A stretch of 33,928 bases of DNA, taken from Terriglobia bacterium. Lineage in GTDB: Bacteria; Acidobacteriota; UBA6911. Both the position numbers and the translations under genes were made by a program. The stretch lies in the NCBI GenBank assembly GCA_020072565.1, contig JAIQGI010000023.1:1-33928 (forward strand), read 5' to 3'. The notes beneath the pieces are model-generated. The model saw nothing but the letters and a program-made list of their open reading frames with translations. It ran no database searches and had not been told where the DNA came from. Positions 1 through 33,928 of this stretch are shown piece after piece. Each line of letters opens with the position of its first letter. Positions within the stretch are counted from its first letter, which is position 1.

Positions 1-61
1 TCCAAATCACGTGATACTTGATGTCGTAGACCGCGTGCGCGCTGTGCCTGTATTCGACCAT
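1..61 (-). mobile_element. tnpA: IS200/IS605-family transposase TnpA, N-terminal 20 codons (cut by window edge)
   Basis: Reading the minus strand from the ATG at 61 gives MVEYRHSAHAVYDIKYHVIW, the typical opening of IS200/IS605 Y1 (HUH) transposases. These are small enzymes that move single-stranded DNA by recognising subterminal hairpins. Only 20 codons are inside the window, so the HUH motif and catalytic Tyr cannot be checked and the element may be intact or broken. A TATAAT hexamer (minus strand, 73-78) and a G-rich stretch lie just upstream of the ATG. A perfect hairpin at 95-111 fits the element's left end. The identification rests on the recognisable N-terminal sequence. Confidence 0.8.
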
Positions 62-94
62 GCCCCCATTCTATTATATTTGAGCTGAAAGCTG

Positions 95-111
95 ACCGCC
101 TGAAAGGCGGT
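95..111. repeat. Hairpin at the probable left end of the IS200/IS605 element
   Basis: ACCGCCT-GAA-AGGCGGT is a perfect 7-bp stem with a 3-nt loop, 34 bp upstream of the transposase start. IS200/IS605 ends are recognised as subterminal imperfect hairpins rather than terminal inverted repeats, so position and form fit the left end. The cleavage site and the exact boundary with flanking DNA cannot be fixed from one end. Confidence 0.55.
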
Positions 112-146
112 GGGCTTAGACCTGGCGGACTGAGCTAAACCGCGAA

Positions 147-194
147 GACGGCAGGAGAGCCTGTTTTGTTGGTTGTTTTGGTGTCTTTGCCGTC
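147..194. repeat. 9-bp-periodic tract with short inverted ends
   Basis: GACGGCA at 147-153 is the perfect reverse complement of TGCCGTC at 188-194. Read on the minus strand the right half runs in 9-bp steps (GACGGCAAA, GACACCAAA, ACAACCAAC). This matches the 9-bp periodicity of the larger palindromes at 1284-1354, 25710-25762 and 29486-29524. It lies between the IS end and the first gene. No other gene is visible between 62 and 287. Confidence 0.4.
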
Positions 195-287
195 ATTTTT
201 TCTGCACAATGCCCGGGGTGGGGTGGGATTATTTGGCTTAAGCACTGCCGCGCCAGGCAGTTCGAAGCTAGTTTTTCGCGAGGGGTC

Positions 288-1325
288 ATGAACGAGAGGG
301 ATCGCTTCCGGCGTTTGCTCTGCGGAGAAACAGTGGATCGGCCTCCGCTGCTGGAAGAAGGGGTACGTGACGAGGTATTGGAGTTGTGGCGCGACCAAGG
401 CATGCCTGCGGGCCGAACACACCTGGAAGTCTTTGGATTGACACCTCATGAAAACGTGGGGCCGGACCTGACTTTTCATCCGAACTACTTCGGCCGGATC
501 ATGAGCCTTTCCGTTCAGGATTACCGCCGCGCCTTCCATATCTCGCGTAAGCGATTTCCTGAGGATTGGACCGAAACTGTGCGGCGACTCGAAAATCGCG
601 ACCACATAGTCTGCGTCTGGGCATATCGGGGCTTCTTCCAGGCGTTGGGGGTGGAGGACTGGCCGACGCTCAAACAGGTTCTGCACGCTGTGATCAAGAA
701 TCCGGCCGGAGTGCGGGACCGGATGGAAATGTACGGCGACTTCTGCGCGCGCATGCTGGATATGGCCCTGCGCGGGATCGACCCGGAGTTCATTTACTTG
801 AGCGAGCCGATCTCGGACAACAAGGGACCGCTGATTTCGCCTGCCATGTTTGAAGAGTTCGTGATGCCTGCCTTAGCAAGGATAATCGCTGTTGCCAGAG
901 AGCACCGATGCGAGCACTTCCTCGCCAGCACCTACGGGAACACATCCAGACTGTTTCCCTCTATGCTCGAAGCCGGTGTCACCATGCTGTGGATTTCAGA
1001 GGCAGCCGAGATTCCAGAGCTTGACTACCGCAACCTCCGGCATCAATTCGGCCCGCGCCTCGGGCTGATCGGCGGCATCCCACTGAGCATTCTCCGGTCT
1101 GCCGCTTCTGAACCAATGAAAGATCGTTTGCGTGAAATCGTCATTCCTTTGATGCAATCCGGCCGCTACATCCCTCTTGCCGGCGGACGGATCCGCGAAG
1201 ATATCCCCTGGGCAGTTTATCAATCCTATCGCGAGTGTCTGGCCGAATGTATGCAGTGCGGCATGGATAAGGAGCGTGGATCGGCCGCCGAGACGCGAAG
1301 AGGCCAAGAAGCCGACAAAGCATAG
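288..1325 (+). CDS. Uroporphyrinogen-decarboxylase-fold (URO-D/MtaA-like) protein
   Basis: The 345-aa protein has the layout of the URO-D superfamily, which includes HemE and the corrinoid:CoM methyltransferases (MtaA/CmuA type). Recognisable parts are an N-terminal MNERDRFRRLLCGE, the mid-protein block ISDNKGPLISPAMFEEF, the barrel strand GLIGGIPLS, and a C-terminal GRYIPLAGGRIREDIPW. In zinc-dependent methyltransferases of this family an H-x-C motif sits near the position that here reads HFLASTYGNTSRL. The Cys is absent, so a zinc-dependent methyl transfer is not supported. It is not a typical HemE, and its substrate is unknown. The ATG follows GAGGGG by only 2 nt. The last ~15 residues (SAAETRRGQEADKA) and the stop lie inside the palindromic repeat at 1284-1354, so the tail is repeat-derived and probably not part of the fold. 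Confidence 0.75.
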   Translation: MNERDRFRRLLCGETVDRPPLLEEGVRDEVLELWRDQGMPAGRTHLEVFGLTPHENVGPDLTFHPNYFGRIMSLSVQDYRRAFHISRKRFPEDWTETVRRLENRDHIVCVWAYRGFFQALGVEDWPTLKQVLHAVIKNPAGVRDRMEMYGDFCARMLDMALRGIDPEFIYLSEPISDNKGPLISPAMFEEFVMPALARIIAVAREHRCEHFLASTYGNTSRLFPSMLEAGVTMLWISEAAEIPELDYRNLRHQFGPRLGLIGGIPLSILRSAASEPMKDRLREIVIPLMQSGRYIPLAGGRIREDIPWAVYQSYRECLAECMQCGMDKERGSAAETRRGQEADKA

Positions 1326-1354
1326 ATTTTTTGGCATCTTCGCGTATTGGCGGC
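1284..1354. repeat. Imperfect palindrome of 9-bp units spanning a gene end
   Basis: The left arm (1284-1306) and right arm (1332-1354) match as reverse complements at 20 of 23 positions. The sequence between and within the arms advances in 9-bp steps (CGCGAAGAG, GCCAAGAAG, CCGACAAAG). The left arm is coding for the tail of the URO-D-like protein and the stop codon is in the loop. The transcript could form a long hairpin, but no T-run follows, so a canonical terminator is not claimed. Confidence 0.75.
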
Positions 1355-1432
1355 TCGGCTTTTACGATGTATGCTGGGCGCACTTGGCATCGGTGCCTGT
1401 AGACGCAAACCTGAATTACGGTAGGAGGTGTG

Positions 1433-3445
1433 ATGCAATTTGCCCCGGAAGCCACCGAAACCAACGCCCTCCCTGAAAACGCCTACACCCCGCTGAAAGC
1501 AGGCGCGGTTTACGAACCCATGGTCCCGGCGAAGGCTCTGCTCCACGAAATAACCTGGCGCTCCGCCGGATGGGGAGTCTTCTTCTGTGTAGTCTTTACC
1601 GTTGCCTCCGCGTATTCCGGCCTCAAAGTGGGACAGGTCATGGAGGCCGCCATTCCCATCTCCATCCTGGCCATCGGGCTTGCCCGTGTGTACCGGCGCC
1701 GCTCAAGCGTGCTGGAGAACGTGATCGTGACCGGAATCGGCGGTGTTTCCGGCAGCGTCGTGGCGGGTGCGATCTTTACGCTCCCGGCGCTCTACATCCT
1801 CAAGCTGGATCCCCATCCGGTGCAGACGATCTTCATCTGCCTCGCCGGCGGCTGCCTGGGTGTGCTTTTCCTGATCCCTCTCCGGCGCTACTTCGTTCGC
1901 GAAATGCACGGGCAGTTTCCCTATCCGGAAGCCACGGCCATCACCGAGGTGCTCGTCACCGGCGAAAAAGGCGGCTCACAGGCGCGCCTGCTGCTCGAAG
2001 CCACCGCCATTTCCGCCGTTTATGATTTTTTTGTGACCACGTTCCAGGTCTGGAAAGAGTATGTGAATTTTCAGTTCATCGGTACGGTGCGCACCCTGGC
2101 CGAGCGCGCCAAGATGGTCTTCAGCTTCGACGCCATCAGCTTTATTCTCGGGCTCGGTTATGTCATGGGGCTGCGCTCCTCGATGGTGCTTTGTGCCGGG
2201 GGCGTATTGGCCAATTTTGTCCTGGTGCCCCTGATATGGATGATCGGCCGGGAATTCCCGGAGATCGCCGTCTATCCGGCAACCACCCCGATCGCCCAGA
2301 TGACGGCGACTCAGATTTTCCGCGGCTATGTCCGGTTCGTCGGCGTGGGGGCGATTGCCACGGCAGGCATATTCGGCATCATCAAGTCTCTGAAAGTCGT
2401 CGCTGGTTCGTTTGCCATCGCGGTGCGCGCCTTTCGCCGCGGCGAGGAGAGAGCGCTGCAGAGAACGGACCGGGACATCACGGTCATGACCATTCTCATC
2501 GGGATTGTTCTGAGCGCACTCGCCGAAGCCGTTTTCCTGGGCAACCTCGGCACTTCGATTCCGATCGTCGTCGCCGGCCTGATCCTGTCTCTGGTCTTTT
2601 CTTTCTTTTTTGCATCGGTGGCTGCCAATGCCATTGCCACGACCGCCAGGAATCCGGTTTCCGGCATGACCATGCTGACGATCATCATCTCGTCGGTGGT
2701 CCTTTTGAAGTTCGGGCTCTCCGGCGCCACCGGCATGTTTTTTGTAATGGCGATTGCGGGCATGGTCTGCACGGCGCTGTCCGTGTCGGGCCAGACGATT
2801 ACAGACCTCAAAACCGGCTACTGGCTCGGGTCAACACCTGCGGCGCAGGAGAAGGTGAAGTTCCTCGGCGTCATCGCCGCCTCGGTTGCCGCGGGCCTGA
2901 CCATCGTTCTGCTGGCACGGGCCTATCAGTTTGGCGAGGCGGCAACCGGTGACGCTCGTGCGGTGCTGGCATCGCCCCAGGCTTCCATCATGAAAGCACT
3001 CGTGGAGGGATTCATGAGCCGCCAGCCTGTGGCCTACCTCCTGTTCGGCGCGGGCGCCATGACGGCGCTCCTGATGGAAATGCTGGGCGCGCCCGCCCTC
3101 GTGTTTGCTCTCGGAATGTACCTGCCGCTCGAGTTGAATACCCCGGCCCTCGTAGGAGGTTTTCTTGCGCACTGGGTCGGAAAGAGATCCGAGAGGATCG
3201 GTGGTCGTCGTGGTTCCACCATCCGCGAGCGGGGCGTGATCATCGCTTCGGGCCTCATGGCCGGAGGCGCCCTCGGAGGCGTTTTCGGTGCCGCCTTCCG
3301 CCTCTTCCCCTGGTACGCGGAGGATAAGATCAAGACACCGTTCTACGACAATGAGATCTGGTCGCAGTGCATTTCGGCGCTTCTGTTTGTCGGTCTGTGC
3401 CTCTACCTGTGGTTCAATTCAATGCGCCGCATGAAGGAAGAATAG
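1433..3445 (+). CDS. OPT-family oligopeptide/metal-chelate transporter
   Basis: A strongly hydrophobic protein of about 670 aa, the usual size of prokaryotic OPT transporters, which import small peptides or metal chelates as proton symporters in the inner membrane. OPT features are the early block SAYSGLKVGQVMEAAIPIS, the cytoplasmic FPYPEATAITEVL, the central ATTARNPVSGMTMLT, and a series of about 14-16 membrane segments up to LFVGLCLYLWFNSMRR. A strong AGGAGG at 1423-1428 decides the start. It lies only 1 nt before the upstream GTG (1430) but 4 nt before the ATG at 1433, so 1433 is preferred. The next gene is convergent, and no substrate-binding protein or peptidase gene is adjacent. The substrate cannot be told from sequence. 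Confidence 0.9.
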   Translation: MQFAPEATETNALPENAYTPLKAGAVYEPMVPAKALLHEITWRSAGWGVFFCVVFTVASAYSGLKVGQVMEAAIPISILAIGLARVYRRRSSVLENVIVTGIGGVSGSVVAGAIFTLPALYILKLDPHPVQTIFICLAGGCLGVLFLIPLRRYFVREMHGQFPYPEATAITEVLVTGEKGGSQARLLLEATAISAVYDFFVTTFQVWKEYVNFQFIGTVRTLAERAKMVFSFDAISFILGLGYVMGLRSSMVLCAGGVLANFVLVPLIWMIGREFPEIAVYPATTPIAQMTATQIFRGYVRFVGVGAIATAGIFGIIKSLKVVAGSFAIAVRAFRRGEERALQRTDRDITVMTILIGIVLSALAEAVFLGNLGTSIPIVVAGLILSLVFSFFFASVAANAIATTARNPVSGMTMLTIIISSVVLLKFGLSGATGMFFVMAIAGMVCTALSVSGQTITDLKTGYWLGSTPAAQEKVKFLGVIAASVAAGLTIVLLARAYQFGEAATGDARAVLASPQASIMKALVEGFMSRQPVAYLLFGAGAMTALLMEMLGAPALVFALGMYLPLELNTPALVGGFLAHWVGKRSERIGGRRGSTIRERGVIIASGLMAGGALGGVFGAAFRLFPWYAEDKIKTPFYDNEIWSQCISALLFVGLCLYLWFNSMRRMKEE

Positions 3446-3469
3446 GAACCTATAAAGAGATTGAAGACA

Positions 3470-3508
3470 CCTCAACTCTCCGCGGTCTCAGCGAACTCTG
3501 CGTTGAGG
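3470..3508. repeat. 9-bp-periodic tract with inverted ends between convergent genes
   Basis: CCTCAAC (3470-3476) pairs with GTTGAGG (3502-3508), and the interior advances in 9-bp steps (CTCCGCGGT, CTCAGCGAA, CTCTGCGTT). The right end is followed by TTTTT, so on the plus strand it could also act as a weak terminator for the transporter gene. It sits in the 84-bp gap between two converging genes. Confidence 0.5.
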
Positions 3509-3529
3509 TTTTTCGACAGCCCTGTGCAA

Positions 3530-6508
3530 TTACTGCTGATTGCCGGACTGAATCGGATCCAGGCGGACCGTTACCGTACCGACGCTGGTCTTCCCGTTCA
3601 CGGTCAGTTTTACCGCGTATGTTCCCGGCTCCGCCATGGGCGACCCGGCGCCTACAAAACCACCGAAACCGCCGCCGAAGCCTCCGCCCCGGCCCCCTCC
3701 TCCCAAGAGCGGGCCGACACTGCGCTGAACCTCCATTACCTTTCTGTAGTTCGTCCCGAACTTGTCAAGTCGCGTCAGGGATCTCATCAGCAGATCTCTT
3801 TGTTCCGGTGTCAGGTCTTTCCTCTGGCTGGCCGCCTCCAGTTGTTTCCGGAGAGGGCCCGCAATTTGCTGCACTGACGTCTGGGATGGATCGAAGCGGA
3901 AATCCCAGGCAATGCGGGTAATCCCAGGCCCTTCCTCATCCAGGATATATGTCGTCTTGCGTTGCCCTGAGATATCGGTGATCTCAACGGTGGCTGGGCT
4001 TTCCGGCTTGTTTTTCAAATAAAAGTGAACCAGGGCACCCTGAGGCGGATTCTCACCTCTGAAGAACAGATCCCCGCGGCCATAGCCTCCCCGTCGGATG
4101 GTGAGCCAGCGCGTGCCGGAGCGCTTGTTGTCAAAGAGATAGGAATCGGAATCGGCGACCTTGTCCATTTGCTCGAGGGCGGAGATGTCATCCATGACCC
4201 AGATGCCACGTCCGTGGGTCGCGGCAATCAAGTCATTGTCCCTCGGGTGGATCAGGAGGTCATGAAACGCGACGGTGGGCATGTTCAGGGAGAGATTGGT
4301 CCAGGTCTTGCCGCCGTCGATCGAGAAAAAGACGGCGAACTCGGTGCCGAGGAAAAGCAGGTTCTTATTCTTCGGGTCCTCACGGATTACGTAAACCGGG
4401 CCGTGGTCGGGCAGGTTCCCGGCAATGTTTGTCCAGGTTTTGCCGTAGTCGGCCGTTTTGAAAACATAGGGTTTGAAATCGTCGCTGCGGTGGCCATCGA
4501 AGGTCAGATAGCAGGTTCCTTCATTGAAATGAGAGGATTCGACGCTGCTTACCCAAAGGCCTTTGGGGACACCCGTAACGTTATCCCGCACATTGGACCA
4601 AGTGGCCCCGCTGGTGCGCGTCAGCTGGACGTTGCCGTCATCGGTGCCCACCCAGATGAGCCCCGGTGTGAGCGGAGATTCAGAGACAGTGATGATCGTG
4701 CAATGCGTTTCAGCGCCGGTAGTTTCCGAAGTCAATCCTCCATTCGGCCTGCCGTATTTTTCGGAATCATTGGTGGTCAGATCGGGGCTGACAATCTGCC
4801 AGTGATCCCCCCTGTCATAGGACCGGAAAAGATGATTTCCGCCGATATAGATCGTCCGGGGATTATGTGGGGAAATCAGAATCGGCGTGCTCCAGTTGAA
4901 ACGAAGAGGCGATCCGCCCCTCCCGCCCCGGCCGCCCTGCACTTGCGCGGGAGCTCCTGCCGGGTAGTAGTCATTATAGTTTACGATGTTGTTCGTTCCT
5001 CTCGGGCTGATGCCTCGCGATTCGCGTGTTTCCACGTTGGTTCTCTGGGCGCTTCCGCCCTGGCTTTCGCCGTAGACCGTACGCCAATCGATCGGGTCGT
5101 TTTGAGTATGAAACCCATCGCCGCCGCCGATGTTGAACCAGAAATCGCTCAGAATCACCCCTTCCCGGGACATGGATGGCCCGCCCCAGGTGCCGTTGTC
5201 CTGCAGTCCGCCATAGACATAGTAAGGATCCCTCATGTCGGCGCTGACGGCGTAAAACTGACCCAGGCAGAGATTGTCATAAAACACCCAGGTCTTGCCG
5301 TGATCATAGGTCAGTGCCGCACCTCCATCCTGCCCCACATAGAAACGGTTCTTGTTCGTCGGATCAAACCACATGGTGTGGAAATCAGGATGCAGGCCTT
5401 CTATGGGTTTGAATGTTTTGCCTTTGTCTTCGGAATAAGAAAGGCTCGTGGCCGCCACATAGACAAGCTTGTCGTCCAATGGATTGAGGTAAATATGGCT
5501 GTAATAAAACGGGCGGCTGTTCATCCGGTTCATGAACACCCAGGATTCACCACCGTCCTCGGAGCGGTAGATTCCGGAGCCGAGCTTGGTCATGTCGGCA
5601 TAGTCGGGATTGTCTTGCGCCTGACCATCCTGGGAACGAGTCCGGGGCGGCTGGAAACTGTGTTCCAAAATGATTTCCAGCACCTTGGAATTAGCACGGG
5701 CAATGGCGATACCGATCCTTCCGATATCACCCGTGGGGAGGCCCTTGGTGAGTTTTTTCCAGGTCTTTCCCCCATCGATGGTCTTGAAGATGCCCCCGTT
5801 CGGCCCGCCGGAATCGAACCTCCAGGGCTGGCGCAACCTCTGCCAGTGAGCGACATAAAGAACGTTAGGATTGGAGGAATCCATGGCCAGGTCTATCGCA
5901 CCCGTCTTGCCATCGTCGGGCAGACCGCCGGTCAGTTTCTGCCAGGTCTTGCCGCCGTCGAGGGTCTTGAACAGACCGCGTTCCCCCGTATACCCCCAGA
6001 GGTGACCGACAGCCGCCACATAAACAACATTCGGATCCGTGGGATGAGTGACGATCCGTCCGATGGTTTGCGTGGTTTCCAGCCCCATGCGGGTAAACGT
6101 CTTGCCGCCATCAGTGGACTTGTACACGCCGTCTCCCCAGGCGACGCTGTTCCTGGGGCATTCCTCGCCGGTGCCAACCCAGATGATGTTCGGATCTTTC
6201 TGAAAAAAGGCGGTGTCGCCGATCGATGCCGAGCCATACCTGTCGAAAATCGGCTCCCAGGTCGTGCCGGCATTGGTCGACTTCCAGACCCCGCCGGAGG
6301 CCCCAGCCAGCAGAACCGTGGCAAAATCATTGTCCAACGCCTTGATATCTGAAATGCGACCCTGCATGTTGGACGGCCCGATGTTGCGCCACTTGAAGCC
6401 ATTAGTCAGATTCTGGTCTTGGATTTGGCCGCCTACGGAACCTGACAGGACGACCACAATGACCGTGGCCAACATGATCGGGACAATATTCCTGCCGTTG
6501 ATCTTCAT
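3530..6508 (-). CDS. Secreted Asp-box (BNR/sortilin-like) beta-propeller protein
   Basis: The 992-aa protein begins with a signal peptide (hydrophobic residues about 8-25, then GSVGGQ), so it is exported. From about residue 60 to 780 it carries many Asp-box motifs of the S-x-D-x-G-x-T-W type, for example STNAGTTW, STDGGKTF, TLDGGKTW, TIDGGKTW, SEDGGESW and SIDGGKTW. These mark two beta-propellers of the VPS10/sortilin-N class. The C-terminal part has an Ig-like segment with TTYILDEEGPG, a helical stretch, a glycine-rich linker at about 940-960 and a final strand-rich piece NGKTSVGTVTV. Such proteins are common in Acidobacteriota and Bacteroidota and are often labelled glycosyl hydrolase, but no catalytic residues can be assigned here. 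GGAG lies 7 nt before the ATG. Long open frames on the opposite strand are shadows. Confidence 0.85.
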   Translation of the reverse strand: MKINGRNIVPIMLATVIVVVLSGSVGGQIQDQNLTNGFKWRNIGPSNMQGRISDIKALDNDFATVLLAGASGGVWKSTNAGTTWEPIFDRYGSASIGDTAFFQKDPNIIWVGTGEECPRNSVAWGDGVYKSTDGGKTFTRMGLETTQTIGRIVTHPTDPNVVYVAAVGHLWGYTGERGLFKTLDGGKTWQKLTGGLPDDGKTGAIDLAMDSSNPNVLYVAHWQRLRQPWRFDSGGPNGGIFKTIDGGKTWKKLTKGLPTGDIGRIGIAIARANSKVLEIILEHSFQPPRTRSQDGQAQDNPDYADMTKLGSGIYRSEDGGESWVFMNRMNSRPFYYSHIYLNPLDDKLVYVAATSLSYSEDKGKTFKPIEGLHPDFHTMWFDPTNKNRFYVGQDGGAALTYDHGKTWVFYDNLCLGQFYAVSADMRDPYYVYGGLQDNGTWGGPSMSREGVILSDFWFNIGGGDGFHTQNDPIDWRTVYGESQGGSAQRTNVETRESRGISPRGTNNIVNYNDYYPAGAPAQVQGGRGGRGGSPLRFNWSTPILISPHNPRTIYIGGNHLFRSYDRGDHWQIVSPDLTTNDSEKYGRPNGGLTSETTGAETHCTIITVSESPLTPGLIWVGTDDGNVQLTRTSGATWSNVRDNVTGVPKGLWVSSVESSHFNEGTCYLTFDGHRSDDFKPYVFKTADYGKTWTNIAGNLPDHGPVYVIREDPKNKNLLFLGTEFAVFFSIDGGKTWTNLSLNMPTVAFHDLLIHPRDNDLIAATHGRGIWVMDDISALEQMDKVADSDSYLFDNKRSGTRWLTIRRGGYGRGDLFFRGENPPQGALVHFYLKNKPESPATVEITDISGQRKTTYILDEEGPGITRIAWDFRFDPSQTSVQQIAGPLRKQLEAASQRKDLTPEQRDLLMRSLTRLDKFGTNYRKVMEVQRSVGPLLGGGGRGGGFGGGFGGFVGAGSPMAEPGTYAVKLTVNGKTSVGTVTVRLDPIQSGNQQ

Positions 6509-7116
6509 CGATAGTCTCCATCCAAAGATTATGAGGTCGATGCCCCGTTTGCCGGGCGGTGGAGCAACTGGAGATTCTTGCAGGGGCTGCCATCCTCACC
6601 TGGAGCGAGAATCGCCGGAACGTCCACGATCTTCGCCGGCAACCGGATCAGGCGCCATTATTGAAAGGGTCGTTGCGGCAATTCAATCAAAAAATGGCAC
6701 GCCGCATGAAAACTGCCTCGGGCCTTAACAGCTTGACGCAGGCTATTTGAGAATGAGCCGTCACCAGACCGTCCAAAACAAGCCTCCGAAAATCAGGATG
6801 GCGACAAGTGCCACACCGGTTTCCAGCCCATCACGCCAGAGGATCGTCCGACGGATCTTCTCCAGCCGCATCCTTACCGTGGTGTGCGCACGGGTACTTT
6901 CTTCCCGACGACGAGCCTGTCGAGGCTTTCTTTTCCGTCGTCAGTGGGATCGTACTTGTGGGCGATTTCGCTGGTATCGAGATGAAGTGGTGGCGGGCTT
7001 CACCCGTCCCCGCCAGTTTCGGCGAAGATAGCGGTCGAGTCGCGAGCAGTGCTCCCCGACGTGCTCCTGCGCTTTCTGTTGTCACCCGGGCATCCAGCAG
7101 AGCCGGGCCCCGGGAG
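6509..7116. other. 608-bp intergenic stretch
   Basis: This lies between two genes that both read leftward. It must hold the promoter of the Asp-box gene near 6510-6600, but no convincing -35/-10 pair was seen. The only coding-like signal is the short hydrophobic remnant at 6761-6871. The part at 6872-7116 is GC-rich and shows no repeat or gene. Open frames crossing it are overlaps of the hppA frame. Confidence 0.5.
6761..6871 (-). pseudogene. Possible C-terminal remnant of a small membrane protein
   Basis: On the minus strand an ATG at 6871 opens 36 codons: a basic/amphipathic start (MRLEKIRRTILWRDGLE), then one membrane segment (TGVALVAILIFGGLFWTVW) and a stop. The form, a basic helix with RR..WRD and then one or two membrane segments at the very C-terminus, resembles the end of short conserved proteins often found beside sigma-factor genes. 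Upstream in the same frame only an Arg-rich stretch follows before a TGA, so the rest of the gene is missing or frameshifted. It could also be a genuine 36-aa protein. Confidence 0.3.
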
Positions 7117-9684
7117 CTATGGGGCGGTCTTCTTTGCTTCAAGGCGTGTGATGTCTCCTCCCTCCCGTTTGCTCTGCCACACTGCCCAGCCGATGGCGGC
7201 AGCGCAGACCAATATGACAACGAGACCGATGAGGCGATGGACGAAGGGATTCCCTGCCGGTGAAGCATGGGGTACCGATACGTTGTAAGCCAGGATGAGT
7301 CCCAATGCCAGCAGGCTGACCATATTCATCACTTTGATCAGCGGGTTGATGGCGGGCCCGGCGGTGTCTTTCAGGGGATCACCGACGGTGTCACCGGTCA
7401 CGGCTGCTTTGTGCGCATCCGAGCCTTTGCCGCCGTAAATCCCATCCTCAATCATCTTTTTCGCATTATCCCAGGCTCCGCCGGCATCTGCCATGAACAC
7501 CGCGAGCAGTTGTCCCACGAGAATCATGCCGCCCAGGAACCCGCCAAGCGCATACGGGCCAAGCAGGAAGCCCACCAGGATTGGGGTGAGAATTGCCAGC
7601 AGACCCGGACCGATGAGTTCCTTCTGCGCCGTGTTGGTGCAGATATTGACGACACGGCCATAGTCGGGTTTCTTGGTGCCCGCCCAGATTGCAGCGTCAC
7701 GGAACTGCTCCCGGCACTCCTTGACGATGTAATAGGCTGCCCGGCCCACGGCCCGGATCAGCATGCTGCTGAACAGAAACGGCACCGCGCCGCCAATCAG
7801 GAACCCGATAAAGACCATTGGCTCTGCAACCGTAAGCTTGCCGGCTACAGCGAAATACTGGTCGACGCGCATCTGGCTGATCTTATCTTCGCTGCCGACG
7901 GCGATCACCGCGATGAAACTGGCGAAAAGCGACACAGCGGCAATGACCGCCGAGCCGATCGCGATTCCCTTGGTCTCCGCCTTGGTGGTGTTGCCGACAG
8001 CATCAAGGTCGGCAAGAATCTGCCGCGCGCGCTTGTAGCTGCCGGGGCTGCGGCGGTCCATCTCCTGGGCGTCGTACCCCATTTCTCCGATGCCGTTGGC
8101 GTTATCCGCGACGGGGCCGAACACATCCATCGAAATGGTGTTGCCGGTGAGGGTCAGCATCCCGATGCCGGCCATCGCAACTCCATAGGCGACGAAGAGA
8201 GGAGGGGTGCCGACATAGCAGAGCACCGAAAGCAGGATGGCGCCCGCGATGACGAGGATCATCGCCACTGTGGCCTCATAACCGACGGCAAAACCCTGAA
8301 TGATGTTGGTGGCGTGCCCGGTCTGGCACGACTTGGCAAGACTCTTGACGGGGGCATGAGTCGTGTGTGTGTAGTAGCTCGTCACCTTGTTGAGGACGAT
8401 CGCAAGAAAAACGCCGATGAGGCACGTCAATGCCGGACGCAAATCTAGGCCTGCGATGCCGAGATTCGCAAAATAACGGAGCTGCAAGGGGTCGCCGTTT
8501 GGAAATCCCGCCTTGGCCATCGGGTTCATCGCCAGATAACTGCTGTCGAAGTGAAGATACATGAAACCGAGGCCGCAGAATCCGAGCACACTGATCATGG
8601 AACCGATCCAGAACCCCCGGTGCACGCTGCGGAGAGCAGTGTCGGAGGTATCGTGCGGACCTGCTTTTACCGTATAGGTGCTGATGATGGAGCCGAGGAC
8701 GCCGATACCGCGCACGAGCAACGGGAAAATGACTCCTTTGTGCCCGAAGCTCGCCATGCCCAGGATCATGGCGGCGACGATCGTCACCTCATAGCTCTCG
8801 AAAATGTCCGCGGCCATACCGGCACAATCGCCGACATTGTCACCCACGTTGTCCGCAATGGTCGCGGCATTGCGCGGGTCGTCTTCGGGAATGTCCTTCT
8901 CAATCTTCCCCACGAGATCCGCTCCGACATCGGCGGCTTTGGTGTAGATGCCGCCGCCGACGCGCATGAACAATGCGAGCAGGGTTCCGCCGAAGCCGAA
9001 GCCGAGGAGCGCTTCGTATGCTTTGTCACCGAAGATCAAGAATATCGTTGTGCCGCCGAGCAATCCCAACCCGTCGGTCAGCATGCCGGTGATCGTTCCC
9101 GTGCGGTAGCCCAGCTGCATTGCTTCGCCGTAGCTGCGTGTGGCGGCAGCGGCGACACGCAGGTTTCCGGTTGTCGCCAGTCGCATCCCGACAAACCCCA
9201 CCGTCCAACTGAACAGGGCACCGACGAGAAACGCGCAGGCTCTTCCCCACCGGAAAGCATTTTCAGCGCCGGGATAGGTAATGAAAAGCAGGATGGTCAA
9301 AAGGATGATCAATGGACCGATACGGCGAAACTGGGCCGCAAGATAGGCATTCGCTCCTTCGCGCACCGCAGCGGTAATCTCCTGCATCTTCGGCGTGCCG
9401 CGATCCGCGCGCGTGACCTGTTTGACGAGAAGCACCGCATAGAGCAACCCGGAAATCGCAATCGCCAGAACCGTCATCAAACACGCGATTTCCATCGGGG
9501 AGTACTTTGGATCGGTGAAGAGGGAAAATGGAATGAACCGTTTCACCTCATCTGGCGCTGAAGCCGAGGTCTGGGCCGAAACCGACCGCCAGACGTAGGC
9601 GGCGGCGAAAATAACCATCATCGCCAGGAGATAGCTTCTCCGAAGCCGCGACTGTGGGAGAAAGAGCTGTTTCAGACTTTTCAT
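7117..9684 (-). CDS. hppA: Membrane-bound proton-translocating pyrophosphatase, K+-independent type
   Basis: Hydrolyses pyrophosphate and pumps protons across the cytoplasmic membrane. The PPi-binding signature is complete at residues 251-293, with DVGADLVGKIEKD, DDPRNAATIADNVGDNVGD and CAGMAAD. A second acidic cluster near the C-terminus reads FMADAGGAWDNAKK and GDTVGDPLKDTAGPA. At 564-573 the sequence is GNTTKAETKG. Lys at this position (568) marks the K+-independent subfamily, where K+-dependent enzymes have Ala. About 16 membrane segments are expected. At 855 aa it is longer than most bacterial homologues (about 670-800). The extra is at the N-terminus: a basic start, a hydrophobic stretch at 18-30 and then VSAQTSASAPDE, which resembles a signal peptide before the usual first membrane helix. 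No clear ribosome-binding site precedes the ATG at 9684, so a later start is possible. Confidence 0.95.
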   Translation of the reverse strand: MKSLKQLFLPQSRLRRSYLLAMMVIFAAAYVWRSVSAQTSASAPDEVKRFIPFSLFTDPKYSPMEIACLMTVLAIAISGLLYAVLLVKQVTRADRGTPKMQEITAAVREGANAYLAAQFRRIGPLIILLTILLFITYPGAENAFRWGRACAFLVGALFSWTVGFVGMRLATTGNLRVAAAATRSYGEAMQLGYRTGTITGMLTDGLGLLGGTTIFLIFGDKAYEALLGFGFGGTLLALFMRVGGGIYTKAADVGADLVGKIEKDIPEDDPRNAATIADNVGDNVGDCAGMAADIFESYEVTIVAAMILGMASFGHKGVIFPLLVRGIGVLGSIISTYTVKAGPHDTSDTALRSVHRGFWIGSMISVLGFCGLGFMYLHFDSSYLAMNPMAKAGFPNGDPLQLRYFANLGIAGLDLRPALTCLIGVFLAIVLNKVTSYYTHTTHAPVKSLAKSCQTGHATNIIQGFAVGYEATVAMILVIAGAILLSVLCYVGTPPLFVAYGVAMAGIGMLTLTGNTISMDVFGPVADNANGIGEMGYDAQEMDRRSPGSYKRARQILADLDAVGNTTKAETKGIAIGSAVIAAVSLFASFIAVIAVGSEDKISQMRVDQYFAVAGKLTVAEPMVFIGFLIGGAVPFLFSSMLIRAVGRAAYYIVKECREQFRDAAIWAGTKKPDYGRVVNICTNTAQKELIGPGLLAILTPILVGFLLGPYALGGFLGGMILVGQLLAVFMADAGGAWDNAKKMIEDGIYGGKGSDAHKAAVTGDTVGDPLKDTAGPAINPLIKVMNMVSLLALGLILAYNVSVPHASPAGNPFVHRLIGLVVILVCAAAIGWAVWQSKREGGDITRLEAKKTAP

Positions 9685-10252
9685 AGGAATTTTCAGACTC
9701 CAGTGCTGTGGATAGAAGCTTGCGCTCTCATTGAGCGATGATGTGTCCCACGCCCACGTAACGCCCCAATAACTTCGGTTCCAACCGTGATCCTCTGAGA
9801 GATTCGGACCGGTAACAGAGCAAATAAGATTGTGCGTCCTGAATAATCTGATCAGTCCGGCAGCCTCGGGATTTCCGGCCGCCGGCAGTCAGTATCGGTT
9901 TGAAGTTACCCATTCCCATAAATATCTGTGATTACCGGGTATCAAGACCACCCTATCGGCATCTCCACATCAAAAAAATGCTTCATTTTATGAAAAGGTC
10001 AAGGCCCTTGTCAATCCGACCTTATTGCAGCCTGCGATTTGGACGGTGAGAAAAAGCAAGCCACGAATGACCCGAAGAAGACGAATGGGGTCCGGGCAAG
10101 CGCATCCGCCGTCGCTGCGGAGTCGCATGTCGAGGCACGTTCGCGATGCGTTGACGAATTTGACCTTGCGGTGAGCGGCCTGAAGGGCGGTTACGGAGGC
10201 CTATGCGGAAGATTTGCCTGGTCGGGGAGGGGATCTGAGGAATAAGGCGGCT
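9685..10252. other. 568-bp intergenic stretch upstream of hppA
   Basis: This holds a candidate hppA promoter at 9987-10014, giving a leader of about 300 nt. A 63-codon open frame on the minus strand (9728-9919) has no recognisable features or ribosome-binding site and is not called. Around 10055-10085 there is a 9-bp-type tract (CCACGAATGACCCGAAGAAGACGAAT), a one-armed relative of the palindromes elsewhere. Nothing else is recognised at 10090-10252. Confidence 0.45.
9987..10014 (-). promoter_or_regulatory. Candidate sigma-70 promoter for hppA
   Basis: On the minus strand a perfect TTGACA (10009-10014) is followed after 16 bp by CATAAA (9987-9992), in an AT-rich patch unlike its surroundings. 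It points at hppA, about 300 bp upstream of the start codon. The -10 element is a poor match, so the call rests mainly on the -35. Confidence 0.35.
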
Positions 10253-10492
10253 TTAGTCGACGCGGAACGCCCTCAAGGATTTGCGGAGTTTCGACTCGTG
10301 GGTTTCCAGAATGGACAATACTTCCCGGGGATCGCATCCAGATTGTGAAGCGATTTCCTCTACGCTCTTTCCCGCATAATGAACCTGCATAAAGATGCGC
10401 CTGGGGAGGTCAGCCCACGAGCGGATTTCTTCCATAATAGCCTCATACAAAAGGTAGCGCGTGTTGCCAAGACTCAATGCGTTGGCTGCCAT
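10253..10492 (-). CDS. Small helix-turn-helix protein resembling sigma-70 region 4
   Basis: A 79-aa protein (93 aa if the upstream ATG at 10534 is used). Residues about 20-75 read as three helices, RSWADLPRRIFMQVHYAGKS, VEEIASQSGCDPREVLSI and ESKLRKSLRAF. This is the pattern of ECF sigma region 4.2: a hydrophobic 'L-P-R-x-F' helix, a short 'S-x-x-E-I-A' first HTH helix, and a basic C-terminal helix. There is no region 2, so it cannot be a complete sigma factor. It may be an orphan DNA- or RNA-polymerase-binding domain or the remains of one. GGGGA lies shortly before the ATG at 10492, while the ATG at 10534 has no ribosome-binding site. It is followed by the long hppA leader and preceded by a palindromic repeat, so it is probably monocistronic. 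Confidence 0.55.
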   Translation of the reverse strand: MAANALSLGNTRYLLYEAIMEEIRSWADLPRRIFMQVHYAGKSVEEIASQSGCDPREVLSILETHESKLRKSLRAFRVD

Positions 10493-10590
10493 ATCGTCCC
10501 CCGATCCTGCCGGTCTTTCATCCTGCCTCCACACATTAGACGTAAGATGTCGGAAAAAAGTTGTCTGCCTCTGCTGCGAAAATAGACAAA

Positions 10591-10636
10591 TCGGTATCGG
10601 AACCGGTTTCGGGATCGGGATCGGTCCCGATACCGA
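10591..10636. repeat. Palindrome with 6-bp periodic arms (TCGGTA/TCGGGA)
   Basis: TCGGTATCGG at 10591-10600 is perfectly inverted as CCGATACCGA at 10627-10636. The 26-nt interior continues the hexamer rhythm (CGGGAT, CGGGAT, CGGTCC). It lies in the 365-bp gap between the sigma-4-like gene and the SPFH operon, which read away from each other. The stretch 10640-10800 shows nothing else. Confidence 0.7.
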
Positions 10637-10803
10637 CGCTCACCAACCGGATAACATGAGCTTTTTATTCGTCACAGGGTGCGCCCCGGCGCGTACGGGA
10701 CTGGTCCCTAACAAGCAAATAGAGTCGACCATTTCCGGGCGCAGGATACTGGCAGATGCCGCCAGCTCCAAACCCGAATCCAGCAATCAGCATAAAACTG
10801 TTC

Positions 10804-10833
10804 TTGACAACAGTGAAATCATTATGATATCGT
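10804..10833 (+). promoter_or_regulatory. Candidate promoter of the SPFH operon
   Basis: A perfect -35 TTGACA at 10804-10809 is followed after 18 bp by TATCGT (10828-10833), a 4/6 match to TATAAT. Transcription would start near 10840, leaving a short leader containing AGGAGG at 10845-10850, 7 nt before the ATG at 10858. The -10 lies inside the palindrome at 10823-10845. Confidence 0.45.
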
Positions 10834-10845
10834 TTCAATATCATA
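10823..10845. promoter_or_regulatory. Perfect palindrome, candidate repressor operator
   Basis: TATGATAT (10823-10830), a 7-nt spacer, then ATATCATA (10838-10845). A further ATCAT half-site at 10818-10822 forms ATCAT-T-ATGAT with the left arm, giving three half-sites in a row. The palindrome covers the predicted -10 and start point and abuts the ribosome-binding site, the classic position for a repressor. The operon's own ribbon-helix-helix protein is the obvious candidate binder, by inference. Confidence 0.55.
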
Positions 10846-10857
10846 GGAGGCTTTTCC

Positions 10858-11727
10858 ATGATGCGGGAAAAGGAAATCAAGGGCATTAACGGTTTCTTGA
10901 TGTTGTTGGTACTGCTGGTTGTACTGGCGCTTTCGATTGTGATGCTTGTGAGTGGGATACGGAATCTGGATACCCTCTCGATCATCCTGTCGCTTGCGGT
11001 GCTGGTAGCGACGGTCGTTTGCCTGTTCGGGTTGACGGCGGTAAATCCCAACGAGGCGAAGGTGGTCCAACTCTTTGGGAGATACAAGGGCTCGCTCAAA
11101 CAGCAGGGCTTCTTGTGGGTAAATCCGCTCACCAACCGCCGCAAGGTGTCTTTGCGGGTGCGCAATTTCGAGAGCACCAAGCTGAAGGTAAACGATCATG
11201 ACGGCAATCCGATCGAGATAGCGGCGGTTGTCGTCTGGCGTGTTGTGGAAACTGCAGAAGCGGTTTTTGAAGTAGACGACTATGAGCATTTTGTGCACGT
11301 GCAGAGCGAGGCGGCGGTACGCATCCTGGCCACATCGTATCCATACGATGCTCACCAGGACGGGCAGATTTCGTTGCGGATGTCAGTGGCGGAAATCTCC
11401 CACAAGCTCCGCGATGAAATCCACGAGCGCCTGGCAAAAGCCGGCGTGGAGGTGATCGAGGCGCGCATCAGTCATCTGGCCTATGCACCTGAGATCGCCA
11501 GTGCGATGCTGCGGCGGCAACAGGCGAGTGCGATCATCGCAGCGCGCCAGAAGATCGTCGAGGGCGCCGTGGGAATGGTCGAGATGGCGCTGGACCAGTT
11601 AAGTGCGAAGCAGGTCGTGCAGCTCGACGAGGAGCGGAAGGCAGCGATGGTGAGCAACCTGCTTGTTGTCCTGTGCAGCGATCGTGATGCGCAACCGGTT
11701 GTCAACACCGGCACGCTGTATCAATAG
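10858..11727 (+). CDS. SPFH/Band-7 (stomatin-prohibitin-flotillin) membrane protein
   Basis: A 289-aa protein starting with two close membrane segments (about 10-32 and 37-58, separated by GIRNLDTLS), followed by an SPFH domain. Characteristic blocks are [19 protein letters not shown], the strand-rich [38 protein letters not shown] and [19 protein letters not shown]. An Ala/Gln-rich helix follows ([20 protein letters not shown]), which in this family drives ring assembly at the membrane face. SPFH proteins organise membrane microdomains or control proteases, and no protease gene is nearby. AGGAGG is 7 nt upstream. It is first of three genes, 31 bp before the ribbon-helix-helix gene. The ATG at 10861 is an equally possible start. 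Confidence 0.9.
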
Positions 11728-11758
11728 AGTCGGGAGTGGTTCTCCGGCTGGAAACAAC

Positions 11759-11968
11759 ATGGCACCACGAAAGACATTCCTGCTCCGGCTCGATCCGGCG
11801 ACGCACGAAGCCTTGCAGCGCTGGGCCGATGCCGAGATGCGCAGCCTGAATGCGCAGATCGAGTTCCTGCTGCGCATTGCCCTTCGGCAGGCGGGACGAT
11901 TGCGGCCGGAGATAGCAGTCCCGCCCGGCGGAGACGAACCGGAACGGCTTCACGGCCCTAAGGGGTAG
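11759..11968 (+). CDS. Arc-type ribbon-helix-helix DNA-binding protein
   Basis: A 69-aa protein. Residues 5-11 (KTFLLRL) form the DNA-contacting strand, followed by helix A (PATHEALQRWADAE) and helix B (SLNAQIEFLLRIALRQAG), ending in a proline/glycine-rich tail. This is the MetJ/Arc fold, which binds palindromic operators as dimers of dimers. Related proteins are sometimes labelled antitoxins, but no toxin gene is present; the partners are a membrane SPFH protein and a DUF3592-like protein. The start was chosen at the ATG at 11759, where the fold begins; a longer reading from 11663 would overlap the SPFH gene. The gene lies 31 bp after the SPFH stop and 5 bp before the next ATG. An autoregulatory role on the palindrome at 10823-10845 is inferred from position only. 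Confidence 0.8.
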   Translation: MAPRKTFLLRLDPATHEALQRWADAEMRSLNAQIEFLLRIALRQAGRLRPEIAVPPGGDEPERLHGPKG

Positions 11969-11973
11969 GCGAT

Positions 11974-12762
11974 ATGAAATCTCAGATCCTGCTCATGCAG
12001 CCGCAGCACAACTGGACTCCTCCGAACGGGCTCGACCATGCGCGGCCGCGCGCGGTCGTGCTGACCGCCGGGGGCAAGGTGGTGCTGGTGCTTGCGGTCC
12101 TCCTTTTGGCAGGAGGCATCACGGCAGGTGTTGCCCTCGGCATTGCTGCAAGCCGGGGTGCGCAGGAAGCTCGCCTGCTGCAGCGGGAAGGGCAAATCGC
12201 CGATGGTGTGGTCACCAGGGTTTGGCGCGCAGGCGATGAGGACAGGCAACCTTGGATTTCGTACCGCTTTGACTTCCGGGGGCGGTACTATAACCGGAAT
12301 GTCGAAGTCCCGCTTGGGATCTGGAAAGAGTTGCGGGCCGGCTCCCCTATCCGGATTCGGTTTGCTCCATCACGCCCCGATCTAAATCATCCTGCGAGAC
12401 TGGGCCTGGAGCGGATACCGCCCGCGGTCCCGTTCTTGGTGGCTTGCTCGTTGATGATATCGAGCCCGCTCCTCCTGCTCCTAATCCGGCGCCAACGGCG
12501 TCTGCTGGCCGAAGGCCGGCCGGCGCCGGGTATTGTCACCAGACATGGCGAGATGCAGCGTGGATCACACGGGGAAAAGCGCGGCGTGAAGTACCACTAC
12601 GAATTCAGCCTGCTGAGCGGGGCCATCGCCCGCGGATCCGCCGGGCCGGTGAAAATTCCACCCGCGGTCGGCAGCAGGATCACGGTCCTGTATGATCCGG
12701 AAAATCCACGCCGGAGCGTGCCGTACCCGTTCCCATCGCCTCTGGTCAAATTGATGCACTAA
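11974..12762 (+). CDS. DUF3592-like membrane protein with two extracytoplasmic-type modules
   Basis: A 262-aa protein with two membrane segments (about 33-58 and 148-170). Each is followed by a similar beta-rich module. The first holds GVVTRVWR, ISYRFDFRGRYY and GSPIRIRFAPSRPDLNHP; the second holds GIVTRHGEM, KYHYEFSLLSG and GSRITVLYDPENPRRSVPY. The pattern 'V-T-R ... Y-x-F ... G-x-x-I-x-V-x-Y-x-P-x-x-P' is that of DUF3592 domains, whose function is unknown. The tandem arrangement suggests an internal duplication. The ATG follows the previous stop by 5 bp, with the purine-rich end of that gene (AAGGGG) as ribosome-binding site, so translation is probably coupled. A role with the SPFH protein at the membrane is inferred from the operon alone. 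Confidence 0.7.
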   Translation: MKSQILLMQPQHNWTPPNGLDHARPRAVVLTAGGKVVLVLAVLLLAGGITAGVALGIAASRGAQEARLLQREGQIADGVVTRVWRAGDEDRQPWISYRFDFRGRYYNRNVEVPLGIWKELRAGSPIRIRFAPSRPDLNHPARLGLERIPPAVPFLVACSLMISSPLLLLLIRRQRRLLAEGRPAPGIVTRHGEMQRGSHGEKRGVKYHYEFSLLSGAIARGSAGPVKIPPAVGSRITVLYDPENPRRSVPYPFPSPLVKLMH

Positions 12763-12767
12763 CGCGC

Positions 12768-12773
12768 TATCAT
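12768..12773 (+). promoter_or_regulatory. -10-like TATCAT exactly 6 nt before an ATG
   Basis: GC-TATCAT-N6-ATG, where the ATG (12780) opens the ankyrin remnant. The spacing is the same as at 18910 and 29539, and would place the transcription start at or next to the A of the ATG. No -35 was seen. Confidence 0.3.
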
Positions 12774-12779
12774 ATAACC

Positions 12780-12934
12780 ATGGAAAATAAACTGGTTGAA
12801 GCTTTGCGTGCGGGGAAGCTGGCGGCCGTAAGGGCAGCAATCAAGGAAAAAGTGGCGACAAGCAGGGCCGCACGCCGATCGGGATCGCCCGGAAATCAGA
12901 GCGGGAACAACTGGTCGACATGATGCTGGCATGA
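12780..12934 (+). pseudogene. Decayed ankyrin-repeat protein gene
   Basis: From the ATG at 12780 the reading is MENKLVEALRAGKLAAVRAAIKEK, the usual opening of a short ankyrin-repeat protein. It then loses sense and stops at 12924. In the -1 frame, from about 12848, the sequence becomes GDKQGRTPIGIARKSEREQL, then VDMMLA and a TGA at 12932-12934. That is a canonical final ankyrin repeat (G-R-T-P-I-x-x-A). The gene has therefore lost an internal piece and one reading frame. A single sequencing indel cannot account for it alone, because the middle of the repeat is also missing. Confidence 0.65.
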
Positions 12935-13035
12935 GAGATCGATATCTCGAGTTGCGCATACTTCGCCCCACCCTGCAAGCGCATATCCACCCATGACCGC
13001 GTATTCGATTTGAGCCACGACCGGGCCAGACTCCC

Positions 13036-13377
13036 TTAATCCCGCACGAAGTGCGGCACTTCCGCGGGGAGCTCAATGGAAAGCTCCACCACGCCGGAAA
13101 ACTTCCCGCCGCGCTGCCACGGGATCTGGCAGATCATCTTTTTCACCCCCGCCTTTTCAATGGTGTAAACGCTGGCCTTCGGGTGCTGCAGCAATTGCTG
13201 CAGTTTGGTGCGAGAGGGCTCGGGGTGGCAGTCCAGCGCACTCTTTCCGACCAGCTTCATCCCACCGTCCGCGGCAAAGGTCGCAGCCGACTTATCGTTC
13301 ATTTCCAGGATGACGCCTTTGGCATCCAGAACCGTAATCGCAACGGGGAACTCTTTCACCCAAGGATGGTTCGTCAT
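13036..13377 (-). CDS. Stand-alone PAS-domain protein
   Basis: A 113-aa protein that is essentially one PAS fold: MTNHPWVKEFPVAITVLDAKG, then ILEMNDKSAATFA, a helical middle with LVGKSALDCHPEPSRTKL, and the closing strands YTIEKAGVKKMICQIPW and GVVELSIELPAEVPHFVRD. There is no kinase, cyclase or DNA-binding domain attached, so it would sense a ligand or bind a partner. His-Pro residues in DCHPEPS are typical of this single-domain group, but no heme or flavin ligand can be assigned. The start was chosen at the ATG at 13377 because the family begins there and the upstream 17 codons are unrelated Arg/Gly-rich sequence. It is the last gene of the leftward polysaccharide arm, 69 bp after hddC. Confidence 0.7.
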   Translation of the reverse strand: MTNHPWVKEFPVAITVLDAKGVILEMNDKSAATFAADGGMKLVGKSALDCHPEPSRTKLQQLLQHPKASVYTIEKAGVKKMICQIPWQRGGKFSGVVELSIELPAEVPHFVRD

Positions 13378-13446
13378 TACTTGGCCTATCGGGAGGGCTC
13401 CCCGGGGTCGCCCCCGAGGCACCTCCAAAATAAAAAATTGATGTCT

Positions 13447-14157
13447 TCAAGAAATCCGCGGTAATTCTTGCTGTGCCCGGGCATAGTCCTCAGGCACGCC
13501 AATGTCGATGAAATAGCCGTCGTGGACAAATCCCGCGATGGTGATTTCATCGGCCATCTTTTCGAGAAAATCGGTCTCAAGGGAGAACTCTTCCGGAAAT
13601 ACAAAGCGCTCAATCCCCTGCCGATTCAGCAGATAGACGCCACCGTTTATCAACCCTGCGGCGGTTTTTTTCTTCTCCCGGAACCCTGTGATCCGGCCGT
13701 CGTCGAGAGCCACCGTGCCGTAGCGCTCGAAGTTCCGCAGCGGCTTGAGAGCCAAGGTGAGGTCAGCGCGCATGGACCGATGAAACTCATAGAAGCGTGG
13801 GAGATCGACGTCAAAAAATGTGTCTCCGTTAAACACGAACACGTCATTCCGGGAAGTCATCTTCAGAGCTTTCCACACTGCTCCGCCTGTCCCCAACGGG
13901 CGGTCTTCCACGCAATAGCGAATCGCCATCGTGCCCCGGCGTTCGCCGAAATGCTCTTTGATGAGCTCATGCAGGTGACCGGTTGCCAGGATCGTCCTGG
14001 CAACCCCGTTCTGCGCCATCCGGTCCAGGAGAATTTCCAGGAAAGGGCGGCCGCCCACATCCACCATGACCTTGGGCCGGTCCGACGCCACGGAACGGAT
14101 CCTGGTTCCCAATCCTCCCGCAAGAACAATCGCTTCAAACTCCGGCATGCCGGCCAA
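13447..14157 (-). CDS. hddC: D-glycero-alpha-D-manno-heptose-1-phosphate guanylyltransferase (HddC-like)
   Basis: A 236-aa nucleotidyltransferase. Residues about 9-30 contain the Rossmann-type signature AIVLAGGLGTRIRSVASDRPK, with the Gly-rich loop and the substrate Arg/Lys. Further on are EDRPLGTGGAVWKAL (base/phosphate binding), VFNGDTFFDVDL (metal-binding Asp), and GLINGGVYLLNR and FIDIGVPEDYARAQ near the end. The single-domain length and the motif set fit the sugar-1-phosphate transferases that make GDP-heptose or NDP-hexoses. The HddC call depends on the adjacent hddA, which makes the matching 7-phosphate to 1,7-bisphosphate step. A second ATG at 14148 is possible. The guanylyl versus other nucleotide preference is not visible from motifs. 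Confidence 0.8.
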   Translation of the reverse strand: MAGMPEFEAIVLAGGLGTRIRSVASDRPKVMVDVGGRPFLEILLDRMAQNGVARTILATGHLHELIKEHFGERRGTMAIRYCVEDRPLGTGGAVWKALKMTSRNDVFVFNGDTFFDVDLPRFYEFHRSMRADLTLALKPLRNFERYGTVALDDGRITGFREKKKTAAGLINGGVYLLNRQGIERFVFPEEFSLETDFLEKMADEITIAGFVHDGYFIDIGVPEDYARAQQELPRIS

Positions 14158-14169
14158 TTAGCTCCATGT

Positions 14170-14266
14170 CTGTCAGAATCTGCAAAAAGCAGTCATAAGT
14201 CACAAGCAATGAGTGATGAGTCAATGCCGCTTCTGACAGTTCGAATGAAAGATACTCATCACTCAT
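14170..14266. repeat. Nested palindromes with 7-bp periodic arms (ATGAGTG)
   Basis: The outer/inner pairs interlock: CTGTCAGAA (14170-14178) with TTCTGACAG (14231-14239), a perfect 9-bp match; and ATGAGTGATGAGT (14209-14221) with ACTCATCACTCAT (14254-14266), a perfect 13-bp match. The 13-bp arm is almost two copies of the heptamer ATGAGTG. It fills the 112-bp gap between hddA and hddC. The same heptamer builds the element at 22224-22287. Confidence 0.85.
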
Positions 14267-14269
14267 GAC

Positions 14270-15313
14270 TCAGTCAAAGGCGCCATTTCCGGTTCGCCAG
14301 GCCGTGACCCCCTCTTTGGTGAAATGAAAATCCATCACTTCACCGCCATTGCGGCCAAGGGCATTTACCAGAGCCAACCGCCGGCAGGGGGGGACTACGA
14401 ACATCATGTAGCCGCCACCGCCTGCGCCGCTGACTTTGCCGGATACGGCTCCGGCCGCCAGAGCGCATTGTGCGATCTGCTCGATATGGTCGTTGGATAT
14501 GCCATGGGCCATTCTCTTTTTCGCCTGCCAGGAGGTCCCGAGAATTTCGGCAAATCGCCGGATATCCCCGAAGAGAATGGCTTCCTTCATGCGCCGGACA
14601 TCGGCTTTCATGGCATGCATGGCCTCAACTGAGGGTTCGGATCCGGTTTGGGTATTTTTTATCTGCTCGTCGATGATGCGGGCGCTCTCCCGGGATAATC
14701 CGGTAAAATATAGGACCAGCGATGCCTCCAATTCGTTGAGAATCCAGTCCTTGACACGCAACGGATTCACAATCACGCGGTCATCGGCGTAAAACTCGAT
14801 CAGGTTGACTCCACCGAATGCGGCGGCATACTGGTCCTGTTTACCTCCGGCAAGAGCCAGATCCATCCGTTCGACGACGAAGGCGCAGTGGGCAATATCG
14901 TATTCGCCCAGCGGCAGGCGCAGCCACTCGGCGAAGGCGCCCACCATGGCAACAACCAGAGTAGAAGAGGCGCCGAGTCCCGACCCCGGCGGCGCATCCG
15001 ACCAGGAGGTCAGTGAAAATGAGAGTGGATTCCCGGCATTGTGCTCCCTGACGATCCGATTGTAGACGCTCTTGTGCAATTTGAGGGGCCCCGTAGGGGC
15101 GAGGATCGATTCAGCATCCATGCTTTCCCGCACCTCCAAATCCATCGCCTCAATCGTGATCTTGCCGTCGTTGCGCGGTTCAATCGTGCAGTGGGCGTAA
15201 CGATCGATGGTCGCGTTGAGCACGGCGCCGCCGAAGAGGTCACAATAGGGAGACACATCGGTTCCCCCTCCGGCAAGTCCTAAGCGAAGAGGAGCACGAG
15301 ATCTAATTGCCAC
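14270..15313 (-). CDS. hddA: D-glycero-alpha-D-manno-heptose-7-phosphate kinase (HddA-like, GHMP family)
   Basis: A 347-aa GHMP kinase. The N-terminus IRSRAPLRLGLAGGGTDVSP is diagnostic of the HddA/LmbP group. The ATP loop PPGSGLGASSTL is at about 108-119, GGKQDQYAAAFGG lies in the middle, and the third GHMP motif is SGKVSGAGGGGYMMF near the C-terminus. It phosphorylates the anomeric position of heptose-7-phosphate on the way to GDP-heptose. The ribosome-binding site decides the start: GGGAGG touches an ATG (15319) but lies 6 nt before the GTG at 15313, so GTG is preferred. Further upstream frames are not family-like. The partner hddC follows after a palindromic repeat. The isomerase (GmhA) and phosphatase (GmhB) of the pathway are not in the window. 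Confidence 0.88.
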   Translation of the reverse strand: MAIRSRAPLRLGLAGGGTDVSPYCDLFGGAVLNATIDRYAHCTIEPRNDGKITIEAMDLEVRESMDAESILAPTGPLKLHKSVYNRIVREHNAGNPLSFSLTSWSDAPPGSGLGASSTLVVAMVGAFAEWLRLPLGEYDIAHCAFVVERMDLALAGGKQDQYAAAFGGVNLIEFYADDRVIVNPLRVKDWILNELEASLVLYFTGLSRESARIIDEQIKNTQTGSEPSVEAMHAMKADVRRMKEAILFGDIRRFAEILGTSWQAKKRMAHGISNDHIEQIAQCALAAGAVSGKVSGAGGGGYMMFVVPPCRRLALVNALGRNGGEVMDFHFTKEGVTAWRTGNGAFD

Positions 15314-15456
15314 AATCATCCTCCCACGATCAATGTTGCTGCTGTTTCGAGAATAACTGGTGTAACCTGATTGGCTGAAGCCTGTCCCCACTGAATCCAA
15401 CTCTCAGCCAAGGTTCAAACAAATGTGCATGCGGTTTGAACGCTCTAAAAGCCCTG

Positions 15457-18400
15457 TCACAGATTTCCCTGAACATCGGCGGTCTTGCGGAGTGCCGTTG
15501 CCTTGACAAATGAACTCTGTATGTTTTCGAGGGTGAAGTGGCGCGCCACATAAGTGCGCTCTCGCTTTGATATCTCCCTGAGGCGAAAGTCGTCGTTATA
15601 CAGGCAGATAATCGCTTCCGCCAAAGGCACCCGGTGTTGGACTGGATCGAGGATTTCCTCTACCCCAGGCATTCCTTCCACACCCCATTCCGTGCTTACC
15701 ACGGGGACTCCATGGGCCATGGCCTCCACGGTTTTCCCTTTTACGCCGGCACCATAGCGGAGCGGTATCACTACCAGCCTCGAGGTACGGTAGAGCTCTG
15801 TGAGTCGCTCGTCGCTGACGAATCCGAGCACTTTCACGTCGTCCGATGCCAGCGCCAGTATCTCCCGCGGAGGGCCTGACCCGGCAATGTTGAAGACCAC
15901 GCCGGGCAACTGTTTTTGAACCGCCGGCCAGATCTCACCTACGAACCACAGCACCCCGTCTCCGTTGGGCGGGTGGGAGAAACCGCCGACAAATAGAATG
16001 CCGTTACGCTCCGAAGTGTTGAACTCCCACTCCGGGTCCACATCAACCGAATAAGGGGGAACATAGAGCACATCCACAGCCGGGCACAGGCCGCGGATGA
16101 TGCCGACCTCGATGTCGCTGCAGGAGAAGATCGCATCCATCCGGTTCATGAGCCGCTGCTCTTCTGTCTTCCCTTTCTCGGCGCGCACCTTCAGGGAAGG
16201 ATCGTTCTGCAGCCCAGCCAATTGCAGCTCGCGCAGGTAGTGCAGGTCGTGGACATAGTAGAAAATGCGCGCTTTGGTGTGGGCCCGGACGGCGCGAAGG
16301 TATTTGGGCGCTATATGGGGCCGGCTCAAGAAGACATAGTCCAACCAACGTCCGTTCTCGGCAAGCCACTCCGGCCAATGGTCGGCAAACCACGGGCCGG
16401 TCAACACCTCGACACCGGCTTGCTGGAGGATCTCGGTATAGGGCTGGTGCGGATAGAAGTTGTCTCCCATGAACTTCACGTTCATCCCCATTTTGAGGAA
16501 TGCCTGCACAAAGGACCAGATGGTGCGACTCCCGGCATCCCTGTCGAAATGGGGGACGTAGTGATCGATGATCAGGATCGATTTGCGTCCGGCTGAGCGG
16601 TCGCGGGCCTGGAAAATGTTGGTCCCGTTCGGGAAATGTTTCGCCAGCACATCAGCCCACTTCTCTTTCAGAATCCCGGTGTTACTGATTTGATGCGCCT
16701 TGGTGCGCTGAGAGACATTAGTTCCGTGGGAAACGCCCTCGAAGTGGACCACCACCGACAGGGGTTGATAGACGACCTTGAAGCCCCGCTTCCGCACCTC
16801 GAAGGCCAAATCCGAGTCCTCGCAATAAGCCGGGACGTACTGATCATCGAATCCCCCGATCTCATTCCAGAGGTCGCGCCTGATCATGAAGCTTGCACCC
16901 GACACGTAATCGACTTCTTTGACATAGTTGAAGGCGGGCAGGGAGGCATCCTGGCCGCGGCCGAAGTTCCAGCCGGTGGCGTCGGCCCAGATGATCCCGC
17001 CGGCCTCCTGAATCCGGCCATCGGGGAAGATTAACTTCGAGCCGACCATACCGGCGGCGGGGTCCCGGTCGAGCACCGAAACCAGAGCCTGAATTGCGCC
17101 CGGCTGGAGTTCGGTGTCGTTGTTGAGGAAGTAGAGGTATCGGGCCCGGGCACGGCCGGCGGCCCAGTTGCAGTTACGCAAAAACCCGCGATTTTTCCCG
17201 TCGCGCAAAATGTCGATCCCGATCAGCAGTTCCTCAGCCTGCACGGTTGTATCCGTGGAGCCGTCATCTGCCAGGATTACTTCGCAGGCCACTCCGGCCA
17301 TGGTCTGCTGGATACTCTTCAGGCATCGATAGGTGTGAACCCACTGGTTGAACGCCGGGATGATGACCGATACTTTGGGGTGTTCTTCCCTGATAAACTC
17401 GATGCGGGCAAATTCAGCGGGCCTGTCATTACCGAGGAGATCATCCCTGGAGGCCTGACTCCCGCTCTCCCGGGCAATTGCTGAACCATTTTCCCTATTG
17501 TGAGGCGCGCTCGGAGCTTTATCGACGGACCACGGCGATTTTCCTCGAATCAACTGCACCAGGGCCCTCACGCCGGCCTTCGACAAGCTGAAAATCCGCC
17601 TTAAAAACCGCCTGCGGCCGCTTCCAAGGGGCAACAGGGCGTCTCGTAATCGCCAATAGCGGGAGGCGACCTTCCAGAAGTCGCTCTGTTTGATGAGCTC
17701 CAGTTCCGTCCGCAACAAAGCCAGCTCGGCTTCCCTGCTTTTAATGATGTTTAACTGAGACTGATTCTGGGCATTGAGTATCGTGAGCCTTGCGTCGAAA
17801 GCCTCAGCCTCACCTTTGTAATAATTGAGTGCTTTGCCAATGCTGTCGATATGCTGTTCAAGCGACAGAGCCCACGAGTTCTTCGATGCCACCTCATCTT
17901 GAAGTTCGAGGATCCGTTCCCGCTTTCCTTCGAGGTCTTGTTCAAGCGACGAAGCCCATGAGTTCTTTGCCTCTACGTCCTGTTGAAGTTCGCGGATCCG
18001 CTCCCACAATCTCTCCAACTTCTGTTCCTGGTCAATTACGACCGAAGAAATATCAACTTTGTCCACAAACTCCGTGGACCCGCACACTGCCACGACATAT
18101 TTGGGAGAGAAACGGGCACGGTCCGAAAGCCTCAGGTTCTCCAGACGCCGGGAGACGGGCTTTTGGAGAGCTGACGAGACGAACCAACTCTGCCCGAAAA
18201 GGATCACTCGCGGGAAAGTCCGACTGAGAAAGGACTGGAATTCATCGACATAGAATTCCTTTTTGTGATACCGGTTGTGCTGATTGGCATCGTCGGAATA
18301 AACGGCCTTGTTGGGGGTCGAGATGACAAGCAGTCCTTCTCTCTTCAGTACACGCTGCGCCTCACGCAAAAATGCGGCCTGAAGTTGTGGTTCCAGATGC

Positions 18401-18726
18401 TCGATCACCTCGAAGGAAACCACTACGTCGAAGGTGCCGTCTTCAAAAGGCAAAGCGTCCACCGATCCCACCTGAAATTCCAGATTCTGCCGCCCGTAGG
18501 TGGCGCGGGCATGTTCGACGGCATCTCGAGAGATATCGATGCCCACTACCCGGGCAGCGGTCTCAGCCATTAAGTGGACGCCGTACCCCTCGCCGCTTCC
18601 GGCGTCGAGTACGATTTTCCCCCGGACGAGGTCTGTGACAGAGTGGTATCTCTGCTGGTGCTCGACCGCAATCTCGTCGAGAGGATCGGCTTGTTGGGGA
18701 ATAAACCGTTCACCGGAGCAATCCAC
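15457..18726 (-). CDS. Three-module methyltransferase / coiled coil / GT2 / GT4 glycan-assembly protein
   Basis: A 1089-aa protein. Residues about 20-215 are a class I SAM methyltransferase with motif I VLDAGSGEGYG, acidic VVGIDIS, and VVSFEVIEHLEP. About 230-345 is a coiled coil that contains a near-perfect duplication of about 28 residues (ERIRELQQDVEAKNSWASSL, then ERILELQDEVASKNSWALSL). About 450-695 is a GT2 glycosyltransferase with VSVIIPAFNQ, LADDGSTD, FLNNDTEL and YCEDSDLAFEVRKRGF. About 715-1075 is a GT4 with FVGGFSHPPNGDGV and GVKGKTVEAMAHGVPVVSTEWG. By analogy with chain-length-controlling proteins that join a methyltransferase and a coiled-coil ruler, it could extend and cap or modify a glycan; this is inference. 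GGAGG lies 5 nt before the GTG at 18726, chosen over the TTG at 18741. It heads the leftward arm, upstream of hddA. Confidence 0.88.
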   Translation of the reverse strand: MDCSGERFIPQQADPLDEIAVEHQQRYHSVTDLVRGKIVLDAGSGEGYGVHLMAETAARVVGIDISRDAVEHARATYGRQNLEFQVGSVDALPFEDGTFDVVVSFEVIEHLEPQLQAAFLREAQRVLKREGLLVISTPNKAVYSDDANQHNRYHKKEFYVDEFQSFLSRTFPRVILFGQSWFVSSALQKPVSRRLENLRLSDRARFSPKYVVAVCGSTEFVDKVDISSVVIDQEQKLERLWERIRELQQDVEAKNSWASSLEQDLEGKRERILELQDEVASKNSWALSLEQHIDSIGKALNYYKGEAEAFDARLTILNAQNQSQLNIIKSREAELALLRTELELIKQSDFWKVASRYWRLRDALLPLGSGRRRFLRRIFSLSKAGVRALVQLIRGKSPWSVDKAPSAPHNRENGSAIARESGSQASRDDLLGNDRPAEFARIEFIREEHPKVSVIIPAFNQWVHTYRCLKSIQQTMAGVACEVILADDGSTDTTVQAEELLIGIDILRDGKNRGFLRNCNWAAGRARARYLYFLNNDTELQPGAIQALVSVLDRDPAAGMVGSKLIFPDGRIQEAGGIIWADATGWNFGRGQDASLPAFNYVKEVDYVSGASFMIRRDLWNEIGGFDDQYVPAYCEDSDLAFEVRKRGFKVVYQPLSVVVHFEGVSHGTNVSQRTKAHQISNTGILKEKWADVLAKHFPNGTNIFQARDRSAGRKSILIIDHYVPHFDRDAGSRTIWSFVQAFLKMGMNVKFMGDNFYPHQPYTEILQQAGVEVLTGPWFADHWPEWLAENGRWLDYVFLSRPHIAPKYLRAVRAHTKARIFYYVHDLHYLRELQLAGLQNDPSLKVRAEKGKTEEQRLMNRMDAIFSCSDIEVGIIRGLCPAVDVLYVPPYSVDVDPEWEFNTSERNGILFVGGFSHPPNGDGVLWFVGEIWPAVQKQLPGVVFNIAGSGPPREILALASDDVKVLGFVSDERLTELYRTSRLVVIPLRYGAGVKGKTVEAMAHGVPVVSTEWGVEGMPGVEEILDPVQHRVPLAEAIICLYNDDFRLREISKRERTYVARHFTLENIQSSFVKATALRKTADVQGNL

Positions 18727-18768
18727 TGCTGCCTCCAACAAACAAAAATCGCCCGACCCTTAACGCCC

Positions 18769-18777
18769 TCTATAGCA
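18769..18777 (-). promoter_or_regulatory. Candidate extended -10 promoter of the leftward arm
   Basis: The minus strand reads TGC-TATAGA, an extended -10 (TGn) element about 43-51 bp upstream of the GTG start at 18726. No good -35 was found, which extended -10 promoters tolerate. It lies in the 239-bp divergent gap between the two arms. Confidence 0.35.
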
Positions 18778-18909
18778 TCCGCTGCCGCGGAATCACCAGC
18801 CAGCATGTCGGGGGCTTTTGTATTTCTATCCCCGAGGCGCAAGGGAAGCAAGGCGAAACTGGGGAGGGCGGAACCATATGTGCTTCCAGCCTTCTCACAT
18901 CTTTGTTAA

Positions 18910-18915
18910 GATAAT
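18910..18915 (+). promoter_or_regulatory. -10-like GATAAT exactly 6 nt before an ATG
   Basis: GATAAT-CCGCTC-ATG has the same geometry and nearly the same sequence as TATAAT-CCGCTG-ATG at 29539. It is the likely promoter of the rightward arm, with transcription starting at or beside the ATG at 18922. No -35 match was found. Confidence 0.4.
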
Positions 18916-18921
18916 CCGCTC

Positions 18922-18960
18922 ATGCAGCGATGCTGTCCCGTAGCTAAACGTCGGAGTTGA
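18922..18960 (+). CDS. Possible 12-codon leaderless upstream ORF
   Basis: The ATG at 18922 opens MQRCCPVAKRRS, stopping at TGA 18958-18960, 5 nt before the epimerase ATG. The stop region contains GGAG (18953-18956), the ribosome-binding site for the epimerase, so ribosomes finishing this ORF would sit on the next start. Its position 6 nt after a -10 hexamer suggests a leaderless read. It may be chance: 12 codons carry no statistical weight. Confidence 0.25.
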   Translation: MQRCCPVAKRRS

Positions 18961-18965
18961 AGAAT

Positions 18966-19919
18966 ATGGCGAAAGTGGCAGTGACGGGCGGAGCCGGATT
19001 CATCGGTTCCAACCTCGCGGAACACCTCCTGAACCAGGGGCATCAGGTGGGGATCGTAGATGATTTCAGTACCGGGCGGGAACAGAATCTCGCCGGATGG
19101 GCGGATCGGGTCCCCGATCGAGTCCAGGTTTACCGGTTTGACATAAACAAGACCGGGCGTCTGCGGAAGGCATTCGAGGGCGTGCAATATGTCTTCCACC
19201 AGGCCGCAATCCCGTCGGTTCCCCGCTCCATTGCAGATCCTCAGGCGAGCAATCTGGCCAACATCAGCGGCACGCTCTCGGTGCTCGTCGCTGCACGTGA
19301 CGCCGGCGTGAAACGCGTGGTCGTGGCTTCTTCCTCATCTATTTACGGGGATGACCAGGGCCTGCCCAAGACGGAGACGCGCACGGGGCGTGCTTTGTCC
19401 CCCTATGCGTTGAGCAAGGTCGTATCCGAGGAGTACTGCCGGCTCTTCCACGAGCTCTACGGACTCGAGACCGTCTGTCTTCGGTACTTCAACGTTTTCG
19501 GCCCACGCCAGGATCCGAAATCGGAATACGCTGCGGTGATTCCGCGTTTTGCCACACGGCTTCTTGCCGGTGTGCCGCCGGTCATTTACGGCGACGGCGA
19601 ACAAACCAGGGACTTCACCTACGTCAGCAACGTGGTCGATGCCAACTGGGTCGCGGCAACGCATCCGAAAGCTCCAGGCGAGGTATTCAATATCGGGTGC
19701 GGAACGCGGACGAGCCTGAACCAGCTCGTGAACGAGATGAGCCGAATCCTGAACACCAGCTCTAAACCGACGTTCGAACCCGCACGGCAGGGCGACGTAC
19801 GGCACTCCGTCGCGGATGTAGCCAAGGCGGAGAGGGTGCTCGATTACACGCCTGCCGTCTCGCTGAGGGAAGGCCTGGTCAAAGTCATTGACTGGTATCG
19901 TGTTCACAGAAAGCTCTGA
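18966..19919 (+). CDS. NAD-dependent sugar-nucleotide epimerase (extended SDR, UDP-hexose/HexNAc 4-epimerase type)
   Basis: A 317-aa extended short-chain dehydrogenase. The NAD-binding TGGAGFIGSN is at residues 7-16, followed by VDDFSTGREQN, the usual adenosine/ribose contact in GalE/WbpP-type epimerases. The catalytic Ser cluster (ASSSSIYGD) is at 121-129 and Y147-x3-K151 is in YALSK. RYFNVFGPRQDP and YGDGEQTRDFTYV are the substrate-side motifs. It would interconvert a UDP-sugar at C4 in the cytoplasm, supplying a donor to the following glycosyltransferases. The fold does not decide between UDP-Glc/Gal and UDP-GlcNAc/GalNAc, or a related UDP-uronate. The ATG at 18966 was chosen because GGAG lies 9 nt upstream. 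First gene of the rightward arm. Confidence 0.88.
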   Translation: MAKVAVTGGAGFIGSNLAEHLLNQGHQVGIVDDFSTGREQNLAGWADRVPDRVQVYRFDINKTGRLRKAFEGVQYVFHQAAIPSVPRSIADPQASNLANISGTLSVLVAARDAGVKRVVVASSSSIYGDDQGLPKTETRTGRALSPYALSKVVSEEYCRLFHELYGLETVCLRYFNVFGPRQDPKSEYAAVIPRFATRLLAGVPPVIYGDGEQTRDFTYVSNVVDANWVAATHPKAPGEVFNIGCGTRTSLNQLVNEMSRILNTSSKPTFEPARQGDVRHSVADVAKAERVLDYTPAVSLREGLVKVIDWYRVHRKL

Positions 19920-19938
19920 AACTCAGCGGCCACCTTCG

Positions 19939-21048
19939 ATGATGTCGTTTTTGTTTGTGGACACCGAACCCGTCTGGAGGGGCGGGCAGGATCAGCTGCT
20001 CACGCTTCTCCGGGGGCTGATCGTGCGTGGCCACCGGCTGCATCTGATCTGCCACCCGCAGACGCTCCTCGAGGAGCGCGCCCGCGAGGCCGGCGTCACC
20101 GTTCATCCCCTCACGATCCGGAGCGAGGCCGGTCTGGTATCCTTTGTTCCCTTGCTGGCCATTCTGACTCGTGTGCGTCCGGAGGTCCTGGCATTCAACA
20201 CTCCGCGGCCCATTTTCCTGGGCAATCTGGCCTCGCGCTTTGCCGGGGTGAAGGCACGCATCATCTTTCGCCGCGTCAATTTCCCTCTCAGAAAGAACTT
20301 CATCTCGCGTCTTAAGTACAATTGGGGGATTGATTGTATTGTGACCGTCTCGGAGAGCATTCGACAGCAATTGCGGCTGGACGGCGTGCCCGGCTCCCGC
20401 ATCCGGACCATCTATGAGGGGATAGATCTGACTCCCTACACCAAGCGGGAGTGCTCCAACGCGAAGCGTCCGGGTGAACCGACGGTGGTTGGTACGGTCG
20501 CACATTTCAGTGCAGAGAAGGGTCTCTGCTATCTTGTCGAGGCGGCTGCGCTGATCCCCAACGTGCACACGCGCATGCGCTTCGTTCTGGTGGGCGACGG
20601 GGCCTGCCGCCAGCACCTTGAAAATCAGGTGCGCGACCTCGGCCTCGAAGATTCTTTTCATTTCGCCGGATTCCAGAAGAAGCCCATTCCATACCTGGGA
20701 TCATTCGATTGCTTCGTGTTGCCCAGCCTTTCGGAAGGGCTGTCGTCGGCTATCCTCTCCGCGATGGCAGCTTCATTGCCGGTGATCGCGACGGATGTAG
20801 GGGGCATCCCGGAGTTGATCCGGCATGAGGAGAATGGCCTGCTGGTCCCTCCGGCGGACCCGGTTGCCCTGGCTCAGGCAATCCAGCGGCTGGGGGACGA
20901 TCCGGCCGAGGCTTTCCGCATGGGCAGGGAGGGCCGCTTGCGGGCCGAAAAACAGTTTGCTCTGCCGCGCATGATCCTGCAGATCGAGCAACTCTGCTGG
21001 TCCTTCATCCGCCGCGCGGCGCCTGCGTCAGGGGCTGTCCATGTTTAG
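19939..21048 (+). CDS. GT4-family glycosyltransferase
   Basis: A 369-aa GT-B enzyme. The N-terminal domain begins MMSFLFVDTEPVWRGGQDQL, the acceptor-side GGxxQ opening of GT4, and the C-terminal domain holds GTVAHFSAEKGLCYLVEAA, FVLVGDGACRQHLE and SLSEGLSSAILSAMAASLPV. In the EX7E motif the first Glu is kept (SEG) but the second position is Ser rather than Glu, a change that affects nucleotide-sugar ribose binding in some family members. ATDVGGIPELI completes the donor site. It would add one sugar to the lipid-linked glycan on the cytoplasmic side. The start was placed at the first of two ATGs (19939, 19942); an upstream TTG would overlap the epimerase. It overlaps the next gene by 8 bp. Confidence 0.85.
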   Translation: MMSFLFVDTEPVWRGGQDQLLTLLRGLIVRGHRLHLICHPQTLLEERAREAGVTVHPLTIRSEAGLVSFVPLLAILTRVRPEVLAFNTPRPIFLGNLASRFAGVKARIIFRRVNFPLRKNFISRLKYNWGIDCIVTVSESIRQQLRLDGVPGSRIRTIYEGIDLTPYTKRECSNAKRPGEPTVVGTVAHFSAEKGLCYLVEAAALIPNVHTRMRFVLVGDGACRQHLENQVRDLGLEDSFHFAGFQKKPIPYLGSFDCFVLPSLSEGLSSAILSAMAASLPVIATDVGGIPELIRHEENGLLVPPADPVALAQAIQRLGDDPAEAFRMGREGRLRAEKQFALPRMILQIEQLCWSFIRRAAPASGAVHV

Positions 21049-22234
21049 GCTGAGGGCATATGGTTTCCCGCCGTCTTGCGAAGACTGGACGCAACGCCTG
21101 TGCTTCCTGCTTGTGGCAGGGGGTGTTTCATTGGTGCTGGTTTCGATCGCCGCTTCAGCCATACTCCTTGCCTTCACTATCCTTGCGGCCATTCTGCAGT
21201 GGCGGAAGTGGGATAAAGGTGCCGCTCTGCCGGCGGCGATTCGGTGGCCGCTACTGCTGCTGTTCCTTTGGACGGTTGCCGCGACGCTCCTGGCATCCGG
21301 CAGTCTGCGTGATGCCCTCGTCGTGAAGTTCTGGCTGTTTTCGCTCCTCTGGATCGTCCCAATCTATGCGCGGGGCGAGGACAGGATCCGGTGGATCTAC
21401 CACGCCGCTTTCGCCGTCGCGGCGATCTCGGCTGCGGCAGGGGTGGCTCAATTCCTAGCTAATCCCAACCGGGGTGATCTGAACCGGATCCGGGGATTCA
21501 TGAGCATCTGGATGACCTATGCCGGATCGCTCATGCTCGTGCTGGTCGCGCTGGCTGCCTATGCCGTCATCTTCGGCTGGAAAAGTCATCGATGGGTGAT
21601 TCCGCTCGGCCTGGTGCTTGCGGCTGCACTCTATCTTTCCAGGACCCGAAGCGCCTGGCTGGGCGCTGCCCTGGGCATAGCGGTAATCTTCGTGCTGAAG
21701 CGTCCGCGCGCCATTCTCGGCCTCGCCGTCTTGCTCCTGGCAATCTATCTGATATCGCCGGCAAGCATCCAGCGGCGACTGCAAGGCGGTTTTAATCCTG
21801 AGGACATAAACACGCGGAACCGGATCGAGCTCATCGGCACTTCAATCCGCTTGATCCGCGCCCACCCCTGGACCGGTGTGGGGCAGAGGGTTAGCCTGGA
21901 GGCACCTCACTATCGGGGCACATCCGAATTCCCGGATTGGATGTACCTGCACATGCATAACAATATCCTCCAGATCGCCGCAGAGCGGGGCATCCCGGGC
22001 CTCATACTCTGGCTCTGGTTTATGTTTCAGTTGGTCTGGCAGGCGTTCCGGGTGTTTCGATCCTCGGGCCGCGCAGGACCGGCTGCCTTCGCGGGCGTGG
22101 CGGCGATCGGCGGCTGGGTTGCGTTGATGGCCGCCGGGATGTTCGAGTACAATATCGGCGACACCGAACCACTGACTCTGTTCCTCTTCATGATGAGCGC
22201 CCCTTTCGCGACAAGAGTCATGAGCGTTGAGTGA
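21041..22234 (+). CDS. O-antigen ligase/polymerase-like membrane protein (WaaL/Wzy superfamily)
   Basis: A 397-aa integral membrane protein with about 10-12 helices. Between two late helices there is a large loop, INTRNRIELIGTSIRLI through WTGVG, then YLHMHNNILQIAAERG, the periplasmic-loop signature of the O-antigen ligase/polymerase family with its conserved Arg and His. This family joins or polymerises undecaprenyl-linked glycans at the periplasmic face. Its presence beside an ABC exporter is notable, since ABC-exported glycans are usually polymerised in the cytoplasm, which would favour ligase over polymerase. Its ATG lies inside the preceding gene (8-bp overlap), indicating translational coupling. 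The last codons (MSVE) and the stop lie in the repeat at 22224-22287. Confidence 0.85.
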   Translation: MFRLRAYGFPPSCEDWTQRLCFLLVAGGVSLVLVSIAASAILLAFTILAAILQWRKWDKGAALPAAIRWPLLLLFLWTVAATLLASGSLRDALVVKFWLFSLLWIVPIYARGEDRIRWIYHAAFAVAAISAAAGVAQFLANPNRGDLNRIRGFMSIWMTYAGSLMLVLVALAAYAVIFGWKSHRWVIPLGLVLAAALYLSRTRSAWLGAALGIAVIFVLKRPRAILGLAVLLLAIYLISPASIQRRLQGGFNPEDINTRNRIELIGTSIRLIRAHPWTGVGQRVSLEAPHYRGTSEFPDWMYLHMHNNILQIAAERGIPGLILWLWFMFQLVWQAFRVFRSSGRAGPAAFAGVAAIGGWVALMAAGMFEYNIGDTEPLTLFLFMMSAPFATRVMSVE

Positions 22235-22287
22235 TGAGTGACAGGCGCATTAGACTGAAAGTCCGCTTTCCACTCATTACCCATCAC
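22224..22287. repeat. Imperfect palindrome with ATGAGTG-type heptamer arms
   Basis: The left arm (22224-22240, ending GTGATGAGTG) and right arm (22271-22287) match at 13 of 17 positions as reverse complements. The same heptamer builds the element at 14170-14266, 8 kb away. The left arm contains the stop codon of the ligase gene. Between 22235 and 22322 there is nothing else apart from the start region of the next gene. Confidence 0.7.
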
Positions 22288-22322
22288 CGATCACGTGCGT
22301 CAGCATCTGCCAGGGTGATGGA

Positions 22323-23516
<1,194 letters not shown>

Positions 23517-23527
23517 TTGTCCAGGTC

Positions 23528-23536
23528 TGCTATAAT
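23528..23536 (+). promoter_or_regulatory. Extended -10 promoter of the ABC exporter genes
   Basis: TGC-TATAAT is a perfect -10 with the extended TGn. Transcription would start near 23543, leaving a short leader with GGGAGG at 23548-23553, 7 nt before the ATG at 23561. The position of the -35 is inside the right arm of the heptamer palindrome and has no good hexamer. Confidence 0.6.
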
Positions 23537-23560
23537 GCGCGGCTTTAGGGAGGTTGAGCA

Positions 23561-24403
23561 ATGGGAGCGGGCGCGAGAGTTCATCCGGTCCGGACGCCGT
23601 GGGTCATCCTCAGCAACTTCTTTTACAAGATTTATCTTCAGCACGATCTAATCCGCAATTTCGTGGTGCGCGACCTGAAGGGACGCTACATCGGATCGTT
23701 TATGGGTTTCTTCTGGAGTGTGATCCACCCGATCGTTCTGCTTACAAGCTATGCCTTTGTCTTCATGAAGATCTTCGGCGTGGGGGCGCCGCCCGACAGC
23801 GGCACGACCAACTTCCCGCTGTTTCTTTTTTGCAGCATCCTCCCCTGGCTCTTCTTCCAGGACACGCTGCAACGCTCGAGCACGGTCATAGTGGACAACG
23901 CCAACCTCGTAACCAAAACCCTGTTTCCGACTGAGATTCTGCCCTTGACCGTGCTGCTTGCTGGATTGGTCAATCACTTGATCGGCTTCGCAATCCTGCT
24001 GGGCATAATTTTCTCTGTCTTGGGCAAGGTGAGTATTTTCATCCTGCTGGTTCCGATCTATCTCGTCATCCTGATGCTTTTCACACTCGGGTTAGCCTGG
24101 TTTATCTCCAGTCTGAACGTCTTTGTTCGGGACATTTCCCAGGTGCTTACCGTAATCCTGACTTTCTGGTTCTGGCTTACGCCGATTTTCTATACCGGGA
24201 TTAAGGTTCCTGCGAAGTATTCCTTTGTCGTCCGTTGGAATCCGCTGGCTCATGTGGTGACCGGCTACCGAGACTGCCTGCTGCGCATGAGGATGCCGGA
24301 TCTTCAGTCGCTGGCGCTGCTCGCATTGGCATCCCTGGCCGTGTTTGTGGCCGGCGGTCTGTTTTTCCGCCATATCAAACGTGAATTCGTGGATGTGCTC
24401 TAA
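23561..24403 (+). CDS. wzm: ABC-2 type polysaccharide exporter permease (Wzm-like)
   Basis: A 280-aa inner-membrane protein. A short amphipathic N-terminus is followed by LIRNFVVRDLKGRYIGSFMG, the conserved cytoplasmic motif of O-antigen/teichoic-acid ABC-2 permeases (R-D-x-K-x-R-Y-x-x-S). About six membrane segments follow, with FNVFVRDI-type sequence (SLNVFVRDISQVLTVIL) and the re-entrant region WFWLTPIFYTG before the last helices. Two copies would form the channel for a lipid-linked glycan, powered by the ATPase encoded immediately downstream (TAATG overlap). GGGAGG lies 7 nt before the ATG. Confidence 0.92.
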   Translation: MGAGARVHPVRTPWVILSNFFYKIYLQHDLIRNFVVRDLKGRYIGSFMGFFWSVIHPIVLLTSYAFVFMKIFGVGAPPDSGTTNFPLFLFCSILPWLFFQDTLQRSSTVIVDNANLVTKTLFPTEILPLTVLLAGLVNHLIGFAILLGIIFSVLGKVSIFILLVPIYLVILMLFTLGLAWFISSLNVFVRDISQVLTVILTFWFWLTPIFYTGIKVPAKYSFVVRWNPLAHVVTGYRDCLLRMRMPDLQSLALLALASLAVFVAGGLFFRHIKREFVDVL

Positions 24404-25704
24404 TGCCCGTCATCCAGGTCCAACACCTGTCCAAGAAGTACGCGATCTACGACCGGCCCTGGGACAAGCTGCGCGAAGTGCTTCACCTGGCGCGCGGGCC
24501 GCGGCACCGGGAATTCTGGGCGCTCGAGGACGTCTCCTTCGAAGTCGAAAAAGGCCAGACTCTCGGCATCATCGGCCAGAACGGTTCGGGGAAAAGCACG
24601 CTCCTGCAAATCCTGGCGGGAATCATGCGCCAGACCCGGGGTGATTGCTTCGTTACCGGAAAGGTCTCTGCCCTGCTGGAGCTGGGCTCGGGATTTAATC
24701 CGGAGTTCACGGGTCGGGAAAACGTCTTCATGAACGGCGCCATCCTGGGAATGGACAAACGCCAGATGCAGCAACGCTTTGATGCGATCGCCAGGTTTGC
24801 CGAGATCGGCGACTTCATGGAGCAGCCGGTCAAGACTTACTCGAGCGGCATGTTCATGCGGCTGGCATTCGCGGTGGCGGTCAATGTCGATCCCGAGATC
24901 CTGCTGGTGGACGAGGCCCTCGCCGTCGGCGACCTGATCTTCCAGCATCGCTGCATGCACCGGATGAATCAGTTGCGCTCCAGCGGAAAAACAACCGTTC
25001 TGGTAACGCATGATCTGGCAGCCGTGACCAAGTTCTGTGATCGGGCGCTGCTCCTCGATGCCGGCCGCCTGCTCGAGGCCGGGCCGCCCGAAAAGGTCGT
25101 GAACAAGTATCGAGTCCTGATCTTCGAGCGCATGCGCCGCTACGGTGGCTCGGAGGGTGATGGAAGAGAATCGACGGAAGGGGCCGTTATCACCGCGAGC
25201 GGAGAAATGCCGGTCGTGCGCACGATTCCGAACATCGATCACCGGTTCGGAAATGGAAAGGCCAGGGTGATCGGCATTGAGCTGCTTGATGCGAAAGGGA
25301 GCCCGACCAGGGAGGTTTTCGGCGGCGAAACCGTCCTGCTGCGGATCTCGGCGGAATTCCTGCAGGATGTTCCGCGGCCCATTCTGGGCTACACCTTGCG
25401 CGACCGGCTCGGCGTCGAGATCTCCGCCTGCAACACAAGCTATGCGGGTACCCTTCTGCCTGCCGCACGCGGAGGCCAGATCTATACGAGCGACTTTCAG
25501 ATCCGTCTGCCACGCATGGCCGCCGGAGGCTACTCCTTTGCCCCCGCTGTCGCCGAGGGGGACATCCAGAAGCACGACATGTGCGATTGGATCGACAACG
25601 CCCTTGTGTTCAGTTTGCAGGGCGATGAACTGGTCTACGGCATGCTCAAGATGGACGTCGACGTGCGCACTTACTCCTCAGACGCAACGGAGAGCGGAGA
25701 GTGA
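24403..25704 (+). CDS. wzt: Polysaccharide ABC exporter ATPase with C-terminal glycan-recognition domain (Wzt-like)
   Basis: A 433-aa protein. Residues 1-245 are an ABC ATPase: Walker A GQNGSGKST at 58-66, a glycan-exporter-type segment ALLELGSGFNPEFTGRENV at 90-108, the signature TYSSGMFMRLAF at 145-156, Walker B ILLVDE at 166-171 and the switch His in LVTHD at about 203. After a charged linker (246-270), residues about 275-425 form a beta-rich domain (GIELLDAKG, VLLRISAEF, YTLRDRLGVEI) of the Wzt C-terminal type. In O-antigen systems this domain binds the non-reducing end cap of the glycan, which implies a terminal modification. The methyltransferase of the 15457-18726 protein is the natural candidate in this locus (inference). 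The start ATG overlaps the permease stop by 1 nt. Confidence 0.92.
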   Translation: MPVIQVQHLSKKYAIYDRPWDKLREVLHLARGPRHREFWALEDVSFEVEKGQTLGIIGQNGSGKSTLLQILAGIMRQTRGDCFVTGKVSALLELGSGFNPEFTGRENVFMNGAILGMDKRQMQQRFDAIARFAEIGDFMEQPVKTYSSGMFMRLAFAVAVNVDPEILLVDEALAVGDLIFQHRCMHRMNQLRSSGKTTVLVTHDLAAVTKFCDRALLLDAGRLLEAGPPEKVVNKYRVLIFERMRRYGGSEGDGRESTEGAVITASGEMPVVRTIPNIDHRFGNGKARVIGIELLDAKGSPTREVFGGETVLLRISAEFLQDVPRPILGYTLRDRLGVEISACNTSYAGTLLPAARGGQIYTSDFQIRLPRMAAGGYSFAPAVAEGDIQKHDMCDWIDNALVFSLQGDELVYGMLKMDVDVRTYSSDATESGE

Positions 25705-28106
25705 ACGAAAAACCACGAAACGCACAAAACGCACGAGGAACTTTTCGTGTGTTTCGTGGTTTGATCCTTGCCGTTATGACTTTGCTGCTGACGCCCTTGC
25801 TCGCGTTGCTGGCAGCAGCTTTGCTTTTGCTCAATCTCATCGGGCGGACCGCACGCGCCGGCAGGAAACCGGAGCCCGCCGATGCCAAGCCGTTGTCCGG
25901 GCTCGCTTCCATCGTCATCCTCAACTGGAACGGGAGGGATCTGCTCGCGCAAGGGCTCCCTTCCATTGTTGAGGCGGTGCGGCGTGACGGACGACCGCAT
26001 GAAATCCTGGTCGTGGATAACGGCAGCAGCGATGGCTCGCGAGAGTACATCCATGCCTCATTCCCGCAGGTGCGCCTCCTCGAGCTGCCTGAAAACCTGG
26101 GATTTGCGCGCGGGAACAATGCCGGCGTGCGGGCCGCGCGTCACGACATCGTCGTCCTGCTCAACAACGACATGGTGGTCGACCCCGGATTTCTCCGCCC
26201 GCTGCTCGACGGCTTCGGGCCGGACACTTTCGCGGTATCGAGCCTCATCCATCACCAGGACCCATCGACGCGGCGGGAAGAGACCGGCATGACCACCGCG
26301 GTATTCCGCCGGGGCTTCATCGATTTCGCCCACCGCGATGTCGATGAGCAGGAACTGCTCCGGCCCTGCTATCCTGCCTTCTGGGCAGGCGGCGGATCCT
26401 CTGCCTTCCACCGCGAGCGCTTCCTGATGCTGGGCGGATTTCAGGAAATCTTCTCGCCCGCCTACGTGGAAGACACCGACCTCTCCTTTCGGGCATGGAA
26501 GGCCGGCTGGGAGGTGCTGTTTGCTCCCGGCTCCATCGTCTATCACAAACACCGCGCCACCAGCAGCCGGCGCTTTGCCCCGGCGGAGCTGCAAACCCTG
26601 ATCCAGCGCAATCAGTTCCTCTTCCTCTGGAAGAACATTCAAAGCTGGCCGCTGCTGCTTGCTCACTCCACATTTCTCCCCTGGAACTGCTATCGCCTGG
26701 CTCGCGATCACGGCCTGATTGTGTGGCGCAGCCTGCTCCAGGCCGTTGTCAGGCTCCCGGCGCTGGTCCGTGCCAGGCTGCGCGCAGCCTTCCGCGAGGC
26801 GCGCGCGGACACGGAGGTGTTTAAGCTCCTGGCTATGCCCGCGCTCTATTTCGCCCGCTTGCGCTCCGCGCACCGGATTCAGCCGCGGGAGCCGTCACGC
26901 GTTCTTTGGATGACCGCCTATCTCCCGTATCTGGGACGGCATGCCGGCGCCGGCCGCATGTATCATCTGCTCCGGCGCATCACACGGCGTTACCGCGTCA
27001 CGTTGCTCACCTTCATCGAGGGAGAAGAGGAAAAGCAGTTCCTGCCGGAGCTGGAGTCCATGTGCGAAATGGTGATCGCCATGCCGCGCCTCGCGCCGCC
27101 GCGTTGGCAGCCTTTCGCCTATGAGCCTTTCAGAGAGTTCCTCATCCCGCAGATGGAGCAGGCCATGCAGCTTTGCCTCGAGAGCCGGGACTTCGACCTG
27201 ATCCAGCTGGAATACACGCAGATGGCTGGATACGCACAAAAGGCACTCGGTATTCCTACGCTGCTGACCAAGCACGAAGTTGATTTCGCCGCCTGGGCGC
27301 GGCGCGCGCGAGTGGAATCGAATCCGCTGCTCAAGCTGCGCTGGTTTTACAACTACCTTCAGGTTCTCGACCGCGAGGTGGCGCTGCAGCACCGCGTCGA
27401 CGCTGCGATCTGCATGACCGATCCCGACATGCAGGAGCTGAGACGATTCTGCCCGTCGGCCCCGGTCCATGTGATCAATACCGGCGTCGACCTGGACTAC
27501 TTCCAGCCTCCCGAACAGCCGGCATCGGGGGGCCGGCTGGTGTTTGTCGGCGCCTTCCAGCATGAGCCCAATACCGATGCCATGGTTTACTTTTGCAGCC
27601 AGGTTCTGCCTTTGCTGCGAGCGAAGGTCTCGGGCACCGAACTTTTCATCATCGGCAGCAATCCATCTCCGCGAATCCTCTCCTTGGCAGATATCCCTGG
27701 AGTTCGAGTAACCGGCTTTGTGCCGGACATCAGGCCGTTCATGGCGTCCGGTTCAGTTTATGTCGTACCCCTGCGCCTGGGCGTGGGCATTCGCGGCAAG
27801 ATCCTGGAGGCCTGGGGCATGGCACTGCCGGTGGTGGCCACATCGGTTGCATGTGCCGGCCTGCGTTATCGGGATGGAGAGAACCTCATGGTCGCCGACA
27901 CCGCCGAGGACTTCGCCGCGCGTGTGGCTGCACTGCTCAAGGACCCTGCCCGTCGCGAACGCATGGGACGCGAGGGCCGGAAAGTTGCCGAGCAGTTCTA
28001 TGGTTGGGATGCCGTCGCCTCCCAGCTTGACGGCCTTTATCAGACTTACATGGCGCAGGCGCCGCAAAACGGCATTGAAGTGCGGCGTCCTGGCGCCGCT
28101 TTATAA
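25701..28106 (+). CDS. Membrane-anchored GT2-GT4 fusion glycosyltransferase
   Basis: An 801-aa protein. A membrane helix at about 20-48 is followed by a GT2 domain (about 65-330) with IVILNWNGRD, ILVVDNGSSDGS, NLGFARGNNAG, LLNNDMVV and AYVEDTDLSFRAWKAGWEV. A linker follows, then a GT4 domain (about 415-795) with LVFVGAFQHEPNTDAMVYF and GVGIRGKILEAWGMALPVVAT. Two sugar transfers in one chain are implied. The GT4 half resembles the GT4 half of the 15457-18726 protein. The GTG at 25701 overlaps the wzt stop (GTGA), but the first ~20 residues (KPRNAQNARGTFRVFRG) are encoded by the palindrome at 25710-25762. A GTG at 25749, with GAGGAA 8 nt upstream, or the ATG at 25776 may be the true start. Confidence 0.87.
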   Translation: MNEKPRNAQNARGTFRVFRGLILAVMTLLLTPLLALLAAALLLLNLIGRTARAGRKPEPADAKPLSGLASIVILNWNGRDLLAQGLPSIVEAVRRDGRPHEILVVDNGSSDGSREYIHASFPQVRLLELPENLGFARGNNAGVRAARHDIVVLLNNDMVVDPGFLRPLLDGFGPDTFAVSSLIHHQDPSTRREETGMTTAVFRRGFIDFAHRDVDEQELLRPCYPAFWAGGGSSAFHRERFLMLGGFQEIFSPAYVEDTDLSFRAWKAGWEVLFAPGSIVYHKHRATSSRRFAPAELQTLIQRNQFLFLWKNIQSWPLLLAHSTFLPWNCYRLARDHGLIVWRSLLQAVVRLPALVRARLRAAFREARADTEVFKLLAMPALYFARLRSAHRIQPREPSRVLWMTAYLPYLGRHAGAGRMYHLLRRITRRYRVTLLTFIEGEEEKQFLPELESMCEMVIAMPRLAPPRWQPFAYEPFREFLIPQMEQAMQLCLESRDFDLIQLEYTQMAGYAQKALGIPTLLTKHEVDFAAWARRARVESNPLLKLRWFYNYLQVLDREVALQHRVDAAICMTDPDMQELRRFCPSAPVHVINTGVDLDYFQPPEQPASGGRLVFVGAFQHEPNTDAMVYFCSQVLPLLRAKVSGTELFIIGSNPSPRILSLADIPGVRVTGFVPDIRPFMASGSVYVVPLRLGVGIRGKILEAWGMALPVVATSVACAGLRYRDGENLMVADTAEDFAARVAALLKDPARRERMGREGRKVAEQFYGWDAVASQLDGLYQTYMAQAPQNGIEVRRPGAAL
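25710..25762. repeat. Palindrome with 9-bp periodic arms (CACGAAACG type), inside a coding start
   Basis: The left arm 25710-25731 and right arm 25741-25762 match at 19 of 22 positions as reverse complements, with a 9-nt loop. The units advance in 9-bp steps (CACGAAACG, CACAAAACG, CACGAGG). It is the same family as the element at 29486-29524 and lies wholly inside the open frame at the start of the GT2-GT4 gene. Confidence 0.85.
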
Positions 28107-28187
28107 TGCGCCAGAGCGGTTTTTCCCCTGGCGATCCAACGTCCCGGGGGCTAGAATTCCTACTTCCCTGATCGGCGTTCAGCAGAA

Positions 28188-28364
28188 ATGGGCTTTTTAA
28201 TGAATTCGACGACTGCGTCCGAATCTCGTGGAGTGCATGGTTTTCGCCGCATGTGCATCCCGTTTCTCCAGCTGATCAAACTCCTGGTACTTCCCTTCCG
28301 CTTCGCATGGCTGCTGGTCGTCTGGCTCAGGCTTCGCAGAGGTGCCATGAAGGTTTCGAGCTAG
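28188..28364 (+). CDS. Small membrane protein, 58 aa, between two glycosyltransferases
   Basis: From the ATG at 28188 (or in-frame ATG 28200) the frame runs to TAG at 28362-28364, 4 bp before the GT9 ATG. After a polar start (NSTTASESRG) come a Cys-containing hydrophobic stretch and one membrane segment (IPFLQLIKLLVLPFRFAWLL, then VVWLRLRRG) with positive residues on the C-terminal side. There is no strong ribosome-binding site. The tight junction with the GT9 gene and the fitting membrane profile argue for a real gene, possibly an anchor or partner for a soluble glycosyltransferase. No family is recognised. A hairpin CGCCAG-N13-CTGGCG (28109-28133) lies in the 81-bp gap upstream. Confidence 0.5.
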   Translation: MGFLMNSTTASESRGVHGFRRMCIPFLQLIKLLVLPFRFAWLLVVWLRLRRGAMKVSS

Positions 28365-28368
28365 CGCC

Positions 28369-29478
28369 ATGATTGCTCACTATGACTGCCGGCACTTCCT
28401 GGGGCACAAACCCTGCATCTACCGCCGCCCATGTGAGGATTGCCCGCACTACGCGCCCTTCGGGAAACGCATCCTGATCATCAAACTCGCCGCCGTGGGC
28501 GACGTCCTGCGCACGACCCCCCTGCTGCGCGGCTTGAGGCGCGCTTATCCGGACTCGCACATCACATGGCTGACCGAGTCTGATGCTGTGCCTTTGCTGC
28601 AGGGGGTGGGGGAGATCGACCGGCTGGTACCGTACAGCTTCGAAAGCGTCCTCCAGATCGGCCGCGAAACTTTCGACCAGCTTTACTGTCTTGACAAAGA
28701 GCCGAAAGCGATCGCGATGGCCATGGGCGTTCAGGCGAGCGATCGCATCGGTTTTGGCATGAGCAGGTACGGCAATGTCAAGCCGCTGAGCCCCAACTCT
28801 GAGTACATGTTCGAGCTCGGCATCGACGATCTGCTGAAATTCCGCCTCAACTCCAAGACTTACCCGGAGCTGCTATTTGAGTGCGCCGGGCTCCCCTATC
28901 CCAAACCACAGGAGTATCTGCTGCCGGACTTGGTGGCCGAGATCGCCGCGGGACGGGAGTTGCTGCGCACATTGGGAATCGCGCCCGGGGGCTTGAAAGT
29001 CGGCCTGAATACGGGTGCGAGCGATCTCTTTGCCACCAAGAAATGGACCGAAGAGGGTTACGCCGAGCTGGCCGATCTGCTAGCACGCCAACTCGGAGCT
29101 ACGGCCTTGCTCCTTGGGGGACCCGCGGAAGCGGAACGCAACGCCCGCATCGCGGCCGCTGCGGCTCATGCGCCGGTGAACGCAGGGACGCATCACTCTC
29201 TGCGCAGCTTTGCCGGAATCATCGGAAACCTCGATCTGATTGTCACCGGCGACACGCTCGCCATGCATATCGCCATCGGGTTGGGGGTACCCGCGCTCGT
29301 CATTCTCGGCGCCACCTGTCACAAGGAGATCGAACTCTACGGCCGGGGGGCGATGATCGTTTCCGACTTCGAGTGCAGCCCCTGTTATCTGAGCGCATGC
29401 CCGAAAAAGACAACGTGCATGCGGGCCATCCCGGCACAGAGGGTGTTCGGTGCCGCTGCCCGGCTGCTGCGCCGCTGA
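28369..29478 (+). CDS. GT9-family (heptosyltransferase-fold) glycosyltransferase with Cys-rich ends
   Basis: A 369-aa protein. The GT9 core begins RILIIKLAAVGDVLRTTPLL (about 34-53), the acceptor/phosphate motif of heptosyltransferases WaaC/WaaF/WaaQ. It continues with LKVGLNTGASDLFATKKW (donor ADP-heptose-type phosphate loop) and LDLIVTGDTLAMHIAIGLGVP, the D-S/T-x-x-x-H helix. The N-terminal extension has four Cys (C7, C16, C22, C25) before the core, and the C-terminus has CSPCYLSACPKKTTC. The paired clusters suggest a metal-bound or disulfide-stabilised subgroup. With hddA/hddC in the locus, a heptose transfer is plausible; however, characterised GT9 enzymes use ADP-heptose, not GDP-heptose, so the donor is open. 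The stop codon lies inside a tight palindrome (GCCGCTG-A-CAGCGGC, 29471-29485). Confidence 0.87.
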   Translation: MIAHYDCRHFLGHKPCIYRRPCEDCPHYAPFGKRILIIKLAAVGDVLRTTPLLRGLRRAYPDSHITWLTESDAVPLLQGVGEIDRLVPYSFESVLQIGRETFDQLYCLDKEPKAIAMAMGVQASDRIGFGMSRYGNVKPLSPNSEYMFELGIDDLLKFRLNSKTYPELLFECAGLPYPKPQEYLLPDLVAEIAAGRELLRTLGIAPGGLKVGLNTGASDLFATKKWTEEGYAELADLLARQLGATALLLGGPAEAERNARIAAAAAHAPVNAGTHHSLRSFAGIIGNLDLIVTGDTLAMHIAIGLGVPALVILGATCHKEIELYGRGAMIVSDFECSPCYLSACPKKTTCMRAIPAQRVFGAAARLLRR

Positions 29479-29485
29479 CAGCGGC

Positions 29486-29524
29486 CATGAAATACGCGAA
29501 AGAGAACTTTTCGTGTATTTCGTG
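29486..29524. repeat. Palindrome with 9-bp periodic arms (CACGAAATA type)
   Basis: The left arm CATGAAATACGCGAAAG (29486-29502) pairs with the right arm at 29507-29524 with about 3 mismatches. The right side continues as a further 9-bp unit up to about 29534 (CGTGTATTT, CGTGTATTT, CGCGGTT). It fills the 72-bp gap between the GT9 and GT2 genes. It is the same family as 25710-25762. Confidence 0.8.
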
Positions 29525-29535
29525 TATTTCGCGGT

Positions 29536-29544
29536 TGCTATAAT
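29536..29544 (+). promoter_or_regulatory. Extended -10 promoter for a probably leaderless GT2 transcript
   Basis: TGC-TATAAT, then CCGCTG, then ATG at 29551. A -10 ending 6 nt before the ATG places the transcription start at or next to the A of the start codon. There is no ribosome-binding site, in agreement with a leaderless message. The -35 position falls inside the 9-bp-unit repeat. Confidence 0.55.
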
Positions 29545-29550
29545 CCGCTG

Positions 29551-30573
29551 ATGATATTGATCTCGGTCGTCATTCCGAATTACAGCGGCGCCGCCTGCCT
29601 TGAGCCCTGCCTGCAATCACTGATGCGGCAGACCTACCTCCAGATGGAAGTAGTGGTGGTCGACAACGCTTCTCAGGATCACTCGGTCGAACTGGTACGG
29701 CGGGTGGCACCTCATGCCAGGATTCTGTCCCTGCAAGGCAATCTGGGCTTCGCTGCGGCAGTCAACCGTGGCGTCAAGGCTGCGCGCGGAGAATGGATCG
29801 CGGTTCTGAACAACGACACCGAGGCCGCAAACGATTGGCTCGCGGAGTGCGCCGCCGCAATCGGGCGGCATCCCGATGCTTCCTTCCTGGCGTGCCGCAT
29901 CCTGGACTACAGCAACCGCAAGCGCATTTACAGCGCCGGAGATTGCTTTCTGCGCGCCGGCATCGGCTACCGCCGCGGGCAGGAAAAGCCGGACGGCGAG
30001 GAGTACGGCCGCGAGACCCAGGTTTTTTCCGCCTGCGGCTGCGCGGCGCTTTATCGCAGGACTGCGCTGGAAGCCGCGGGGGGGTACGATGAGCAGTTCT
30101 TCGCCTATCTGGAGGACGTTGACCTTGGGCTGCGTTTGCAGGCCGCAGGCGCACGCGGCTACTACGTGCCCGGTGCCGTGGTCTTTCATCTCGGGGGCGC
30201 CACCAGCGGCGGCGAGTTCGCCCCACTGGCGGTGCGCCTGCGCACGCGTAATGCGGTCCTGCTCTTGCTGAAAAGTGTGCCGGGGCGCATTCTGTGGCGC
30301 TGCAGCCCCATGATTCTCGCCGGGCAGGCGTTCTGGTTCGGTCGCGTGCTGGTCCGCGGCCGGCTGTGGAGCTACCTGCGCGGGCTGGCTGGAGCGATCA
30401 CGCTGGCGCCGGCCATGCTCAGGCATCGCCGCGGCATGTGTGGTCTCTGGAAAAGTTCGGGGGAACAGCTCTGGCGCTCGATCCTGGAATCGGAAAACCT
30501 GGCGCGCCGCGACTACTCGCGCCGGGACGCGGGAAGATCACACTTTTTGGCCTGGTACTTCCGGCTGTTTTAG
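29551..30573 (+). CDS. GT2-family glycosyltransferase (first of three)
   Basis: A 340-aa GT-A enzyme. ISVVIPNYSGAACLEPCLQS opens the fold; VVVVDNASQDHS and LGFAAAVNRG bind the nucleotide sugar; VLNNDTEA is the DxD-equivalent (NDT) motif; FFAYLEDVDLGLRLQAAG is the acceptor/catalytic ED motif. About 90 residues follow the GT2 core, with an amphipathic or membrane-associated stretch (PMILAGQAFWFGRVLVRG). This is the WbbL-like layout of enzymes that add rhamnose or similar sugars to lipid-linked intermediates; the donor is not determinable. It appears to be transcribed from its own extended -10 promoter without a leader and precedes two more GT2 genes by 12 bp and then an overlap. Confidence 0.88.
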   Translation: MILISVVIPNYSGAACLEPCLQSLMRQTYLQMEVVVVDNASQDHSVELVRRVAPHARILSLQGNLGFAAAVNRGVKAARGEWIAVLNNDTEAANDWLAECAAAIGRHPDASFLACRILDYSNRKRIYSAGDCFLRAGIGYRRGQEKPDGEEYGRETQVFSACGCAALYRRTALEAAGGYDEQFFAYLEDVDLGLRLQAAGARGYYVPGAVVFHLGGATSGGEFAPLAVRLRTRNAVLLLLKSVPGRILWRCSPMILAGQAFWFGRVLVRGRLWSYLRGLAGAITLAPAMLRHRRGMCGLWKSSGEQLWRSILESENLARRDYSRRDAGRSHFLAWYFRLF

Positions 30574-30585
30574 GCGGCAGGCAGA

Positions 30586-31521
30586 ATGGTATCCATCGTC
30601 ATCGTCAACTGGAACTCAGGTCCGCTTCTGGAGCACTGTGTCTGTTCGCTTCGTGAGCACGCAGCCGGTTGTGAGATCATCGTCGTCGACAATGCTTCCA
30701 GAGATTCCAGTCTCGAGTTCATTGGCCGGGCCGGCAGCCCCCTGCTACTGCTGCGGAACGATCAGAACGCTGGTTTTGCAACGGCCTGCAATCAGGGCTG
30801 GCACCGAGGGCAGGGGGAGAAGATCCTGTTCCTGAATCCCGATGCCGAAAGCCTGGCGGGCGGAGTTGAAGGCCTGGCTCAGCGACTCGAGAGTGAACCG
30901 GTCGTCTGGGCCGTCGGCGGGCGCCTGCTCGACGCTGCGGGCGCGCATCAGGCGGGCTTTAATGTGCGCGCCTTTCCCAGCATCGGGGCAGTAGCAGCAG
31001 AAATGCTGCTGCTCGAAGAACTCTGGCCTCGGAATCCCTGGACACGTCGCTACCGCATGACCGATTGGGATTACAGTTCACCCGGAGACGTGGATCAGCC
31101 TGCAGCAGCCTGCCTGATGGTGCGGCGTGCGGCGCTCGAATCCTTGGGCGGCTTCGACGAACGCTTCCGGCCTGCCTGGTTTGAAGACGTCGATTTGTGC
31201 AAGCGCATCCGCGATGCGGGCGGCCGGATCGTATTCGAGCCGCGCGCGCGTTTCCTGCATCACGGCGCCGTCAGCTTGCGCAATCTCACCCGCGAAGAAT
31301 TCCTGAGATGCTATCACGCCAACCAGATCCGCTACTTCGAAAAACACCACGGCAGCGCGGCATCGGCGCGCGTGCGACGGTTAGTCGTTGCGGGCCTGTA
31401 CCTGCGCGCCCTGCTGGCGGCGCCGGCAGCCCCGTTTCGGGGCCGCTCCGCCGCCACGCCCGCACGCGCTTATTGGAGAGTTGCACGTGACCTCGCCGGC
31501 GCGCGGGAGGCACGCGCATGA
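30586..31521 (+). CDS. GT2-family glycosyltransferase (second of three)
   Basis: A 311-aa GT-A enzyme with VSIVIVNWNSGPLLEHCV, IIVVDNASRDSS, NAGFATACNQG, FLNPDAESL (NPD in place of DxD) and AWFEDVDLCKRIRDAGG. The core resembles the neighbouring genes, in line with local duplication, but a WxxxLL-rich insert near 130-160 (EMLLLEELWPRNPWTRRYRM) is of the type seen in WbbL-like rhamnosyltransferases. The ATG follows GGCAGGCAG. The last codons overlap the start of the next gene by 4 bp (ATGA), so the two are translationally coupled. Confidence 0.88.
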   Translation: MVSIVIVNWNSGPLLEHCVCSLREHAAGCEIIVVDNASRDSSLEFIGRAGSPLLLLRNDQNAGFATACNQGWHRGQGEKILFLNPDAESLAGGVEGLAQRLESEPVVWAVGGRLLDAAGAHQAGFNVRAFPSIGAVAAEMLLLEELWPRNPWTRRYRMTDWDYSSPGDVDQPAAACLMVRRAALESLGGFDERFRPAWFEDVDLCKRIRDAGGRIVFEPRARFLHHGAVSLRNLTREEFLRCYHANQIRYFEKHHGSAASARVRRLVVAGLYLRALLAAPAAPFRGRSAATPARAYWRVARDLAGAREARA

Positions 31522-32612
31522 CCCCGCGCGTGCTCATCAGCATCGTCACTCACAACTCGGCGCATTATCTGAAGCGCTGCCTCGAGAGCCTGAGGGCACA
31601 GACCTGGCGCGACTGCGTCGTCTGCCTCGCAGACAACGCTTCCACCGACGGGTCGCTCGGAATCGCCGCGGAGTACGCGGATTTCCTGGGAACGATCCAC
31701 CGCCTGAAGAGAAACGTCGGTTTCTGTGCCGCCCAAAACCAGCTGATCGCAGCGACGCCGTCGGACTATGTCCTGGTGCTGAATCCGGATGTAGTGCTCG
31801 AACCCCCCTTTCTGGCGATCCTGGTCAGCGCACTGGAGCAGGACGCCAGGGCTGGATCGGCGACCGGAAAGCTCTGGCGCTGGCAGCCCGGAGCAGAGAC
31901 CGGCACAGCTGCCGCTCCGCCACTCTCGGAGCAGGTGCTTGATACGACGGGGATGTACCTGACTCCCAACCAGCGTCATCTCGATCGCGGCTCCGGCGAG
32001 CCGGACCGGGGTCAATATGAGAGCCGCGAATATGTCTTCGGAGCTTCAGGCGCCGCTGCGCTCTATCGCCGCGCCATGCTCGAGGAGGCCAAGGCCGGCG
32101 AGGAGTATTTCGACGAGGCGTTCTTCGCCTACCGCGAAGACGCCGATCTGGCCTGGCGCGCCCAGTGGTTGGGTTGGCGCTGCCTTTATGTGCCGGAAGC
32201 GCACGGCTTCCACGTGCGCAGAGTGTTGCCGGAACGGCGCGCCGCGCTGCCCGCCGACATCAACATGCACTCCTTTAAGAACCGCTTTCTCCTGCGTATC
32301 AAGAACATGGATGCCGGCACCTATGCGCGCTTCCTGTTGCCCATCACCGCGCGCGATGCCGCGGCGCTCGGTTACGTCCTCGTGCGCGAGCCCTCGTCAT
32401 TACGGGCCTTCCCCCTGCTCTGCAAAGCCTTGCCGCGCGCGTGGGCGCAGCGCAAAGCTCTGCGCGGGCGGCGCCGCGTGGCACCGCGCGAACTCCGCTC
32501 CTGGTTCTCGAAGTGCCCGGTCTCAAAGCCTCACAGAGTGGGGTCGGGAAGCGGGCATCCTGATCCGGGTGTCAGGAACGGTCCGGGGTTTGCCCGCAAC
32601 CGGAAGCCGTAA
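31518..32612 (+). CDS. GT2-family glycosyltransferase (third of three)
   Basis: A 364-aa GT-A enzyme with VLISIVTHNSAHYLKRCLES, CLADNASTDGS, NVGFCAAQNQL, VLNPDVVLEPPF and FFAYREDADLAWRAQWLGW. The catalytic ED pair is kept as RED-A-D. After the core there is a basic C-terminal part ending in a low-complexity tail (PHRVGSGSGHPDPGVRNGPG) that does not look like the family and may be recent sequence drift past the original stop. It starts with the ATGA overlap at 31518. It is the last glycosyltransferase of the rightward arm, with a 314-bp regulatory gap before the PEP-CTERM gene. Confidence 0.86.
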   Translation: MTPRVLISIVTHNSAHYLKRCLESLRAQTWRDCVVCLADNASTDGSLGIAAEYADFLGTIHRLKRNVGFCAAQNQLIAATPSDYVLVLNPDVVLEPPFLAILVSALEQDARAGSATGKLWRWQPGAETGTAAAPPLSEQVLDTTGMYLTPNQRHLDRGSGEPDRGQYESREYVFGASGAAALYRRAMLEEAKAGEEYFDEAFFAYREDADLAWRAQWLGWRCLYVPEAHGFHVRRVLPERRAALPADINMHSFKNRFLLRIKNMDAGTYARFLLPITARDAAALGYVLVREPSSLRAFPLLCKALPRAWAQRKALRGRRRVAPRELRSWFSKCPVSKPHRVGSGSGHPDPGVRNGPGFARNRKP

Positions 32613-32643
32613 GTATTGCGTTGAAAATGGTTAGCATTATGTC

Positions 32644-32660
32644 TGTAAAGGGATCTTACA
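32644..32660. promoter_or_regulatory. Palindrome TGTAA-N7-TTACA, distal
   Basis: TGTAAAGGGATCTTACA. It shares outer half-sites with the second palindrome 88 bp downstream (about eight helical turns, centre to centre). It lies about 215 bp upstream of the GG-N10-GC element. Confidence 0.45.
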
Positions 32661-32731
32661 TGCATCCAGGTACGTTAACTCACGCCCGTACAACACCTTA
32701 ATGCAATAATTTATCAATTTGCCGAGTTGAG

Positions 32732-32747
32732 TGTAAGAGAACTTACA
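32732..32747. promoter_or_regulatory. Palindrome TGTAAG-N4-CTTACA, proximal
   Basis: A perfect 6-bp inverted repeat, about 110-125 bp upstream of the candidate sigma-54 element, within the usual distance of activator sites for sigma-54 enhancer-binding proteins. Confidence 0.5.
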
Positions 32748-32856
32748 TTCTCACGTGCAGTGCGGCAGTCATTTCCTGAACAGTTTTCAAGTTGGCGCGA
32801 CGCAAGATCCACGATTTCAGTAATTTACGTTTGTTGTCATTGTTGTCCTCGACATT

Positions 32857-32872
32857 TGGACCTGAAAATGCT
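32857..32872 (+). promoter_or_regulatory. Candidate sigma-54 (-24/-12) promoter of the PEP-CTERM gene
   Basis: TGGACCTGAAAATGCT keeps the invariant GG and GC exactly 10 nt apart, and matches TGG, C6 and TGCW of TGGCACG-N4-TTGCW. A start near 32883 would leave a leader of about 44 nt with AGAAAGG before the ATG. Exosortase/PEP-CTERM systems are known to be linked with RpoN and PrsK/PrsR regulators, which supports the reading. Confidence 0.45.
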
Positions 32873-32926
32873 TTTAGGCGCATGAGAGGAATTGCATCCT
32901 CGAGTTGTCGAGAAAGGGTCATAAGC

Positions 32927-33712
32927 ATGAAACGAATCCTAGCTCTCATGTCGCTGTTGATGCTGATGATAGCTGCGCATGCGACAGCGGACACGATCTA
33001 TCTTGATCCAGCGACTCTACATCTGGGGCCCGGAGCAGGCACCCATTGTGCCCAAGGATGTGCCGGAGATCCCAATTCAATCGGCTTGAACCGCTTGGAC
33101 ATTTTTCAGAATCAGGGTGGCGCGGATTTCCTGGTAAATCCGCTCTTGTTGATCCTGGCAGTGCCCAACGCGACAAATCCGAATCTGTTCAGCTCCAGCT
33201 CGATCTCCAGCGTAAGTGCGTACAATCCTTATAGCAGCTATCCGGGTGGATTCTCCTCCGGAAGCGCCACGTTTGGATACGCCGGCGGGGCTTATGGATG
33301 GTCTGGGAGCGGATATAACGGGAGCATGACCACAGGGGAGGTCTATGGCTTCCTGGGCTTGAATTCACCGCACGATAACTCGAACAACTTTGGCAACTTT
33401 GCGGGCACCGATTCAAGTCTGTTCGGCATTACTGCCACCGGATACGGGATCTATGTATTTGGTTTAACCACGGCTCTTGGCGCACAGGGCATAGTAGATG
33501 TGCAATTCTCCTCCAATTTGCCGCTTGGTACGATCGCAGCCGCATACGGCGAGAGCATTAAGAAAAATAACAGCATCACAATCTACGACAATCCCTACAC
33601 GGAAGCCGGAGTCGTCGGTGGGCCACCGCAGTTGCCGGAACCGAGCACTCTTTTGCTGCTTGGTACCGGCCTCGCCACGCTCGGCCTCTGGCGCTGGAAG
33701 AGAACGCGCTGA
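32927..33712 (+). CDS. PEP-CTERM sorting-domain exported protein
   Basis: A 261-aa protein. A signal peptide (MKRILALMSLLMLMIAAHATA, cleavage probably after AHA or ATA) is followed by a Ser/Gly/Asn/Tyr-rich beta-type exported region with one Cys pair (HCAQGCAG). The C-terminal sorting signal is LPEPSTLLLLGTGLATLGLW followed by RWKRTR: the PEP motif, a membrane helix and a basic tail. Exosortase would cleave at this signal and hand the protein to the cell surface or matrix. No exosortase is in the window. The ATG at 32927 was chosen because the signal peptide begins there; a 45-residue upstream extension is not signal-like. Its place after a polysaccharide locus agrees with the known pairing of PEP-CTERM proteins with exopolysaccharide. 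Confidence 0.9.
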   Translation: MKRILALMSLLMLMIAAHATADTIYLDPATLHLGPGAGTHCAQGCAGDPNSIGLNRLDIFQNQGGADFLVNPLLLILAVPNATNPNLFSSSSISSVSAYNPYSSYPGGFSSGSATFGYAGGAYGWSGSGYNGSMTTGEVYGFLGLNSPHDNSNNFGNFAGTDSSLFGITATGYGIYVFGLTTALGAQGIVDVQFSSNLPLGTIAAAYGESIKKNNSITIYDNPYTEAGVVGGPPQLPEPSTLLLLGTGLATLGLWRWKRTR

Positions 33713-33720
33713 ACCTATCG

Positions 33721-33746
33721 CGGGGCAGGGCGTGCCTCCTGCCCCG
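33721..33746 (+). terminator. Hairpin terminator after the PEP-CTERM gene
   Basis: CGGGGCAGG (33721-33729), an 8-nt loop, then CCTGCCCCG (33738-33746): a perfect, very GC-rich 9-bp stem starting 9 nt after the stop codon. The following bases are pyrimidine-rich (TCTCTCCCC ... CTCTTTTCTTC) but not a clean T-run. Confidence 0.6.
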
Positions 33747-33779
33747 TCTCTCCCCGCCTTCCTCGCTCTTTTCTTCATC

Positions 33780-33928
33780 ATTATTCCCGTTCGCTGGAAA
33801 GAAAAACCGTGCCGGCTTTCCTTGTTTCGCGACGTCACCGACAGGAAGCGGGCTGACCGCGCACCGGTCGTCACGGCCGATGAACTTGCGCACAAGGTAC
33901 GTGAAATGATTGTTTCAGCCACCTCCAT
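33780..33928 (+). pseudogene. PAS/PAC-domain fragment, open at the window edge
   Basis: In the plus frame that passes 33795 the reading is IIPVRWKEKPCRLSLF, then RDVTDRKRADRA, then VTADELAHKVREMIVSATS at the edge. 'R-D-V-T-D-R-K-R-A' is the hallmark end of a PAS/PAC domain that leads into a following sensor or output domain. There is no start codon in this frame after the terminator at 33746 and no stop either, so the beginning of the PAS domain is missing. This is either a truncated sensor gene or the decayed front of one continuing beyond the window. Confidence 0.4.

Follow-up and report, generated by a model that had tools for sequence, protein, structure and literature searches.

The region upstream of a PEP-CTERM protein gene in a Terriglobia bacterium contig (JAIQGI010000023.1) is very probably the enhancer and promoter of a gene controlled by PrsR and sigma-54, with PrsR as the predicted binder of its paired boxes. 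The element belongs to a known kind, the PEP-CTERM box of Haft et al. (2006), rather than being the site of a new regulator; what appears to be newly seen is that it occurs in Acidobacteriota, is habitually duplicated, stands farther from the promoter and shows a measured helical phasing. This reading draws on features read directly from the DNA: boxes and a promoter element that recur, helically phased, in a genome that also holds rpoN, prsR, prsK-like and xrtA genes. The window referred to below is the whole stretch analyzed, 33,928 nucleotides in length.

Table 1. Features upstream of and within the window's PEP-CTERM gene, and other boxed promoters of the same genome (G000).
Feature	Position	Strand	Box pair (bp)	Proximal box-to-GG gap (bp)	Basis or remark
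Distal PEP-CTERM box, predicted PrsR site, TGTAAAGGGATCTTACA, N7	32644-32660	+			exact palindrome; 18.5-bit match to 17-bp motif
Proximal PEP-CTERM box, TGTAAGAGAACTTACA, N6, 16 bp	32732-32747	+	88	110	exact palindrome; 88 bp from distal box
Sigma-54 -24/-12 element, TTGGACCTGAAAATGCTTTT	32856-32875; GG 32858-32859, GC 32870-32871	+			sigma-54 profile rank
Possible ribosome-binding site, AGAAAGGG, 8 bases 5' of ATG	32911-32918	+			read from sequence
PEP-CTERM protein gene, 261 aa, N-terminal signal peptide-like stretch	32927-33712	+			ORF, translation, PF07589, TIGR02595
PEP-CTERM sorting domain, PEPSTLLLLGTGLATLGLWRWKR	33635-33703	+			TIGR02595, 25.7 bits
Intact PEP-CTERM gene	C7:276146		88	99	
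Intact PEP-CTERM gene	C7:259850		90	110	
C34 promoter (L209), boxes TGTCGGCGCCGTTTACA and TGTCGGAGTCTTTTACA, then TGGCCCCCGAATTGC	C34:36939-37093		89		

In Proteobacteria, a 17-nt motif 1 ending in TTTACA, sometimes repeated (in R. rubrum), was found to precede a sigma-54 motif 2 with a spacer of 62.8 nt on average (range 32-92), and the two precede 99 of the 167 PEP-CTERM genes of Proteobacteria; the motifs were stated to be found only in Proteobacteria, and motif 1 was predicted to be the target of PrsR (Haft et al. 2006; PMC1569441). RpoN dependence and a mapped -24/-12 start site have since been described for a PEP-CTERM gene, pepA of Aquincola tertiaricarbonis; in its available part, the report remarks on a predicted enhancer upstream and describes this proteobacterial promoter without a box pair or phasing (PMC9850573). 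In the open-access literature, no earlier account of sigma-54 with PEP-CTERM in Acidobacteria was found, and a prior description elsewhere is possible.

The two TGTAA-N6/7-TTACA palindromes of the original prediction were both found upstream of the window's gene. Their starts are 88 bp apart, or 8.4 turns at 10.5 bp per turn, in line with the eight or so turns proposed, and the distances from the ends of the proximal and distal boxes down to the GG of the sigma-54 element are 110 and 197 bp, close to the expected 115 and 205 bp. The GG and GC themselves are 69 and 55 bp 5' of the start codon, within the 55-70 bp predicted. The gene start given earlier, 32929, is out of frame and had to be moved two bases back to the ATG. 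Both boxes end in CTTACA and the proximal one is one base under the 17-bp norm; the distal box is the top match to the 17-bp motif in the window, its runner-up reaching 6.0 bits. Transcription would be expected to start near position 32883. The encoded cell-surface protein exceeds the cut-offs of PF07589 (Pfam) and TIGR02595 (TIGRFAM), has the C-terminal PEP motif, hydrophobic helix and basic tail of PEP-CTERM proteins, and is accompanied by an exosortase in the genome. It follows a glycosyltransferase/polysaccharide (ABC) export cluster, and an NCBIfam scan of the neighboring window genes tested detected no prsK or prsR among them. Elsewhere in the window, a 1094-aa fused protein (15457-18741, minus strand) combines a methyltransferase with two glycosyltransferase-like domains, and an 801-aa one (25701-28106, plus strand) carries two glycosyltransferase-like domains, one half resembling, below the cut-off, the PEP-CTERM/XrtA glycosyltransferase TIGR03087.

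GG-N10-GC means little by itself in this window, which holds 535 copies. Among all of them, the element between box and start codon ranks first by a sigma-54 profile trained on about 50 promoter sites from this genome and related ones, the element itself being one of these sites. Downstream of the boxes this profile recovered TTGG and TTGCTT; the window element matches the consensus at 8 of 12 positions, and its -12 part reads ATGC rather than TTGC. The exact palindrome occurs at four places in the whole 7.46-Mb genome, so that two within 100 bp are not due to chance. A reversed-pattern control gave two, and the palindrome is therefore not enriched overall; it is the positions that carry the weight. 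Two of the four are those of the window, a third lies 167 bp ahead of another PEP-CTERM gene, on contig C7, and the fourth is inside a gene taken, from its translated sequence, to be pfkA.

Lack of recurrence before other PEP-CTERM genes had been named beforehand as grounds for abandoning the prediction. The prediction survived this test: each of the three intact PEP-CTERM genes of the genome is preceded by two boxes 88-90 bp apart and then a -24/-12 element, and the remaining PEP-CTERM matches are fragments or weak. A genome search for the pair returned these three loci and one on contig C34 (Table 1), where the boxed gene encodes a secreted HExxHxxG metalloprotease without PEP-CTERM tail (NF038122-like, below cut-off). 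In a genome of the same genus, a similar metalloprotease gene (L196, G001:C535) is likewise preceded by paired boxes, 102 bp apart, and by a -24/-12 element. These boxed genes without a tail suggest that the regulon extends past PEP-CTERM genes. A search of the genome for pairs spaced about 97-127 bp gave two matches against one in the control. The genome's strongest PEP-CTERM match, an open frame of 45 aa (L009, G000:C87:3923-3997), has no upstream box and may be a broken gene, the preceding sequence being transposase-like by eye.

A matrix derived from the regions upstream of 90 acidobacterial PEP-CTERM genes describes the box as a 17-bp TGT[AC][AG][AG]-N5-TTTACA, often asymmetric (TGTCGG...TTTACA). 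The form originally suggested for the search, TGTAAG-N4-CTTACA, was too narrow. Because these 90 regions also served for training, the counts are best judged against the reversed control: at more than 9 bits and on both strands, a box precedes 58 of the 90 genes versus 9 in the control, and two or more boxes precede 51 of 90 versus none. About one-third of the genes have no box. Across 60 genomes, 45 promoter-plus-box matches were listed versus 3 for the reversed pattern; several of those outside the PrsR-bearing family look like chance. Applied as an independent check to five proteobacterial genomes with PEP-CTERM matches, the fixed acidobacterial matrix found single boxes before 16 of 59 genes (control 1, one strand), mostly in Undibacterium and Plasticicumulans genomes; the gaps were shorter, 70 bp on average, and none of the boxes was paired. 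Re-training on the regions upstream of the proteobacterial genes pulled the matrix toward AT-rich sequence, and the result was not used. Because only five proteobacterial genomes were sampled, and a repeat in R. rubrum is already on record, pairing is provisionally regarded as an acidobacterial habit.

Spacing was analyzed in 49 promoter clusters, obtained after merging similar promoters, of which 43 have a gap below 150 bp. Gaps from the proximal box to GG fall at 54, 68, 75-80, 88, 96-103, 108-113, 119-123 and 130-133 bp. They fit a period of 11.1 bp best (R 0.65), a fit reached by 0 of 5000 jittered sets under a null that assumes independent promoters. Pair distances range from 77 to 105 bp, mostly 88-93 and 98-102 bp, with a similar period (R 0.60; 0 of 5000 jittered sets), and the window's gap and pair distance fit both periodicities. 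Given the period of about 11 bp, the helix face of the box relative to the promoter appears to be constrained.

The genome contains a single copy of rpoN, whose absence would likewise have told against the prediction, and two prsR genes above the TIGR02915 cut-off (607 and 583 bits). That on C7 has a PrsK-like kinase gene upstream and exosortase A (XrtA, over cut-off) downstream, and two boxed genes are found 12 to 28 kb away from it; that on C44 is flanked by a PrsK-like kinase gene upstream and, downstream, by the gene of a PrsT-like TPR protein. The PrsK matches are partial (287 and 240 bits against a cut-off of 300), the gene being cut in these loci. Together these genes lend support to the RpoN and PrsK/PrsR part of the original prediction, with PrsR as the presumed binder. 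Every named relative sharing at least 63% identity with the C7 PrsR comes from an acidobacterial MAG, which places the organism almost certainly in Acidobacteriota. On C44, some 6.5 kb away from the second prsR, there is a short PEP-CTERM-like tail behind a reading frame that looks like an exosortase type (L013, G000:C44:54066-54125).

On this basis, the kinase PrsK would phosphorylate the NtrC-type activator PrsR, dimers of which would occupy both 17-bp boxes. The pair could aid assembly of the PrsR ATPase ring, presumably through cooperativity. Looping of the DNA between box and promoter would then let PrsR reach sigma-54 RNA polymerase 110 bp downstream on the right helix face and open the promoter. 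The PEP-CTERM protein would be exported and afterward processed by exosortase A.

Like the proteobacterial box, the acidobacterial one is a 17-nt motif ending in TTTACA (CTTACA in the window), upstream of a -24/-12 element and before single PEP-CTERM genes, in genomes with PrsR, PrsK and exosortase (Haft et al. 2006). It differs in its acidobacterial host, in usually coming as two boxes 77-105 bp apart, in a proximal box that mostly stands 96-133 bp ahead of the promoter, and in being symmetric in many cases (TGTAAA...TTTACA). The window's spacer exceeds the 32-92 nt of Proteobacteria; this is a published range and not a functional requirement, so the long spacer marks a variant and does not argue against membership. 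Two activator sites before a sigma-54 promoter are also the arrangement of NtrC-type paired enhancers such as that of glnA. However, the motif and regulon are others, and classic NtrC site pairs are closer together than the 88-102 bp or so of the acidobacterial pair.

Many NtrC-type activators bind TGT-N10/11-ACA-like sites, and more than 20 activators of this type in the genome match the PrsR model strongly, only two of them above its cut-off. A different NtrC/Fis-type activator might thus bind real boxes at a real sigma-54 promoter, which is considered unlikely: in Proteobacteria, the profile of the box matches PrsR, PrsK and PrsT exactly (PMC1569441), and one prsR of the genome adjoins xrtA near two boxed genes. 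The same alternative could point to three box-bearing genomes, G001 (same genus), G005 and G011 (family), in which no PrsR orthologue was detected. These drafts are 81-92% complete, and incompleteness most simply accounts for the missing gene; in G012, a PrsR missed at first search was found split across two contig ends (82% identity).

The TyrR box, TGTAAA-N6-TTTACA, is an 18-bp site resembling the palindromes, and this, with the modest consensus match of the window's sigma-54 element, could favor an unrelated dimeric regulator (TyrR- or CRP-like, for example) beside an incidental GG-N10-GC. That seems very unlikely: the acidobacterial consensus has N5 and 17 bp, about 50 promoters have sigma-54 elements at phased distances behind the boxes, and no sigma-70-like promoter was found in the region. 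The distal box begins just 32 bp past the stop codon of the upstream glycosyltransferase gene, as a terminator or RNA hairpin of that gene might; however, no terminator-like site or Rfam match was found in the region, the arms amount to five AT-rich pairs and unrelated genes have these boxes upstream too, so that this origin is scarcely credible. Chance palindromes beside a chance GG-N10-GC would agree with a genome count close to that of the control, yet three of the four lie less than 300 bp from PEP-CTERM starts with a conserved pair spacing, and the strong box enrichment in relatives together with the gap periodicity refutes this extremely improbable reading.

If the region is indeed a PrsR/sigma-54 enhancer and promoter, a cis-regulatory code known in Proteobacteria only by prediction would be carried into a second phylum. 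Together, the 17-bp matrix, the pairing and the 11-bp helical rule would allow members of the PEP-CTERM regulon, those without a tail included, to be recognized from sequence, and the phased gaps of about 45 natural promoters constitute a data set on activator-to-sigma-54 geometry in cells.

TGTCGG-type boxes are commoner at the distal position and TGTAAA-type boxes at the proximal one, a weak trend (24:9 versus 13:18; Fisher P 0.02, uncorrected for multiple looks). Acidobacteriota could conceivably have a heterotypic enhancer in which asymmetric and symmetric boxes are read differently, perhaps by the two PrsR copies of this genome, the promoter acting as a two-input switch. This is unlikely, and genomes with one detected PrsR yet both box types speak against it. 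In other upstream regions (L119, L125, L126), boxes stand just 19-21 bp apart, or about two helical turns, rather than 88-102 bp. At L200 and L213 (G008:C16, G009:C129), a conserved 88-bp box pair and a sigma-54-like element (gap 109) have no obvious gene directly after them, and a TPR protein is encoded about 700 bp downstream of the L200 pair.
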